This document shows, one piece after another, positions 1 through 64,000 of a DNA stretch of 64,000 nt. Both the position numbers and the translations under genes were made by a program. Below the pieces are notes generated by a model. That model did no database searches and was not told where the DNA came from. It saw nothing but the letters and a program-made list of their open reading frames with translations. The stretch is from positions 1 through 64,000 of the forward strand of contig NZ_FRBF01000005.1 in assembly GCF_900142545.1 (NCBI RefSeq), in the 5' to 3' direction. The stretch comes from Fibrobacter sp. UWT2 (lineage in GTDB: Bacteria > Fibrobacterota > Fibrobacteria > Fibrobacterales > Fibrobacteraceae). Position 1 is the stretch's first letter, and the number at the start of each line of letters is the position of its first letter.

Positions 1-70
1 TGGGCATCATACCTTCTTTGTGCAGGTCTAGGACCCTCTGCCATTCCTCTTCTGTGTGTATTTTTGTCAT
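1..70 (-). CDS. N-terminus of a probable IS3-type transposase OrfA (partial)
   Basis: Twenty-three codons are visible from an ATG at 70, reading MTKIHTEEEWQRVLDLHKEG and onward to the edge. An AGAGG ribosome-binding site lies 7 bases upstream. Small OrfA proteins of IS3 elements start in a similar way, with a charged segment followed by a helix-turn-helix that would lie outside the window. The adjacent IS-like terminal sequence supports this. A different helix-turn-helix protein cannot be excluded from so few residues. Confidence 0.4.
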   Translation of the reverse strand, partial: MTKIHTEEEWQRVLDLHKEGMMP

Positions 71-112
71 GCAAACCTCTAAAGTTGTGTCCAACTTTTG
101 GGGTTTACGTCA
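1..112. mobile_element. End of an IS3-family (IS150-like) insertion sequence, cut by window edge
   Basis: On the minus strand the sequence reads TGACGTAAACCCCAAAAGTT then GGACAC before a short ORF. TG followed by CCCCAAAAGTTGGACA is the usual look of IS150-group terminal repeats, and the ORF just inside resembles an OrfA N-terminus. The outer end is placed at about 112, where TGACG begins. The rest of the element lies outside the window, so the second terminal repeat and target duplication cannot be seen. The assignment is pattern recognition, not a database match. Confidence 0.5.
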
Positions 113-204
113 CGCCTAGGTGGCTCCGCCCCCTAAAACCCCCGCAACGCCCCGGCGCTCCTGCCTTCACAAATGTAGGTAAGAGGGTTTCAATTTTTAA
201 TACT

Positions 205-1053
205 CTATAACTCAAAGCGTTCTTTCAAAGTCTTGCCATCAGATTTCCATTCCGTTTTGCCATTGCAACTGCCTCCAATGACAAATTCGGCCGCAGGAGA
301 CAATTTTTCAAAAGGAACATCTTCTTGGAGAAAGTATTTTCCTTTTACTTTCTTGATTTTACCTTTGTCTTTGTACTCTTGGCGGAGCTTTTCAATGCTC
401 CTACCATTGGCAGGATTGTCCAAGCGAACTTCCGAACCTGCCTTGACAATTACAGAACCATCATTGGTATTAAACAATCCATTCGCCTTTATTCCACCAC
501 GAGTTGCTTCAACTGGGATAAAAGAAGAATCAACTTTATCTGAGCAGGTGTTAGAAGGTTCAATGTTATAATCAAATACGGCTAGCCAAAAGACCATTTC
601 CTCAAAGGTATCTTTTGCTTGAGAGAATCTTGTTAATTTCTTCTCGTCCTCGTTAAGTTTTTGTTTGTTTTGAAGTTTATAGTAATCTGTGTTCTGTTCG
701 CAAATTCTTTTTAAACAAACAATGGCATATGTTTCTAAATCATTTATTATTGGTAACCAAGAATCTCTTTCCGTAAATATAAACATAATTGCTACAGACC
801 AACGAAATATTTCTTGTCGATCATGCGTTTGTAATCTGCCGATTCCATTTCCAGTCTGACCAACATAAACCTTTGTTCGTTTTTCATCAAAAAGAAAATA
901 TATTCCTAATTTGTTTCCCTTTAGTCCAGATGCTTCTGACAAACAGTTACGAGGGATAATGTATGCTTTAAACGGAGCTCTTGCTTCACTAACTATGCGA
1001 ATGCCATTAGGATTGTCCACCCTAATTTGAAGGAATCGTTCTTTTTTTTCCAT
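205..1053 (-). CDS. GIY-YIG nuclease-like protein with DUF4357 C-terminal domain
   Basis: This 282-residue protein has a GIY-YIG fold core at about residues 48-115: GIYFLF, then VYVGQT, an Arg/His segment (RLQTHDRQ) and a Glu in LETYAI that matches the usual metal-binding Glu. The last ~90 residues, from GLFNTNDGSVIV to the end, resemble DUF4357, which often follows GIY-YIG or restriction-type domains. Members are presumed DNA-acting enzymes, but substrates are mostly unknown. The start is supported by a GCGAGG site 7 bases upstream. Its base composition is AT-rich compared with the housekeeping genes downstream, and it sits beside an IS end, so recent acquisition is likely. No methyltransferase or other restriction partner is visible. 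Confidence 0.75.
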   Translation of the reverse strand: MEKKERFLQIRVDNPNGIRIVSEARAPFKAYIIPRNCLSEASGLKGNKLGIYFLFDEKRTKVYVGQTGNGIGRLQTHDRQEIFRWSVAIMFIFTERDSWLPIINDLETYAIVCLKRICEQNTDYYKLQNKQKLNEDEKKLTRFSQAKDTFEEMVFWLAVFDYNIEPSNTCSDKVDSSFIPVEATRGGIKANGLFNTNDGSVIVKAGSEVRLDNPANGRSIEKLRQEYKDKGKIKKVKGKYFLQEDVPFEKLSPAAEFVIGGSCNGKTEWKSDGKTLKERFEL

Positions 1054-1151
1054 ATAAACCTCGCAATGATAGGACTTTCTACTAAAATACCTTATTTTGA
1101 GGCTTCATGCAGGTATATTTCTAGAAAATGCTCATTTTTTCAAGAAATAGC

Positions 1152-2564
1152 CTATTCTTCAATGTTCCTTACGCAGCGAATAGCAAGAACATCGCGTGAA
1201 CTAGAACGGTAAATCAGACAATCATCACTATAATAACTAAAACTCCAGAAATGATGGCAACCTTCGAGCCAGAACAAAGCCAATTTCCCAGAGCAATTGC
1301 GAATAGAACTAGTCGGTGTAATGCAAAGTCCAAAACGGTCTATCCCCATTGGTGCACTTTTAATGGAATTCTTTAAGGATTCCTTAAATTTAGATTCGTC
1401 TAGATTTTTGTAATAATCAGTGCAGGGCAACCAACCTGAGGTACTTTTGGCAACAGTTCCAAAAGTGTTTTTGCTGTGAATTTGGCAAAAATTTCTTAAT
1501 TCTTCAACATCCAAAGATGATGGAATACGCCAACCTTCTGGAATACATTCTAATGCGTCCTTTGGATTATAAGTCGCTTTACCCTTAAATTTCAGATCTT
1601 CTGCAAACCACTCCTGATTTCCAATTATGACAGTTCGATACACGCGACCATCTCTTTGATCGGTATATGCTCCAAAGGACGGATTCCACGGAACAGATTC
1701 TTCCTTACTCGGGGGAACAGAAAAACTTGGCTTGGGAGGAGAATATATTTTTGAATAGGGAAATGTATTGTCTACAATAGAATCTTCTCTTATGCATCGA
1801 ATGGCAAAATAAGAGTCTTGCGTCAAAGATTCATTAGTGAGAAAATCTTCCTCGTGCAGGATCTCAATAGGATATTCATTTCTATGTATATGAGAAATTT
1901 TCCATGATAATGCCGAAGATCCTCCTGTAGACGTCCAATAGTGAGCACTTCGTCCTATGGCACGCCCAAGATCCTCCCAAATGAGATCTGGATTTTCTTT
2001 GTGTCTTTTTTCATAATAAAAAAAGCCCGACGGCAAAGCGCAAAAACCAAAAGAATCCGTTCCGCCGCATCCGTAGTACTTGTCTTTTTCCCAAAATGTT
2101 TTGCTTTTCAAAGCTATAGCGGTTTTGCCATCGCCTTGTGTTTCCAAAAACTTGGCTAATTGCAAGAAATCCCGGTTTGTCGGAATCCTCCATCCTTTTG
2201 GAGCAAGTTTCTGGACGTCAGATGTCCAACGGTACAGACAACCAAATTTTGACCATATATTATCGGTCAATCCTAATTTCTTATGAAGCCTCCATATCTT
2301 GGTTATATCATCGATTTCGTATGGTAAGGGACGATAAATATGTTCTGCCATTGTTACATAGTCAAAATATGGAGGCAAAGAACAATCTGCATCTTTTTCT
2401 GGCTTATAGCGAAGATTTTCTGCCATCCAAATTTGATTGCCTATTTTAACAGTCTTGTAGACATTTCCATCACGCTCGTCAACAAATTCGTTTGGAGAAC
2501 AATTCTTTATAAGATGGTTTATAGAAGTATTTTCTCGATTTTGCTTTTTGGTCACTATAGGCAT
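1152..2564 (-). CDS. Two-domain FISUMP (Fibrobacter major paralogous domain) protein
   Basis: The 470-residue product contains two copies of the FISUMP domain (TIGR02145), at about 27-255 and 300-470. Each begins with a D-x-RDG-x-VY-[KR]TV-IGNQ-W-AE-L signature, has a GWRIP motif in the middle, and ends with an AIRC(I/V)R motif. The domain is abundant in Fibrobacter and its function is unknown. The start is ATG at 2564 (MPIVTKKQ) because AGAGG lies just upstream; an upstream in-frame ATG at 2717 would add 51 unlikely residues and has no good ribosome-binding site. Unlike most FISUMP proteins there is no signal peptide or lipobox, which suggests a cytoplasmic form or a displaced N-terminus. 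It lies in the AT-rich accessory segment. Confidence 0.8.
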   Translation of the reverse strand: MPIVTKKQNRENTSINHLIKNCSPNEFVDERDGNVYKTVKIGNQIWMAENLRYKPEKDADCSLPPYFDYVTMAEHIYRPLPYEIDDITKIWRLHKKLGLTDNIWSKFGCLYRWTSDVQKLAPKGWRIPTNRDFLQLAKFLETQGDGKTAIALKSKTFWEKDKYYGCGGTDSFGFCALPSGFFYYEKRHKENPDLIWEDLGRAIGRSAHYWTSTGGSSALSWKISHIHRNEYPIEILHEEDFLTNESLTQDSYFAIRCIREDSIVDNTFPYSKIYSPPKPSFSVPPSKEESVPWNPSFGAYTDQRDGRVYRTVIIGNQEWFAEDLKFKGKATYNPKDALECIPEGWRIPSSLDVEELRNFCQIHSKNTFGTVAKSTSGWLPCTDYYKNLDESKFKESLKNSIKSAPMGIDRFGLCITPTSSIRNCSGKLALFWLEGCHHFWSFSYYSDDCLIYRSSSRDVLAIRCVRNIEE

Positions 2565-2655
2565 TTTGTACCTCTTGGCAACTGTATGTAAATATACATT
2601 CAAGTGAATGCCAAAATTTGTCTTTCTTGTGATCAAGAATGAAAAGTTGAACAAA

Positions 2656-2687
2656 CGAGAGGGCAGGCTTTGCCTACCCCCCTCCTT
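2656..2687. other. Imperfect GC-rich hairpin between divergent genes
   Basis: GGGCAGGC and GCCTACCC form an eight-base stem with one mismatch around a TTT loop. It lies between the FISUMP gene and the KilA-N promoter. It has no clean T-tract, so its role is unclear. Confidence 0.3.
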
Positions 2688-2706
2688 AAAATTTCTCAAA
2701 AATCTC

Positions 2707-2735
2707 TTGACATCCAATTTTGGAGGAATTATATT
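2707..2735 (+). promoter_or_regulatory. Near-consensus sigma70 promoter of the KilA-N gene
   Basis: TTGACA (2707-2712) and TATATT (2730-2735) are separated by exactly 17 bases. Transcription would start near 2742, leaving a leader of about 74 bases. Most genes in this window lack a -35 box this good, so the promoter looks unusually strong or foreign. Confidence 0.7.
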
Positions 2736-2815
2736 TATTAGTGCACAAACGTTCTAGTGCTCAAAATCTCAAACGTTGCGGTTTTACGCTTGTCCGCAGC
2801 AAAAAGGAGTAAAAG

Positions 2816-3625
2816 ATGAAACGAATAAACGTCATGAACCGAGAAATCAAAACAATGCTCGTTAACGGCGTCGATTATGTCTGCATTACTGATATTGCTC
2901 GGCAAAAGAATCCTGTGGAGCCTAAGGATGTTGTGAAAAATTGGATGAGGTCAAAAAATACAATAGAATACTTAGGTTTATGGGAAATGTTGAACAATCC
3001 CGACTTCAAAGGGGTCGAATTCGACCCCTTTTTAAAAGAAGCTGGCAGCCATTCGTTCACTATGAGCCCTTCTCGATGGATTGAAGAAACTGGTGCAATT
3101 GGACTCATTTCTAAAAATGGTGTAAACGGCGGGACTTTTGCACAATATGATATCGCCGTCAAATTTGCAAGTTGGGTTTCTGTCGAATTCGAATTGTACT
3201 TGGTTAAGGAGTTCCAACGCCTCAAGGCTGCGGAACAGGCCCAATTAGGATGGTCATTACGTCGTGAACTCTCAAAAATCAACTACCATATCCATACGGA
3301 CGCCATCAAGCAGAATTTGATTCCGGCTACACTTACAAAACAACAGATGAGCATGGTTTACGCAAACGAAGCCGATGTTCTAAATGTTGCGTTATTCGGA
3401 TTTACTGCCAAGGAATGGCGCGATGCACACGCCGATTTGCAGGGCAATGTCCGCGACTATGCGACGGTAAATCAGCTTATATGCCTTTCGAATATGGAAT
3501 CGCTGAATTCCGTCCTGATTAAGGAAGGCTTGCCGCAGCCAGAACGATTGCAAAAGCTGAACCAGATTGCGATTTCGCAGATGACAGTACTAGAATCCAT
3601 CGGAGAGAACAAACTACTAAAATAA
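2816..3625 (+). CDS. KilA-N domain DNA-binding protein
   Basis: The 269-residue protein has a KilA-N domain over roughly residues 10-145: YVCITDIAR near the start, a WMRSKNTIEYLGLWE segment, and the typical YDIAVKFASWVSVEFELYL...EFQRLK helix. KilA-N is a DNA-binding module found mainly in phage and mobile-element proteins. The C-terminal half has no recognised fold. An AAGGAG ribosome-binding site precedes the ATG, and a strong promoter lies about 80-110 bases upstream. A hairpin directly follows the stop codon. With the IS end, the GIY-YIG protein and AT-rich composition nearby, the gene is best read as part of an acquired segment. Its role (phage anti-repressor, regulator or defence) cannot be decided from sequence. 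Confidence 0.85.
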   Translation: MKRINVMNREIKTMLVNGVDYVCITDIARQKNPVEPKDVVKNWMRSKNTIEYLGLWEMLNNPDFKGVEFDPFLKEAGSHSFTMSPSRWIEETGAIGLISKNGVNGGTFAQYDIAVKFASWVSVEFELYLVKEFQRLKAAEQAQLGWSLRRELSKINYHIHTDAIKQNLIPATLTKQQMSMVYANEADVLNVALFGFTAKEWRDAHADLQGNVRDYATVNQLICLSNMESLNSVLIKEGLPQPERLQKLNQIAISQMTVLESIGENKLLK

Positions 3626-3626
3626 G

Positions 3627-3651
3627 AGGTGGTCAAAAATTTTGACCACCT
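3627..3651. terminator. Perfect 12-bp palindrome between convergent genes
   Basis: AGGTGGTCAAAA and TTTTGACCACCT face each other around one base, directly after the KilA-N stop codon and 17 bases from the end of the GH43 gene on the other strand. It lacks a long T-tract, but its position between convergent genes suggests bidirectional termination. Confidence 0.6.
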
Positions 3652-3668
3652 TGCCAAACGGATAACCC

Positions 3669-5663
3669 TTAGAACATCACCCGGTAGCGAATCTGCTTTT
3701 CGTAGTGTCGGCCCTTGAGGTCGCGGTAGCCCTTGCGAGCAGGCACCATCGTATTGTCAGGGCGGACTGCACGCGGGGCAATCGCGGTCGTTCCGCTGCT
3801 GGAACTTTCCGGCGCAATCTCGCTGGAGCTGGAAATCGGGTCGCCACATGGTTCCTGGACACAGACAACCTGCATTGGTTCAAAGATGAGATTTCCGAGA
3901 ATTGCCTCGCCGGAAATTCCCGATGCCATCAGGTACAGGTCCTTGATGCCGCGCAGACCCATGTCGCCCGAGCATTTCGCCACAGACCAGCCGCCCCCCA
4001 TGAGAGAACTATTTGACAGGTCGCATGTGAAAAGCGCGGTCCCGTCCTTCTTGCCGTCGCGAATCACGATCTTTCCCGAATAGGCATTTTTCACCTGAAG
4101 GAAAACATTGCCGATATCCTTGAGCGAATCAAGCACCACGTTCTCGAAAATTGCGTAGCCGCCGTCCTTGATGGCGAACTCATCATCTGCCGTCAATCGT
4201 ACGCGGATGCCGTTGTCAAACCCGTTTGCCGGAATCGTATCGCGAATCACACGCAAAAAGTCAATGCGGTCCAGTTCTGCAAAATTGCCGTTCGGCGAAG
4301 GCTCCAGTTCAATGAAGTTGCCACCGCGCTTGAGTTTCGCAGGCACCATCACCACGGACTTTTCGGGGAAAGTGCCCCAGGAACCCGTAGGCGGGAGCGT
4401 CACCGTCTGCGACTTGCCATTCACCGTCACCTTGTGCGTCGCGGCCGCATCGCCACCATTGGCGTAGCGGTAACGCAGCAGGTAGTTACCTGCCTGCATG
4501 ATGTTCATCGGCAGGCGAATCTTAGAGCCCGCGGTATTTACGTAGGCAAGGTATTCCCCATTCGAGGCCGTATTGCTCCGCGTAATCGCGAGGTCGCCCG
4601 ACACCGCACGCGTGAGCGCACCATGTTCAACTTCGGCACTCAAATAACGCCCGAGGAAGGGCTGTCCCATCTCAGCCCAGTTATCCTCGGTGAAGACAAC
4701 GTCACGTATATGAATGTGATTGTACTTGTCTCCGTTCAAGTCGTAGTAGTGGTGCACAAAACGCACGCGGTTCAGGTCCTGGAATGCCTCGCCACCGCCC
4801 GGGCCTACGTAGCGCCCGTAGCGTTCCAAGAGAATCGTGCCGCCGCCGTTCGCCATGGTATAACCGGCACGGTCCTTGTACGGTCCGGTTACTTTGTCTG
4901 CACGGCCGTAAGCCGTCTTGTACGTTGTCTGCTCGATGTTTGCGCCCTGCTGGCAGCACTTGTCCCATGCGGTAAACAAGAAATACTGCCCGCCATGCTC
5001 AATCAGGCTCGGGCCTTCTTCGGCGCCGCCGCTCGCGCTGCTGGTACGGCGCGCAATGTTGTAGACCGTCTTGTCGTCGCTCGCCTGCAAACCCGTTTTC
5101 GCATCGAGCTTGATCAGCTGAATGCCAAGCCCGAAGGAACCGAAAGCCATCCAGTAATTGCCTTCGGTGTCACGCACCACGTCGGCATCGATGGCATTGT
5201 ATTTGTCTGTTCCGTCCTTGGTATGGAAAACGTGACCGTGGTCCTTCCAGCCGTAGCCCGTTGTTCCCGGCATAATCGAAGTCGTCGCCTGGTAGCCAAT
5301 AGCCTAATTGCGCTTGCCGAATTCCGACACGCAGTAGTAAACGCGGTACTCGCCGTTCATGTAAAAAATATCCGGAGCCCAGATGCCCTCGGTCTTGGGC
5401 GCGTAGGTGTAGGCCCACTGCGGAACCCCGCTCACTGTAGAACGATGGTCCTTCCACGTGTAAGCGTCTTCGCTTGTCCACAGTTGCAGATTGTTATTCG
5501 TGCTCATGAGGGCGTAGCCGTCCTCAAACCGTACCATACTCGGGTCATGCCCCGGCTGCAAATTGTCCTTCGCGTACCAATCGGCCGCGAAGGACGTTGC
5601 AACACCAAGCGACGCTCCCAATAGCGCCACGAAACCAAAAGATTTTCCCAGGCCCATAACCAT
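3669..5663 (-). pseudogene. GH43 arabinan endo-1,5-alpha-arabinosidase-like gene interrupted by an amber codon
   Basis: Two open segments (5663-5304 and 5303-3669) share one frame and are separated by a single TAG at 5306-5304. Together they encode about 664 residues: a signal peptide, a GH43 catalytic domain, a CBM6-like module (GEYLAYVNTAGSKIRLPMNI region), a second beta-sandwich module, a Ser-rich linker, and a basic tail with DLKGRHYEKQIRYR like the basic terminal domain of Fibrobacter enzymes. The GH43 Asp (HDPSMV), the Asp in WAPDIFY and the Glu in EEGPSL are all present. The stop replaces the Ser usual in the SxFGxxxSxIGLAT motif (here FGKRN-stop-AIGYQAT), as a TCG-to-TAG change would. 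The enzyme would be cut after ~119 residues unless the codon is read through or is a sequencing error. Confidence 0.85.
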
Positions 5664-5693
5664 TATAAACTCCCTGACGACACGTCTAATCTA

Positions 5694-5722
5694 AATATAT
5701 CTTTAAATCCTCCAAAAGTCAA
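5694..5722 (-). promoter_or_regulatory. Promoter of the GH43 gene
   Basis: On the minus strand TTGACT (5722-5717) and TATATT (5699-5694) are 17 bases apart. The predicted start is near 5687, giving a leader of about 24 bases that contains GGGAG before the ATG at 5663. The promoter looks intact although the gene is interrupted. Confidence 0.65.
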
Positions 5723-5824
5723 TATATTTTTTATTAAAAAGTCCACACTTTTAGTATGTTAAAACAGAATTATGCAGATTTTATCAAAATTTCAAAATAA
5801 AAAGTCTACACTTCGCGCGACTAC

Positions 5825-5861
5825 AAAAAAAGCCCACCCTGAAACAAGTTCAGGGCAGGCT
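5825..5861 (-). terminator. Rho-independent terminator of mdh
   Basis: Read on the minus strand, AGCCTGCCCTGAA pairs with TTCAGGGTGGGCT around CTTGT and is followed by seven T residues. It ends the mdh transcript about 135-170 bases past the stop codon, so the structured repeat lies inside the mdh 3' untranslated region. Confidence 0.85.
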
Positions 5862-5873
5862 CTTCAAGTCCAA

Positions 5874-5994
5874 TACAATTGGGCGCGAGCGCTACTGAAG
5901 ATTACGTGTGAGCAACAAACGCCTCGTATTAACGAGGCGTGGTTGCGAGAGTGAGCGCTTTGGGTACGTACTTAGTACGATTGGGCGCGAACGG
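5874..5994. repeat. Dispersed structured element, copy A (mdh 3' region)
   Basis: This element directly abuts the mdh stop codon. Its core (5908-5950) is a two-part hairpin on the plus strand: GTGA, stem GCAAC, AA, stem ACGCCTCG, loop TATTAA, CGAGGCGT, G, GTTGC, GAGA. It is followed by GAGCGCTT, GGGTACGTAC and ATTGGGCGCGAACGGT. A second copy follows serA at about 32207-32315 with the same loops but different stems that still pair. A partial extra unit (ATTGGGCGCGAGCG) lies at about 5878-5891. Confidence 0.8.
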
Positions 5995-6969
<975 letters not shown>

Positions 6970-6977
6970 TTACGGAA

Positions 6978-7008
6978 CAAATATAGCACTTTTTCGTGTT
7001 TCAGACAA
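6978..7008 (-). promoter_or_regulatory. Probable mdh promoter, Bacteroidota-like
   Basis: TATATTTG (6985-6978) has a TTG (7008-7006) 20 bases upstream. This matches the TTTG/TAnnTTTG arrangement known from Bacteroidota. The predicted leader is about 35-40 bases and contains a good ribosome-binding site. Confidence 0.5.
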
Positions 7009-7060
7009 TGGAAAATCGCCCCTCGAAGCCGAAAAACGGAAAAAATAAGCTAGCCCTGCC

Positions 7061-7954
7061 CTAAAACAAGTCCAACGTGCTATCCAGGTAGATTTCTTCC
7101 CGAACTCGGAGCTGGAATTCGGATTTGACCATGTAAAAAAGCAAAAATTCCAGGATGACGGCACTGCCCAGGCTACGGCCCTCGATTTTGAAATGGCGGA
7201 ACCCTTGCGGGGCATAAACGTCTTGAATGTCCCCGATTCCGATAAACCCGGGATTTTTCATGGCGTCGGAAAACCGGTAGCCCCTTTGGGCGTTCGGAGA
7301 GGCACAAACGTGGTCCTCGCAGTTTTCGCCGAGGTTTTTCCGGCTCACATTCTCGTAGCAATTTTTCCGGTCGAGGCATCCGAACCAGCAGCATTCATTG
7401 CACAAGAATTCAACTTTTTGCTTTTGCTCAGCCGACAGAGCGTTCAGCTTGGCGAATTGCTTGTTGAGCCTGAAATCCGGCACCACGTAACGGAACTCGT
7501 CGCGATTCAGTTCCGCCTCAAACCGGGTAAAATCCGTCAGCACCTTCGTCGTGGACGACACGAAATAGAATCCCGGATACTTCGCCTTGAGGTAATCAAG
7601 CAACAGATCTGAATGTACGATTATACCGCTCGGGACATCGCCATTCTTCTCGAACAAGGCGCATAAATCGTTGCATTTCTTGTCAGCAAGATGCTCCTCC
7701 CGGAGAAGCGAATTGCTGAAGGTCAAGCGCGCCGAAATTCCGTATTCCTTCATGAGAGCAGCCACCTCATCGGGCTCCGCATCGCCAAATCCGACGCGGC
7801 CACCGCCCCACAGGCAATCGCTAGGCGCACCATAAATGGAACCAATTTCACTCCACTCGTAGAAGTATTCCCGATGCTCGCGGAATAGCGGCAAAAACGC
7901 CTTGTAAAGGTCGTAAAATTCAAACAGACCGGGAAGGTGGTAGAAAACGTTCAT
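7061..7954 (-). CDS. U32-peptidase-like protein with Cys-rich cluster, function unknown
   Basis: The 297-residue protein resembles the TIM-barrel of the U32 peptidase/collagenase-like group: it ends with GFRHFKIEGRSLGSA, and HFKIEGR is the U32 hallmark. A Cys-rich region at about 183-219 (FLCNECCWFGC, NCYE, NCEDHVC) could bind an iron-sulfur cluster or zinc, as suggested for U32 proteins acting in RNA or cofactor hydroxylation. No signal peptide is present, so it should be cytoplasmic. The gene is divergent from the yfcE-like gene. A TATATT box ends 7 bases before the ATG, predicting a leaderless mRNA. The exact substrate is unknown, and no partner gene is adjacent. Confidence 0.55.
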   Translation of the reverse strand: MNVFYHLPGLFEFYDLYKAFLPLFREHREYFYEWSEIGSIYGAPSDCLWGGGRVGFGDAEPDEVAALMKEYGISARLTFSNSLLREEHLADKKCNDLCALFEKNGDVPSGIIVHSDLLLDYLKAKYPGFYFVSSTTKVLTDFTRFEAELNRDEFRYVVPDFRLNKQFAKLNALSAEQKQKVEFLCNECCWFGCLDRKNCYENVSRKNLGENCEDHVCASPNAQRGYRFSDAMKNPGFIGIGDIQDVYAPQGFRHFKIEGRSLGSAVILEFLLFYMVKSEFQLRVREEIYLDSTLDLF

Positions 7955-7961
7955 CGCTCCA

Positions 7962-7967
7962 AATATA
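7962..7967 (-). promoter_or_regulatory. Start-proximal TATATT box of the U32-like gene
   Basis: TATATTTGG lies with the hexamer ending 7 bases before the ATG at 7954, placing the predicted transcription start at or next to the start codon. Confidence 0.5.
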
Positions 7968-8001
7968 CCTATTTTGAATGAAATCTCCCCCGTTTTATAG
8001 C

Positions 8002-8007
8002 TATATT
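8002..8007 (+). promoter_or_regulatory. TATATT box upstream of the yfcE-like gene
   Basis: The hexamer ends 22 bases before the ATG at 8030, so a short leader of about 15 bases is expected. No clear ribosome-binding site is visible in that leader. Confidence 0.4.
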
Positions 8008-8029
8008 ATGGAAAACGGGATTTTCTTTT

Positions 8030-8602
8030 ATGCGTACTCTTGTTCTTTCTGATATTCATGGTTCCGCCTTCGCCTGCAAGATGGCGCTTTCTTACTTCGA
8101 CAAGCTCAAATGCGACCGCATTTTCCTTTTGGGCGACCTTCTTTATCACGGTCCCCGGAACCCGCTGCCCGGTGGACACGACCCGCAGGGAGTTGTCGAG
8201 CTCTTGAGCCCACTCAAGGACAAGATTACCGCCGTTCGCGGCAACTGTGACGCCGAAGTGGACCAGATGGTGCTGGGATTCCCCTGTCTCGCGGACTACG
8301 CCGAATTCGAGGAAAACGGACTGCGCCTGTTTTTGAGCCACGGTCACCTGTACGACCCGTACCTGTTCAGCCACTACAAGGCCGACGTGTACTTCTCCGG
8401 TCATACACACATCTTTACAGCCGAAAAGAACGCCGATGGCGTCTACTGCCTAAACCCAGGCTCCACGAGCCTGCCCAAAGGCGGAAACCCGCCTACCTTC
8501 GGACTCTACGAAACCTTCGGTGGCACCACTCCCCCGCGATTCAGCGTACACCACCTGGAAACCGGCAAGGAACTGGCTGCCGTAGAAATCGTTATTAAAT
8601 AA
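8030..8602 (+). CDS. yfcE: YfcE/MJ0936-type metallophosphodiesterase
   Basis: The 190-residue protein has all metal-binding motifs of the calcineurin-like YfcE family: SDIHGS at about 7-12, GDLLYHGPRN at 35-44, GNCDAE at 72-77, LSHGH at 103-107 and GHTH at 124-127. These coordinate two metals for phosphodiester hydrolysis; YfcE of E. coli acts on artificial phosphodiesters and its natural substrate is not settled. Length is normal and no signal peptide is present. It is divergent from the U32-like gene and followed by repeat hairpins rather than a partner gene. The ATG has no obvious Shine-Dalgarno site. Confidence 0.9.
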   Translation: MRTLVLSDIHGSAFACKMALSYFDKLKCDRIFLLGDLLYHGPRNPLPGGHDPQGVVELLSPLKDKITAVRGNCDAEVDQMVLGFPCLADYAEFEENGLRLFLSHGHLYDPYLFSHYKADVYFSGHTHIFTAEKNADGVYCLNPGSTSLPKGGNPPTFGLYETFGGTTPPRFSVHHLETGKELAAVEIVIK

Positions 8603-8610
8603 GTAGAAAT

Positions 8611-8699
8611 GGAGATCCCCGCCTGCGCGGGGATGACAAACGAGGGCTAGATCCTTCGACTCCGAACCTACGGTTCTTCGCTCAGGATGACACAGGGTG
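8611..8699. repeat. REP-like palindromic repeats after yfcE
   Basis: Two hairpins lie between convergent genes: ATCCCCGC/GCGGGGAT (8615-8634) followed by GAC, and an ATCCT...AGGAT pair (8651-8688) enclosing GAACC/GGTTC, also followed by GAC. The same AGGATGAC ending occurs at 55243-55250. They look like short mobile palindromes and may also terminate transcription. Confidence 0.6.
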
Positions 8700-9446
8700 T
8701 CACTTCTTCAGTGCCGAGAGGAATTCCTTGAGGCGGGAGTCTTTCGGGTTGTCGAAGATTTCTTCGGGGGTGCCGTCTTCCTTGACGTAGCCGTCGGCAA
8801 AGAACAGCACACGGTTGGCGACTTCGCGGGCAAAGCTCATTTCGTGCGTCACCACGACCATCGTCATGCCGGTTTTTGCCAAGTCCTTCATCATCTTGAG
8901 GACTTCGCCGACCATTTCGGGGTCCAAGGCGCTGGTGGGTTCGTCAAAAAGGATTGCCTCGGGCTGCATGGCCATGGCGCGTGCAATCGCCACACGCTGC
9001 TGCTGGCCGCCGGAGAGTTGCGCCGGGTAATGATCAGCACGTTCCAGGAGCCCGATACGTTTCAGGAGTTCCTTCGCACGGGTCTCGGCATCGGCCTTCG
9101 TTAAGAGTCCGAGCTTTACCGGAGCAAACATGATGTTCTTGAGGGCAGTCATGTTCTTGAACAGATTGAACTGCTGAAACACCATGCCCACACGCCTGCG
9201 CACACTCGGCTTAGACACACCCTTCGCCAAGATGCTCTTGCCATCCAACAAAATGTCGCCACTCGTGGGATGTTCCAACAAATTCAGTTGGCGGAGGAAC
9301 GTAGACTTGCCGCAGCCCGAAGGCCCGATAATCGCAATCACGTCGCCGCGGTGGATGTCTAAAGAAATTCCCTTGAGAATCTGCTTATCGCCGTAGGCTT
9401 TGCAAAGGTCCTTGACCTGGATTAAAGTTTCTGCATTAGCGTTCAT
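8700..9446 (-). CDS. Polar amino-acid ABC transporter, ATP-binding subunit
   Basis: The 248-residue ATPase belongs to the GlnQ/HisP group that energises polar amino-acid uptake at the inner membrane. Walker A is GPSGCGKST, the signature is [14 protein letters not shown], Walker B is [13 protein letters not shown], and the switch His is in VVVTHE. Length is typical. It overlaps the upstream binding-protein/permease gene by 11 bases, which indicates translational coupling and a two-gene operon. The substrate cannot be fixed from the ATPase alone; glutamine, arginine or related amino acids are possible. Confidence 0.92.
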
Positions 9447-10929
9447 TTTTCTTCAACCTCTTTTCAAGCTTTGCAACGCAAGACGAAAGTCCTGCCACCA
9501 GGATAAAGTAGATGGCCGCTACAGCAAGGAGCGGGAGCATGGCCTCATAGGTCATGCTGCGGATAATGTCACCACCGCGGGTCAAATCGGTCAGGCCGAT
9601 GTAGCCGCAAATGGAAGTTTCCTTGATGAGCGAGATAAATTCGTTCGTGAGTGCCGGGAGCGAATTCTTGAAAGCCTGCGGGTAAACGATGCTGTAAAGA
9701 ATCGTGCGGAAACGGAGGCCAAGGCTGCGCCCCGCCTCGATCTGCCCCGGATCTACCCCCTTGATACCGCTGCGGATAATTTCGGAGACGTATGCACCGG
9801 AGTTCACGCCGAAAGCGACAATCGCCACGAGAATCTTGTTCACGTTCACCGACGAGAATACGATGTAATAAATGATGAGCAGCTGGATCATCATCGGCGT
9901 TCCGCGAATCACGGCGAGGTACACCCTGGCGATTCCATTCAGAACCTTAAGGCGGCCATTGAATTCGTTGCTGGTGCGGATTTGCGCAATCACAAAGCCA
10001 ATCAAAATGCCGAGGAGGGCTGCAAAGAACGAAATAATCAGCGTGTTGCAAAGGCCTGTGACAATGAACTTCCAGCGGTCCTCTTTCACAAAATTCTTGT
10101 GCAGGTGATCAACGAAGGATTCTTCGCTCACAGCAGCCTCGTCACCGCGGACAATCACGACAATTTTCGAGAGCGTATACGGAGTCGTGAAGTTGATGGA
10201 CTTCTTGCGTTCCTCGGTCACGGTAAAGCCCGCGAAGCCCACATCGGCCTTGCCCGAAGAAACCGCATTGATAATCGCATCGAATTCGATATCCTGGATT
10301 TCAACCGTGCGGTTCATGAAGTCGGCAATATAGTTGACCACTTCGATATCGAAACCGGTAATTTTGGCGTTTTCGTAGTATTCGTACGGCGGGAACTGGG
10401 CGTTCGTTGAAAGCACCAGCTTCGGGCCTTCGGTCACTTTCTTCTGGTAATGGTAATTGCCGCTGCGATTGATGTAGGTGTTAAAGAGGGAATCGTAGGT
10501 TCCGTCCAGTTTCATCTGGGCGAGTGCCTGGTTCACCGTATCGAGCAACGCTTCGTTGCCCTTCGCGACCACGCCCGCGTACATTTCTTCGACAAAGACT
10601 TCTTCGAGAATGCGGAGCGACGGATTCTGCCGCACAAAGGCCTTGGCCGGCTGGTCGTCACTCATGACCGCATCGATTTTCCCCTGCAACAGCGCCTGCA
10701 CGGCATCGGCCAGTTTCGTGTAGCGATCCACGTCGATTTTTGCCGTATCGCCGCCGAAATCGGACGCGTAAATATCGGCGGTGTTGCCGATCTGCACACC
10801 CACTTTCTTGTGGCCGAGATCGTTAATGCTGTGGACTTTATTGGGGATTACCGCCTGCTTGCTTTCGCAAGAAACCAGGGCGAGCGCGTAAAACGCTAAA
10901 AAAAATGGGAGGAGGATTTTTCGCATCAT
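9436..10929 (-). CDS. Amino-acid ABC transporter, binding domain (lobes permuted) fused to permease
   Basis: The ~497-residue protein begins with a lipoprotein-type signal peptide (Cys at 21 in LVSC). Residues ~30-150 ([31 protein letters not shown]) match the second half of an SBP_bac_3 binding protein, and ~165-255 ([24 protein letters not shown] cut into its first motif, FTVTEERK) match the first half, so the lobes are in swapped order. The permease domain follows at ~275-490, with the EAA-like loop [10 protein letters not shown]. The start MMRK is chosen for its AAGGTG site and lipobox; the longer upstream ORF start is unlikely. It forms an operon with the ATPase. Similar fused proteins exist in other anaerobes, but the swapped order is seen here directly. 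Confidence 0.85.
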
Positions 10930-11036
10930 TTTCACCTTAGTCCAAAATTTAGCCATCGCCAAAGCGCATGTCAATAATTCTTGTTATATTTAACACATAC
11001 GGGTTTATTAAAAAAACTTGTTTTGAGGAGAAAAAC

Positions 11037-14000
11037 ATGAGTATAAAAGAGTGTTTTGGGTATTTACTGCTCTGTGTTGGTTTTGCCGCAGCCGCCACAA
11101 TTTCACCTAAAGAGCCCTCCCTGAAAGACGGATGCTACCAGATTGGCACCGCCCAGGAACTTTTCGGACTTGCCGAAATATCAAAAAAGCGCTCCTACGA
11201 AAATCCGGCCCTCCTTTGCGCCAAACTCACCGACAACATCGTAATCAACAAAAACGTTTTGGACGAGTACGGCGACCTGAACTCAAAAGCGAAAGACCTT
11301 GTCGCCTGGACACCCGTTGGCTTTGCAGGCATATTCGATGGAAACGGCAAGACCATTTCGGGCCTGTACGTGAATGACACCACCATAATGAGGGTAGGTC
11401 TATTCGAAAGCGTTGATTACACCTCCTATACCGATACTGTCGTTGTCAAAGACCTTGGTATCGAGGACTCCTATTTTTATGGCAAATACAAGAATACGAA
11501 TGACCCCTATATTGGAAGTATCTTTGCCTCAACGACCCCTAATGCAGCCTATATAAGGATTTCCAACTGCTACAGCAATGCAACCCTTGAGGGTTGGGGG
11601 ATTATTGGCGGACTTGTGGGCGGAAACGGTAGCAAAATGACTATCGAGAATTCCCACTATTCCGGAAAAATCCGCACCAAAATTTCAGCCGACGCAGGAG
11701 GACTAATCGGTACTTCCGGCGGAGACACCTTGTTCATCATTAACAGCTACAACTCGGCCAACATCAAAGGTGGCGGTTCTGCAGCAGGCCTCGCCTCAGC
11801 GACTAGAGTTGTAAAAGTGGTAAACAGCTACAACACAGGTGACCTCTCTAGCGATGAATACAGCGTTGCCGGTTTAATCGGCGGAATTACAGCCCCCAGT
11901 CGTGTGCCCAGGATTACCGAATACTCGAACATTATCCAGTCTTACAACACCGGCAAGCTTTATTCGGCAACCGGAGACATCGGCGGTTTAATCCTTAGTA
12001 TTAACGGAACCGAGCTGAACATCATCAACTCGTACAGCGAAGGCGATTTTTCGGATAAATACATAGACTTCCAATACGGCTACGACGGACTTGTCGTAAA
12101 GATCAAGTCCAGCGAATTAAATCTCATCAACAGCTTATATACGCAACAGACGATTGACTCTACGACAAATCTCAAGCTATATTACCAGTGCGACACCAAT
12201 TCAACCTGCAACATTATCAATTCCTATGCGCTTTCTGAATCGGGCTACAAGTACGATTATTCCGTCACCAGTAAGGAACTCGAAGACGGTTCCATCGCAC
12301 AATTGCTTCACGACTACAAGAATGGCGACATTGATGGATCCATCTGGGGACAAGATGTCGGCAACGACGTCCATCCGGTATATTCCGGCGAAGTCAAATA
12401 CAATACGGTAGAAGCGCACATCACCCCCACGATTCCCCAACTGGTTGACGGTTGCTACGAAATCGGGAACGCCGACGAGCTCTACGGATTTGCTGCGGTC
12501 GTAAACGGCACCGACAGTACGGACGCCAAGCTGGACGTTTGCGGAAAACTGACAGCAGACATCGTTATCAACGAACGCCTGATTGTAAAAGACACTCTCC
12601 TCAACGAAAGAGGCCGTCGACTCGTCAACTGGGTGCCGATTATGAATTTTGAAGGGGTATTCGACGGGCAAGGACATTCCATTTCGGGAATCTACCTCAA
12701 TCACCCTATTAGTGACTCTGTCGGATTCTTCGGTGTTATCGGAAGAAAGGATGTTCCTTCTGAAGTGACAATCAAGAACCTTCACATCAAGGACGCTTAT
12801 TACAAGTCCGAAAACATCGGCGGTATTGTCGGCTGGCTTCATTGGTCACTCACCCTTTCAGGCTGTTCATTCGAGGGTTACCTCAGCGGCGGCAATGCGG
12901 CAGGCCTTATTTATGCGGCACGCGAATTCGAATACTCCCGCGACCAACGAGATTTCATCTCGATCAAGAACTGCCACACCAAAGCGATCATAAACGCCTA
13001 TTGGTATGCAGCAGGGTTCATAATCAATGCAGATTATTACAAGAATATCAGTATCGAAAATTCTTATAGCGAATCTGAATTTGTAGCCCCCGAAATCTGG
13101 GGAGAAGGAGCGGGTTTCATCTGCCATATCGAACGTGGAAGCCTCAACATTTCCAACTCTTACAGCTACAATAAACTGTCTGATGTATACAAAAAATTCG
13201 GTTTGATCAATAGCTACGGAACATCCCTCTACATCAAGGTTGATACGCTTTCAATCATCAATTCATTTATTCTTCTTGATGAATCGAACAGCAATGTCAA
13301 AAGCAGGCTTGTCCTAAAACCAAACACTTTACCTGAAGTTTCCATCAAGAACTCCTACTACATTTCGGATACCATAAGCATTTACGGAGGCACTATCGCC
13401 CCCAGAGTTGACTTTGCAAACGGAACGATCGCCGCAGAACTTCACAATTATAAACTCGACGGAGTGGACGGATCTATCTGGGGCCAGACAGTCGGTACCG
13501 ATCCCTACCCCACCCTTAAGGGTAAAATTACCGGCTACACACCCACCACCTTAAAATTGACCTTGATTACCTACGAAGGCGACACCACAAAATACATCGA
13601 CCATTTCGTGCCGGGACACAAGATTAACCTGCCCATGCCTAAACAGGATGGATTCATTTTTGCAGGATGGTTCAACGACAACAAATACGAAGGCGACGCC
13701 GTTCTTTCTGTCGGAATCAAGGATACAAGCGACGTGACCCTTTACGCCAAGTGGATCGAAAACAAATCCCTGAAGCCGAAGGGCGATTGCTTCGAAATCG
13801 GAACCGCCGATGAACTTTACCAATTCACCCACTATGTGAACGACACTACTCGTGAAAATCTCAAAGAAAACATCTGCGCCAAGCTCACGGCAGACATTAC
13901 CATCAACAAGCATGTCCTTACCGCCCCCGAAACACTGAACGAAGATGCCATCGGCTTTATCAGTTGGACTCCGATCCAGAATTTCCGCGGATCCTTTGAC

Positions 14001-15524
14001 GGTCAAGGACATTCTATTTCAGGGCTTTACTTTAACGACGAAAGAATATCCGATGTCGGTCTTTTCGGGACAGTTTCCTTTGGCGATAACTCATGGTTCC
14101 GCGAAGATACGGCCACCATCAAGAACATCACTCTGAAGGACTCGTATTTCCTCGGCTATGAGAATGCTGCTGGAATTGTTGGAAAGGCAACCCACTCCGT
14201 TATCATTTTTGAAAATGTCCATAACGAAGGCCTAATTAGAAGCAACGAATATGCGGCAGGCTTACTTGCAGATGCAGATTACGCAGCCTACCCCGTTATT
14301 TTGAATTCTAGCAACAAGGGCGCCATATTCGCCGAAAATACTGCCGCAGGACTGATGGCCGGGAGCTTCAACGAGACAACCATCAGCAACTGTTACAATC
14401 TGGGACACATTACAGCGACATACGCAGCCGGAGGCATCGCCACAGGAATTGCAGGAGATTACTATGATGACGAGGAACCCTATTCAATCATTGAATTCTC
14501 CTACAACTCCGGAACCATTAGCGGAAACGACGGAGCTGGTGGCATATTGAGCGGATGCGGCAAATGCAAGCTTATTGAAACGGCAAATGTAGGCAACGTG
14601 TCAGGATCCACTGATATCGGCGGATTAATCGGAGAACTTTCGGGAGACATTTACAACTCGTACAACTCCGGAAAAATTGAGGCCAATTATCGATTTGGAG
14701 GACTAGTCGGTAACGCCAACAACATTAACATTACCAACTCCTTCAACACGCAACGCATAGAAGAGGGCGATTACAACCATGGCGGCCTTGTCGGCGCTTA
14801 TGAAAGCTACCTGGAACAGAACATCACAAATTCCTACTTCATCAATACCGACGTAGACAACCATTTCCAGCAGATTCAAGTGACCGCAAAGGATTTTGCT
14901 GACGGCACCGTGCTGAAAGCTTTGCAAGATTATACGGACAGCGTCATTGACGGAAAATGCTGGATCCAAAATATCGGCAAGGATGCGCACCCCGTTCTGA
15001 AGAGCTTGAACATTATTGCCATCAATTCTTCGAGCGTAACGCCCACAAGTTCTTCGTCTGTCATCAAGTCGTCAAGTTCTGCAGCTGAAAGCAGTTCCTC
15101 AAGCACAACGATTTCGAGCAGCAGCGAGCCAAAGTCTTCCTCCAGCGTTACGTCTTCTAGCAGCGACGCCAAATCGTCTAGCTCTTCTGTCAAGGAAACG
15201 TCCAGTTCGTCCGAAGGAGCGAAATCCAGTTCTTCTGAAGCAGGCAAGTCTAGTTCGTCCGAATCCGGAAAATCCAGCTCTTCGGGCAAGGAATCTATTG
15301 CCGAAGGCATTGTTCTGGACATCCACTACAATTTGTCCATCGACAACAGGAACATCTTGATTACAGGCGTTCCCGCCAAGACTTATGTGGCCTTGTTCGA
15401 CATGAACGGAACGCTTGTCGACAGGAAACTGACGGAATCGAACGGCGCAACGCTGGCCGCACCTCGCTCCGGACGCTATATCGTCCGAATCAAGGCGCAA
15501 AACCAGAGCGTCATCGTAAAATAA
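11037..15524 (+). CDS. Large secreted GLUG-repeat surface protein
   Basis: The 1495-residue protein starts at ATG 11037, preceded by GAGGAG; an in-frame start at 10968 would hide the signal peptide. After the signal sequence come three large repeats, each opening with a GCYQIGTA-x-ELF or related motif, an ADI-IN line and a W-PI-F-G-FDG-GHSI-GLY line, with many GLUG motifs (such as GGLVGG, AGGLIG). An InlB/Flg_new-like repeat with GWFNDNKYEG lies at ~835-908. A Ser-rich linker covers ~1331-1418, and the last ~75 residues form a sorting-like tail ending GRYIVRIKAQNQSVIVK. GLUG proteins are often adhesins. It is likely exported and surface-attached; the ligand is unknown. Confidence 0.85.
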   Translation: MSIKECFGYLLLCVGFAAAATISPKEPSLKDGCYQIGTAQELFGLAEISKKRSYENPALLCAKLTDNIVINKNVLDEYGDLNSKAKDLVAWTPVGFAGIFDGNGKTISGLYVNDTTIMRVGLFESVDYTSYTDTVVVKDLGIEDSYFYGKYKNTNDPYIGSIFASTTPNAAYIRISNCYSNATLEGWGIIGGLVGGNGSKMTIENSHYSGKIRTKISADAGGLIGTSGGDTLFIINSYNSANIKGGGSAAGLASATRVVKVVNSYNTGDLSSDEYSVAGLIGGITAPSRVPRITEYSNIIQSYNTGKLYSATGDIGGLILSINGTELNIINSYSEGDFSDKYIDFQYGYDGLVVKIKSSELNLINSLYTQQTIDSTTNLKLYYQCDTNSTCNIINSYALSESGYKYDYSVTSKELEDGSIAQLLHDYKNGDIDGSIWGQDVGNDVHPVYSGEVKYNTVEAHITPTIPQLVDGCYEIGNADELYGFAAVVNGTDSTDAKLDVCGKLTADIVINERLIVKDTLLNERGRRLVNWVPIMNFEGVFDGQGHSISGIYLNHPISDSVGFFGVIGRKDVPSEVTIKNLHIKDAYYKSENIGGIVGWLHWSLTLSGCSFEGYLSGGNAAGLIYAAREFEYSRDQRDFISIKNCHTKAIINAYWYAAGFIINADYYKNISIENSYSESEFVAPEIWGEGAGFICHIERGSLNISNSYSYNKLSDVYKKFGLINSYGTSLYIKVDTLSIINSFILLDESNSNVKSRLVLKPNTLPEVSIKNSYYISDTISIYGGTIAPRVDFANGTIAAELHNYKLDGVDGSIWGQTVGTDPYPTLKGKITGYTPTTLKLTLITYEGDTTKYIDHFVPGHKINLPMPKQDGFIFAGWFNDNKYEGDAVLSVGIKDTSDVTLYAKWIENKSLKPKGDCFEIGTADELYQFTHYVNDTTRENLKENICAKLTADITINKHVLTAPETLNEDAIGFISWTPIQNFRGSFDGQGHSISGLYFNDERISDVGLFGTVSFGDNSWFREDTATIKNITLKDSYFLGYENAAGIVGKATHSVIIFENVHNEGLIRSNEYAAGLLADADYAAYPVILNSSNKGAIFAENTAAGLMAGSFNETTISNCYNLGHITATYAAGGIATGIAGDYYDDEEPYSIIEFSYNSGTISGNDGAGGILSGCGKCKLIETANVGNVSGSTDIGGLIGELSGDIYNSYNSGKIEANYRFGGLVGNANNINITNSFNTQRIEEGDYNHGGLVGAYESYLEQNITNSYFINTDVDNHFQQIQVTAKDFADGTVLKALQDYTDSVIDGKCWIQNIGKDAHPVLKSLNIIAINSSSVTPTSSSSVIKSSSSAAESSSSSTTISSSSEPKSSSSVTSSSSDAKSSSSSVKETSSSSEGAKSSSSEAGKSSSSESGKSSSSGKESIAEGIVLDIHYNLSIDNRNILITGVPAKTYVALFDMNGTLVDRKLTESNGATLAAPRSGRYIVRIKAQNQSVIVK
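15025..15292 (+). repeat. Ser-codon-rich linker repeats in the GLUG protein
   Basis: About 90 codons are mostly Ser runs (SSSS) separated by short KE, DAK, EGA or ESGK spacers, using mixed TCx and AGx codons. This is the flexible linker typical of Fibrobacter secreted proteins. Confidence 0.8.
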
Positions 15525-15533
15525 CGCTACTGA

Positions 15534-17198
15534 TTAGTAAATCAGCTTGATATCATCCACCACCAGGACGGCATCCTTCGTACCATTGTAATGGTTGCCG
15601 TCTGCACTGGAGGCGAACACCACGCGAATGTGTGTCACGGGTTCTTCGCCCGTTCCCTGCACGAGGCCGTTATTGATAGCGGCCTTATTCGAAGATTTCA
15701 ACTTGGTATCGAATGTCGAAGAATTTTCGATGGGAGATCCTTCAAGAGGTTCGCCATACTTGAGCTTCAAGCGGAGCGTGCGCATGCCATTTTCGTCGGG
15801 TTCCGAAACGCTTACGACGTCCGGATTTTCGCGGCCGGAGTTGTCAGCCTTACTGGAACGGAACCAAGCCGAGGCCACCAGCGTGTTGACATCGCTTGCC
15901 TTGCGGTTCACATTCTTGTTGCCGGTGCGGTTTTCGAGCAGAATGTAGATATCACAGCTGTCGCCCTTGCCTTCGTAGCTGAACTTGACTTCCATGTATT
16001 CGGGCCTTGCCGCAAAGGGCTTGCCAAAGTCCAAAAGTTCATTGCCATCGGGCCAAGTCGAAGAACTGGCCATCGAAAGCGTGCCCACGCCATTGGGGTT
16101 AAAGTCGGCCGTATAGAGGCTCCCGCTTGCAATCTTAGTAAGAGCGGAACCAGTTTTAATCATTGCGCCAATCATAGAACCCGAAGTTTTCTTTTCAGTG
16201 GTTGTCAAAATCGTATTGGCGTTGCCCCAAATAGAATCCGGCGTGACATCATTCTTGTTCCAGGAGTTGAAATTTTCGCCCGGCAACTGGTAGCCCGCCT
16301 TCACCGAATAGGTTGTACTTTTATCTTTTTCGTTCGTCACCTTCACCTGAACGCCCATGCCAAAATCGTAGGACTCGCCCACAGTCACATCGGCGGATGC
16401 GCCATCCGAAAGTTCCATCGCTGAAAGTTCAAGCGACGTCAAATCCGTGCGGAATTCAAGATCGTCCACATGGATAGACTTGTTTTCTTCATCGATAACA
16501 GCGGCTTTTCCGGCAATCGAAAGGGACAAAATCTTCGGAGCCTCGGCGCTACCTCCAGAAGAGCTAGTCGGCTCGTCAGATTCCGAAGAGCTTGAAGTGA
16601 CCGCAGAACTACCCGGTTCATCGGCTTTTTGAGAGCTACTAGAAGAATCCTTTGACTCCGAGCTGCTGGATTTGTCGCTCTTTTCGGAGCTGCTAGATTT
16701 ACCTTCTGCAGAACTGCTGGACTTGGCCGAGGAACTGCTTTCGGGTTCCACATTCGGGATGTTGAAAGTCAACTGCCAAACGGACTTTTTACCGCTTTCA
16801 GAAACCACCACCACATAAAGCACATGGCTAGAAGGCACACGGATTTTATTACCCGATTCAATCGTTTCTTTGGAATACTTTACCTTCTTGGCAAGAGAAT
16901 CGAGCCCTGCGGAATCCTTCGGGAATTCATCGATATCGCCATCCACCAAATGAAGGCTTGCAAAATGGCTCAGATTGAGATCTTCAAGCGTCACCGAGTC
17001 CCAAGTGTCAAGCGAGTCGGGAACTTCGCCCAAGTCAAATTCGATGCGGTGTTGCTCCGAATAAATCGCCGGTGAGCCATCTTGTTCGGCAACGGCAATT
17101 TCTTTGAGTTCGCGATAATCCGAAGTGTCAAACGTATCGTAATCGGCGGTACATGCGCCAAGAAGCATCATCAAAGCAAGGATAATCCATTTTTTCAT
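15534..17198 (-). CDS. PCMD-domain lipoprotein with Ser-rich linker
   Basis: The 554-residue product starts at ATG 17198 (MKKWIILALMMLLGAC), with GGGAG upstream; an earlier ATG adds five residues and has a poorer site. Cys16 is the lipobox cysteine. An Ig-like region precedes a Ser-rich linker at ~149-213, then another beta domain, and the last ~250 residues match the putative carbohydrate-metabolism domain (PCMD, PF13201): ENFNSW near its start, IASGSLYTADF, and VVFASSADGNHYNG near the end. It follows a beta-barrel gene by 18 bases in one operon. An outer-membrane-anchored carbohydrate-binding role is plausible but unproven. Its stop codon lies only 9 bases from that of the GLUG protein on the other strand. 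Confidence 0.75.
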   Translation of the reverse strand: MKKWIILALMMLLGACTADYDTFDTSDYRELKEIAVAEQDGSPAIYSEQHRIEFDLGEVPDSLDTWDSVTLEDLNLSHFASLHLVDGDIDEFPKDSAGLDSLAKKVKYSKETIESGNKIRVPSSHVLYVVVVSESGKKSVWQLTFNIPNVEPESSSSAKSSSSAEGKSSSSEKSDKSSSSESKDSSSSSQKADEPGSSAVTSSSSESDEPTSSSGGSAEAPKILSLSIAGKAAVIDEENKSIHVDDLEFRTDLTSLELSAMELSDGASADVTVGESYDFGMGVQVKVTNEKDKSTTYSVKAGYQLPGENFNSWNKNDVTPDSIWGNANTILTTTEKKTSGSMIGAMIKTGSALTKIASGSLYTADFNPNGVGTLSMASSSTWPDGNELLDFGKPFAARPEYMEVKFSYEGKGDSCDIYILLENRTGNKNVNRKASDVNTLVASAWFRSSKADNSGRENPDVVSVSEPDENGMRTLRLKLKYGEPLEGSPIENSSTFDTKLKSSNKAAINNGLVQGTGEEPVTHIRVVFASSADGNHYNGTKDAVLVVDDIKLIY

Positions 17199-17216
17199 AT
17201 TAGCACTCCCCACTTA

Positions 17217-17957
17217 TTAGAAGAAATAAACCAGCGAAAAATCCAAGGCCAGCAAATTGATCTTGAAATTAACGATATTGTACAGCACCTCGCTGCGGGA
17301 ATCCCCGTTTTCTTCGATTTCCATAATCGAAGAACTCAAGCCCAAAAGGCCCACCGAAGTTTCAAAGGCCAAGCGGTCCAGCACCATAATGCTTAAGCCC
17401 GGATTGATGCCGAAATTGAATGTCCAGCCGTGATTTTTCGTCTTGGACATTTCTTCGCCGTCATCGGATTGCGAAATGCCGTAGGAATATTCCACCTTGA
17501 GCGAAGTTTCATTAAAGAAATAGACGGTTCTGGAATCAAAAACCTTCAGGTAGTTCTTGAGGAACGGCTGTACAAAGAATCCGTTGCTCACGTACTTGCG
17601 ATGTTCCTTGACATCGGCAATGTCTTCGAGAATGGAAAAATCGATATCCACAAAAGTTCGGCTATACCCCACTCGGGCACCGATGGCCATTGCATCACGG
17701 ATAAAATAGCCGCCAAAGCCCTCGGCCGTAAAAGTGTACCCCTCGGCCTTGTAAATATCGCCGAAAATGATATTCAGGGCATCTTCATCAGATTCTCCCT
17801 GCAGCAAGAACAAGGTAGCACCCGTCAAGAAGTTTCCACGGTGAATCGCTTCGTCTTCGCGGACGGCATGGAGATTTGCCAGGAGCCCGCCCTTTTCTGC
17901 AAAAGCATGGGACGCCAAAACCAAGGCTAAAAAGAGAAAAAGAAACCTATACATCAT
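17217..17957 (-). CDS. Outer-membrane beta-barrel protein, function unknown
   Basis: The 246-residue protein has a signal peptide (cleavage near SHAFA) followed by alternating hydrophobic/aromatic strands and ends with LDFSLVYFF, a C-terminal Phe typical of outer-membrane barrels. It is the first gene of an operon with the PCMD lipoprotein. A TATATT box ends 8 bases before the ATG at 17957 and there is no Shine-Dalgarno site, so the transcript is probably leaderless; a second ATG follows immediately. I recognise no specific family. Pairing with a lipoprotein suggests a surface complex. Confidence 0.7.
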   Translation of the reverse strand: MMYRFLFLFLALVLASHAFAEKGGLLANLHAVREDEAIHRGNFLTGATLFLLQGESDEDALNIIFGDIYKAEGYTFTAEGFGGYFIRDAMAIGARVGYSRTFVDIDFSILEDIADVKEHRKYVSNGFFVQPFLKNYLKVFDSRTVYFFNETSLKVEYSYGISQSDDGEEMSKTKNHGWTFNFGINPGLSIMVLDRLAFETSVGLLGLSSSIMEIEENGDSRSEVLYNIVNFKINLLALDFSLVYFF

Positions 17958-17965
17958 AGTGGCTA

Positions 17966-17971
17966 AATATA
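17966..17971 (-). promoter_or_regulatory. Start-proximal TATATT box of the barrel/PCMD operon
   Basis: TATATTTAG with the hexamer ending 8 bases before ATG 17957. The divergent yhcC gene has its own box 37 bases away at 18008. Confidence 0.5.
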
Positions 17972-18007
17972 ATTAATATTTACATTCGGCTTGGTTTCAT
18001 TAAATGC

Positions 18008-18013
18008 TATATT
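18008..18013 (+). promoter_or_regulatory. Start-proximal TATATT box of yhcC
   Basis: The hexamer ends 7 bases before ATG 18021 and no ribosome-binding site lies between, so a leaderless mRNA is predicted. Confidence 0.5.
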
Positions 18014-18020
18014 ATGACAT

Positions 18021-18899
18021 ATGCATTACACTCCCTACCGAGACTTACTGCTGAAGGTTTTCCCGAATTACCTGAAGGTGCGCAAGCTCCCGCTGAATGG
18101 CGGCATGAGCTGCCCGAATCTGGACGGCACCAAGAGTTTTTCGGGTTGCAGTTACTGCAATAACCGCAGTTTTAGCCCCGTATTTGACCAGGCGAAGGTC
18201 TCGATTCAGGAACAGCTCGACAAATTTGTGCCGAGGCTCCGCGAAAAGTACCCGAACGCAGGCATTTTGGCCTACTTGCAGCCGTACACGAATACGCACG
18301 CGCCGCTGGAACACCTGAAAGGAATCATCGACCCGATTATCAAGCATAAGGAAATTGCGGGCCTTGCCATCGGCACGCGCCCGGACTGCCTCGAAGAAGA
18401 CAAGGTCGCCTACCTCGCGGAACTTAACCGCAAAAAGCCGATTATCGTGGAAATCGGCCTACAAACCGCAAACGATTTGACGCTCGCCGCCATCAACCGC
18501 AGGCATACCCTCGCCGAATTCACGGACGCCGTCAAGCGCTGCCAGGCGGCAGGACTCACCGTCACCACGCACGTCATCGTGGGCCTCCCCGGCGAAACCA
18601 TGGAAGATTTCAAGCACACCGCCCAGGTGGTACGCGACCTGAAACTCGCCGCGGTCAAGATTCACCCGCTGCACATTGTGGCAGGCACTGTCATGGCGCA
18701 GGACTACGCCAACGGCGAAATCAAGCTCCTGACCTTCGAAGAATACTGCGAAGCGGTGGCTGAAATGATCAAGATTATCGGCTTCGAGACCGCCATCGAG
18801 CGATTTAGCGGCGAAAGCCCGAGCGACATGCTCATCGCCCCCGACTGGTGCGGCGAAAGGGACAAGATTATCGCCACGGTCGAGAAGTTGCTTGATTAG
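18021..18899 (+). CDS. yhcC: YhcC-type radical SAM protein (TIGR01212)
   Basis: The 292-residue protein has the radical-SAM cysteines in a spaced CX11CX2C arrangement (Cys31, Cys43, Cys46), which is characteristic of the TIGR01212/YhcC group rather than the classic CX3CX2C. The motifs GGMSCPNLDG, LAYLQPYTNTHA, GTRPDC, EIGLQT and HVIVGLPGE follow in order. Members are cytoplasmic iron-sulfur enzymes of uncertain reaction, sometimes linked to tRNA or oxygen-sensitive metabolism. It is followed after 21 bases by apt. The start is decided by homology and the TATATT box just upstream. Confidence 0.9.
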   Translation: MHYTPYRDLLLKVFPNYLKVRKLPLNGGMSCPNLDGTKSFSGCSYCNNRSFSPVFDQAKVSIQEQLDKFVPRLREKYPNAGILAYLQPYTNTHAPLEHLKGIIDPIIKHKEIAGLAIGTRPDCLEEDKVAYLAELNRKKPIIVEIGLQTANDLTLAAINRRHTLAEFTDAVKRCQAAGLTVTTHVIVGLPGETMEDFKHTAQVVRDLKLAAVKIHPLHIVAGTVMAQDYANGEIKLLTFEEYCEAVAEMIKIIGFETAIERFSGESPSDMLIAPDWCGERDKIIATVEKLLD

Positions 18900-18906
18900 A
18901 ATTTCT

Positions 18907-18912
18907 TATATT
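18907..18912 (+). promoter_or_regulatory. Start-proximal TATATT box of apt
   Basis: It sits in the 21-base gap after yhcC, ending 8 bases before ATG 18921, so apt may have its own leaderless transcript in addition to read-through. Confidence 0.45.
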
Positions 18913-18920
18913 AAAAAAGA

Positions 18921-19445
18921 ATGAAACAGATTGAAGACTACATTATCTCTGTTCCGGATTTTCCGAAGCCAGGGATTCTTTTTCGCGATGTCACGGGGAT
19001 TCTTGGCGATGCCGACGGTCTAAAACTGACACTTGACTCGCTATACAAGACACTCGAAAAAGTGGAATTTGACGTAGTCGCAGGGCTTGAGGCACGAGGT
19101 TTTCTGTTCGGGGTCCCAATTGCCGAGCATTTCCAAAAGCCGTTTGTACCCGTACGCAAGAAGGGCAAGCTCCCCCGCGAAACAGTTTCAACTGATTACA
19201 AGCTTGAATATGGCGGAGCCTGCATCGAAATCCACAAGGATTCCATAAAGCCGGGACAACGAGTTCTTATCGTAGACGACTTGCTTGCAACTGGAGGAAC
19301 AGCGAAAGCAGCCGCCACACTCGTCGAAAAGCTTGGAGGGAACGTAGAACTTTTCGCATTTGTAATTGAACTTTTTGACTTGCACGGGCGCGAAGCGCTC
19401 AAGGGTTACCGAGTGGAATCGCTTACCAGGTTCCCGGGGCACTAA
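18921..19445 (+). CDS. apt: Adenine phosphoribosyltransferase
   Basis: This 174-residue enzyme makes AMP from adenine and PRPP in purine salvage. The N-terminal PDFPKPGILFRDVT, the GLEARGF substrate loop, RKKGKLPRET and the PRPP-binding VLIVDDLLATGGTA (about 114-127) are all intact. Length is normal. It is followed by a purine permease gene, so uptake and salvage are adjacent. The gap to the permease contains three heptamer units (GTAGGCA, GTAGGAA, GTAGACA). Confidence 0.95.
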   Translation: MKQIEDYIISVPDFPKPGILFRDVTGILGDADGLKLTLDSLYKTLEKVEFDVVAGLEARGFLFGVPIAEHFQKPFVPVRKKGKLPRETVSTDYKLEYGGACIEIHKDSIKPGQRVLIVDDLLATGGTAKAAATLVEKLGGNVELFAFVIELFDLHGREALKGYRVESLTRFPGH

Positions 19446-19451
19446 TGGTTT

Positions 19452-19472
19452 GTAGGCAGTAGGAAGTAGACA
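19452..19472. repeat. Three heptamer units between apt and the purine permease
   Basis: GTAGGCA, GTAGGAA and GTAGACA follow each other without gaps. The same three unit types occur in the long array at 46869-46973. Confidence 0.7.
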
Positions 19473-19493
19473 GTTTTTAAGGAAGAAGGGAAA

Positions 19494-20981
19494 ATGCAAG
19501 AGAACAATAAAAAATCATTCATGTACAAGGCCGGTCGTGAACTCAAAAAAGAATTTTTCTTTCTTGACAAGTTTTTCAAGTTGAGCGACAACCAGGCCAA
19601 CATCCACACCGAAATTCTGGCTGGCCTCATGACCTTCATGACCATGGCCTACATTCTGGCGGTGAACCCCGAAATTCTTTCGGCCGCAGGAATGCCCAAG
19701 GGCGGCGTCTTCATCGCCACCGTCATCGCAGCCGCCGTCGGTTCTGCCCTCATGGGCTTTGTCGCAAAATACCCCTTTGCACTTGCCCCTGGCCTTGGCA
19801 TAAACGCCTTCTTTGCCTACACCGTGGTGCTGAGCATGGGCTACAGCTGGCAATTCGCCTTGCTCGCCGTCTTTATCGAAGGCATTTTGTTCTTAATCCT
19901 TTCAATCGTTTCTGTCCGCGAAAAAATCTTTAACAGCATTCCCATTTCGCTCAAATCGGGCGCTGCAGTCGGCATCGGCATATTCATTGCCTTTATCGCC
20001 CTGCAGGGCGGTAAAATCGTCGTCGCCAACAATTCCACCATCGTAAGCCTCATCAACTTCCACATGGTCGACATGCACACGAGCGGCATCTGGGCGATTC
20101 TTACCCTGTTGGGCATTATCATTACCTCGGCTTTCTTGATTAAAGGAATCCGCGGCGCCATTCTGCTTGGAATTTTTGCAACCTGGCTGCTAGGCATCAT
20201 CACCGAATTTGTTGGAATCTACGTTCCGAACCCGGAAGCGGGATTCCATTCCGTGATTCCGCAGTTTACCGATTACCTGCAGGGACTAGAACGTTCCTTC
20301 CGTGAATTCGGAATCACCTGCGGTGCACTTTTCCATCCGGAATCCTGGACGCTCACCCAAGGCAATGCGATTGTCGGCCAGGGATTTTCGCTCTTCAAGT
20401 CGCTCGATTTCTTTGTCGTGATTTTCGCTTTCTTCTTTGTAGACCTGTTCGATACGCTGGGCACCCTGATTGGAGTCTCGTTCCGTGGCGGTTTCCTGAA
20501 AGAAGACGGCAAGCTCCCCCGCATTTCTCAAGCGCTCAGCTGCGATGCTATCGCCACCTCGATCGGAGCCATTTGCGGAACTTCGACCACGACCACCTAC
20601 GTGGAAAGTGCCGCCGGTGTCACCTACGGCGGAAAGACAGGCCTCACCGCCGTCTCGGTCGCTCTATTCTTCTTGCTTTCGCTCCTTTTTGCCCCCATAT
20701 TTATGGCGATTCCGGGCTTTGCAACAGCCCCCGCACTCATCATGGTCGCCTACTTCATGATGACATCCATCGCTAAAATCGACTGGACCAATCCGAGAGA
20801 ATCGATTCCCGCCTTTATCTGCATGATCGCCATGCCGCTCACCTATTCCATTTCGGACGGCATCATGTTCGGCGTCATTTCTTACACCTTCATAAACGCT
20901 CTCACCGGCAAGATCAAGAATGTTCACTGGGTCATGATTGTGCTCACCGTGATATTCTTGCTCAAGTATGCTTTGATGTAG
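19494..20981 (+). CDS. NCS2-family purine (hypoxanthine/guanine/adenine) permease
   Basis: The 495-residue membrane protein matches the AzgA/PbuG branch of NCS2 transporters: LSDNQANIHTEILAGLMTFM at the start, FVDLFDTLGTLIGV in the middle and GTSTTTTYVESAAGV shortly after, the conserved family motifs. About 12-14 hydrophobic segments are evident. It would import purine bases by proton symport across the inner membrane, feeding the apt enzyme encoded just upstream. The start has a strong AAGGAAGAAGGG purine-rich site. Confidence 0.9.
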   Translation: MQENNKKSFMYKAGRELKKEFFFLDKFFKLSDNQANIHTEILAGLMTFMTMAYILAVNPEILSAAGMPKGGVFIATVIAAAVGSALMGFVAKYPFALAPGLGINAFFAYTVVLSMGYSWQFALLAVFIEGILFLILSIVSVREKIFNSIPISLKSGAAVGIGIFIAFIALQGGKIVVANNSTIVSLINFHMVDMHTSGIWAILTLLGIIITSAFLIKGIRGAILLGIFATWLLGIITEFVGIYVPNPEAGFHSVIPQFTDYLQGLERSFREFGITCGALFHPESWTLTQGNAIVGQGFSLFKSLDFFVVIFAFFFVDLFDTLGTLIGVSFRGGFLKEDGKLPRISQALSCDAIATSIGAICGTSTTTTYVESAAGVTYGGKTGLTAVSVALFFLLSLLFAPIFMAIPGFATAPALIMVAYFMMTSIAKIDWTNPRESIPAFICMIAMPLTYSISDGIMFGVISYTFINALTGKIKNVHWVMIVLTVIFLLKYALM

Positions 20982-21001
20982 AAACAGAACTTAGAGCTTA
21001 G

Positions 21002-21030
21002 TTGGTTGAGCTTAGAAAATTTTATATTTG
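21002..21030 (+). promoter_or_regulatory. Probable argH promoter
   Basis: TATATTTG (21023-21030) has a TTG 18 bases upstream (21002-21004), similar to the Bacteroidota arrangement. The leader is about 25 bases with an AAAGGA ribosome-binding site. Confidence 0.45.
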
Positions 21031-21058
21031 CACGCGAAAAAAACAAAAGGATTTGCAA

Positions 21059-22507
21059 ATGGCACAAAACAAGAGCAACGTGAAAACGAATTCCGGCAAA
21101 ACATCTTCTGCCAAGAAAGGCACCCAGACCAACATGTGGACCGGCCGTTTTGCTAGCGGCATGGCACAGAGCATGGTGGACCTGAGCTTCAGCCTGCAAT
21201 TCGACGCCGAACTCATTGAAGAAGACATCGAAGGCAGCATCGGCCACGGCAAGGGCCTGGTGGAATCCGGCGTGCTCAGCAAGGCCGACTACAAGAAGAT
21301 TTGCGACGGCTTGGCCAGCATCCTCAAGGACTACAAGGCCGGCAAGAACCTGTGGCAGGAATCGGATGAAGACATTCACATGGCCGTGGAACGCGTGCTC
21401 ACCGAACGCATCGGTGCCCTCGGCAAGAAGATCCACACGGGCCGCAGCCGTAACGACCAGGTCTGCACGGACTTCAAGCTTTACATGCGCCACCGCGCCG
21501 CCGAAATCCGCACCCTCGAAGTTTCTTTGATGGAAACGGTTCTCGACCTCGCCAAGAAATACTTCGGCAAGATGATGCCGGGTTACACCCACCTGCAGCA
21601 GGCACAGCCCATCTACTTCAGCCATTACCTGATGAGCATGTTCTTTGCCGTGAGCCGCGACGTGAAGCGCCTCGACAACTTCCTGGAACTGCACAGCGAA
21701 CTCCCGCTCGGTAGTGGCGCTATGGCAGGCTCTGCATTCCCGTACCACCGCGCCCTCGTTGCAAAGGAACTCGGATTTAACGGCGTTAGCCCGAACAGCA
21801 TCGACGCCGTGAGCCACCGCGACATGATGCTCGAATTCGAAGCCGACCTCGCGATTATCGCAAACACCATGAGCCGCTACGCCGAAGACTTCGTGAACTG
21901 GAGCACCAGCGAATTCGGCTACCTCACCTTGCACGACGCTTTCTCTAGCGGTTCCTCGATGATGCCGCAGAAGAAGAACCCCGACTCCATGGAACTTATC
22001 CGCGGAAAATCCGGCCGCATGCTCGGCAACTTCAGCGCCCTCTACACTCTGGTGAAGGGTGCGCCGCTCAGCTACAGCCGCGACCTGCAAGAAGACAAGG
22101 AACCGGTATTCGACTCCGTGCATAACGTGAAGGTGATTCTCCGCGTGATGAAGGAAGCACTCGAAAGCGCACGTTTCAATTTCGACAAGATGCATGCGAA
22201 GATGCTGCCGGCGCTGCTGGCTACCGACCTCGCTGACTTGCTGGTCGAATCTGGCGTGCCGTTCCGCGATGCCCACCACGTGGTCGGTAGCCTGGTCGGC
22301 GAAGCCGCCCGCCAAGGCCTCGAATTCACGGACCTCTCCGATGAGGCCTGGGCCAGCGCCGGTGTCCCGAACGTGAAGCAGATGAAGAAGACTCTCACGT
22401 TTGAATACAGCGTGTCCCGCCGCAACATCGAAGGCGGTACGGGCCCGAAGTCCGTGAAGCAGCAGTTCAGCAAGGCCGAAGCCATTCTGAAGAAATTCAA
22501 GAAGTAG
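21059..22507 (+). CDS. argH: Argininosuccinate lyase
   Basis: The 482-residue enzyme cleaves argininosuccinate to arginine and fumarate in arginine biosynthesis. Family motifs include MWTGRFASG, HTGRSRNDQV, YTHLQQAQP, and the catalytic signature GSSMMPQKKNPD. The ATG at 21059 is chosen for AAAGGA eight bases upstream; the ORF is open further up but starts there lack sites. Compared with most ArgH proteins it has an N-terminal extension of about 25 Lys/Ser/Asn/Thr-rich residues before the conserved MWTGRF. A terminator follows. No other arg gene is nearby. Confidence 0.95.
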   Translation: MAQNKSNVKTNSGKTSSAKKGTQTNMWTGRFASGMAQSMVDLSFSLQFDAELIEEDIEGSIGHGKGLVESGVLSKADYKKICDGLASILKDYKAGKNLWQESDEDIHMAVERVLTERIGALGKKIHTGRSRNDQVCTDFKLYMRHRAAEIRTLEVSLMETVLDLAKKYFGKMMPGYTHLQQAQPIYFSHYLMSMFFAVSRDVKRLDNFLELHSELPLGSGAMAGSAFPYHRALVAKELGFNGVSPNSIDAVSHRDMMLEFEADLAIIANTMSRYAEDFVNWSTSEFGYLTLHDAFSSGSSMMPQKKNPDSMELIRGKSGRMLGNFSALYTLVKGAPLSYSRDLQEDKEPVFDSVHNVKVILRVMKEALESARFNFDKMHAKMLPALLATDLADLLVESGVPFRDAHHVVGSLVGEAARQGLEFTDLSDEAWASAGVPNVKQMKKTLTFEYSVSRRNIEGGTGPKSVKQQFSKAEAILKKFKK

Positions 22508-22539
22508 TCTTCAGGCTCGCCTCTTTAGCAATTAGAAAA

Positions 22540-22562
22540 GCCTCTCGAACGAGAGGCTTTTT
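22540..22562. terminator. Bidirectional terminator between argH and the envelope operon
   Basis: GCCTCTC-GAAC-GAGAGGC followed by TTTTT, with AAAA on the other side, so it can serve both the argH transcript and the converging four-gene operon. Confidence 0.9.
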
Positions 22563-22575
22563 CATTGGCATTTTT

Positions 22576-23742
22576 TTACCAGAGTTCTACGCCAAGGCCG
22601 ATAGCGAAGGTGTGGCGAATGGCACTCATTTCAACGCCATCCACATTATAGAACTCCAAGCTTCCAAACTGCACCATATATTTCAGGCGCAAGTCGACTG
22701 CAACAGAAGTCGCACCATAGCGGGCAGGCTTCGTCGCGAAAATGCGGAAATCAACGTTGTTGCCCAAGACAAAGTCAGAAGACTCGGCCGCTTCATCGGC
22801 ACACATATAAGTCGTAAAACCTAAGCCCAAGAACGGTTCGACACGCAGGAACCTTGAATCAAATGCCGTAAAACCAGCCGTGAAACCAACCGTTTCGTCT
22901 TCAGATTCATAATCCCAACGGTAATCCATCGGCAACGTAATCAAGCCATAAGACAAGAAAGCGTTCAAGCTGATACGCCACACTCTAATGGTAAGGTCCG
23001 CCATAAAGGCATCGCCCATCTTGTCATCAAGATAATCCGTCGCTTCGCCACTCAAAAATCCGCGCCAAGTATAAATGTGGGCGCCAAGGCCGCCCGTATA
23101 ATACTTGTGTTTCAACGGGTCTTCCTTAAAATCGCGCGCACGCTTCCAGCTGCGTTCAACATAAGGAATGGTATAGGTTCTTAAAAATTCGGCATACGGC
23201 GAAGTCGGATGGAACATCGTGTAATCTTTAGCCGCAGCAATGAACGCTTCTCCGGAAGCCAAATCTTCTTGCATCAATTCCGAATAGAGCAAGGCGCGAT
23301 AAAGCTTCTTGTCTTCTTCCTTCACATCGGAATTGTTCACAATAGCGTACAGGGAATCTGCCTTGGCCCTCGTAAACGGCACCAGGCCGCGACGCAAGTA
23401 CGCCGCCAACGGGTCATCGGCCACTATCCGCAATTCTTCTTTCGGCTTGTATTTCGGATCCAGAACCGTTCTCCGCAAATCCGCATAAATCGGAAGCGCA
23501 GATTCGTAATCGCCAAGTTCCATATACACCAGGTATTCTTCAAAGCGAATCAGCGGAGCCCCGTCTTTCACGTTTTTTTGCAGGTAACCCAAGGCCTGCC
23601 CGGCACGTTCCTTGTTTCCCGTTTCCAAGGCGGTCTTTAGGGCGTCACGGGCTCTGGAAAACAGCTCTTTCTTGGAGACCTGTTCATCGGCAAAAACAAG
23701 GCTAGCACATAAGGCTACAAGTAGGAACAAACGTTTCTTCAT
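22576..23742 (-). CDS. Periplasmic helical plus C-terminal beta-barrel outer-membrane protein (paralog 2)
   Basis: The 388-residue protein has a signal peptide, a helical region (about 20-190) with TPR-like features such as GQALGYLQKN and YMELGDYESALPIYADL, and a C-terminal barrel of aromatic strands starting at YTGGLGAHIYTWRGF and ending in a Trp (GLGVELW). It resembles the next upstream gene product in layout (both have YTGGLG at the barrel start and end in LW), so the two are tandem paralogs. It is the last gene of a four-gene operon, starting 3 bases after the preceding stop. Function unknown; an outer-membrane complex is likely. Confidence 0.65.
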   Translation of the reverse strand: MKKRLFLLVALCASLVFADEQVSKKELFSRARDALKTALETGNKERAGQALGYLQKNVKDGAPLIRFEEYLVYMELGDYESALPIYADLRRTVLDPKYKPKEELRIVADDPLAAYLRRGLVPFTRAKADSLYAIVNNSDVKEEDKKLYRALLYSELMQEDLASGEAFIAAAKDYTMFHPTSPYAEFLRTYTIPYVERSWKRARDFKEDPLKHKYYTGGLGAHIYTWRGFLSGEATDYLDDKMGDAFMADLTIRVWRISLNAFLSYGLITLPMDYRWDYESEDETVGFTAGFTAFDSRFLRVEPFLGLGFTTYMCADEAAESSDFVLGNNVDFRIFATKPARYGATSVAVDLRLKYMVQFGSLEFYNVDGVEMSAIRHTFAIGLGVELW

Positions 23743-23745
23743 ACA

Positions 23746-25098
23746 TTACCAAAGATAAATGCCCAAACCTAAACTGAAGAATACCATGTAGCCATCGCCC
23801 TTCGCCACATCGCAATCGATGCTCATGTTCGAAATGCCAACACGCCCCACCAGGCTAAACGAGGTCAGCTTGGAATCCGAGAGCAGGAAATACGTCGTTC
23901 CGAACTTGAAGTCAAAATTTGCACCCACGACAAACCCGGTCATTTCGTCGCCCATCGACGAATCGTCGTCATTTACAGACCAGGAATGATCCGAAGGTTT
24001 GTCGGAGCCTCTCGAATAGGAATTGATCGTAGAGAAATTGCCGAACGGCGTCGAAGCTCCAATAAAGGGGCGGAACTTGAAGTAGCGGCTGTCGTAGAGC
24101 ACGAATCCCAAATCCCAGTCGAGAGTTTCGATACCGTTCAAGGCCGTATTGAAGTAACCGATCGAAAGAGCGAATCTCTTGAACTGCAAATAGAATTCCA
24201 AATGCACGGGATTGACGGAAGCTTCTTCCAAATCCTTGCGGTAAAGATTGTCATAACCCGAAGCGACACCGCCGCCAAGTAAGTAAAGGTTAAAGCCTAA
24301 ACCGCCAGTGTAGAGTTTATCTTGAATGACCTTTTCCTTGTTCTTCGCACGGTCTTCCATGTACATGCTAAAGGTGTCGATACGCTGCATAGGCAACAGG
24401 ACGGCCTTCTGGAGCCATTCCACATCGGGATTATTCGGGTACTGGTTGACAAAACGTTCTACCAGGCCACGCATCTTTTCGAGATTCTTTTCATTCCAGT
24501 AGGCACCATCCAGCTTCATCAAGATTTCGAGTTCATCTTTCTCTTCTTCCTTGATTCTAGACTGGCGAATGCTTATGGAATAGCGACTATAAAGGTCTGC
24601 ACTCGAGGTATCCAGATTCATCACCGTATTCTTGACATAGAGATGCAAGCCGTCATCTTTAGCCACCTTGTATCCGGCGTCCACCTCGAGAGTATCGTAA
24701 GCAGTCCTGTATTCTTGTACCAGGTGCGGAATCAACTGCCTGTACATCTTTAGATCGAGATAGATAAACTTCTTCTCAACCTCTAGAATCGGGAGGCATT
24801 CCTTGGTCTGCATGGCTTCCAGTTCGCGGATATTTGCGCTGACCTTGGCCGTATCCTTGTGCTTGATATTTTCAAGCAGGGTCTCGCGCAGCTTGTAGAC
24901 CGGTTCCATGTCCGCATAATCACTCGGAGTCATCAAGCTCTGTTCAAAAGCATCCGTTGAAGAATCAGCAGAAGCGTTTTCATTTTCGGCAGCAGCTTCC
25001 GAAGAGCCGCCCATCAGGGACTTTTCAAAATCGTCGTAATCGTCCGCCCAGGCGAACGTCAACAAGCCCAAGCTCAGAATGAAGGCTATTTTTCCCAT
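23746..25098 (-). CDS. Periplasmic helical plus C-terminal beta-barrel outer-membrane protein (paralog 1)
   Basis: The 450-residue product has a signal peptide, a low-complexity acidic/Ser segment (~20-50), a helical region with an ERFVNQYPNNPDVEWLQ TPR-like element, and a barrel beginning YTGGLGFNLYLLGGG and ending in LGLGIYLW. Layout and motifs match the downstream 388-residue protein, indicating duplication. Its start overlaps the end of the lipoprotein gene by 13 bases, so translation is coupled. I do not recognise a named family. The combination suggests an outer-membrane pore or assembly factor with a periplasmic scaffold. Confidence 0.65.
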   Translation of the reverse strand: MGKIAFILSLGLLTFAWADDYDDFEKSLMGGSSEAAAENENASADSSTDAFEQSLMTPSDYADMEPVYKLRETLLENIKHKDTAKVSANIRELEAMQTKECLPILEVEKKFIYLDLKMYRQLIPHLVQEYRTAYDTLEVDAGYKVAKDDGLHLYVKNTVMNLDTSSADLYSRYSISIRQSRIKEEEKDELEILMKLDGAYWNEKNLEKMRGLVERFVNQYPNNPDVEWLQKAVLLPMQRIDTFSMYMEDRAKNKEKVIQDKLYTGGLGFNLYLLGGGVASGYDNLYRKDLEEASVNPVHLEFYLQFKRFALSIGYFNTALNGIETLDWDLGFVLYDSRYFKFRPFIGASTPFGNFSTINSYSRGSDKPSDHSWSVNDDDSSMGDEMTGFVVGANFDFKFGTTYFLLSDSKLTSFSLVGRVGISNMSIDCDVAKGDGYMVFFSLGLGIYLW

Positions 25099-25562
25099 GA
25101 AGCCTCCTTATTCCGTTCGCGTTCAATAATCTTTTGATCCTGTTCCAGCTTGGCCTGGGCAGGAGTTTCGGCGTAGTAGAAATCTGCGAGAATGGTCACG
25201 CAAGTCCTTCCAGAAGTCGAAACGGCAACGCCCCCCACGAAAGTGGTCGTTCCCGGAACATAGACATCCTTGATGCGCTTGGCGAAAACAAAGTTCGCAC
25301 CCGCATGGCGGGCCTTTTCCAAGGTCACATCGATCATCTTGTCCAAGGTGCAGGCATCGTTGGACGTCGTTTCAAAAGTCCCGCGATAGATTCCGTTTTC
25401 CGGAACAACGGGAATATCCTTGGCCAGCACGAATGCCACCGGAGTCTGGGCATCCAACGGTTTCACGTCCGTATTGTCGGCATTCAAGACCTTGGCCTTG
25501 AAGCTACAGGCGTTAAACAGGAATAACGCCAGTCCCATGAATATGACAGCTAAAAATCTCAC
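25086..25562 (-). CDS. Small lipoprotein in the envelope operon
   Basis: The 158-residue protein begins with GTG directly after the TAG stop of the previous gene, with GAGG five bases upstream. It has a lipoprotein signal (FLFNAC, Cys at about 19). The mature part contains DACTLDKMIDVTLEKARHAGANFVFAKR, which looks like the surface-entry/DUF4156-type fold where a conserved Cys pairs with a later Cys (RTCVTI). The C-terminus is a charged helix. It overlaps the next gene by 13 bases. Function unknown; it is likely a small outer- or inner-membrane-anchored partner of the barrel proteins. Confidence 0.65.
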   Translation of the reverse strand: MRFLAVIFMGLALFLFNACSFKAKVLNADNTDVKPLDAQTPVAFVLAKDIPVVPENGIYRGTFETTSNDACTLDKMIDVTLEKARHAGANFVFAKRIKDVYVPGTTTFVGGVAVSTSGRTCVTILADFYYAETPAQAKLEQDQKIIERERNKEASWEK

Positions 25563-26357
25563 CTAATCCTCCACACAACGCACCGAACAGTTCTTGTAAG
25601 AATTTCCGCCTTGGAATTCCTGGACTTCGTCATAGTTCGTGAATTCGAAGAGTTCCCCCGTACTCGTCCAGTAACAGACATCGCCATAATTCCTGTATTG
25701 CACATCAAGCACAGAAAAACCAAGAAGATTCAAGCCGTCGTAATCCCAAGACCCTTTCGACTTCAAAACCTTCCCCGCATAGTACTTTCCACCCGCATAT
25801 TCAAGCAAACGGTTCCAATCCTTTTCTTTGGGAACATGGAAACCTCTGGGGCAAGCATCGTGGATATCAGCGTAATAATAGCCGACACCGCAAAAATCGT
25901 CGCACTTCCTATAATCAATATGAACGGATCTCGCTACCTCGAAATCCAGGTTTTCGGCAAACCACCAGCGGCCATCAATCCTTACGAGTGTATAAATATG
26001 GCCATCTCGTTCATCTTCATAGGCATCATAAACCGGATCCGGATAATCCAATTCGCTGAGGATTTCGGCCAGGCGAGCCGAATCGGAATCAAAATAGGGA
26101 ATGCTGCTACGATCTTCGATCCAAAATTCTTTCGTAAAAACCCAAATGCCATCGGAACAAGCGTAATTCACACCACTATTTTCGATATAGAAAACAACCC
26201 CTTCCCTGCTTTTAGTGCAGAGAGGCAAGTCAACCCTGTTACCGACCCTATAAGATGCCGCAACATTGGAATAATCCGTCTTGGGCTCGTACCCTTTATC
26301 GCTATAGCACCCGCCCAAAACCAGCGCACACAACAATATTTTATACAAATATTTCAT
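25563..26357 (-). CDS. FISUMP-domain lipoprotein, first gene of envelope operon
   Basis: The 264-residue protein starts at ATG 26357 (MKYLYKILLCALVLGGC), with a clear lipobox LGGC; an upstream in-frame start at 26381 would spoil the signal. After a variable N-terminal part, a FISUMP domain begins at DERDGHIYTLVRIDGRWWFAENL (first motif only quoted in part) and continues through CPRGFHVP, WNRLLEY and YWTSTG to NCSVRCVED at the end. A TATATT box ends 7 bases before the ATG and no ribosome-binding site is present. The gene leads a four-gene operon whose stop and start codons touch or overlap. Confidence 0.8.
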   Translation of the reverse strand: MKYLYKILLCALVLGGCYSDKGYEPKTDYSNVAASYRVGNRVDLPLCTKSREGVVFYIENSGVNYACSDGIWVFTKEFWIEDRSSIPYFDSDSARLAEILSELDYPDPVYDAYEDERDGHIYTLVRIDGRWWFAENLDFEVARSVHIDYRKCDDFCGVGYYYADIHDACPRGFHVPKEKDWNRLLEYAGGKYYAGKVLKSKGSWDYDGLNLLGFSVLDVQYRNYGDVCYWTSTGELFEFTNYDEVQEFQGGNSYKNCSVRCVED

Positions 26358-26364
26358 AACAAAC

Positions 26365-26370
26365 AATATA
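26365..26370 (-). promoter_or_regulatory. Start-proximal TATATT box of the envelope operon
   Basis: The hexamer ends 7 bases before ATG 26357, predicting a leaderless four-gene mRNA. Confidence 0.5.
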
Positions 26371-26434
26371 AAAAACGACAAGGGAGGGCATAGCCAACCT
26401 TAATCGTTATAGCACCGACAGGTGCCCACGAAAA

Positions 26435-26461
26435 TAAACCGCCCGAGAATCGGGCGGTTTA
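26435..26461 (-). terminator. Terminator hairpin downstream of glyS
   Basis: AAACCGCCCG and CGGGCGGTTT form a 10-base stem; read on the minus strand it is followed by ATTTTCG. It lies about 58-84 bases past the glyS stop. Confidence 0.75.
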
Positions 26462-26483
26462 TTAAGTGCAGGGAGGGTCTCTT

Positions 26484-26510
26484 AGGGAGGGGGTGGTAGA
26501 CCCCCTCCCT
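26484..26510. other. Perfect 11-bp GC-rich hairpin after glyS
   Basis: AGGGAGGGGGT and ACCCCCTCCCT pair around GGTAG. It has no T-tract and lies directly behind the glyS stop codon, ahead of the true terminator, so it may protect the 3' end of the message. Confidence 0.6.
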
Positions 26511-26518
26511 AGTCATAT

Positions 26519-27931
26519 TTAACAGCCGAGCTTAGCGGAGAGGTAAGCTTCGAGTTCGTCGATCTTGACCAGTTCCTGCTTCATGGAGTCGCGTTCGCGA
26601 ACCGTCACGTAGCCGAGCTTTGCCGGATCAGATTCACCTTCGCCCACGGTGTCGAAGTCGACGGTCACGCAGAACGGTGTGCCGAGTTCGTCCTGACGGC
26701 GGTAGCGCTTACCGATGGACTGCGTTTCATCGTATTCCACGTTCCAGCGATTGAGGAGCTTCTGGTAGAGTTCTTCGGCCTTGGCCTTCACCTGGCCCTT
26801 CTTCACGAGCGGGAGAACGGCAACCTTCACCGGAGCAATCTTCGGATCGAAGTGGAGCACGGTACGTTCGTCGTTTTCGAGCTTTTCGACTTCGTAAGCG
26901 TCGCAGAGGAGCACGAGGAGCAAACGTTCCACACCGAGGGACGGTTCCACAACGTACGGGATATAGCGCTTGTTCTGGACCGGGTCAATGTATTCCTGCT
27001 TGACCTTGGATTCGTTCTGGTGCTGCGTCAAGTCGTAGTTCGTACGAGAAGCGATACCCCAGAGTTCGCCCCAACCGAACGGGAATTCGTATTCGACGTC
27101 GGTGGTACCGTTGGAATAGTGAGAAAGTTCTTCCTTGGCATGTTCGCGGAGGCGGAGCTTTTCCTTGTTCACGCCGAGGTCGTTCACGAGCCAGTCGAAG
27201 CAGTACTTGCGCCAGAAGTTGTACCAGTCAAGTTCGGTACCCGGTTCGCAGAAGAATTCAAGTTCCATCTGTTCGAATTCGCGGGTACGGAAGATGAAGT
27301 TACCCGGAGTGATTTCGTTACGGAAGGACTTACCGATCTGGCCCACACCGAACGGAATGCGCGGGCGGACGTTGTCGACAATGTTCTTGAAGTCAACAAA
27401 GATACCCTGAGCGGTTTCCGGACGGAGGTACACCTTGTTGCCTTCGCCTTCGATCACGCCGATTTCGGTCTGGAACATCAGGTTGAATGCGCGGGGCTTG
27501 GTCCAGTCGGTCTTGCCGCAGGTCGGGCATTCGATCTTGTTGTCCATCATCATCTGGTGGACTTCGTCAAAGTTCTTGCCGGCGCAGCAGCCTTCGCCGA
27601 GCTTGTCTTCCAAAAGTTGGTCGGCACGGAAACGTTCGTGGCAAGCGAGGCAGTCGACCAGCGGGTCAGAGAAGTTACCCACGTGGCCAGAAGCCTTCCA
27701 AACGCGGGGGTTCAAGAGAATAGAACTGTCGAGACCGAGCACGTCCTGACGGCTGGTCACGAACTTCTTCCACCAGAGGTTCTTGATGTTGCGCTTCAGT
27801 TCCACGCCATACGGACCGTAGTCCCAAGTATTGGCGAGGCCGTCATAAATTTCGGAGCCGGGGAAAATGAAACCGCGGCGCTTGCAGAGGGAGATGATGT
27901 CCTTGAGGGCATCCTGAACTTTCTTTGCCAT
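26519..27931 (-). CDS. glyS: Glycyl-tRNA synthetase, homodimeric class II type
   Basis: The 470-residue enzyme charges tRNA-Gly. It is the single-chain alpha2 type, not the GlyQ/GlyS tetramer: GSEIYDGLANTWDYGPYGVE at the N-terminus, a zinc-like Cys set (CLACHERF, CPTCGKTDW), class II motif 2 (FRNEITP...FRTREFEQME) and motif 3 (GVERLLLVLL). The C-terminal anticodon-binding domain follows. Length matches the family. An AAAGGA site precedes the ATG. The ~100-base leader has a CGGCTA/TAGCCG hairpin directly before the ribosome-binding site, but no T-box signature. Confidence 0.95.
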   Translation of the reverse strand: MAKKVQDALKDIISLCKRRGFIFPGSEIYDGLANTWDYGPYGVELKRNIKNLWWKKFVTSRQDVLGLDSSILLNPRVWKASGHVGNFSDPLVDCLACHERFRADQLLEDKLGEGCCAGKNFDEVHQMMMDNKIECPTCGKTDWTKPRAFNLMFQTEIGVIEGEGNKVYLRPETAQGIFVDFKNIVDNVRPRIPFGVGQIGKSFRNEITPGNFIFRTREFEQMELEFFCEPGTELDWYNFWRKYCFDWLVNDLGVNKEKLRLREHAKEELSHYSNGTTDVEYEFPFGWGELWGIASRTNYDLTQHQNESKVKQEYIDPVQNKRYIPYVVEPSLGVERLLLVLLCDAYEVEKLENDERTVLHFDPKIAPVKVAVLPLVKKGQVKAKAEELYQKLLNRWNVEYDETQSIGKRYRRQDELGTPFCVTVDFDTVGEGESDPAKLGYVTVRERDSMKQELVKIDELEAYLSAKLGC

Positions 27932-28140
27932 TATATAATCCTTTATCGGCTAATCTAGCCGGACTAGGAACCTACCTGGATGATAGGCCCTGACGCGCCA
28001 CAATTTAGAAAAATATACACCACCAATAAAGCCTAATTCGCCCAAAAAACGCCATATGTATACAACTAATTACACTTAGGGTAACGCAAGGAAAATAAAA
28101 GTTTTAGAACCTATAGAAAAATATTATATTGCTGAAATCT
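27932..28140. other. Divergent promoter region of glyS and the M23 lipoprotein
   Basis: On the glyS side a CGGCTA-GAT-TAGCCG hairpin precedes the ribosome-binding site. On the other side a TATATT box (28125-28130) lies 10 bases before the M23 gene. No gene or tRNA is seen. Confidence 0.5.
28125..28130 (+). promoter_or_regulatory. Start-proximal TATATT box of the M23 peptidase gene
   Basis: The hexamer ends 10 bases before ATG 28141. The leader would be about 4 bases, with no ribosome-binding site. Confidence 0.5.
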
Positions 28141-29100
28141 ATGCGAATGTTTGGTTTTCTACTGTCTATTGTATTGTTTTTTACAGCCTGTGCTTCAAAC
28201 AAAAACACGGCTCAAGATACTCAGCCCACAACCGAGCCAGAAACACAGATTTTAGCTCCCTCCGAAACGGAAAGTGAATTTACCGGCAACCCGATTCTTG
28301 ACGAAGCCGACGCCGGCAATTCCGAAATCGCCGCCAACGATGTCACCGCAGCAGACTCCGATATCGAAGATTCCGACGGTGAATCCGAAATGAGCCAAGA
28401 AGAAGCAGACGCCGAACTCGCCGCCGATATGGCCGAAGGCGATTCCGCATCGCTCGAGACGCTCCCCAAGTTGACGCTTGACATGACCACCGCCTTTGTA
28501 CCCACGGCAAGCCGCCGCATTTCGGCCCCTTATGGCATTCGCACCTACCGCATGCATCGCGGTGTCGACATGGGACTTTGCCACGGCGAAGACCGCACCA
28601 TTGTAGCCGCCTTTACAGGTGTGGTCACCAAGGTCCGCAACCAAGGCCGCCGCAAAGGCTATGGCAAGTACGTGATTCTGGACCACGGCAATGGCCTCAC
28701 GACGCTCTACGCCCATCTCGCCAGCTGGCAAGTACATGTCGGCGACACCCTGCAAGCCGGCGATACGATCGGCGTAGGCGGCAACACGGGCCGTTCCTTC
28801 GGCGCCCATCTGCACTTCGAGATGAAGTACCACGGCAACTACATCGACCCGTCCACGATTTTCAACTTCGAAGAAGGCACTTTCCAGAGTGCCCTCATTA
28901 CGATCGAACCGCAAGAAATGCTCGCGGTTGAAGAAGGCTACCAGAAGGAACTTTCCAAGCACCGCTACTACAAGGTGCGGCGCGGCGACTGCCTCGGCAA
29001 AATCGCCCGCAAGTACGGCATTTCTGTAACGCGACTCAAGCAGCTGAACGGCATCAAGGGCAACACCATTCGCCCGGGTCAAGTGCTCCGTTGCTCGTAA
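28141..29100 (+). CDS. M23 metallopeptidase lipoprotein with LysM domain (murein endopeptidase-like)
   Basis: The 319-residue protein has a lipoprotein signal (FFTAC, Cys at ~17), an acidic Ala/Glu/Asp-rich spacer to about residue 115, an M23 domain with the zinc ligands in HRGVDMG (about 138-144) and HLHFE (about 223-227), and a C-terminal LysM (about 275-319, YYKVRRGDCLGKIARKYGIS). The family either cuts peptidoglycan cross-links or, when degenerate, activates amidases; here the HxxxD and HxH zinc sites are intact. ATG 28141 is preferred to an in-frame TTG at 28129, which lies within the promoter box. The dus gene follows after 19 bases. Confidence 0.9.
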   Translation: MRMFGFLLSIVLFFTACASNKNTAQDTQPTTEPETQILAPSETESEFTGNPILDEADAGNSEIAANDVTAADSDIEDSDGESEMSQEEADAELAADMAEGDSASLETLPKLTLDMTTAFVPTASRRISAPYGIRTYRMHRGVDMGLCHGEDRTIVAAFTGVVTKVRNQGRRKGYGKYVILDHGNGLTTLYAHLASWQVHVGDTLQAGDTIGVGGNTGRSFGAHLHFEMKYHGNYIDPSTIFNFEEGTFQSALITIEPQEMLAVEEGYQKELSKHRYYKVRRGDCLGKIARKYGISVTRLKQLNGIKGNTIRPGQVLRCS

Positions 29101-29119
29101 GCCGCGCGCTTTGTAACCC

Positions 29120-30052
29120 ATGCTCCCCATTCACTTTGCCCCGCTCCAAGGGTTTACCGAATCGGCTTACCGACTAGCCCACAGCAAGTTCGCCCCTGGA
29201 ATCCACACCTATTACACCCCGTTTCTTAGGTTGGAAAAAGGCGAAGTCCGGGCCAAGGACCTCCGCGATCTGCAGGCGGAACACCCTTACCATCTAGTAC
29301 CGCAAATCATCGTACGCAATGTCGAGGAATTCAACCTTCTGACCAAGGCCGTCACGGAACTCGGCTTTAAAGAAATCGACATCAATATGGGATGCCCCTA
29401 CCCCATGCAGACCAAGTCGGGCCGCGGTTCCGGAATCCTTTCCCACCCCGAAAAAATCCGCGAAATACTCGACGCCATAAACCAATTAAGCCAACCCGCA
29501 GCCGAACCTGCCACAGACAAAAGCCCCAAGTTCAGCATCAAGATGCGTCTCGGCCTCACCTCCCCGGAGGAATGCCTGCAACTGCTACCGCTCCTGAACG
29601 AGGCTCCCCTCGCCCACATTACGCTTCATCCGCGGGTTGGAATCCAGCAGTACAAGGGTGCACTCGACTTTGAGACTTTTGACAAATTCTACGGCGAATG
29701 CAAACACCCGCTGATTTTTAACGGCGACATCACCGACCTCAAGCAGATCCAGTACATCGAGACACGCTATCCAAAGCTTGCGGGAATCATGATTGGCAGG
29801 GGTCTCCTCGCGAACCCGGTTCTCGCCGCCCAGTACGCCGGACTCCCCTGCGGAACCACCACCGAAACGCTTCTGAAAATCCACGCCGACATCGCGGCCG
29901 ACTACGCCCGCCGCTTGCAAGGCAACGCCCAAATTCTAGACAAAATCCGCCCCTTCTGGACGTATGCGGATCTTCAGAAGAAAATCCGCAAGAAAATCGA
30001 GAAATCAAGGACTCTCGAAGAATACCTCGAAGCCGTCAACGAGCTCGGCTAG
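29120..30052 (+). CDS. dus: tRNA-dihydrouridine synthase family protein
   Basis: The 310-residue FMN enzyme reduces uridines in tRNA to dihydrouridine. It has the flavin-site start FAPLQGFTESAYR, the catalytic Cys in NMGCPYPMQTKSGRGS (about residue 92), KMRLGLT, the His/Arg pair TLHPR, NGDI and MIGRGLL. The N-terminal and helical domains are of normal length. Which tRNA position it modifies is not clear from sequence; it is not an obvious DusA or DusC. It follows the M23 gene by 19 bases and has no ribosome-binding site, so it is probably translated from the same mRNA. Confidence 0.9.
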   Translation: MLPIHFAPLQGFTESAYRLAHSKFAPGIHTYYTPFLRLEKGEVRAKDLRDLQAEHPYHLVPQIIVRNVEEFNLLTKAVTELGFKEIDINMGCPYPMQTKSGRGSGILSHPEKIREILDAINQLSQPAAEPATDKSPKFSIKMRLGLTSPEECLQLLPLLNEAPLAHITLHPRVGIQQYKGALDFETFDKFYGECKHPLIFNGDITDLKQIQYIETRYPKLAGIMIGRGLLANPVLAAQYAGLPCGTTTETLLKIHADIAADYARRLQGNAQILDKIRPFWTYADLQKKIRKKIEKSRTLEEYLEAVNELG

Positions 30053-30063
30053 CCAATTTTCGC

Positions 30064-31257
30064 TTAGCCGTTCTCGGCCGAATCCACCGGCACCAGCCGC
30101 CTATAGGTTTTATCTATAAAGATAGCTCCGAGCGGGGCCGTTACCATAATCGCCACCGCCGCGAGCGTGAGCACGTTGTTGCCGCAGGCAAGCCCAAAAC
30201 TCAAGGGCACGCCGCCGATAGCCGCCTGCACCGTCGCCTTTGGAACATAGGCCAGCATGCAGAACAGGCGTTCCTTCTTGTTCAGCGGAGTACGCAGCAT
30301 GCAAATAAACACGCCGCCCATTCTAAAGAACATCGCGCCCAAAACCACGAAAATGGCACCGATTCCCGCCGTAAACGCGTAAGCCACGTCCAGGGTGCTA
30401 CCCACAAGCACAAACAAGATAATCTCGGCCGCGACCCAGAACTTGGTGAACTTGCCGCTAATGCGTTTAGCAAGCTCCGGGTGTTTTCCGTAAATGCAGG
30501 CAGCAATGGCAACCACCGCAATCATGCCGCTGAACGGCACCACATGGCTAATATCATGCTCCAGCTCGTTCAGTAAGAAGGCGAAACTCAAGATAATCAG
30601 CACCTTCACCGTATCGCGCATGTGCTTATGCTTAAAGAACCACACCAAGGCATACCCGCAGGCCACCCCCACGACCGCACCGAGGGTAATGGAGACCGGC
30701 ACCGAAAGGAAACTCGTCGCCGAAACGGATTCGCCCTTCAAAAGCGCCAGGAACGCCGCAAAGGTCACCAGCACATACACGTCATCTAGCGAAGCTCCCG
30801 CCAGAAGCATCTGTGGAATTCCACGCCTCACGCCGCGATTTTCCTCGCGCATCTTGAGCATGCGAGGCACCACCACCGCCGGCGACACCGCCGCAATGGT
30901 AGACCCCATGAGGGCAGCTTCCCAGTAAGTCACCCCCATCAGTGGCGGCGCAAGCAAAACGACGCCCACAATTTCAATCGAAGCGGGCACAAAACACATC
31001 AAGAGGGCGGCGCGACCAATCCGCTTGAATTCCCGCATATCGAGGGTCAACCCCGCGCGCGTCAGGATAATCACCAGCGCCAGCTGCCTCAAGTCCGCTG
31101 AAATATCCAAAAAAGCGGGCCGAAGCAGATTCAATGCGTGAGGTCCGAGAATAATCCCAGTTAGAATCATTCCGAGGATACTTGGGAGCTTAAGCTTGAC
31201 GAAAATCGAGCCCAAAAGCAGCCCAAGCAAGAAAATAAGTGCGAGAGAAGTCAACAT
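30064..31257 (-). CDS. Cation:proton antiporter (CPA family)
   Basis: The 397-residue inner-membrane protein has about 11-12 hydrophobic segments and CPA-type motifs: ILGMILTGIILGP near the N-terminus, LVIILTRAGLTLDM (where NhaA/CPA proteins have a conserved acidic or polar pair), AVSPAVVVPRML and AGASLDDVYVL with the ion-binding Asp-Asp-like pair. It would exchange Na+ or K+ for protons. Converging with dus, it ends 11 bases from its stop. A TATCTTTG box about 22 bases before the ATG is a likely promoter. Ion preference cannot be stated. Confidence 0.85.
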   Translation of the reverse strand: MLTSLALIFLLGLLLGSIFVKLKLPSILGMILTGIILGPHALNLLRPAFLDISADLRQLALVIILTRAGLTLDMREFKRIGRAALLMCFVPASIEIVGVVLLAPPLMGVTYWEAALMGSTIAAVSPAVVVPRMLKMREENRGVRRGIPQMLLAGASLDDVYVLVTFAAFLALLKGESVSATSFLSVPVSITLGAVVGVACGYALVWFFKHKHMRDTVKVLIILSFAFLLNELEHDISHVVPFSGMIAVVAIAACIYGKHPELAKRISGKFTKFWVAAEIILFVLVGSTLDVAYAFTAGIGAIFVVLGAMFFRMGGVFICMLRTPLNKKERLFCMLAYVPKATVQAAIGGVPLSFGLACGNNVLTLAAVAIMVTAPLGAIFIDKTYRRLVPVDSAENG

Positions 31258-31292
31258 AATGCAATTTTCGGTGCCAAAGATAGAAATTCAAC

Positions 31293-31298
31293 TATATT
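31293..31298 (+). promoter_or_regulatory. Start-proximal TATATT box of the pilin-like gene
   Basis: The hexamer ends 7 bases before ATG 31306 with no ribosome-binding site. The antiporter gene diverges from within the same 48-base gap. Confidence 0.5.
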
Positions 31299-31305
31299 TT
31301 GGCAT

Positions 31306-32157
31306 ATGAAGGGAAATTTCCATCTGAAACGTGGGTTTACCATGATTGAAATCATGGTGGTTGTTGTTATCCTTGGGGTTTTGGCTGGGATTGGTACTCC
31401 CAAGCTTTTGGGACTCACAGAAAAAACCAAAGAAAAAGCCGATTTAATGAAGTTGTATTACCTGCGCGATGCTCTAGACAAGGCTTTAATTGAGAATGGA
31501 GAAGCCTTGTACAATAGTTCCTATTTATCGTCAGGGAAAGAAAAGGAACAACAAGATAAACTCAACAAACTGAAAAATGCCTTGAAAAGTGAAGCCGGCG
31601 TATCCTTATTCGTTATTGAAATGAAAGGTGGAGCCGCAATGAATGTGCAGAGCAAACACGGTAGTGCCAACAATAGTGCAAACATGTGCGAATTGATTGG
31701 GGGCGCCGGAACCTGGTACAATGCACTGAAAGAAGCTCACTTTGACGGCGTCGCTGAAATTGTCGCCTACAGACTCAAAACCGTAAACAACACCGGCATA
31801 ACAAATGATATAACCAATAACGGAAAGCCAACCAGCTTTACAGTAGTACAAGATGGTTCCAACTACCGCACGTACCCAAACTCCCCCATGTTCATAAGCC
31901 GCGAATTGAATTATGGAAAAGCAGCTGGTTTGGACAAAATCACATCTCAAGGCAACAACAAGACTAATTACCGTTTGACAATGAGTTTCCAATGGAGTGG
32001 CGGCAACGAAAGCAATCACTCTATAGAAGTAGCACTCCTTCCCAATGGAGGAAAGATGCGCAACAATTCAAATGGAAAAGGCAGCGCATTCCTCACTGAT
32101 CACGGCGTCTGCTTCTCAACCTATGGCGACATAGGTTGCGCCGATTACAAGTACTAA
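31306..32157 (+). CDS. Type IV pilin-like / type II secretion pseudopilin protein
   Basis: The 283-residue protein has a prepilin leader with the cleavage motif RGFTMIEIMVVVVILGVLAGIG: the Gly before Phe, Glu at +5 and a hydrophobic helix. A charged helical stalk (EKTKEKADLMKLYYL) follows and then a large globular head. The head (about 200 residues) is longer than in a GspG pseudopilin and ends with two Cys (GVCFSTYGDIGC). It is therefore likely a Fibrobacter-type pilin or minor pseudopilin acting in adhesion or secretion. No other pil or gsp gene is adjacent. A bidirectional terminator follows. Confidence 0.85.
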   Translation: MKGNFHLKRGFTMIEIMVVVVILGVLAGIGTPKLLGLTEKTKEKADLMKLYYLRDALDKALIENGEALYNSSYLSSGKEKEQQDKLNKLKNALKSEAGVSLFVIEMKGGAAMNVQSKHGSANNSANMCELIGGAGTWYNALKEAHFDGVAEIVAYRLKTVNNTGITNDITNNGKPTSFTVVQDGSNYRTYPNSPMFISRELNYGKAAGLDKITSQGNNKTNYRLTMSFQWSGGNESNHSIEVALLPNGGKMRNNSNGKGSAFLTDHGVCFSTYGDIGCADYKY

Positions 32158-32170
32158 TTTTTTTCAATAC

Positions 32171-32202
32171 AAAAAAAAGCCTGGTTAATACCAGGCTTTT
32201 TT
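32171..32202. terminator. Bidirectional terminator between pilin-like gene and serA
   Basis: AAAAAAAA-GCCTGGT-TAAT-ACCAGGC-TTTTTT forms a seven-base stem flanked by A and T runs. It ends both the pilin transcript and the serA transcript; in the latter it lies beyond the structured element. Confidence 0.9.
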
Positions 32203-32206
32203 GCTT

Positions 32207-32315
32207 AATGGCACGAACGGTCTCTGTGAGCCTAAAGCGACTCGTATTAACGAGTCGCGTAGGCGAGAGCGAGCGCTTCGGGTACGTACTAACCCGATTG
32301 GGCGCGAGCGGTCTC
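32207..32315. repeat. Dispersed structured element, copy B (serA 3' region)
   Basis: The core at 32226-32268 reads GTGA, stem GCCTA, AA, stem GCGACTCG, loop TATTAA, CGAGTCGC, G, TAGGC, GAGA. It is followed by GCGAGCGCTT, GGGTACGTAC and CGATTGGGCGCGAGCGGT up to the serA stop codon. Compared with copy A behind mdh, loops and bulges are identical while several stem pairs differ in a compensatory way. Confidence 0.8.
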
Positions 32316-33482
32316 TTAGAAATGAATGACGCGGACCTTGATGACCTTGTCGAGCTTGGAGAGCTTTTCGACGATAGAGTCATCGACCTTGCTTTCCACG
32401 TCAACGAGGTTGTAGCCGATCTTGCCATTGCTCTTGTTGCTGAAAGAAGCAATGTTGATGCCTTCGGCACCGAACACCTTCGTGATTTCAGAAATCATGT
32501 TCGGAACGTCCTGGTTGATCACCACGACGCGGCTCTTGACGCCGGAATGCGGGTGGTCAACGAGGGCCGGGAAGTTCACGGAATTGCGGACGCAACCGTA
32601 TTCGATGTAGTCCTTCAATTCTTCGACAGCCATCACGGCGCAGTTTTCTTCGGCTTCTTCGGTAGAAGCGCCGAGGTGCGGGAAGCAGGTCACCTTGTCG
32701 TTCTTGATGAGGTCTGCATCCGGGAAGTCGCAGAGGTAGCCCTGGAGAGAACCGGAAGCGAGCATTTCGTTCACCGGAGCCATTTCCACGATACCACCGC
32801 GGGCGAAGTTCATGATGTAGCTGCCCTTGAAGCCGGCGAGGTTCTTGCGGTTGAGCAAGTTTTCGGTCACGCCCTTGATGAACGGAACGTGCACGGTGAG
32901 GAAGTCGGAGTTGGCGATCACGGTGTCGAGGTCGGCAATCTCAACCTTGTTGGAAAGTTCGTGCATGTTGGCGGCGTTCGGATACGGTTCGTAAGCGATG
33001 ACGCGCATGTTCTTCCAACGGGCATAGTTAGCGACGAGCACGCCGATCTTGCCGAGGCCAATCACGCCGAGAGTCTTACCGGCGAGTTCCATGCCGGCGA
33101 ACTTCTTCTTACCGCTTTCAACGGTCTTGGCGAGGTCCGGATCGTTCGTGTCGAGGCCCTTGACCCAAGCGGCAGCCTTGTCCACGTTACGCACAGCCAT
33201 GCCGAGCACGGTCATCACGAGTTCGGCAACGGCGTTGGCGTTTGCACCCGGAGTATTGAACACGCAGATGCCCTTTGCGGAAGCCTTGTCGATGGTGATG
33301 TTGTTCACGCCAGCGCCGGCGCGGGCGACAGCCAGTAGGCCGTCAAAGTTGTCGGTATCAACCTGGGCGGAACGCACCAAGATGGCATCGGGTTTTTCGA
33401 TAGAATCGGAAACCTGATAGAACGAGCCAAACAGGCTCAAGCCTTTCTTGGAAATATTGTTCATCGTCTTAATAGTTGCCAT
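32316..33482 (-). CDS. serA: D-3-phosphoglycerate dehydrogenase
   Basis: The 388-residue enzyme catalyses the first step of serine synthesis from 3-phosphoglycerate using NAD. The Rossmann motif is LGVIGLGKIGVLVAN, followed by the family motifs FGARGG-type MNFARGGIVE, and Glu/His positions in CFPHLGASTEEAEE. A C-terminal ACT domain (about 315-388, VVVINQDVPNMISEI) suggests feedback by serine. Length is between the short and long SerA types. ATG 33482 has AAAGGA six bases upstream. The stop codon is directly followed by the structured element. No serB or serC lies nearby. Confidence 0.92.
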   Translation of the reverse strand: MATIKTMNNISKKGLSLFGSFYQVSDSIEKPDAILVRSAQVDTDNFDGLLAVARAGAGVNNITIDKASAKGICVFNTPGANANAVAELVMTVLGMAVRNVDKAAAWVKGLDTNDPDLAKTVESGKKKFAGMELAGKTLGVIGLGKIGVLVANYARWKNMRVIAYEPYPNAANMHELSNKVEIADLDTVIANSDFLTVHVPFIKGVTENLLNRKNLAGFKGSYIMNFARGGIVEMAPVNEMLASGSLQGYLCDFPDADLIKNDKVTCFPHLGASTEEAEENCAVMAVEELKDYIEYGCVRNSVNFPALVDHPHSGVKSRVVVINQDVPNMISEITKVFGAEGINIASFSNKSNGKIGYNLVDVESKVDDSIVEKLSKLDKVIKVRVIHF

Positions 33483-33645
33483 TGTATTGTCCTTTGTTTA
33501 AGTTAAAAAGTTGTGAGGTCGCTTCGCTTTGAGTTATGAGGTCGGCACTTCGTGCCTCGGAGCTTTTATAATCGCGCCTTCGGCGCAAGTTTTTTGCTCA
33601 AAGCGTTGTGAAACAAGGCGTGCTCATACCCCATAGCCCATACCT
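33483..33645. other. Repeat-rich gap between serA and ispG
   Basis: It contains two short GC hairpins (GGCACTTCGTGCC at ~33553-33565 and GCGCCTTCGGCGC at ~33575-33588, the latter followed by AAGTTTTTT), two GAGGTCG repeats, and a run of heptamer-like units (read on the minus strand GGTATGG, GCTATGG, GGTATGA) at about 33625-33645. No gene is supported. Confidence 0.5.
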
Positions 33646-35385
33646 CTAAGGTTCTTGCCACCGGCCTCTTTCCTTGATCAAATTCACGAGTTCCTCGATG
33701 GCGTCTTCTTCGGGGATGTTCTTCTTGACCGCCGTCTTGCCTTCGAAGAGGGTAATGCGGCCGGGGCCACCACCGACGTAGCCGAAGTCGGCGTCAGCCA
33801 TTTCGCCCGGGCCGTTCACGATGCAGCCCATGATGCCGATGGAAATGTCAGAGAGGTGACCGAAGCGGGCCTTGATCTTGCCCATCACCTGCTGAATATC
33901 GTAGAGGGTGCGGCCGCAGCTCGGGCAGCTGATAAAGTTCGTCTTGCTGCGGCGGCAGTAGGCGGCCTGCAGAATGTCGAAGGCCAGAAGAACGCTTTCC
34001 TTCGCGCCCTTGTAGCCGTCGATCACGACGGCGTCGCCAAGGCCGTCGGTGACGAGGCTTCCGATGTCGGCGGACACGCGGAGCGTTTCACGTTCGTTGT
34101 CGTTAATCTTGGCGTAAAGCAGAATCGGGTCTTTGCGACCTGCCGCTTCCAAAGCGGCAGCAAGGGCGCGCACGCCAGCGACCATCTCGGCTCCCGTGTA
34201 GCAGAACACGGAACCAGCGGGCACGGCAGCCGGATTCTGCGCGAAACCGGCGATATCCATCGCATCCTTAAATTCAACGACAGGCTTTTCGTTCAAGCTC
34301 GGCAGCGCAAATTCAGCATTGCGGCGTTCACCCGTGAGTGCAATCGCATCGGCCTTCACGCCGACCTTCACCGGACTGCTACCGCCGATTTCCACGCCTG
34401 CAACAGCAACGGGCGTCGTTTCTCTGCGTTCGTAATGATACGGGTCTTTTTCAAGAACCGGCACGTTGTAGGCCGTCGGCGCAGCAGGCAAAGCGCAAGC
34501 CTTGATAAGTTCCTGAGCCACCGGGACTTCGGCCACCGGATCTTCAGTGAGCGACACGCGAATCGTATCGGCAAGGCCATCGAGCAACAAGGCGCCGATG
34601 CCTGCAGCAGACTTCAAGCGGCCGTCGGCACCCGCGCCCGCTTCAGTCACGCCCACGTGGAACGGATACGGCTTGAAGCCTTCCTGCTTGATGCGGGCAG
34701 CGAGCATACGGTAAGCGGCAATGGCCACGCGCGGATTGCTGCTCTTCAAACTCAAAACAACCTGGTCGAAGTGTTCGGCTTCGCACACGGCCAAGTATTC
34801 CATGGCACTTTCCACCATGCCTTCCACGGTATCGCCATAGCGGTAAATCATACGGGCGGCAAGGGAACCGTGGTTCACGCCTATACGGATGGCGCGACCG
34901 AGGCGCTTAGCCTCTTGCACGAACGGCGTAAAGGCTTCGGCAACCTTTTCCTTGCCTTCTTCAAAAGTCTTGTCCGTCTGCTGGTCAAGCGTCAAAATGC
35001 CAGTATCGACAAAGTTACCCGGATTGATGCGGACCTTCTCGACCCACTTGAGGGCTTCGAAAGCGGCCTTCGGCTGGAAGTGGATGTCGGCAGAAACCGG
35101 AACGGTGCAACCGGCGGCACGCACGCGCTTCATCACTTCTTCGAGCCCCTGGGCATCAGCGAAAGTCGGAGCCGTAATGCGAACCAGTCCGCAACCCACC
35201 TTGGCAAGTGCCAACGTTTCGGCCACCGTTTTTTCCACATCCTTGGGCTTGGTGGTGGTCATGGACTGAACTAAAATGGGGGCATTGCCCCCGATAAGTG
35301 CGCCGCCAACGCGGACTTGTACAGTTTCCCTGCGGACTGCATTGAAGCGGTCGGCTACATAGGGGAATTCGCTAAACTTCGTCAT
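33646..35385 (-). CDS. ispG: 4-hydroxy-3-methylbut-2-enyl diphosphate synthase, long form
   Basis: The 579-residue iron-sulfur enzyme acts in the MEP pathway of isoprenoid synthesis. It has the TIM-barrel start (PILVQSMTTTKPKDV, VRINPGN), and the cluster Cys in CPSCGRT and GCIVNGPGE near the C-terminus. A central insert (about 285-450) makes it the long form known from Chlamydiae, Bacteroidota and plants, not the ~370-residue type of most Proteobacteria. ATG 35385 (MTKFSEF) is chosen because a TATCTT box ends 7 bases upstream; an upstream in-frame start at 35409 would lie inside that promoter. No ribosome-binding site is seen. Confidence 0.93.
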   Translation of the reverse strand: MTKFSEFPYVADRFNAVRRETVQVRVGGALIGGNAPILVQSMTTTKPKDVEKTVAETLALAKVGCGLVRITAPTFADAQGLEEVMKRVRAAGCTVPVSADIHFQPKAAFEALKWVEKVRINPGNFVDTGILTLDQQTDKTFEEGKEKVAEAFTPFVQEAKRLGRAIRIGVNHGSLAARMIYRYGDTVEGMVESAMEYLAVCEAEHFDQVVLSLKSSNPRVAIAAYRMLAARIKQEGFKPYPFHVGVTEAGAGADGRLKSAAGIGALLLDGLADTIRVSLTEDPVAEVPVAQELIKACALPAAPTAYNVPVLEKDPYHYERRETTPVAVAGVEIGGSSPVKVGVKADAIALTGERRNAEFALPSLNEKPVVEFKDAMDIAGFAQNPAAVPAGSVFCYTGAEMVAGVRALAAALEAAGRKDPILLYAKINDNERETLRVSADIGSLVTDGLGDAVVIDGYKGAKESVLLAFDILQAAYCRRSKTNFISCPSCGRTLYDIQQVMGKIKARFGHLSDISIGIMGCIVNGPGEMADADFGYVGGGPGRITLFEGKTAVKKNIPEEDAIEELVNLIKERGRWQEP

Positions 35386-35392
35386 GCGCCCA

Positions 35393-35398
35393 AAGATA
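35393..35398 (-). promoter_or_regulatory. Start-proximal TATCTTTG box of ispG
   Basis: The hexamer ends 7 bases before ATG 35385, so the message should start at or near the start codon. Confidence 0.5.
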
Positions 35399-35414
35399 GC
35401 AAAATTCACCTCGT

Positions 35415-37127
35415 TTAGGCTTCGTCTTCCTTCAAGCTGCTATAATATTCTTCGAGTTTATAGCGGCAAGCGGTAAAGCAATCCTTAAGCGAGGGGTCGA
35501 ACTGGGTTCCCATTCCCTCGATAATAATATTGTAAGCCTCTTCGAAAGACATTTCTGCCTTGTAGCAACGCTTGGACACCAAGGCGTCGTACACGTCGGC
35601 AATCGCCATGACGCGGGCCTCGAAGGGAATATCGTTGCCCTTGAGTTTCTTGGGGTAACCAAATCCGTCGAAACGTTCGTGATGGTAGCGCGCCACGTTC
35701 TTTGCAATCTTCACAAATTCCGGAGACTCCACCGCCGTCAAAAGGTTTTCCACAATCATGGCGCCCTTTTCCGGGTGTTCCTTCATCTCTTCGTATTCCT
35801 GCGGCGTAAAGCGGCCGGGCTTTCTCAAGATGCGGTCATCGATAGCGATCTTACCGATATCGTGCATCGGCGCGGCAGACACCAGGCAATCGTAGAAGAA
35901 TTCGGACTGTCCGAGAGTGTGGTCCTTGCGCAGGTAATCCACCAGAATCTGCACGACCCTTCTCGTACGCTTGATATGGCTTCCGATATTGCTGTCGCGG
36001 TTTTCCACCATGTGGGCCATACCCACCACCATCTGTTCCTGAATCGAACGGATCTGGGAATCGTTTTCCTTGAGCATCAGTTCCAGACGGACGTTGTTGG
36101 TGCCCAGCATGTTGATGTAGTTGTGGATGCTGGTTTCGTCTTCGATCTTGAACATGTTGATTTTTTCGGAACCGGAAAGAGAAAGCTGGCGAAGCTTGAT
36201 CTTGTAATACTTGCCATCCTGTTCAAACTTCTTTTCGGCAGTCACCTTGCCGCTGGATTCTTCCTTGATCCAGGTGAGGAGCAAATGGTTCAGTTCGTGA
36301 TTGTCGGGAGTGGTATGGTCAATACGGCAATTCTTGAGGTTCGGGAAGGTCTCGTAACCCACCGCATTGCTACCGAGAAAACTGTTGTCCGAATCGATAA
36401 GGACATAACTGTCGGCATTCTGAGTTTCAAGCACCTGGGAAAGGATCTGTTCCACATCGTAGCGCTTGACTCTGTAGCAGATGTACATGAGTGCGAATTG
36501 GTCAAAAACGTAAACACCGGGCATAACCAAGGTGTCGCTTTCGACTACACGCGAAATGAAGAACGAAAGGATCGATACCGCTTCAATCGAGGAGAGTGCC
36601 ACAAGGCTCTTGAACGAAACGTTTTTCTTTTTAATGAAGGCGTAAATAATTAGGCTTACGTTGATGATGACAAAACCAACCATCATGAAGTTGAAAATGT
36701 CATGTCCAATTCCATAATCGGCAACGAAATTGCCCACGCCACATGTCTGGATAAATTTGACGGACTTGTAGTAGAAACCATTGAAGCCAACAGTTAACGA
36801 CATGCCAAAAACAATGAGCACAATCAGCATGAGAAAATCATGGCTCCAAGCCGGGAAATTGATTTTGCAAATCGAAAGGCAGGCGTTAAAAGTGATTATC
36901 GGAAGGAAGATGGATCCAACGTAAATTACCTTATTCGAAAGAATCGCCTGGTCCACGTTGGTAGACAAAGCGAGTAACAAATGCCCCAAGCAAGCTATAA
37001 ACGAAAAGAAAAACAGCAATGGGTATGGTCCATTCTGCTTTGGATTTGCATGGTAATGCAGCATAAAGTTAAAAGCCGCAACCACGGTCAGGATTGTTAA
37101 ATACAAAAGCACCATAGATAATCCCAT
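35415..37127 (-). CDS. Membrane HD-GYP c-di-GMP phosphodiesterase-like protein
   Basis: The 570-residue protein has seven hydrophobic segments in the first ~230 residues (histidine-kinase 7TM-like sensor region), a PAS-like region at ~235-330, a coiled coil, and an HD-GYP domain from ~350. The metal and signature residues are intact: HDIGKIAIDD with KPGRFT, and HHERFDGFGYP (the GYP motif). It should hydrolyse c-di-GMP in response to an unknown signal in or at the membrane. The stop lies 29 bases before the ispG start, on the same strand. The first ATG (37127) is taken, though a second at 37115 has a comparable site. Confidence 0.88.
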   Translation of the reverse strand: MGLSMVLLYLTILTVVAAFNFMLHYHANPKQNGPYPLLFFFSFIACLGHLLLALSTNVDQAILSNKVIYVGSIFLPIITFNACLSICKINFPAWSHDFLMLIVLIVFGMSLTVGFNGFYYKSVKFIQTCGVGNFVADYGIGHDIFNFMMVGFVIINVSLIIYAFIKKKNVSFKSLVALSSIEAVSILSFFISRVVESDTLVMPGVYVFDQFALMYICYRVKRYDVEQILSQVLETQNADSYVLIDSDNSFLGSNAVGYETFPNLKNCRIDHTTPDNHELNHLLLTWIKEESSGKVTAEKKFEQDGKYYKIKLRQLSLSGSEKINMFKIEDETSIHNYINMLGTNNVRLELMLKENDSQIRSIQEQMVVGMAHMVENRDSNIGSHIKRTRRVVQILVDYLRKDHTLGQSEFFYDCLVSAAPMHDIGKIAIDDRILRKPGRFTPQEYEEMKEHPEKGAMIVENLLTAVESPEFVKIAKNVARYHHERFDGFGYPKKLKGNDIPFEARVMAIADVYDALVSKRCYKAEMSFEEAYNIIIEGMGTQFDPSLKDCFTACRYKLEEYYSSLKEDEA

Positions 37128-37237
37128 CTACTCAATACACCTATCAACGCAATTAAATATAAATTAAACTTTATGGCTTTAAAAGCAGGGGTGTACTTTT
37201 TTTAGCTGATTTATTCATTTCTGCTTAAAATGCGTGT

Positions 37238-37275
37238 AAAAAATCACAGCCGCCAATCACTTGGATTGACGGCTG
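37238..37275 (-). terminator. Rho-independent terminator of the rpsO-pnp operon
   Basis: Read on the minus strand, CAGCCGTCAATC pairs with GATTGGCGGCTG around CAAGT and is followed by TGATTTTTT. It lies 30-70 bases past the pnp stop codon. Confidence 0.85.
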
Positions 37276-37306
37276 CAATAATTTGTATTACATAATTTGT
37301 ATTAAA

Positions 37307-39556
37307 TTATGCTTCGGCCGGTGCTTCCGGAGCAGCTTCAGCAGCGGGTGCTTCAGCGGCCGGAGCTTCGGCAGCGGGCTTCGGAGGGAGCAAAGCCTTC
37401 ATGGAAAGCTTCACCTTGCCCTTCGGGTCGACACCGAGGCAGAGCACTTCGACTTCGTCACCGACGTGAACGACGTCTTCGACCTTATCGACGCGGTGGT
37501 CGGCAAGTTCGGAGATGTGCACGAGGCCGTCGCGACCGGGGAGGATTTCGACGAATGCGCCAAACGGCTGGATCGTCTTCACCTTGCCCTTGTACTTGCG
37601 GCCCGGTTCGGGTTCGGCAGTGAGTTCTTCGATCATGCGGCGGCACACAGCAGCGGCCTTGCCACTCGGAGCGGCAATGTCGATGTTGCCATCGTCGTCG
37701 ATGTTGATCGTGCAACCCGTCTGAGACTGCATGCCCTTGATCACGGAGCCACCGGAACCGATGACGTCGCGGATCTTGTTGGTCGGGATGCGCATCTTGA
37801 TCATGGTCGGAGCCTTGTCGGAAACCTTCGGACGCGGAGCGGCGAGGCCGAGTTCAGCCATCTTGCCCAAGATGTGGAGACGGCCCTGACGAGCCTGTTC
37901 CAGAGCTTCGCGCATGAGTTCCGGCGTAATGCCGCGGATCTTGATATCCATCTGGAAGGCAGTGATACCTTCGGCAGTACCCGTCACCTTGAAGTCCATA
38001 TCGCCGAGGTGGTCTTCCGTACCGGTGATGTCGGTCAAGATCTTGATCTTGCCGCCTTCCTTCACGGAACCCTTTTCGGAGATGAGGCCCATGGCGACAC
38101 CTGCGACCGGAGCCTTGATAGGAACGCCAGCGTCCATCAAGCTGAGGCAGCCACCGCAAACAGAGGCCATGGAAGAAGAACCGTTGGATTCCTGAATTTC
38201 GGAAACCACGCGGATGGTGTACGGGAAGTCTTCCGGCAGCGGAAGAACGGCAGCGAGAGAACGTTCGGCAAGGTGGCCGTGACCGATTTCGCGGCGGCTC
38301 ATGCCGAGGCGCTTGCATTCACCCACGCAGTACGGCGGGAAGTTGTAATGCAGCATGTAGCTCTTGGAGCCTTCGCCCTGCAGGCTTTCGTAACGCTGTT
38401 CGTCGGCCTTGGAGCCGAGCGTGCAGACCACGAGACCCTGGGTTTCGCCACGCTGGAAGATTGCAGAACCGTGAGCGCTCGGGAGAACGCCGAGTTCGAT
38501 TTCGATGGGGCGGACTTCGGTCGTCGTACGGCCGTCGAGGCGCACGTCTTCGTTCAAGATCATTTCGCGCATGGCAGTGCGTTCGTAGTCGCTAAAGATT
38601 GCCTTAGCGTCTGCAACGAGAGCAGGATCCTGTTCTTCGTCCTTGCCAATGATAGCGAGAATGCGTTCGTCTTCGAGCATCTTGGCGCAGAGGTCTGCCA
38701 TAGCCGGATAGAAGTCGGTCTTCACCATGTTGGAGTGGACGTCCTTGTTCAGTTCGTCCCACACGACTTCCTTCACCGTGGCGAGAAGCTTTTCGTGGGC
38801 TTCGCCAACGTGCTGCGGCTTGAGTTCCATCTTGGGCTTAGCGCAGCGGTCCACCAGTTCCTGTTGGGCCTTGCACATGAGCTTGATGGCTTCGTGACCG
38901 GCGAGAATTGCGTTGATCATCGTGTCTTCGGACACTTCGTAGGCACCGCCTTCCACCATGCAGACGGAATCTTCGGTACCGGCGACCACCAGGTCCAGAT
39001 CGGCGCAGGCCATCTGTTCGTAGGTGGGCATCACGATGTTCTGACCATCGACCACGGCCACGCGTACGGCGGCAACCTGCTGTTCGAAGGGCAGTTCAGA
39101 AAGACCGATAGAAAGGGATGCTGCAGACACGCCGAGAACATCGGGTGCAAACTTGCGGTCGGCAGACAGAACCTGCACGATCACCTGGACTTCGCGCGTG
39201 AAGTTCTCGGGGAACATCGGGCGAATCGGGCGGTCAATAATACGTGCAGAAAGCGTTTCTTCGTCAGAGGGACGACCGGCTTCGCGCTTGCTGTAGCCGC
39301 CCGGGAGGCGACCAGCAGCGTAGGCCTTTTCGCGGTATTCCACAGTGAGGGGGAAGAAGTCACCTTCTTTTTCTTCGCCGTAGCAGACAGTAGAGAGCAC
39401 GAATGCATCGCCCATCTTGGCGACTGCAGCTCCGCGAGCCTGCTTGGCGATACGGCCTGTTTCAAACGTGATAACACGGCCATCGGGAAGCGTTACGGAC
39501 ACTTCCTTCGGGTCGAGCATCTTGCCGTATTTTTGATGGTATGCGTCAATAGACAT
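37307..39556 (-). CDS. pnp: Polyribonucleotide nucleotidyltransferase
   Basis: The 749-residue enzyme degrades RNA 3' to 5' by phosphorolysis. Domains in order are two RNase PH cores (about 15-230 and 330-550), with GGYSKREGRPSD-type motifs in the first and GRTTTEVRPIEIE in the second, a KH domain (DVIGSGGSVIKGMQ) and an S1 domain (GAFVEILPGRDGLVHISEL). A short Ala/Glu/Pro tail ends the protein. ATG 39556 is preceded by CTGGAG. It forms the classic rpsO-pnp operon, 21 bases after the S15 gene. Confidence 0.95.
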   Translation of the reverse strand: MSIDAYHQKYGKMLDPKEVSVTLPDGRVITFETGRIAKQARGAAVAKMGDAFVLSTVCYGEEKEGDFFPLTVEYREKAYAAGRLPGGYSKREAGRPSDEETLSARIIDRPIRPMFPENFTREVQVIVQVLSADRKFAPDVLGVSAASLSIGLSELPFEQQVAAVRVAVVDGQNIVMPTYEQMACADLDLVVAGTEDSVCMVEGGAYEVSEDTMINAILAGHEAIKLMCKAQQELVDRCAKPKMELKPQHVGEAHEKLLATVKEVVWDELNKDVHSNMVKTDFYPAMADLCAKMLEDERILAIIGKDEEQDPALVADAKAIFSDYERTAMREMILNEDVRLDGRTTTEVRPIEIELGVLPSAHGSAIFQRGETQGLVVCTLGSKADEQRYESLQGEGSKSYMLHYNFPPYCVGECKRLGMSRREIGHGHLAERSLAAVLPLPEDFPYTIRVVSEIQESNGSSSMASVCGGCLSLMDAGVPIKAPVAGVAMGLISEKGSVKEGGKIKILTDITGTEDHLGDMDFKVTGTAEGITAFQMDIKIRGITPELMREALEQARQGRLHILGKMAELGLAAPRPKVSDKAPTMIKMRIPTNKIRDVIGSGGSVIKGMQSQTGCTINIDDDGNIDIAAPSGKAAAVCRRMIEELTAEPEPGRKYKGKVKTIQPFGAFVEILPGRDGLVHISELADHRVDKVEDVVHVGDEVEVLCLGVDPKGKVKLSMKALLPPKPAAEAPAAEAPAAEAAPEAPAEA

Positions 39557-39577
39557 AAATTTCTCCAGTCTGAAGAA

Positions 39578-39850
39578 TTAGCCGCGCAGACCGAGTTCCT
39601 TGATCAAGGCACGCTGGGCGACAATGTCCTTTTCGCCGTAGTACTTGAGGAGGTTCTTGCGCTTAGAAACCATCATGGACAGACCGCGCAGGGAGTGGAA
39701 GTCCTTCTTGTGGGTCTTTGCATGTTCGGTGAGGTTCTTGATCTTCTCGGTGAGGAGAGCGATCTGAACGCGGACGTTACCGGTGTCCTTTTCGTTTGCT
39801 CCGAACTTAGCGGTGATTTCTGCAGCCTTTTCTTTAGTGATAGTAGCCAT
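39578..39850 (-). CDS. rpsO: 30S ribosomal protein S15
   Basis: The 90-residue protein binds the central domain of 16S rRNA. It has the conserved GSxE-type region (here TGNVRVQIALLTEKI), LTEHAKTHKKDFHSLRGL and LLKYY. The ATG at 39850 is used because AAAGGA lies 9 bases upstream; an ATG three codons earlier would touch that site. It is the first gene of the rpsO-pnp operon. The leader is about 140 bases and may be autoregulated (see separate entry). Confidence 0.95.
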   Translation of the reverse strand: MATITKEKAAEITAKFGANEKDTGNVRVQIALLTEKIKNLTEHAKTHKKDFHSLRGLSMMVSKRKNLLKYYGEKDIVAQRALIKELGLRG

Positions 39851-40006
39851 TATAGCCATTCCTTTTTTTTGTTGTTTTTGCGGTCACCACCATGGCGACC
39901 TGTTTCATTACATGTTTTTGTCCGAGTTTCCCTGCTCTTGCACCAGTGGAATTGGCGAATCTGGTCACAGGACCCAGGCAAAAATGCAATTTGGCGGTAT
40001 ATATAG
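39851..40006 (-). promoter_or_regulatory. rpsO leader and promoter, possible S15 autoregulation site
   Basis: A TATATA box (about 39999-40006 on the minus strand) predicts a leader of about 140 bases. The leader has two possible hairpins: CTGG...CCAG around GGACCC near 39961-39978, and GGTC-GCCATGGTG-GTGACC near 39884-39903, followed by an A-rich run and AAAGGA. S15 represses its own mRNA through leader structures in several phyla; the role here is inferred only from length and position. Confidence 0.35.
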
Positions 40007-40011
40007 AAAAA

Positions 40012-40039
40012 GTAGGAAGTAGGAAGTAGGAAGTAGGAA
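40012..40039. repeat. Four exact GTAGGAA heptamers between rpsO and thiH
   Basis: GTAGGAA is repeated four times in tandem without mismatch. The same unit starts the longer array at 46869, also in four exact copies. Just downstream, three A-rich repeats (GGGCAAAAAT, GGGGTAAAAAT, GGCAAAAAAT) occur at about 40048-40080. Confidence 0.85.
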
Positions 40040-40119
40040 GGAAATTTGGGGCAAAAATGGGGTAAAAATGGCAAAAAATTGATAAAAAGCTACTTCTAGC
40101 AAGATTTGGGCATCTTTTC

Positions 40120-40125
40120 TATATT
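40120..40125 (+). promoter_or_regulatory. Start-proximal TATATT box of thiH
   Basis: The hexamer ends 8 bases before the GTG start at 40134 and no ribosome-binding site is present. Confidence 0.5.
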
Positions 40126-40133
40126 TTCGGGCC

Positions 40134-41393
40134 GTGGAAAGAAAAGACAACAACTACCTGTTTGATTCCGGGAATCTTTCGGAAGGGGCGCTTGCCAAAA
40201 AGCATCGCTTAGAAAACGATCCGAGTTCCCGTACTAATATAATGGACTATCTGCCCGGCATGGAAGTCATCCAGTCGGACATCGCCGACAAGGTGCTCGC
40301 AGAATCTGAAAATTTCGACTATTCCAAGTATACCGGCAAGGACGTAAAGCGCGCCCTGGAACATGAACGCTGCTCGCTCGAAGATTTCAAGGCGCTCCTC
40401 TCGCCCGCCGCCGCTCCGTACCTGGAAAAGATGGCCGCGAAGGCGAAAATCGAGACCAGCAAGCACTTCGGTAACAACGTCTACTTTTTCACGCCGCTCT
40501 ATATTGCTAACTACTGCGAAAACTACTGTGTGTATTGCGGTTTCAACTGCTACAATCACATCAAGCGCATGCAGCTCACGATGGAGCAGATTGAGCATGA
40601 GATGAAGGTGATTGCCGATAGCGGCATGGAAGAAATCCTGATTCTCACCGGCGAAAGCCGCGCCAAAAGCAGCGTGGAATACATCGGTGAAGCCTGCAAG
40701 CTCGCCCGCAAGTACTTCCGCATGGTCGGTGTCGAAGTTTATCCGGTGAATACCGACGAATATCGCTACCTGCATGAATGCGGCGTGGACTACGTGACGG
40801 TCTTCCAGGAAACTTATGACAAGGTGCGTTTCGAACAACTTCACCTGATGGGACACAAGCGCGTGTTCCCGTACCGATTCGATTCGCAGGAACGCGCCCT
40901 GATGGCGGGCATGCGTGGCGTGGCATTCTCCGCGCTTCTCGGCCTCTCGGACTTCCGCCGCGATGCCTTAGCTAGCGCACTCCACGTGTATTTCTTGCAA
41001 AAGAAGTATCCGCATGCCGAAATGAGCTTGAGCTGCCCGCGACTCCGCCCCATTATCAATAACGACAAGATCGATCCGCTGGATGTTCACGAAAAGGAAC
41101 TCTGCCAGGTGCTTTGCGCTTACCGCATCTTCTTGCCGTACGTGGGCATCACCGTTTCCAGCCGCGAAAGCAAGGAATTCCGCAACGGTATCGTGAAGAT
41201 TGCAGCCACTAAAGTTTCCGCAGGCGTTTCGACCGGCATCGGCGACCACGAAAGCAAATACAGCGGCCACGATGACGGCGAAGGCGGCGATGAACAGTTT
41301 GAAATTAATGATGGCCGCAGCTTCAACGCCATGTACAGCGACATTTCGGGCGAAGGCCTGCAGCCTGTTCTAAACGATTACTTGTACGTCTAA
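40134..41393 (+). CDS. thiH: 2-iminoacetate synthase (tyrosine lyase), thiamine pathway
   Basis: The 419-residue radical-SAM enzyme splits tyrosine to give the glycine-derived unit of the thiazole ring. The CX3CX2C cluster is CENYCVYC (about 127-134), followed by ILILTGESRAK, TVFQETYD and CPRLRP. The N-terminus is about 40 residues longer than E. coli ThiH; the GTG start at 40134 is supported by the TATATT box, but ATG at 40242 (MDYLPGM) is an alternative. No other thi gene is in the window, so its partners lie elsewhere. Its stop overlaps the stop of the converging acyl-CoA synthetase gene by 4 bases. Confidence 0.88.
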   Translation: MERKDNNYLFDSGNLSEGALAKKHRLENDPSSRTNIMDYLPGMEVIQSDIADKVLAESENFDYSKYTGKDVKRALEHERCSLEDFKALLSPAAAPYLEKMAAKAKIETSKHFGNNVYFFTPLYIANYCENYCVYCGFNCYNHIKRMQLTMEQIEHEMKVIADSGMEEILILTGESRAKSSVEYIGEACKLARKYFRMVGVEVYPVNTDEYRYLHECGVDYVTVFQETYDKVRFEQLHLMGHKRVFPYRFDSQERALMAGMRGVAFSALLGLSDFRRDALASALHVYFLQKKYPHAEMSLSCPRLRPIINNDKIDPLDVHEKELCQVLCAYRIFLPYVGITVSSRESKEFRNGIVKIAATKVSAGVSTGIGDHESKYSGHDDGEGGDEQFEINDGRSFNAMYSDISGEGLQPVLNDYLYV

Positions 41394-43174
41394 TTAGACG
41401 CTTCTTCGTACATCTTTTCGATTTCTTCGGCGAACCGCGCTTCGGCAACGGATCGCCGAATTTTTAAGGTAGGCGTCAACAGCCCCGATTCCACGGTCAG
41501 TTCGTCGCCAATCAAAGTCCACTGGCGAATCTGCTCCCAGTGATTCAGCTTGCTGTTGACTCGTTCCACATGGCGGCTGATCGATTCACGAATGCGCCTG
41601 GACTTCAAAGCCTTCTCAAGATTAAAATCATTCCCCGTACGCTTCAGGAATCGCTTGGCATTCACCGGATTCAAGAAAATCAAGGCCGAGGCGAACTTGC
41701 GGTCGTTGGCAACAACCAGCGCCTGTTCAATCAGCAGGTGCCGCCCCAGTTCCAGTTCGATGGGATTCGGACTCACGTACTTGCCCGTACTAGTCTTGAG
41801 CAGTTCCTTGAGGCGCCCCGTCAGGTAAAGGAATCCGTCGCGGTCGAAATACCCCTGGTCGCCAGTTCTAAAGAAACCGTCTTCCGTAAAGATTTCCGCA
41901 TTCAAGTCGGGCCTGTTGCGGTAACCCTTGAAAACGCTGTCGCCCTTCACCAGCACTTCGCTGTGGTCCCCGATTTTCACCTGCAAGTGCGTGAGGGGCT
42001 GTCCCACGCTTCCGGGCCGCGCAGAGCCGGGCCTGTTCACGCTGACAACCGGCGAACATTCCGTAAGGCCGTAGCCCTCGCAGACATCAAAGCCCACGTT
42101 CAACAGGAAGCGGCAAATCGTCTTGTTCAGCGCTCCCCCGCCCGAAATCACCAGGCGGAACCGCCCGCCCATGGCTTCGCGCATTTTGCTGTAAACTAGC
42201 TTGTCGTAAATTTTGCAAAGCACCCCGCGACGTTCCAGAGGGTTGCGCCGTTTGGCCAAGGCAATGGCATGTTCAAAGACCAGCTTCTGGATTCCGCAAA
42301 TCTTTTCGCTCGCCGCCGTCATGCTTTCGTACAGGCGTTCCAGGATTCTGGGCACCACCGTCATGACCGTAGGGCTGATTTCACGGATAATTTCGGCAGT
42401 GTGCCGCGGCGAATCCGCAAAGTAAACCTTGGTACCGCTAAGGGTGTAAAAGTAGACCGACATACGTTCAAAGGCATGCGCCACCGGCAAAACCACGAGG
42501 CACACATCGGTCGAAACGTTCAGTCGTAAAAAGTCACGCTTGATTACCTGGATCTGCGAAAGCATGTTGCGGTGCGTCAGTTCGACGCCCTTGGGCACTC
42601 CCGTAGAACCGCTGGTATAAATAATGGAGAACACGTCGTCGGGGTTCAGGGAATGCATCTGCTGGTTCAGCCACAGAGACGATTCCGGTTGCTTGGAAAG
42701 CTCCACCCCTTCTTTCACGAGGTCGTCCCAGTACACACCGTTAGGCGGCAACTCCGAATTGCGGTCGAGGCAAATCACCGCCTTGAAGTTTGGCATCAAG
42801 GCACCGATTGCAGGTGACAAGTCCGACAGCTTGTTCAGGAGCAACACCTGCACCGAGGCGTCGTCACGCTGGTATTTGAAATTCTCTGCCGAAATGTTCG
42901 GGAACAGGGGCACCACTCGGGCCTGGTTCAGCTGGGTCGCCACATCGGCCATGATCCATTCGGGACAGCTGTTGACCACGATGCCAATACTCTTGCCTGC
43001 GGTAAGGCCTCGAGCCCTGAAGGCAAGTGCAAGGCACTGGGTTTCTTGGCGAAGTCTCGTCCCCGAAAAATGTTCCCAGCCATTAGGTGTACGGTGAAAC
43101 CATCCTGCGAAGTTTTCACGATCGCAGTTTGCGAAAAACGCATGCGCAAGCGATGTATACTGCAGCGGTTCCAT
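41390..43174 (-). CDS. Long-chain acyl-CoA synthetase (AMP-forming)
   Basis: The 594-residue enzyme activates fatty acids with ATP and CoA. The AMP-binding P-loop is YTSGSTGVPKGVELTHRN (about 185-202), followed by GYGLTECSPV, the hinge FFRTGDQGYFDRDG and LKELLKTSTGKYVSP. It resembles the long-chain (FAA1-like/AMP-dependent) group seen in Bacteroidota and Fibrobacter. The start is ATG 43174; the ORF could also open at a GTG nine bases upstream. No membrane segment is present. It converges on thiH with a 4-base stop-codon overlap. Substrate chain length is inferred from family only. Confidence 0.9.
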   Translation of the reverse strand: MEPLQYTSLAHAFFANCDRENFAGWFHRTPNGWEHFSGTRLRQETQCLALAFRARGLTAGKSIGIVVNSCPEWIMADVATQLNQARVVPLFPNISAENFKYQRDDASVQVLLLNKLSDLSPAIGALMPNFKAVICLDRNSELPPNGVYWDDLVKEGVELSKQPESSLWLNQQMHSLNPDDVFSIIYTSGSTGVPKGVELTHRNMLSQIQVIKRDFLRLNVSTDVCLVVLPVAHAFERMSVYFYTLSGTKVYFADSPRHTAEIIREISPTVMTVVPRILERLYESMTAASEKICGIQKLVFEHAIALAKRRNPLERRGVLCKIYDKLVYSKMREAMGGRFRLVISGGGALNKTICRFLLNVGFDVCEGYGLTECSPVVSVNRPGSARPGSVGQPLTHLQVKIGDHSEVLVKGDSVFKGYRNRPDLNAEIFTEDGFFRTGDQGYFDRDGFLYLTGRLKELLKTSTGKYVSPNPIELELGRHLLIEQALVVANDRKFASALIFLNPVNAKRFLKRTGNDFNLEKALKSRRIRESISRHVERVNSKLNHWEQIRQWTLIGDELTVESGLLTPTLKIRRSVAEARFAEEIEKMYEEASN

Positions 43175-43311
43175 ACAAAACACCCATCCTACTATGAATA
43201 AAATACATTTATTACACGGATTTTTTCTGTTAAATTTATCACAAATCCGTTTTTTTTCTTTATATTTGTGTCAAAGGGTTAGTTTATCTGTTTGAATCAA
43301 AGGAATATAAC

Positions 43312-44553
43312 ATGTTCAAAAAGATTCTTGATAAATACAACGGCATCAAGCTGAACTACCGTATCGCAATTGCCATCGTGCTCGGCACACTCCTTGGCAT
43401 CTTCCTCCCCGAACAACGTTGGATCGGCGAACTGGGCGTCCTGTTCGTCGGCGCCATGAAGGGCATCGCCCCCATCCTGGTGTTCGTCTTGATCGTGAAC
43501 TCCCTTTCTACAGGCAAGACTTCGCTTGACCGACGGTTCGGAAAAGTATTCGCCTTTTACATGATCAGCACCATTCTAGCGGCCATCGTAGCCGTCACGG
43601 CCAGTTTCTTGTTCCCGCAGAACCTGCAACTGGCACAGAGCGCAACCACCAGTGCCGTTTTGCCTAAGGGCATCGGCGAAATTTTGAACAACTTGCTCGT
43701 CCGCGCCGTTTCGAACCCCTTCGAAGCCATCACCGACGCGAACTACATCGGTATTCTCGTTTGGGCAATCATCTTCGGTATCGCCCTCAAGCTGCACGCC
43801 AGCGATTCCACCAAGGATTTCTTGCAGGACGTCACCAAGTCCGTGACGGCGATTGTCCACTGGCTGATCAACTTCGCACCTTTCGGTATCTTGGGCCTGA
43901 TTCATTCTTCCATTGCCACCAACGGCATCGGCATTTTCAAGACCTACGGCATGCTCGTAGCAGTCCTTGCGGGCGCCATGATATTCACCACCTTCATTAT
44001 CGCGCCGCTGGTCGTCAGTTTCGCACTCAAGCAGGATCCTTACCCACTGGTCATTTACTGCCTCAAGCAAAGCGCCGTTACGGCACTCTTTACCAGAAGT
44101 TCTGCCGCGAACATCCCCGTGAACATGGACACCTGCGAAAAGCTCAAGCTCGACCGCGAATTCTATTCTGTGTCTATTCCGCTGGGAGCCACCATCAACA
44201 TGAACGGAGCCGCCATCACAATTGCCGTGATGACTCTTGCCGCCGCCCACACGCTCGGTATTGCAGTCAGCTTCCCAACCGCCCTGATCCTTTGCGTGGT
44301 AGCGACCATCGGAGCCTGCGGTGCAAGCGGTATTGCAGGCGGTTCCCTGTTCCTGATTCCCATGGCCTGTTCCTTCCTCGGCATTTCGAACGACATAGCC
44401 ATGCAGGTGGTCGCCGTCGGCTTCATCATCGGTGCAGTACAGGACAGCCTCGAAACGGCCCTCAACTCCTCCACCGACGTGATGTACACCGCCGCCGCCG
44501 AATACAGCGGTTGGGTTGCCGAAGGCAAGCACCTTCCCCGCCGTTTCCGCTAA
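43312..44553 (+). CDS. sstT: Serine/threonine:sodium symporter
   Basis: The 413-residue DAACS-family carrier imports serine and threonine with sodium. About eight to ten membrane segments and two re-entrant loops are visible; the SstT motifs FTRSSAANIPVNM and CGASGIAGGSLFLIPMACS are intact, as is the ATINMNGAAI hairpin. AAAGGA precedes the ATG. The gene is divergent from the acyl-CoA synthetase gene across a 137-base gap. It ends at a pair of mutually exclusive hairpins. Confidence 0.93.
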   Translation: MFKKILDKYNGIKLNYRIAIAIVLGTLLGIFLPEQRWIGELGVLFVGAMKGIAPILVFVLIVNSLSTGKTSLDRRFGKVFAFYMISTILAAIVAVTASFLFPQNLQLAQSATTSAVLPKGIGEILNNLLVRAVSNPFEAITDANYIGILVWAIIFGIALKLHASDSTKDFLQDVTKSVTAIVHWLINFAPFGILGLIHSSIATNGIGIFKTYGMLVAVLAGAMIFTTFIIAPLVVSFALKQDPYPLVIYCLKQSAVTALFTRSSAANIPVNMDTCEKLKLDREFYSVSIPLGATINMNGAAITIAVMTLAAAHTLGIAVSFPTALILCVVATIGACGASGIAGGSLFLIPMACSFLGISNDIAMQVVAVGFIIGAVQDSLETALNSSTDVMYTAAAEYSGWVAEGKHLPRRFR

Positions 44554-44556
44554 AAA

Positions 44557-44602
44557 AACTTGGAAATTGGCTTAAAAGGCCAATTATTCCAAGTTGGAAT
44601 AA
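44557..44602 (+). terminator. Competing hairpins after sstT
   Basis: Hairpin one pairs AACTTGGAA-ATTGGC (44557-44571) with GCCAAT-TA-TTCCAAGTT (44579-44595). Hairpin two pairs TTATTCCAA (44584-44592) with TTGGAATAA (44594-44602). They share sequence and cannot form together. The first may terminate sstT, although the T-run following is weak. Confidence 0.5.
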
Positions 44603-44679
44603 TGTGAGTTAAAACAAAAATTTGAGGGCAATTTTTTCTTTTTTTTGAAAAAATGTTATTTTCTCTTATGGAGAAATCT

Positions 44680-46077
44680 ATGGCTGCTTATAAAAGACCT
44701 ATACATAAAAGCCTAGTCCTTGGAAGCGCAGTATTTGTCGCGTTCTTGTGTTTTATTCTTTCAATTCAAGCTTACCTGACCTATTCGAAGTCGTTGTACA
44801 AGCGCTACGACGACAAACTTGACGATATTCTGAAATACATCACCACCCAGGTCGACCTGGACGACCTTTACGAATGCGTCGTTACGGGTGAAAAAAGTGA
44901 AAATTACAATCACACGCAACGTCTGCTCAACGGCATGGTAGACGAATTTGAACTGTTCTACCTCTACTCCGTTTTTGTACGCGACCATCTGATGGTGAAT
45001 ATCTGTTCGGCAACGAGTGCCGAAGAACGAGCCAAGGGCGAAGTGGACATGCCCCTGCTCGAGACAAGCGATGCCTACCCGGAAGCAGAACTCCAGAAAT
45101 TCTCGGAAGCGATCGCCAAAGACGAAATTTCGTACTTCGAAGAAAAATCTGACTGGGGCGACGCCTACACCGCCTGTAAGCCGCTCGTGAATTCCACCGG
45201 CGTCCATTTCGGCCTTATCTGCGCCGATGTGGCCATTGACGAACTCCACAAGACCGTCAACCACTACGTTCTCTACAACGTGCTCTTGACGCTTGGTCTC
45301 GGTATTCTGTTCGGCCTTGTATTGATTGTATGGCTGCGCCACAACGTGACCGGCCCCATTCTCGCCCTGGAAAAGAGCGCCCGCCACTTCGCCGAAACGA
45401 GCCGCGGTAAAAAGAAAGATCCCAAGAACCTCGTCTTTGAAGTTCCCGAAATCAACACACACAACGAAGTGGAATCTCTTTCCAAAGCCATCGCCCAGAT
45501 GTCCATGGACTTGAAGACCTATGTGGAAGACATCCTGGAAGCCGAAGAAACGGTCAAGTCCGCGCAGGAAGAAGCGGCCAACATGACCATGCTCGCCTAC
45601 AAGGACGCCTTGACCCACGTGGGTTCCAAGATTGCCTTCGACAATGCGGCCAGAACCTTGGACAAGGATGTCGCCGAAAAGCTGGTGACGGAATTCGGCA
45701 TCGCCATGATCGACCTGAACAACCTGAAGGTCATCAACGACAGCTACGGTCACGCCAACGGCAACCTTTACATCGCCGGCGCATGCCACATTGTATGTAC
45801 CATCTTCAGGCACTCTCCGGTATTCCGCATCGGTGGTGACGAATTCATCGTAATTCTCAAGAACAGCGACTACGAAAACCGCCACGACCTGATCGAGAAG
45901 GCGAACCTGAAGTTCTTCGAAACCGAAAACGACACCGCCAGGGAACCCTGGGAACGTTACTCGGTGGCAATCGGCATGGCGGAATACAGAGAAGGCGAAT
46001 CTACGGACGCCGTATTCAAGCGCGCCGACCAGGCGATGTACATGAACAAAGAAAAGATGAAGAAGACTCGAGCATAA
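44680..46077 (+). CDS. Membrane-bound GGDEF diguanylate cyclase
   Basis: The 465-residue protein has an N-terminal membrane helix, a periplasmic sensor region (~40-195), a second helix (LLTLGLGILFGLVLIVWL), a HAMP linker, a coiled coil and a GGDEF domain. The active motif RIGGDEF is intact (about residue 383), so it should make c-di-GMP. The RxxD inhibitory site five residues before it is absent (FRHS there), so product inhibition at that site is not expected. ATG 44680 (MAAYKRP) is chosen for GGAG six bases upstream; ATGs at 44653 and 44668 are alternatives. The next gene starts 22 bases on. Confidence 0.88.
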   Translation: MAAYKRPIHKSLVLGSAVFVAFLCFILSIQAYLTYSKSLYKRYDDKLDDILKYITTQVDLDDLYECVVTGEKSENYNHTQRLLNGMVDEFELFYLYSVFVRDHLMVNICSATSAEERAKGEVDMPLLETSDAYPEAELQKFSEAIAKDEISYFEEKSDWGDAYTACKPLVNSTGVHFGLICADVAIDELHKTVNHYVLYNVLLTLGLGILFGLVLIVWLRHNVTGPILALEKSARHFAETSRGKKKDPKNLVFEVPEINTHNEVESLSKAIAQMSMDLKTYVEDILEAEETVKSAQEEAANMTMLAYKDALTHVGSKIAFDNAARTLDKDVAEKLVTEFGIAMIDLNNLKVINDSYGHANGNLYIAGACHIVCTIFRHSPVFRIGGDEFIVILKNSDYENRHDLIEKANLKFFETENDTAREPWERYSVAIGMAEYREGESTDAVFKRADQAMYMNKEKMKKTRA

Positions 46078-46099
46078 ATTTCTATCTTTACGTTCACTT

Positions 46100-46879
46100 G
46101 TGCTTGAACATCTGAATTTCAATTTCTCTTTTTACGACTGGCTACTGATTTTCATGGTGACGGCGTTGGGTACTCTCAGCGCCTATTTGAAAGATCCCCA
46201 GCTGAAAGCGGTGACGGCCACCATTCCGATTCCTTGCGGATTTGCCTACATTGCAGTCGGACTCCCGATGGGGGCGGCCAACGCCATTTCTGGCTTTATG
46301 TGCCTGCTGTACGTGCATATCGTCCGCGTTCTGCATTACAAGGTGAAAATTCCGATTGTGCCGAGCATTATTGCGGGTCTCGCCTTTTTTGTGGCGCTGG
46401 GCACCTTCCTGATGCCCCGCATTCCGGACAGCGAGCCGGTCTTTATCGGAGTCTGCATTTTTGACCTGATTGTGGGCATCGTCCTTTTCCAGACGCAGGA
46501 CTACAAAGCGGGCGTGCGCTACAAGACTCCCCTGCCGGTTTACATCAAGGCGCCAGCAATTGCAGGTGTCGTCGGTGGACTCATGCTCATCAAGCGCCTG
46601 ATGGGCGGATTCTGCACCAGTTTCCCCATGATGAATTCCATCGTGAGCTACGAAAGCCGCTATTCCCTGGGCGACCAGTGCAGGCAACTGCCCCTGTTCT
46701 TGATTGCGGGCCCCTTCATGTTCGTCGAGATGCACTTTATCGAGACTCGCCTCGGTTGGAACCACTGGATTGTGCTTTTGTGCGGTTACGTGCTGTTTGC
46801 CGCCATTTACTGGCCGCTGAACCAGGAACTCAAGCGCCGCAATGAACGAGCAGAGAAAAGTTATAGGAGTAGGAAGTAG
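46100..46879 (+). CDS. Multi-pass inner-membrane protein, function unknown
   Basis: The 259-residue protein has seven or eight hydrophobic segments and a few charged residues in loops (KDPQLKA, RYKTPLPVYIK, ESRYSLGD). I recognise no family; the layout is compatible with a transporter or a lipid-modifying enzyme. The GTG start at 46100 lies 11 bases after a TATCTT box and 22 bases after the GGDEF gene, so it may be co-transcribed with it or leaderless. Its last codons (SYRSRK, stop) run into the tandem heptamer array: the TAG stop is part of the second GTAGGAA unit. The natural C-terminus may have been set by repeat expansion. Confidence 0.65.
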   Translation: MLEHLNFNFSFYDWLLIFMVTALGTLSAYLKDPQLKAVTATIPIPCGFAYIAVGLPMGAANAISGFMCLLYVHIVRVLHYKVKIPIVPSIIAGLAFFVALGTFLMPRIPDSEPVFIGVCIFDLIVGIVLFQTQDYKAGVRYKTPLPVYIKAPAIAGVVGGLMLIKRLMGGFCTSFPMMNSIVSYESRYSLGDQCRQLPLFLIAGPFMFVEMHFIETRLGWNHWIVLLCGYVLFAAIYWPLNQELKRRNERAEKSYRSRK

Positions 46880-46973
46880 GAAGTAGGAAGTAGGAAGTAG
46901 ACAGTAGGCAGTTGGCAGTAGGCAGTTGGCAGTAGACAGTTGGCTGTGGGCTATGGGCTGTGGGCTGTGGGTG
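46869..46973. repeat. Tandem array of fifteen 7-bp units
   Basis: Four GTAGGAA units are followed without any gap by GTAGACA, GTAGGCA, GTTGGCA, GTAGGCA, GTTGGCA, GTAGACA, GTTGGCT, GTGGGCT, ATGGGCT, GTGGGCT and GTGGGTG. The phase is kept across all 105 bases while the sequence drifts from GTAGGAA to GTGGGCT. Shorter relatives lie at 19452-19472, 40012-40039 and about 33625-33645. Confidence 0.85.
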
Positions 46974-47047
46974 ATTGGGGTGGTTTAATGGTTGAATGCA
47001 GGGGCGAAGGTACCCTGTTTTTTACATTTATGCGAACGTAATTATTG

Positions 47048-47053
47048 TATATT
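47048..47053 (+). promoter_or_regulatory. Start-proximal TATATT box of the histidine-phosphatase gene
   Basis: The hexamer ends 6 bases before ATG 47060 and is directly followed by another in-frame ATG at 47054, which is too close to be transcribed. Confidence 0.5.
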
Positions 47054-47059
47054 ATGAAT

Positions 47060-48151
47060 ATGAAAAAGAAATTCATTACCGCAGCTCTTACCGCGTTCAC
47101 GGTCATGGCCCTTTTCTCGGCCTGTTCTGAGTCCAGCTCTTCCAGCGACACTCCCGTGGCCCCGACTACAAGCGAAAACGATTCTACCAAGGTAAATCCT
47201 CAGCAGCCTGATCAGCCGGTAATTACCCCGACGGATTCTACCACGGCCACTGATCCGGACGTAATCACCGACCCCGTAGTTGACCCTGGTTCAGGCGATT
47301 CCACCGTAACGATAGTTACGCCCGTCGATACGACTACCCAGCCGCAGCCCGTAGATCCGGACACCTCGACGGTGACGCCCCCCGAACCGGTCGTTGTCGC
47401 CTGCGCCGAAGGTGAAGTCCCCGCCCCCGTGGATTTCCCGCAGAATGAATTTACCGACATCGGTGACGTTTACAAGAACATCCAGTGCAACGAAAAAGTG
47501 GTGTTCATGATCCGCCACGGCGAACGTTCCCGTAACTACTCCGGCAAGGAAGCTCCCCTGACCGAAGACGGTATCGAAGAAGCAACCGCCATGGGCGCCA
47601 AGCTCATCGGCCCTGGTGACTTCAAGTTCATTCACACCGGCTTTGTCCGTACTTATCAGACCGCCCTTTACGCTGCCGTGGGTCGCGGCCAGGCACAGGT
47701 CTTAGACGACGGCACCGCCGTGAACTTCGTGGCAGATACGGTCACCCAGCTGACGGATGGCTGGTTCATGAAGGACAAGGAAAAGCGTGACGAATACCAG
47801 GCCGCCGATTCCACCCTCAAGAACGTGAACGTGATGTATGCCGCCTGGGCCTACGACGGCCTTTACAGCGACGTTTTCTACAATTTGGAAGAACGCAGCC
47901 AGGAACTGTTGAACACCTACGTGCTCAAGGACGTGGCAAGCCTCCCCAAGTACACGCTGATCGCCTCTCACGACCAGCTGCTGATGCCCCTTTTGGTCTA
48001 CCTGACCCAAAAGCAGATCGATTTGAAGCTCCACAGCCCCACCCCGCCGCGTAACTGGCTCACCTTCCTCGCAGGGGTTGCCATTATCGTGAACGACAAG
48101 GGCGAGCTCCGTTATGCCCCGATCAAGGGCGGCGCAACAGGCGTTGAATAA
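47060..48151 (+). CDS. Histidine-phosphatase-family lipoprotein
   Basis: The 363-residue protein has a lipoprotein signal (ALFSAC, Cys ~21), then a Ser/Thr/Pro/Asp-rich spacer to about residue 120, and a phosphoglycerate-mutase-like histidine phosphatase domain. The catalytic RHG is in MIRHGERS (about 151), and the second His is in ASHDQLLMP. It would remove phosphate from an unknown substrate on the outside of the membrane, phytate or sugar phosphates being possible. ATG 47060 is chosen because a TATATT box lies just ahead; the ORF extends to a TTG at 47045 inside that box. A strong terminator follows. Confidence 0.85.
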   Translation: MKKKFITAALTAFTVMALFSACSESSSSSDTPVAPTTSENDSTKVNPQQPDQPVITPTDSTTATDPDVITDPVVDPGSGDSTVTIVTPVDTTTQPQPVDPDTSTVTPPEPVVVACAEGEVPAPVDFPQNEFTDIGDVYKNIQCNEKVVFMIRHGERSRNYSGKEAPLTEDGIEEATAMGAKLIGPGDFKFIHTGFVRTYQTALYAAVGRGQAQVLDDGTAVNFVADTVTQLTDGWFMKDKEKRDEYQAADSTLKNVNVMYAAWAYDGLYSDVFYNLEERSQELLNTYVLKDVASLPKYTLIASHDQLLMPLLVYLTQKQIDLKLHSPTPPRNWLTFLAGVAIIVNDKGELRYAPIKGGATGVE

Positions 48152-48194
48152 TGCCTTACTGCTGTTGAGAAACCATAAACATAAATATGGATGC

Positions 48195-48229
48195 AAAGCG
48201 GCTTTTTTAGCCGCTTTTTCTTTTTTTTA
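48195..48229 (+). terminator. Rho-independent terminator after the phosphatase gene
   Basis: AAGCGGC-TTTTTTA-GCCGCTT followed by TTTCTTTTTTTT. Confidence 0.9.
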
Positions 48230-48284
48230 GGTATTTTCAAAAAAAAAGCCCGGATTGTATCCGGAACTATGTAATGGAGATGGC

Positions 48285-50837
48285 ATGTTTGGTAAAATGA
48301 AGGTTTTGACGGTTGCAATGGGCATGGGATTGCTCGCTACCGCCGCAAATGCAGAAAAATACAACTGGGGTAACGTCCGTTTTGACGGCGGTGGATTCGT
48401 TTCTGCCGTGATTTTCCACCCCACAGTCGAAAATTTGCTGTACGCCCGCACCGATGTGGGCGGTATTTACCGTTTTGACTTTGAAAGAAAGACCTGGATC
48501 CCGCTGATGGACTGGATCGACCAGAACGACGTGGGCCTTTACGGTACCGAAGCGTTCGCTCTCGACCCGAACGATCCCAAGCGCATTTACGTGCTGGCAG
48601 GTACGGGCTACTTTAGCAAGGGCCGCACCGCCATTTTGCGTAGTGAAGACTACGGCGCCACCTGGGACACGAGCTACGTCGAAATGCTCGCCCACGGCAA
48701 CGGCATGGGCCGCCAGACCGGCGAAAAGCTGGCTGTAGACCCGAACAAGGGCAACATCGTTCTTTGCGGTAGCCGCACCAAGGGCGTGTACAAGAGTACC
48801 GACTACGGTAAAACTTGGACCAGCCTTTACAAGGTCGCCCTTTCTAGTGCCACCGAAAGCAGCCTGAACGGCGTAAACGGCGTGAGCTTCGTGATGTTTG
48901 ACCCGGCTCAGGGCAAGCTCACCGACGGAAGCACCGCTACGATTTATATCGGCACTTCTGAAACCAAGGACAACCTGCAGGTGAGCCACGACGGCGGTGC
49001 CACCTGGGAAACCATCAAGGGGGTTCCCACGGGCCTGATGCCGCACCGCGCCAAAATCGTGGACGGTGACATGTACGTGACCTTTGCCGACGGCCCAGGC
49101 CCGTACAATATTGCAAGCGGCGGTTTCTATAAGTACAATATTGCAGGTGGCACCTGGACCGACCTGACTCCGAGCGATTCCGTGGAACACCAAGGCAGCA
49201 CCACCAAAAGCTACGAAAAAGACAAGAGCTCCTACGGCGGCGTGGCCATTGACCCGGCCGACAAGAACCACATCGTGATTTCGACGCTAGGCAAGTACAC
49301 CGGACGCCACGTCACGATCGACGAAAAAGAAAACTACGGCGACCGCATTTACTCCACCACTGACGGTGGCAAGACCTGGAATCACGGCCAGCATTACAAC
49401 GATATTCCAAACATTGACGCCAACGGCACCGCCTGGATTCCGGGCAACGCCATCCACTGGGCAGGTTCCTTGGAAATCAACCCGTTCAACAATAAGCAGG
49501 CTTGGGTCACCAGCGGTAACGGCATCTTTATGACCGAAGACATTTCGGCCAAGGTTCCCTTGTGGAAGTTCATGTCGAAGGGTATCGAAGAAACGGTTCC
49601 GCTCGACATCGTGAGCATTCCGGGTGGACCGCTCGTGACCGCCATTGGCGACTATGACGGCGCCGCCTATTCGAACATCAACGCAAGCACCAAGCGCCAC
49701 ACCCCGATTATCGGCACCACCGAAAGCATGGGCTACGCCCCGCTCACCGGAAGCCTCTTGCGTACGGGCGTAATTACCGTGTATGGCCAGTACGACTCCC
49801 AGAACTTTAACGTGATGTACCGCTCCGACGACATGGGCGCCACCTGGGACAGCGTCAAGACAACTCTCAAGGGCCCCAAGGGCTTGGTCGTGCTCTCTGC
49901 CGACGGCAAGGTCATGTTACACCGCCCCGACCAAGGCGCAACCGTTTACCGTTCTGCCGACAATGGCGCCACCTGGACCGCCGTCGAAACCGGCACGCAG
50001 ACCAACTATTCCCGCATTGTCGCAGACCCCGTGAACCCCGACGTATTCTACGTGATGGGCGGCATGGGCTCGCTCTACAAATCGACTGATGGCGGCAAGA
50101 CCTTTGCTGAATCCGAAGCACGCCTGCAGAACGAACAGGAAGGCGTTTACTACAACGGTGGCGGACTCATCCGTACCGTTCCGGGCAAAGAAGGCCACCT
50201 GTGGGTTCCTGTGGACCAGGCCCAAGTCTGGCTCCCCAAGGGCTTTAGCGAAAACGGTCTCGCCTACTCTGAAAACGGCGGCAAGAGCTGGAACCACTGC
50301 GAAGGTGCCTCGACCGCAATCGCGGTCGGTATCGGCAAGGCCAAGGAAGGCAGCGACTACGAAACCATCTTTATCTGGGGTGCAGCAAAATCCGGCGACC
50401 CGATCGGTATTTACCGCAGCACCGACAAATGCAAGACCTTTGAACGCGTGAACGATGACATGCACCAGTTCGGCGGCCCGGGCAACGGCAACTTCGTGCA
50501 GGGCGACATGAACACCTTCGGCGTCGTGTACATGAGCACGGTCGGCCGCGGCACTATCGTGGGCGCCCCCGAAGGCACGGAATTCATCACCAAGCTGAAC
50601 CGCGTGAACGTCACGGCCAGCACCTTCATGCAGCTCGAAAAGCGCAACCTCCACGTGAGCGCCCCGGCAGGCAGCAAGGTCGAAATCTACGCCGCCAACG
50701 GCAAGCTCGCCCTCTGCTCCACCCTCGAAAGCGAAAACGTGGTCAACTTGAGCAAACTCCCCGTGGGCAAGTACATGGCCCGCCTCAAGAGCGCAAGCGG
50801 CAAGACATTGAACCAGAAGACTCTGGTGATCCGATAA
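48285..50837 (+). CDS. GH74 xyloglucanase, secreted
   Basis: The 850-residue enzyme has a signal peptide and the two seven-bladed propellers of GH74, with many D-G-G-x-T-W and S-D-G-G-K-T-F (Asp-box-like) repeats. The first catalytic Asp lies in ARTDVGGIYR near the N-terminus, and the second in AIGDYDGA (about residue 455). It should cut xyloglucan backbones outside the cell or at its surface. The last ~80 residues form a sorting-like tail ending VGKYMARLKSASGKTLNQKTLVIR in two parts, similar to the tails of the GLUG and CE6 proteins. ATG 48285 has GGAG five bases upstream; the ORF opens earlier at 48255. A bidirectional terminator follows. Confidence 0.93.
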   Translation: MFGKMKVLTVAMGMGLLATAANAEKYNWGNVRFDGGGFVSAVIFHPTVENLLYARTDVGGIYRFDFERKTWIPLMDWIDQNDVGLYGTEAFALDPNDPKRIYVLAGTGYFSKGRTAILRSEDYGATWDTSYVEMLAHGNGMGRQTGEKLAVDPNKGNIVLCGSRTKGVYKSTDYGKTWTSLYKVALSSATESSLNGVNGVSFVMFDPAQGKLTDGSTATIYIGTSETKDNLQVSHDGGATWETIKGVPTGLMPHRAKIVDGDMYVTFADGPGPYNIASGGFYKYNIAGGTWTDLTPSDSVEHQGSTTKSYEKDKSSYGGVAIDPADKNHIVISTLGKYTGRHVTIDEKENYGDRIYSTTDGGKTWNHGQHYNDIPNIDANGTAWIPGNAIHWAGSLEINPFNNKQAWVTSGNGIFMTEDISAKVPLWKFMSKGIEETVPLDIVSIPGGPLVTAIGDYDGAAYSNINASTKRHTPIIGTTESMGYAPLTGSLLRTGVITVYGQYDSQNFNVMYRSDDMGATWDSVKTTLKGPKGLVVLSADGKVMLHRPDQGATVYRSADNGATWTAVETGTQTNYSRIVADPVNPDVFYVMGGMGSLYKSTDGGKTFAESEARLQNEQEGVYYNGGGLIRTVPGKEGHLWVPVDQAQVWLPKGFSENGLAYSENGGKSWNHCEGASTAIAVGIGKAKEGSDYETIFIWGAAKSGDPIGIYRSTDKCKTFERVNDDMHQFGGPGNGNFVQGDMNTFGVVYMSTVGRGTIVGAPEGTEFITKLNRVNVTASTFMQLEKRNLHVSAPAGSKVEIYAANGKLALCSTLESENVVNLSKLPVGKYMARLKSASGKTLNQKTLVIR

Positions 50838-50877
50838 AGCTTACCTTGTAAGATCTCCATAACTTCCAAATACACAC

Positions 50878-50907
50878 AAAAATCCCCGGTTTCGGCCGGG
50901 GATTTTT
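50878..50907. terminator. Bidirectional terminator after GH74 gene
   Basis: ATCCCCGG and CCGGGGAT around TTTCGG, flanked by AAAA and TTTT, between convergent genes. Confidence 0.9.
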
Positions 50908-50948
50908 GCAATGCTTTTTAGGCGAATCGGGCTAATGGAGCAAGCCGA

Positions 50949-51494
50949 TTACTGCACGCTAATGGTATAGACTTCGGTAGCGTTAGCCTTGATGCTGACT
51001 TCGTCCGTTTCGTTTTCCATCAGCCAAAGGGTACTGGGGCCGAAGGTCATCTTGATGACGGAACCGTCGGTCGAAAGAATCGGGGTGACTTCCGTACGGG
51101 TCTTGTGCAGAGCCGTACTCATGGAATGAAGCTTGATCACCTTGCCCTCGATTTTCCAGTCGCCATAGACCGGGTAATCCAGGGGATCCAACTTGGTGAT
51201 GCCCGCCGTGGGCAGGTCAAATTCGAACTTGCCGTTTTCGGTAAAAATCATCTTGCCCGGAGCCGCGGAATAGTTGAAGCCCGGGAGAATTTCGTTGTTG
51301 AGGTTTGCGTTGGCAAGGCCAATCATGTTCCAGGAGCCCACCAGGCATTCGGCAGTGGGAACGCCTGTCGTCAAGGCAGAGGCACATTCTTCGGCCTTGG
51401 TCGGTTTCGGGTCGGTAGAAGAATCGCCACAGGCGGCGAGCAAGCCAATGGAGCAAAGGGCTGCAGCGAACGGAACCAAATACATCTTTTTCAT
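50949..51494 (-). CDS. Lipocalin-like lipoprotein, function unknown
   Basis: The 181-residue protein has a lipoprotein signal (GLLAACGDSS, Cys ~22) and a mature part starting with LVGSWNM, an entry typical of lipocalin-like small beta-barrels, followed by GKFEFDLP, YGDWKIEGKVIKL and a final beta stretch. The ligand is unknown. The ATG at 51494 is supported by GAGG six bases upstream; an upstream start would place the signal peptide internally. It is divergent from the CE6 esterase gene. Confidence 0.65.
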   Translation of the reverse strand: MKKMYLVPFAAALCSIGLLAACGDSSTDPKPTKAEECASALTTGVPTAECLVGSWNMIGLANANLNNEILPGFNYSAAPGKMIFTENGKFEFDLPTAGITKLDPLDYPVYGDWKIEGKVIKLHSMSTALHKTRTEVTPILSTDGSVIKMTFGPSTLWLMENETDEVSIKANATEVYTISVQ

Positions 51495-51637
51495 AAAAAT
51501 CCTCATTTTTCCTTGAATATAAGTAATTCTTGTTGTAAAAATCAACAACATATTAAAGTTTACAATTATTATGGATCCATAATAATGGGTTATTTTTAGG
51601 TTGAGGGAAATTTTTCCCCCGTTGTTTGGAGTATATT

Positions 51638-52876
51638 ATGAAAAAAATTCTTTTGGGAGCAGCATTCGCAATGGCTCTTTCTCAAGTAAACGCCGCACCG
51701 GACCCGAATTTCCATATTTACTTGGCCTTTGGCCAGTCCAACATGGAAGGCCAGGGCGATATCGGTAATCAGGACAGGTCTGTTGATGAACGTTTCCAGT
51801 TGCTCTGGTCCGCAGATGGAGGATCCTGTAACCAGGGTGCGTCCAAGGGAAAATGGATCAAGGCAACGCCACCGCTGGCACACTGCCAGGGGGCAAAGCT
51901 TGGCCCGGCCGACTACTTCGGCCGCACGATGGTCGAAAAGGCCGATTCCCAGATCAAGGTGGGTATCATCTCTGTCGCGGTTGCTGGCTGCAGCATCAAG
52001 CTGTTCGACAAGGATAACTATAAAAGTTATGTCAGTTCGCAGCAGGGCCAGAGCTGGATGATCCAGCGTATCAACGCCTACGGCGGAAACCCCTACGGAC
52101 GCTTGATCGAAATGGCCAAGAAGGCTCAGGAAGACGGCGTTATCAAGGGCATTATCTTCCACCAAGGTGAAACGGACGCCGGTGACGGCAATTGGCCTTC
52201 TGCGGTCAAGAAGGTCTACGACAACATTATCAAGGATTTAGGCCTCGAAAACGACATTCCGTTCCTTGCGGGCGAGGTCCTGCGCACGGGCGTAAGCAAA
52301 GGTGCAAACAACAACATCGCAAAGCTCCCGCAGCAGTCCAAGAACTTCTACGTGGTGTCTTCCGAAGGGTTCAACCAGGCTTTGGGCGACGGTCAGAACG
52401 TGCACTTTACCTCTCAGGAGTACCGCGACTTCGGCAAGCGCTATGCCGAAAAGATGATCGAAGTTCTGGGCGACAAGCTCAAGCCCGCCGCAACCGCCGA
52501 ATCCAGCAGCAGCGCGGCAGAATCCAGCAGTAGCGAAGTCGCCTCCAGCTCTAGCGAAGCAAAATCCAGCTCCAGCCATAGCCATCACGGAGTTTCCTCT
52601 TCGTCGGAAGCAGGCACCGGCATTGCGCAGGCAAACCACTTTGCAGGCGGGGCGCTTACAGTGAACAAAGCCGGCAATGTGCAGCTGAGCATTGCAAAGG
52701 CGACGCAGCTGACCGTCAAGATTCACTCGAGCCTCGGCAAGGAAGTGCTCGACTTGAGCGGCAACTACGCCGGAACCAACACCTTGGTGCTTCAGGGCAG
52801 ACTCCCGGCCGGGCGCTACGTAGTAAGTGCCCAGGGCGAGGGATTCAAGGCGGTCAAGGCTGTAATGGTAAAATAG
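51638..52876 (+). CDS. CE6-family acetylxylan esterase with Ser-rich linker and sorting tail
   Basis: The 412-residue secreted esterase has a signal peptide, a SASA/CE6 catalytic domain with the nucleophile in FGQSNMEG (Ser ~34), the GIIFHQGETDAGD motif, and the catalytic Asp/His region DGQNVHFTSQEYRDFG. It should remove acetyl groups from xylan, matching Axe6-type enzymes known in Fibrobacter. A Ser-rich linker (~287-324) joins a C-terminal sorting-like domain ending LPAGRYVVSAQGEGF and VKAVMVK. ATG 51638 has GGAG seven bases upstream. The 3' end overlaps the converging trmO gene by 23 bases. Confidence 0.9.
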   Translation: MKKILLGAAFAMALSQVNAAPDPNFHIYLAFGQSNMEGQGDIGNQDRSVDERFQLLWSADGGSCNQGASKGKWIKATPPLAHCQGAKLGPADYFGRTMVEKADSQIKVGIISVAVAGCSIKLFDKDNYKSYVSSQQGQSWMIQRINAYGGNPYGRLIEMAKKAQEDGVIKGIIFHQGETDAGDGNWPSAVKKVYDNIIKDLGLENDIPFLAGEVLRTGVSKGANNNIAKLPQQSKNFYVVSSEGFNQALGDGQNVHFTSQEYRDFGKRYAEKMIEVLGDKLKPAATAESSSSAAESSSSEVASSSSEAKSSSSHSHHGVSSSSEAGTGIAQANHFAGGALTVNKAGNVQLSIAKATQLTVKIHSSLGKEVLDLSGNYAGTNTLVLQGRLPAGRYVVSAQGEGFKAVKAVMVK

Positions 52877-53567
52877 CGACGACCGTCAGGTGGTCGCCCT
52901 GCACTTGAAACTTGATTTCGAAGTCGGCAAACCGGATGCCGTAAACCCGGTCGGCGGACCTTTGGTACGCTGGCCGGGGATCTTCGGAAAGCAGCTCGAC
53001 AAGAGCTGCCTTTTTGTTTTCAGGGAATTGCTCGTCAAGCGCTACTTGCGCCTCGGCGGCAAAAGAGACTTCCAACTTGTTGAAGCGAACCGCCTCGGCA
53101 AAGCCGCCGGCCGCCTCGGGTACGGAATCTGCGTAGGGCAAGTAGGGCTTGATGTCTACGATAGGCGTGCCGTCCATCAGGTCAGCGCCGCTCACCTCGA
53201 TGGAGGGCGCGCCCTCCCCCGTCAGGTTGATTTTCTCGATTTTCACGCAGCTCATGGCAATCGGATTCGGCCTAAAGCTGCTACGGGTCGCAAACACGCC
53301 GAGCCTCGTGTTCCCACCGAGCCTCGGCGGTCGTACCGTCGGCTTCCAGGTGTCGCGTACATTTTCCGAGAATATCCACAGAAGCCACAAGTGACTAAAG
53401 CCTTCTAGCCCACGCAAAGCGTCGGCAATCCTGAATTCCGGCTCAAAGACAATTGTAGAGCGCAAATTCTTCAAAAGCCCGCTCTGCCGCGGAATCCCGA
53501 ACTTGTCCGGAAAATCGCTCTTGATGCGGGCCACGACCTTGAAAGAAATTTCGCTAAACTTTTCCAC
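52854..53567 (-). CDS. trmO: tRNA t6A37 N6-methyltransferase (TrmO/YaeB family)
   Basis: The 237-residue protein has the TrmO domain: FRIADALRGLEGFSHLWLL, WIFSENVRDTW, VRPPRLGGN, GVFATRSSFRPNPIAMSCV and D-x-KPYLPYADS. It methylates the threonylcarbamoyl adenosine of tRNA-Thr. The GTG start at 53567 is supported by a TATATA/TATATT box 5-7 bases before it; the ORF extends to an ATG upstream whose product would be unrelated. The C-terminus overlaps the last 23 bases of the convergent esterase gene. Confidence 0.88.
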   Translation of the reverse strand: MEKFSEISFKVVARIKSDFPDKFGIPRQSGLLKNLRSTIVFEPEFRIADALRGLEGFSHLWLLWIFSENVRDTWKPTVRPPRLGGNTRLGVFATRSSFRPNPIAMSCVKIEKINLTGEGAPSIEVSGADLMDGTPIVDIKPYLPYADSVPEAAGGFAEAVRFNKLEVSFAAEAQVALDEQFPENKKAALVELLSEDPRPAYQRSADRVYGIRFADFEIKFQVQGDHLTVVAILPLQP

Positions 53568-53572
53568 AGCAC

Positions 53573-53580
53573 AATATATA
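53573..53580 (-). promoter_or_regulatory. Start-proximal TATATATT box of trmO
   Basis: TATATATT ends 5 bases before the GTG start at 53567 on the minus strand, predicting a leaderless mRNA. Confidence 0.45.
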
Positions 53581-53646
53581 GAAAGATAACAATAGAGTGT
53601 GGCCACATTTTAGCTACCTTTTGTACATAAAAAAGGAGTTAAAAAA

Positions 53647-55188
53647 ATGGTCTTAACCGTTTTCATCTTATACCTCTTAATGATGCTTGGCATCGGCTTC
53701 TACTTCTCCAAGAAAGCAAACAGCCTGAATGCCTACTACCTCGGCAACCGCGGCATGAACAAGTGGGTCGTGGCCATGTCCGCCCAGGCCTCCGACATGA
53801 GCGGCTGGCTTTTGATGGGTCTCCCCGGCGCCATCTTCGTGAGCGGGTTTTCCGAAGCGTGGATCGGTATCGGTCTCGTGATCGGCACCTACTTCAACTG
53901 GAAAATCGTGGGCCGCAGGCTCCGCAAGTACAGCCACTTCTGCGGTGACTCCATCACGCTGCCCGACTTCTTTGCGAACCGTTTCCGCGACAACAAGGGA
54001 ATCATCCGCGTTATCGCCTCCATCTTCATTCTCGCGTTCTTCCTGTTCTACACGGTGTCTGGCTTTGTGGCTAGCGCAAAGCTCTTCGGCACCATCTTCG
54101 GCATGGACTACACCACGGGCCTTATCATCGGTGCAGTCGTCGTGGTGAGCTACACCTTCATGGGCGGCTTCTTTGCCGTATGCTGGACGGACTTTATCCA
54201 GGCGACCATGATGCTCATCGCCGTCATCGCGATTCCCTCGATTATCATGACCGGTTCGGGCGGTTTTGCTGCGACCATGGATGCCGTGAATGCACAGAAC
54301 CCCTACCTGTTGAGCCTGTTCACCAACGCCACCACCGGCAAGTCCATCGGGCTTATCGCCTTGATTTCTAGCCTCGCCTGGGGCCTCGGCTACTTCGGCA
54401 TGCCACATATTCTGGTGCGTTTCATGAGCATCAAGAACGCCGAAGACATCAAGTTCTCCCGCCGCGTCGCCATGACCTGGGTCACCATCTGCCTCGGTGC
54501 CGCCATCATGATTGCAATCCTCGGCCGCTACTACGTAGAAGCGAACGGCATTACCGTCGCCGACCCGGAACGCATCTTCATGGTTCTCTGCCAGACGCTC
54601 TGCCACCCGGCTGTCGCCGCCATTCTCATGGCCGCTATCCTTGCCGCCATCATGAGTACCGCCGACTCCCAGCTGCTGGTTTCCGCTTCCGCATTCAGTA
54701 ACGACCTCTACAAGCACCTGTTCCGCAAGAATGCGAGCAACAAGGAAGTCATGTGGGTGAGCCGCGGCGTGGTCGTGGTGATTACGCTGATTGCCGTGAT
54801 TGTTGCTATGCAGGGCGCTCCGAGCGCCGACGGTGTCAAGCAGGGCAAGAGCTTCCTGGATGTGGTCATGAGCCTCGTGAGCTTCGCCTGGGGCGGATTC
54901 GGCGCCACTTTCGGCCCGATTATGCTCCTTGCCCTGTTCTGGAAGCGCACCACTCTCCCGGCAGCCATCGCGGGCATGCTCGTGGGCGGCATCACCACCT
55001 TCGTATGGAAGTTCTACCTCTCCGGATTCTCCGCCGAAATCTTCCAGATCTACGAACTCGTCCCCGGCTTTGTGCTTAGCTTTGCGACCATCGTGATCGT
55101 AAGCCTCTGCACCAAAGCCCCCAGCAAAGAAATCCAAGACGAGTTTGACCAGGTGGAAAACACGCGCCTGAGCGATATGAAGCTGTAA
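53647..55188 (+). CDS. putP: Sodium/proline symporter
   Basis: The 513-residue protein belongs to the sodium:solute symporter (SSS) family and looks like PutP: AQASDMSGWLLMGLPGA near the N-terminus (first sodium-binding helix), SYTFMGGFFAVCWTDFIQ, and AIMSTADSQLLVSASAFSNDLY. About 13 membrane segments are evident and the length is typical. AAGGAG precedes the ATG. It imports proline with sodium, though related substrates are possible. It is followed by REP-like hairpins and a strong terminator. Confidence 0.93.
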   Translation: MVLTVFILYLLMMLGIGFYFSKKANSLNAYYLGNRGMNKWVVAMSAQASDMSGWLLMGLPGAIFVSGFSEAWIGIGLVIGTYFNWKIVGRRLRKYSHFCGDSITLPDFFANRFRDNKGIIRVIASIFILAFFLFYTVSGFVASAKLFGTIFGMDYTTGLIIGAVVVVSYTFMGGFFAVCWTDFIQATMMLIAVIAIPSIIMTGSGGFAATMDAVNAQNPYLLSLFTNATTGKSIGLIALISSLAWGLGYFGMPHILVRFMSIKNAEDIKFSRRVAMTWVTICLGAAIMIAILGRYYVEANGITVADPERIFMVLCQTLCHPAVAAILMAAILAAIMSTADSQLLVSASAFSNDLYKHLFRKNASNKEVMWVSRGVVVVITLIAVIVAMQGAPSADGVKQGKSFLDVVMSLVSFAWGGFGATFGPIMLLALFWKRTTLPAAIAGMLVGGITTFVWKFYLSGFSAEIFQIYELVPGFVLSFATIVIVSLCTKAPSKEIQDEFDQVENTRLSDMKL

Positions 55189-55226
55189 TCTGACCCTAAT
55201 ACAATGCCGACCCAATGCTGACCCTG

Positions 55227-55250
55227 ATCCTGAAATAAATTCAGGATGAC
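55227..55250. repeat. REP-like palindrome after putP
   Basis: ATCCTGAA and TTCAGGAT around ATAAA, followed by GAC. The AGGATGAC ending also occurs in the palindrome at 8651-8691. Two further TTCAGGG[GT]GACAT copies follow at 55255-55282. Confidence 0.6.
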
Positions 55251-55288
55251 GTTGTTCAGGGGGACATTGTTCAGGGTGACATAAGAGC

Positions 55289-55318
55289 AAAAAGACCTGC
55301 TTGCAAGCAGGTCTTTTT
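55289..55318. terminator. Perfect 30-bp bidirectional terminator
   Basis: AAAAAGACCTGCTTG and its exact inverse CAAGCAGGTCTTTTT meet without a spacer, serving putP and the converging lipoprotein gene. Confidence 0.92.
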
Positions 55319-55341
55319 AATGTTCGGGGATTCACCTTAAA

Positions 55342-56715
55342 TTAGTCGTCGTATTCCGGCGCATCGAAGGAGGTCGGAATATGCGGTTCATCCGGGTCGT
55401 TGTGGATGAACGAGAATCCGCTAATCTTGTCGGTTTCGGGGTCAATCGGTCCGGTCTGCAGCTGGCCATACATGCTTGTGGTGCTGCCCGAATGATGGAG
55501 CGTATTGTGATTGAGCACCATGTAGTAGCCGTAAATTTCCCAGGTACCCGCCTTGTATTCGACTTCCTTTGTACCATCGAAACCTTCCAGCTTGGAGGTT
55601 CCGTCAGCCTTCAAGGTAAACTTCCAATCGATGCCATCTTTGGTCGCGACCCATTCGCCGACAAAATCTTCGGGCATTTCGTATTCGTACTCGCCGTAGT
55701 TCGCCGTACAGTCCACACTCTTGCCATTGTAGGCAGTAATCGTATTGTCGGTGCCCACGGAATAAGTGAACATCGTACGAGACGAGCCAACATAGTGTAA
55801 CGGGCGCATCAACAGCGTACTGCGCTGGACATCGTAGCGACCGGCATGCCACTTCACCACTTTGTCGTTGACCGAGGTCTCATAGATATACGAACCATCG
55901 AAGAACCTGAAGATTCTCGTAGAATCACCATCGGCACATTCATAAATCTTGTTCTCGAGAGAATCAGCCTTAGAAACCTTGCCCTTCTGAACGGCGACGC
56001 TCGCCTTTACCGCTTCGCTGAAATCTTTCGAGCCGTCCACGGAGTACATGACAACGCCTTCTTTGTCGACCACGAACGAAATCTTGAAACCAGCGTTCAC
56101 CTTTTCCACAATCTTTTGGGCGGCATCGGTTTCGCTATACTGCAAGCCGGTATTGCCCTTTTCAAATTTCACCACGCCATTGGCAAAATCCGTATACGTC
56201 AAGGCCCAGAGTTCGTCCGGAATGCGGAGCGCCACAACGCCCTGCTTGCTACCGGTCGACAGGTAAACCGTCTGGTCAAACAGCTTGAGTTCTACGTTCT
56301 TCTCCAAGTCTTCCAGTTTCGCGGCGCGGGCACCTTCCGGAATCACGACTGAAGACGAAGATTCCGGAGCCTCGGCACTCGAAGAAGAAGTCGGTTCATC
56401 CTTCACAGAAGAAGAAGATTCCGCCGCTTCGCTCGAAGAGGACTTGTCTTCGCTTACGCTAGAAGACGACTTGGAATCGCCGCTTTCCGAAGAAGAGGAC
56501 TTATCGGAAGAACTTTCGCTGGACGAGGATTTTTCGTCCTTCTGGGACGACGAAGACTTAGCGTCGCCCTTTTCAGAAGATGAGGAACCATCGCTTTCTT
56601 CCACAGAAGAAGAGGATTCTTCAGAGGGATCCGCAGAAGCGGAAGAGGAATCGTCGCCGCATGCAGCGAACATGAACGCCGACGAAATCATAAGAGCCAA
56701 AAATTTATTTTTCAT
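55342..56715 (-). CDS. Ser-rich-linker lipoprotein, function unknown
   Basis: The 457-residue protein has a lipoprotein signal (FMFAACGDDSS) and a linker of about 100 residues made of SSSS blocks with acidic spacers. The remaining ~330 residues form two beta-rich domains; the last resembles a lipocalin-like or carbohydrate-binding fold (FVGEWVATKDGIDWKFTLKADG split, GTWEIYGYYMVL). No family was recognised. A TATATT box ends 6 bases before ATG 56715 without a ribosome-binding site. The linker length suggests that the C-terminal domains are held away from the surface. Confidence 0.7.
   Translation of the reverse strand: MKNKFLALMISSAFMFAACGDDSSSASADPSEESSSSVEESDGSSSSEKGDAKSSSSQKDEKSSSSESSSDKSSSSESGDSKSSSSVSEDKSSSSEAAESSSSVKDEPTSSSSAEAPESSSSVVIPEGARAAKLEDLEKNVELKLFDQTVYLSTGSKQGVVALRIPDELWALTYTDFANGVVKFEKGNTGLQYSETDAAQKIVEKVNAGFKISFVVDKEGVVMYSVDGSKDFSEAVKASVAVQKGKVSKADSLENKIYECADGDSTRIFRFFDGSYIYETSVNDKVVKWHAGRYDVQRSTLLMRPLHYVGSSRTMFTYSVGTDNTITAYNGKSVDCTANYGEYEYEMPEDFVGEWVATKDGIDWKFTLKADGTSKLEGFDGTKEVEYKAGTWEIYGYYMVLNHNTLHHSGSTTSMYGQLQTGPIDPETDKISGFSFIHNDPDEPHIPTSFDAPEYDD
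56350..56665 (-). repeat. Ser-rich linker repeats of the lipoprotein
   Basis: Blocks of TCx/AGx Ser codons alternate with Glu/Asp/Lys spacers over about 100 codons. This is the longest such linker in the window. Confidence 0.8.
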
Positions 56716-56721
56716 ACCGTA

Positions 56722-56727
56722 AATATA
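56722..56727 (-). promoter_or_regulatory. Start-proximal TATATT box of the Ser-rich lipoprotein
   Basis: The hexamer ends 6 bases before ATG 56715. Confidence 0.5.
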
Positions 56728-56752
56728 ATTTATTCAAAACCCACCTGTCTAC

Positions 56753-56784
56753 AAAAAAAAGAACCCCGCCGATTGGCAGGGTCC
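56753..56784 (-). terminator. Terminator of gapA
   Basis: Read on the minus strand, GGACCCTGCC pairs with GGCGGGGTTC (with two wobble pairs) around AATC, followed by eight T residues. Confidence 0.8.
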
Positions 56785-56818
56785 CTTGAAAGATTTTAGA
56801 AAATCTTACTGAGCCAAA

Positions 56819-58264
<1,446 letters not shown>

Positions 58265-58280
<16 letters not shown>

Positions 58281-58501
58281 AAAGTCTCCTCGTCTTTGTG
58301 AGCTCGTCTTACTGTTATTACGGTATAAAAATCCGAATCTAACACAACAGCCCAAATATTTCCATCTACTTGACCGATCACGATAAACCGTCCCTGCAAA
58401 CTGCTTTTGATGACATATTTTCCATTCATCAAGGCAACAAGCATTTCCGGTGTAAAACCGCGCTCGGTCATTCGTTGTAAAGCATGCTTTGTTATGTTCA
58501 T
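58265..58501 (-). CDS. Putative BrnT/RelE-like toxin (DUF4258-type)
   Basis: The 78-residue protein MNITKHALQRMTERGF... is of the DUF4258 type: H-A-x-x-R-M-x-E-R at the start, GRFIVIGQVDGNIWAVVL in the middle and VITVRRA at the end, which resembles the RelE/BrnT ribonuclease fold with a His/Arg-based active site. It is the first gene of the pair. A TTGACA-18-TATATT promoter lies directly upstream and places the start of the mRNA at the ATG. Function as an RNA-cutting toxin is inferred from fold and gene order. Confidence 0.75.
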
Positions 58502-58505
58502 AATA

Positions 58506-58535
58506 AATATACATTATGTATGTACACTTTGTCAA
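58506..58535 (-). promoter_or_regulatory. TA-operon promoter with overlapping palindromic operator
   Basis: TTGACA (58535-58530) and TATATT (58511-58506) are 18 bases apart. A 13-base palindrome ATACAT-T-ATGTAT (58509-58521) overlaps the TATATT box and could be the binding site of the ribbon-helix-helix antitoxin. Confidence 0.65.
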
Positions 58536-58612
58536 TATATGTTTATTTTACAGGGTGAAATAGGAGCACCCCTATTTATTAATACGCCACTTTCGGGAAA
58601 AGTGTCTTTTTC

Positions 58613-58618
58613 TATATT
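58613..58618 (+). promoter_or_regulatory. Start-proximal TATATT box of the TPR/transglutaminase lipoprotein
   Basis: The hexamer ends 8 bases before ATG 58627. Confidence 0.5.
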
Positions 58619-58626
58619 GGAAACAA

Positions 58627-61600
58627 ATGAAAATTTCTGCTTTTAAATCGCGTTTTAGGCTTTTGAAGCCCGTATTCGGGCTGTTTTTCGTAGTTTCTTT
58701 GATTTCTTGCGCTGGTAACGGCCAGCCGCTGACAGAATCGGACCCAAAAACGTCCGAAGGGGCTGGGAACGGGGGTTCCGGGAGCTACACGGACGACTAT
58801 TTTGATGATGGTTCGGCTGTAAATTCGGACGCGAGCACCAAATCGGCCCGCAGAAACACCGCCAACAGTTTCAGTTCCGACGGTTTCAGCTTCATTTTGC
58901 CTCAGGGTGGCTCCGGTGACTGGGCGCTCGTGGGCGATGACGACGGGAGCGCCCACGAGAGCGGCGTCCCCTACGAATTTTATAACGCCACGACAGGACG
59001 CCGCGCGGTCCTGGTCGAAATCGAACTCCCGAAGGGCGAACCCATGCGACTCATGGACCGCGCCCAGATGGAAATGCAGGCTTTTGAATCGAGCGGCAAG
59101 AAGGCTACTCTCGCCGAGACCTACCCCGAAGAAAATTTCGGCGGTACAGGCGTCTTCTTTGACGTTGCAGGCAAGCGCTACGACAGCCCCTACGAGGCCG
59201 TCGGCTTTGTAACAGGCGCAGGGAGCCGCGTGTACACGCTCACGCTTTCTGCCACCGACACGCCGCTCCAGCCAGGCGAACTCAAGAACGAATGGAAGGA
59301 ATTCTTCGCCAACTTCAGCATGCGCGAAACCGCCGCCAGCGAAGGCCCGGAACTCTCGCCGAACAATGTGCAAAGCTTTAACTCCCCCGCCCTCGGCTAC
59401 ACTTGGGCTGTGAAGGATACTCTCTGGCATCACTGGACAGGTATTGCCCGCCAGAACGACGACCCCGACCTGGTGCTCAGCAACAAGGCCGAAGACGTTT
59501 CGCTGTTCGTTTACGGCGCGACTGTAGAAAGCGACGCCGTCAATTCGCAGGATTTGTTCAAGGTGCTGCTCGTGCGCCTGGGCGTAGACCCCAACAATCC
59601 GACGCTCGAAATGCACCGCCAAAAGGTCGGCGACCGCTACGCGCAGGACTTTACCCTGACTCACGTGGTCAACAAGTTCGACTTCTACTACACAGGCCGC
59701 TATTTCTATGATGACGGCCGCGGAATCTTGATCGTGAGCTGGACCCAGGGCGTGAACAAGAAGAAATACGCCAAGGTCATGCAGCACGGTATCGAAGGCC
59801 TGACCGTGGGCGAAAATCCGGCCGCCAAAAACGCAGCCGCCGACCCCGAATCCGCCAAAAAACAGGCAAAATTCAACGCCGCCATCATGAGCCAAGTGGG
59901 CATTCTGCGCCTACTCGAAAACCAGCCGCTCGTAGCCCTCAGCTACTTTGAACGCGCAAACCGCATGGACCCCGAAGAGCCTCTCTACCTGATCAACTGC
60001 GGATTCGTGTACCAGATGAAGGAACTTTACGGCCCAGGCATCAGCCACTTTGAAAGCCAGCGCGAATTGGTGCAAAAGAACGGCAAACTGCTCTCGATTT
60101 TGGGCGAAATGTACGAAGCCTTGTTCGACTACGGCCGAGCCCGCGAATGCGCCGAAGCAGCCCTCCGTTACACGCCGAACAATCCGGAATACGTAATCAA
60201 CTTGAGCGACGCCCTCTGGGGACTCGGTCAGCGCAACCAGTCACTCGTGGTGGTGCAACGCCTTTACGACACGCAGCCGAGCAGCCGCCTGGGCGTCTAC
60301 CTCGCAAAGACTTACATGGGCCTCGACCAGTACGCCGAAGCAGTTGATATTCTTTACCAGGTGCGCCGCCGCTTTGGCATGAGCGTGGAACTCGGCACCA
60401 CCTTGATGGATGCCCTCATGTTCCTTGGCCGCTACGAAGAAGCCCGCGCCATCAGCGAAGAAACGCTGGCCAAGGACCGCAACGACTACAAGATTTGGAC
60501 CACGCAGGGCAAGATTCTCTTCTACAGCCGCAACTACCGCGACGCAGAAAAGTCGCTCACCAAGGCACTCGCCCTCAAACCCGATAACGAAGATGCCAAG
60601 AGCTTCCTCAGCGCCACGAAAGCATTCCTCGGCAAGGCAGACAACCGCACGCTGCAAAAGCCGATTACGCCGGTAGAAGAACGCACCAAGAACCTGAAGG
60701 GACTCCTCAGCGAAAGCGCCAAAAAGCAAGGCACCGAAGGCGACTTCCCCGCCGTCGTGCATTACAACAAGCAGACTTTGAAAGCCGAAAAGGGCGCAAA
60801 CTGGGTCCGCACCGACGAAATGCTCATGGAAATCCTCGACATTCGCGGCGCCGCCATCTATCGCGAATTCACCTTCGACTTTTTGCCGGGATTCGACCGC
60901 ATTTACCTGAACGCGCTCGAAGTCTACGACAGCAACTGGAACCTGAAGCAGAAGGCGAACCTGAACGGCGCCTACATTACCTACGCCACCGAAATCGGTG
61001 GCCAGAACGAATCGCAGACAGCGCATTTCCCGCTGCAAGAGCTTGAACCGGGCGATTTCATTTACCTGCAGTTCAGCCGCACGAATATCGAAAACAAGGG
61101 CATGATCCCCTACACCGACTTCGTGAGCAGCAAGGACGTTCCTGTCGGACAGTCCAGCTTCCGCATTTACGCCGACACCGCCCGCTTTGTGACCGAAGAA
61201 TACGGCCCGCTGGAAAAGAAAGCAATCAAGGGCGGTATCGAATGGAAGATCGAAAACCCGGTCATTATCCGCAAAGAACTCTACATGCCCGTGTACCGCG
61301 ACTTTGGCGCAGGCCTGATGCTTACCGGCAAGCAGGAATGGAAAAACGTGGGCGAAGATTACCAGAACCTGATCAAGCACCAGTTCAAGCAGGCCGTAAG
61401 CGTACGTGAAAAGGCCCGCGAAGTCCGCGGCAGCAAGGCCAACGACAACGCTGTGAAGGCAATCGTGAACTTTGTGCGCCACGACATCCGCTACCGCGAC
61501 GTGCGATTCGGCGGACACAGCCTGATTCCGCAAACCGCCGAAGTCACGCTGAAAAAGCACCAGGGCGACTGCAAGGATATGGCGCTCTTGCTCAAGGAAA

Positions 61601-62487
61601 TGCTTGAATCGATTGGCATCAAGAGCTACCTCACGGCCATTCACCTGACCGAAGAAGGCTTCGCCGGCCTCCCGACGATTCAGCAGTTCAACCACATGAT
61701 TCTCTACATTCCGGCACAGGGTCAAGTCACTGAACGCTGGGTTGACGCCACCGACAAAACCGGCAACGATCGCCCCGTGCCGCTCGATATGGAAGGCAAG
61801 GTCGCGCTCGTCATCAACGACGACAGCAGCCATGTGGTCACCACGCCGATTTTGGAAGACAATCAGGAACACCAGATTGGCATTGAACACCGCCTGTTTA
61901 TCGGAAACGACGGCGCCTGCGAATTCCGCGACTCGATTTCGCTGCAGGGCAAGTTCGCCAGCGTGATGCGTAACCGTTTCTATGGCCGCGACGCCAAGGA
62001 ACAGGAAAAGCTGATGGAAGACTTCCTCGCTTCGGGTATCCCCGACGTAAGCATCGGAAACATCCGCATCGAGAACCTCGCCGAATTCAACAAGCCGCTC
62101 GCCCTGATTGTGACTTACGCATCGAAGGGTTACTTTGGCCAGGGCGGTTCCGAACTTAAGGGCCGATTCCCGAACGTGTGGGAACGCAGCCTGTTCAAGC
62201 TCCCGAAGGTTTCCAAGCGTCACCACCCGATTCGCATGCCGCACGAAACGCAGTTTGCATACAAATTAAGCGTCACGGCAGCAAGCGGCAAGACGGTCAA
62301 GATTACCGGCCCAAAGCCGCTTAATCGCGACCCGGATTACGTGAGCTACGAGAAGAATTTCGACGGCAAGAACAGCATCAAGTGGACCACCTTCGCACTC
62401 TACGCCGACCCGGCCGAATACAACAAGATTCGCGAAGAATGGACCTACTTGCTCAGCGAAACCAGCCCGATGATTGAGGTGAAATAA
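58627..62487 (+). CDS. Large TPR / DUF3857 / transglutaminase-like lipoprotein
   Basis: The 1286-residue protein has a lipoprotein signal (SLISCAGN), an acidic/Gly linker, an unrecognised N-terminal region (~70-400), TPR helices (~420-660, e.g. ALSYFERANRMDPEEPLYL, NYRDAEKSLTKALALKPDNEDAK in part), a DUF3857-type beta domain (~690-900) and a transglutaminase-like domain (~930-1050) with Cys in HQGDCKDMA (~981), His in QFNHMIL (~1023) and Asp in WVDATDK (~1039). The last ~200 residues are a DUF3858-type tail. DUF3857-transglutaminase proteins occur widely in Bacteroidota with unknown substrates. Its message is probably leaderless; hisS follows after 17 bases. Confidence 0.85.
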   Translation: MKISAFKSRFRLLKPVFGLFFVVSLISCAGNGQPLTESDPKTSEGAGNGGSGSYTDDYFDDGSAVNSDASTKSARRNTANSFSSDGFSFILPQGGSGDWALVGDDDGSAHESGVPYEFYNATTGRRAVLVEIELPKGEPMRLMDRAQMEMQAFESSGKKATLAETYPEENFGGTGVFFDVAGKRYDSPYEAVGFVTGAGSRVYTLTLSATDTPLQPGELKNEWKEFFANFSMRETAASEGPELSPNNVQSFNSPALGYTWAVKDTLWHHWTGIARQNDDPDLVLSNKAEDVSLFVYGATVESDAVNSQDLFKVLLVRLGVDPNNPTLEMHRQKVGDRYAQDFTLTHVVNKFDFYYTGRYFYDDGRGILIVSWTQGVNKKKYAKVMQHGIEGLTVGENPAAKNAAADPESAKKQAKFNAAIMSQVGILRLLENQPLVALSYFERANRMDPEEPLYLINCGFVYQMKELYGPGISHFESQRELVQKNGKLLSILGEMYEALFDYGRARECAEAALRYTPNNPEYVINLSDALWGLGQRNQSLVVVQRLYDTQPSSRLGVYLAKTYMGLDQYAEAVDILYQVRRRFGMSVELGTTLMDALMFLGRYEEARAISEETLAKDRNDYKIWTTQGKILFYSRNYRDAEKSLTKALALKPDNEDAKSFLSATKAFLGKADNRTLQKPITPVEERTKNLKGLLSESAKKQGTEGDFPAVVHYNKQTLKAEKGANWVRTDEMLMEILDIRGAAIYREFTFDFLPGFDRIYLNALEVYDSNWNLKQKANLNGAYITYATEIGGQNESQTAHFPLQELEPGDFIYLQFSRTNIENKGMIPYTDFVSSKDVPVGQSSFRIYADTARFVTEEYGPLEKKAIKGGIEWKIENPVIIRKELYMPVYRDFGAGLMLTGKQEWKNVGEDYQNLIKHQFKQAVSVREKAREVRGSKANDNAVKAIVNFVRHDIRYRDVRFGGHSLIPQTAEVTLKKHQGDCKDMALLLKEMLESIGIKSYLTAIHLTEEGFAGLPTIQQFNHMILYIPAQGQVTERWVDATDKTGNDRPVPLDMEGKVALVINDDSSHVVTTPILEDNQEHQIGIEHRLFIGNDGACEFRDSISLQGKFASVMRNRFYGRDAKEQEKLMEDFLASGIPDVSIGNIRIENLAEFNKPLALIVTYASKGYFGQGGSELKGRFPNVWERSLFKLPKVSKRHHPIRMPHETQFAYKLSVTAASGKTVKITGPKPLNRDPDYVSYEKNFDGKNSIKWTTFALYADPAEYNKIREEWTYLLSETSPMIEVK

Positions 62488-62488
62488 C

Positions 62489-62494
62489 TATATT
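62489..62494 (+). promoter_or_regulatory. Start-proximal TATATTTG box of hisS
   Basis: The hexamer ends 10 bases before ATG 62505 and lies just after the stop codon of the previous gene. Confidence 0.5.
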
Positions 62495-62504
62495 TGTGCT
62501 CACT

Positions 62505-63782
62505 ATGAGCATTTCTATCCCCCAGTTGCCTAAGGGCACACGCGATTTTTACCCGGAAGCCGAGCGCATCCAGAATTACATTTTTGACACCTGGCGTAGC
62601 GTCGCCGAATCTTTTGCCTACGAAGAATACGAAGGCCCGATGTTTGAACATCTGGAGCTGTATACGGGCAAGTCCGGCGAAGAAATCGTAAGCCAGCTTT
62701 ACAACTTTAAAGACAAGGGCGACCGCGAAATTGCACTTCGCCCCGAAATGACTCCGACGCTCGCCCGCCTCGTGATCCAGAAGGCCCGCGAACTCAAGAA
62801 GCCTTTCAAATGGTTCAGCATGCCGCGCCTGTTCCGTTACGAAAAGGCGCAGAAGGGTCGCCTGCGCGAATTCTTCCAGCTGAACATGGACATCATTGGT
62901 ACCGAAAGCATTTACGCCGAAGCCGACCTGATGGCAGCCATCGCTACAATGCTCCGCAAGTTCGGCCTCAAGGACGGCGAATTTGCGATTGGCGTTTCTA
63001 GCCGCAAGCTTTTGGCCACTTACCTCGAAGAAATCGGCGCACCGAATCCGGCGCTGGTGTACCCGGTGCTTGACCGCCGCTTAAAAATCGGCCCCGAAGC
63101 ATTCGCCAAGGCACTCGCCGACGCAGGTCTCAGTGAAGACCAAGTGAAAAAACTCGACGACTTCATGAGCTGCAAGAGCCTCGAAGAAGTTCGCGCCGCA
63201 GTCAAGAGCGAAAACGCAACTGCAGCCCTCGCCGAAATCGAAGACCTGTTCGCAACGCTTACCGCCGCAGGTTACGGCGAATGCGTGAATCTGGACCTCT
63301 CCATTGTTCGCGGCCTCGCCTACTACACAGGCATCGTGTTCGAAGTCTTTGACAAGGGTAAATCCATGCGCGCCATCGCAGGCGGTGGCCGTTACGACAG
63401 CCTCACCGAAAAGCTCGGTGGCGAACGCATCCCGGGCGTGGGCTTTGGCATGGGCGACGTGGTACTCGCTGACTTGCTCGCCGAACACAACTTGCTCCCG
63501 AGCCCGAAGCAGAGCGTGGACTTCTACATCGCAAGCTTTACCAACGACATGAAGAAGGTGTTCGAAACCGCCCAGGTATTCCGCGCAGACGGAAGCAAGG
63601 TTTCCCACCCGCTCGCCCCCATGAAGATGGGCAAGCAGCTCGACCAGGCCAACTATCAAGGCGCGAAAATCGTCGTGTACGTCGACGGTTCCAAGGCTGC
63701 CGCAGGTGAATTCGAATACAAGGACATGCGCACCGGCGAAATGTTCGTAGGCAACACCCAGGCGATTGTTGAACGGCTATGA
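62505..63782 (+). CDS. hisS: Histidyl-tRNA synthetase
   Basis: The 425-residue class II enzyme charges tRNA-His. It begins PKGTRDFYP, has motif 2 PRLFRYEKAQKGRLREFFQLNMD (first part), the histidine-specific loops GLAYYTG and the AGGGRYDSL motif, and a C-terminal anticodon-binding domain. ATG 62505 is chosen over an in-frame GTG at 62496, because the promoter box ends at 62494. The stop codon overlaps the start of the next gene (ATGA), indicating coupling. Confidence 0.95.
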   Translation: MSISIPQLPKGTRDFYPEAERIQNYIFDTWRSVAESFAYEEYEGPMFEHLELYTGKSGEEIVSQLYNFKDKGDREIALRPEMTPTLARLVIQKARELKKPFKWFSMPRLFRYEKAQKGRLREFFQLNMDIIGTESIYAEADLMAAIATMLRKFGLKDGEFAIGVSSRKLLATYLEEIGAPNPALVYPVLDRRLKIGPEAFAKALADAGLSEDQVKKLDDFMSCKSLEEVRAAVKSENATAALAEIEDLFATLTAAGYGECVNLDLSIVRGLAYYTGIVFEVFDKGKSMRAIAGGGRYDSLTEKLGGERIPGVGFGMGDVVLADLLAEHNLLPSPKQSVDFYIASFTNDMKKVFETAQVFRADGSKVSHPLAPMKMGKQLDQANYQGAKIVVYVDGSKAAAGEFEYKDMRTGEMFVGNTQAIVERL

Positions 63783-64000
63783 TGTCCCCCCTAAAAGTCC
63801 TCCTTTCTATCATCAGCCTGTTCGCGGTGCTGGGCATTATAGCCCTCATCTACCCGAATGACGGCATTCACATTGGCGACTCCACGCTCCGCTACCCGAA
63901 GCTCACCGAAATCTTCGTAAAGCAGTCCGCAAGCGATTCGCTCGGCGATTCCGCGGCAGTCGACCCCGAAGAAGCAATCCGTGAGATGATGGAAGCGACC
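63779..64000 (+). CDS. Membrane-anchored protein, N-terminus only (partial)
   Basis: About 74 codons are visible: a short N-terminus, one hydrophobic helix (VLLSIISLFAVLGIIALIY), then a short polar segment GIHIGDSTLRYP and an acidic stretch toward the edge. It overlaps hisS by four bases (ATGATG at the hisS TGA), so it is translationally coupled. The function cannot be told from this part. Confidence 0.6.
   Translation, partial: MMSPLKVLLSIISLFAVLGIIALIYPNDGIHIGDSTLRYPKLTEIFVKQSASDSLGDSAAVDPEEAIREMMEAT

Follow-up and report, generated by a model that had tools for sequence, protein, structure and literature searches.

The window, the whole 64,000-nucleotide stretch of Fibrobacter sp. UWT2 DNA analyzed here, contains two copies of a two-hairpin repeat of about 92 nt, each lying at the 3′ end of a gene encoded on the minus strand (Table 1). 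Copy A adjoins mdh and copy B adjoins a serA-like gene (hereafter serA). The right end of copy A merges with the inverted stop codon of mdh (TTA, 5995-5997), the TAA of which is its insertion site, whereas copy B stands 1 nt from the TAA stop codon of serA (32316-32318). To the left of each copy, part of another element survives as a remnant of its right end. An ordinary terminator hairpin is also present downstream of serA, so that copy B is not the sole terminator of this gene. When scored as intrinsic terminators in the direction of the gene, HP1 of copy A is terminator-like and copy B is not. The TTAATA/TATTAA loop of HP1 is frequent also in the ordinary terminator hairpins of this genome, including the one after serA.

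Table 1. Features of the repeat and of its neighbors in the window (GTGAG-first orientation of the repeat is +).
Feature	Position	Strand	Sequence or evidence
Copy A, whole element	5907-5997	+	Covariance model 112 bits, E 1.5e-26; sequence
Copy A, GTGAG tag	5908-5912	+	Near-invariant across copies
Copy A, hairpin 1 (HP1)	5912-5946	+	Sequence, fold, covariation
Copy A, stem 1	5912-5916 / 5942-5946	+	GCAAC/GTTGC
Copy A, AA bulge; G bulge	5917-5918; 5941	+	
Copy A, stem 2	5919-5926 / 5933-5940	+	ACGCCTCG/CGAGGCGT
Copy A, HP1 loop	5927-5932	+	TATTAA
Copy A, linker from HP1 to HP2	5947-5951	+	GAGAG
Copy A, hairpin 2 (HP2)	5952-5991	+	Stem 3 TGAGCGC (5952-5958) / GCGCGAA (5985-5991); tandem G.A, variable middle
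mdh (malate dehydrogenase)	5995-6936	-	NCBIfam malate dehydrogenase, E 5.6e-127
Remnant, right end of another element	5878-5891	+	ATTGGGCGCGAGCG; DNA search match
Copy B, whole element	32225-32314	+	Covariance model 110.3 bits, E 4.1e-26
Copy B, HP1	32230-32264	+	Sequence, fold
Copy B, stem 1	32230-32234 / 32260-32264	+	GCCTA/TAGGC
Copy B, AA bulge; G bulge	32235-32236; 32259	+	
Copy B, stem 2	32237-32244 / 32251-32258	+	GCGACTCG/CGAGTCGC
Copy B, HP1 loop	32245-32250	+	
Copy B, HP2	32270-32308	+	Stem 3 CGAGCGC (32270-32276) / GCGCGAG (32302-32308); sequence, fold, covariation
serA-like phosphoglycerate dehydrogenase	32316-33482	-	NCBIfam, E 9.2e-70; under the curated cut-off
Remnant, right end of a further element, truncated	32210-32223	+	GGCACGAACGGTCT; sequence
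Ordinary terminator hairpin after serA, beyond copy B	32173-32202	-	

An earlier note on this DNA had described a hairpin in two copies (5908-5950 and 32226-32268) that align without gaps, and both are found at these positions. As it reported, five base pairs differ between them, three in stem 1 and two in stem 2, all remaining Watson-Crick, and the AA bulge, the TATTAA loop and the G bulge are the same in both. These hairpins are, however, only the left half of the repeat, and the right half adds a sixth compensatory change, the closing pair of stem 3 in HP2 being T-A in copy A and C-G in copy B.

Architecture, covariation and the probable folded strand

Read on the GTGAG-first strand, the element consists of a YGTGAG tag, the bulged stem-loop HP1, GAGAG, HP2 and a terminal CGGTCT. 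Some copies have GTGAA in place of the usual GTGAG. HP1 is formed by a 5-bp stem 1, an AA bulge, a stem 2 of 8-9 bp, the loop, a G bulge and the returning strand of stem 1, with AA opposite G between the two stems in nearly all copies. Its loop is TATTAA, GTGTTAA, GTTAA or of the GNRA type (GTAA, GCAA, GAAA). HP2 has a stem 3 of 7-8 bp and a variable middle; stem 3 often carries tandem G.A as YGAR/YGAR and is fully Watson-Crick in other subtypes. The subtypes of HP1 and HP2 combine freely, and stems 1, 2 and 3 occur in 38, 67 and 56 distinct forms, respectively.

Among 131 distinct copies, in an alignment fitted to the covariance model and so biased toward structure, the three helices covary strongly (score 0.548 versus 0.161 ± 0.007 for shuffled and 0.018-0.061 for slid controls), with 97.0% of cells paired (shuffled, 74.2 ± 0.5), 380 cells changed on both sides (shuffled, 85.5 ± 6.4) and double changes in 16 of the 17 pairs. 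The same picture is seen in a gap-free subset of 69 equal-length HP1 sequences. Selection on a folded single strand is thus well supported; the earlier note had proposed selection on structure. Between orthologous copies, comparable pairs show 33 compensatory and 3 broken changes, many of them from few shared loci. Copy B and its serA orthologue in genome G044, for example, have an HP2 subtype in common, whereas their HP1s differ by six compensatory pairs with none broken, a difference that looks like module exchange.

Several features distinguish the two strands. Loops of the form GCG(T/C/A)AAGC are GNRA loops on the GTGAG-first strand only, and the tandem Y-GA-R/Y-GA-R of stem 3, read on that strand, gives G.A pairs of the sheared type. 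G.T departures outnumber A.C by 14 to 4 when the basal stem-2 pair is left out and by 56 to 4 when it is included, most G.T cells belonging to that one pair. Together these features, which are partial evidence on the strand, favor the GTGAG-first strand as the one that folds. A strand preference from folding energy was discarded, because composition-matched shuffles give the same strand difference. The GTGAG-first strand is the template of the adjacent gene, and the mRNA therefore carries its complement. Since the strand features point to the strand opposite the mRNA, the fold does not predict a stable 3′ fragment of the mdh and serA mRNAs.

Distribution and placement at gene ends

The earlier description of the element as a two-copy one does not hold. 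A DNA search of the 3.49-Mb genome with a 90-nt consensus returns 29 matches at E ≤ 10, of which a stricter limit of E < 0.001 retains about 23, and the covariance model finds about 33 copies at E < 0.01. Head-to-tail arrays exist, such as the four copies at C9:127890-128262. The covariance search of Fibrobacter genomes suggested in the earlier note yields matches in 78 of 80, with 2 to 54 copies in each of these (0-54 over all 80). In a sample of 168 genomes of the phylum, 84 match, comprising the 78 Fibrobacter genomes and six genomes of two further Fibrobacteraceae genera; outside Fibrobacter the repeat is found only within this family. Relatives carry near-identical orthologous copies beside the same genes, the mdh orthologues coming from Fibrobacter succinogenes, F. 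intestinalis and Fibrobacter sp. Chance resemblance is ruled out by covariance-model E-values of about 1e-26 per genome. Copies that fail to covary, or a lack of copies outside this strain, were named in the earlier note as contrary to its reading; instead, the copies are many and they covary.

At the gathering score, Rfam gives no match in the window, and in 20 further loci the element matches no family; a permissive Rfam search of copy A returned only chance-level sRNA matches, and an identity from this source was rejected. A gapped pattern search for the element gave no match. In the openly accessible literature we found no account of such a repeat in Fibrobacter.

Other small sequences accompany the repeat or resemble it in location. 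An Rfam ftsZ-DE RNA (RF02985; L078:1146-1215) directly adjoins a four-copy tandem array (L078:1219-1591), and two other small repeats, GCGTGCAAAACGAGTGTCGC... and ...CCACATAAGCACTAAAGTGCTAAGTGGCC..., are nested between HP2 and HP1 (L169, L309, L120; L319, L210, L114, L159). Tandem arrays of a heptamer (AGTAGGA/AGTAGACAG) lie close behind genes in the window (40011-40054 and 46854-46939), and similar ones are present behind a TAG stop codon on contig C1 of this genome and in L299. These heptamer arrays are a second repeat at gene ends.

At 51 of 93 non-redundant loci the end of HP2 falls close to a stop codon (-8 to +3 nt), in one orientation; a stop was counted if it closes a frame of 100 codons or more, or of 60 or more at a locus edge. 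Shifted windows give 1-6 of 93, and the HP1 end 5 of 93. The stop codons are TAA (42), TAG (6) and TGA (3), often completed by the element's own first bases (TA+AGACCG, T+AGACCG, T+GACCG). At five loci (L097, L098, L099, L124 and L132) the element overlaps the last codons and supplies C-terminal residues together with the stop (..KKAARV-stop), and the homologue in this genome ends in ..KKLAKI-stop. Inspected by eye, a fructose-bisphosphate aldolase frame in G070 (L162) enters the element and ends inside it (..QKMYAVRDRSR-stop), the aldolase of this genome (C2:26855) ending in ..QKMYEHKIVDVLGSNNKL-stop.

The adjacent genes are strongly codon-biased. In this genome their self-consistent CAI has a median of 0.671 versus 0.348 for 766 long ORFs (p = 4.5e-7), based on sixteen frames of which one is probably spurious (the second frame at L075, percentile 0.02). 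Among the most codon-biased are mdh, serA, fusA, pta, gdhA and fba. NCBIfam identifies, above cut-off, malate dehydrogenase, phosphate acetyltransferase, NADP-glutamate dehydrogenase, class II fructose-bisphosphate aldolase, acetolactate synthase small subunit and rubrerythrin; EF-G (from partial sequence) and phosphoglycerate dehydrogenase score under it. Transcription-linked targeting or selection for a role in the 3′ untranslated region (UTR) could explain this enrichment behind highly expressed genes.

Filled and empty sites

Roughly half the mdh loci in Fibrobacter carry the element, in several subtypes, starting at the stop codon; the remainder continue directly into plain 3′ flank, two of them with a remnant. 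Only two filled/empty pairs are clean. At mdh, the site is filled here (ACGTAA-[CCG...CTCAC]-ACGTAATCTTCAGTAG) and empty in G077 (ACGTAATCTTCAATAG), whereas at C4:21696 this genome has the empty site (TAATTCCCG) and G040 the filled one (TAA-[...CTCAC]-TAGTTCCCG). The duplicated target bases around TAA differ between the two, being ACGTAA at mdh and TAA/TAG at C4:21696. A third apparent pair (L082 versus L298) was set aside, as it compares tandem paralogues. GTAA occurs within 10 nt after the end of HP1 in 16 of 64 copies, compared with 2-3 of 64 in later control windows. At fusA the element is present in all three species compared, in three different subtypes, and at pta in both species seen, where the subtypes also differ. 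For a test of 5′ truncation, truncated copies were counted by an HP2-end motif, which proved too unspecific (123 matches versus 133 in a reversed control). Insertion and loss of the element are demonstrated, as are its placement at stop codons and the conservation of its structure. Of the structured RNA that the earlier note suggested behind mdh and serA, the structure is borne out by many covarying copies; its reading as RNA is weakened, because the element is a dispersed inserted repeat with empty sites in relatives.

A domain search found no Y1 transposase domain in this genome, nor in high-copy genomes such as G037, G043, G044 and G064, while a Y1 domain of IS200 size is present in 27 of the 80 Fibrobacter genomes. 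Membership of a REP/RAYT system was rejected, with the element near only 1 of 30 Y1 loci inspected. A reverse transcriptase was also rejected as mobilizer, RVT_1 being present in 18 of the 80 genomes and absent from this one. We saw no autonomous copy of the element, and inspection of the alignment reveals no terminal inverted repeats, the ends being GTGAG... and ...CGGTCT.

Interpretation and comparison with known systems

The repeat is probably a non-autonomous small mobile element of Fibrobacteraceae, REP-like in its working and recognized as a folded single strand. A trans-acting recombinase would recognize the folded GTGAG-first strand (the template strand of the neighboring gene), most likely as ssDNA, and would join the element at TAA-like sites. 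Insertion at gene ends would be nearly harmless and hence survive, because the stop codon is kept or rebuilt at the junction (TA+A, T+AG, T+GA). Transcription activity or selection may then lead copies to accumulate downstream of highly expressed genes, and the element would there become part of the 3′ UTR. Removal of insertions from other sites is not in itself enough to account for placement to ±3 nt or for the bias toward highly expressed genes. More speculatively, the repeat could be a stop-codon-targeting element of highly expressed genes moved by a new single-strand (DNA or RNA) recombination system, neither Y1 nor reverse transcriptase; insertion would be safe because the stop is duplicated or rebuilt, and the element would serve genus-wide as a swappable 3′-end module of core metabolic genes.

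Exact placement at stop codons and the strong bias to highly codon-biased genes would also suit a cis-acting 3′ untranslated RNA, whose hairpins protect the mRNA 3′ end or aid termination or ribosome recycling and which selection keeps or re-acquires. The recurrence at fusA and pta, though in differing subtypes, and the pairing kept by orthologous copies, largely at few shared loci, point the same way. However, the strand-specific features favor the opposite strand, serA has an ordinary terminator anyway and many orthologues lack the element, making this explanation unlikely. A double-stranded DNA site or cruciform for a host protein such as gyrase, a possibility that the earlier note had also raised, would agree with the location behind highly transcribed genes and with the link that has been made between REP-type repeats and supercoiling (PMC3733652). 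We consider it improbable, as a duplex would prefer neither G.T over A.C nor GNRA-like loops on one strand, and the stems are too variable for a sequence-specific site. The RNA-like features of the GTGAG-first strand (GNRA loops, tandem G.A and strong covariation) could likewise reflect a trans-acting or antisense small RNA, but that strand has no promoter-like site near either window copy, the copies are dispersed with changing neighbors and Rfam has no match, so there is little to recommend it. Template-switch mutation, with one arm copied from the other, might preserve palindromes in place of selection on the fold and produce whole-block changes such as that in HP1 of copy B, but it is very improbable, since it would erase the AA/G bulges and tandem G.A mismatches kept in over 100 copies, and exchange of modules with other copies accounts equally well for the blocks.

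The mobile element that we favor shares features with several known repeats. MITE-type small repeats with TA duplication include Correia, RUP and ERIC. Like these, the Fibrobacter element is short, non-autonomous and dispersed, with a small A/T-rich target duplication in its two clean filled/empty pairs, but it lacks terminal inverted repeats and its hairpins are strand-asymmetric. Integron attC sites lie directly behind stop codons in fixed orientation, fold as the bottom strand and keep their structure despite variable stem sequence. The Fibrobacter element resembles them in placement, orientation and conserved structure, and probably in the strand that folds, yet by inspection it has no RYYYAAC/GTTRRRY core (stem 1 has its 38 forms, and GAGCAAC does not fit), and it is found at single core chromosomal genes, not in cassette arrays.

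The likeness to REP/BIME sequences of E. coli and Pseudomonas, which are associated with TnpA-REP/RAYT, extends further. In E. coli, TnpA-REP cleaves the single-stranded REP, a hairpin bearing a tag and an AA bulge, beside CT dinucleotides (PMC8266576), and REPs lie mostly downstream of genes (PMC3733652). As in these REPs (PMC8266576; PMC3733652), the Fibrobacter element is dispersed, intergenic and mostly downstream of genes, has a short tag at the 5′ foot of its hairpin, occurs in tandem copies and carries CT dinucleotides near both ends. It is also an imperfect palindrome with an AA-containing bulge and presumably shares strand-specific single-strand recognition. It differs in its tag, GTGAG in place of the conserved GTAG at the hairpin foot, in its unit of ~92 nt with two different hairpins, in its one fixed orientation with an end a few nt from the stop codon, and in the short target duplication of the two clean pairs; moreover, no TnpA-REP gene is present in this genome and none was found flanked by the element. 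We do not claim REP membership, given the different tag and the lack of the enzyme in this genome. For CGTC-tagged REPs no dedicated transposase is known (PMC3733652). These too are tagged palindromes with no mobilizer identified, but their tag and architecture are different and the double hairpin is found only in the Fibrobacter element.

The Fibrobacter repeat is real, broader than first noted, and probably a REP-like small mobile repeat. Its placement at the stops of fusA, mdh, gdhA, fba and serA constitutes a natural experiment in which a structured sequence is set behind the stop of strongly expressed genes, and the presence in sister species of different modules at a single locus shows these gene ends to be evolving fast. 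With a covariance model, near-exact ends and filled and empty sites, the family offers a test case for what moves REP-like repeats that lack a transposase.
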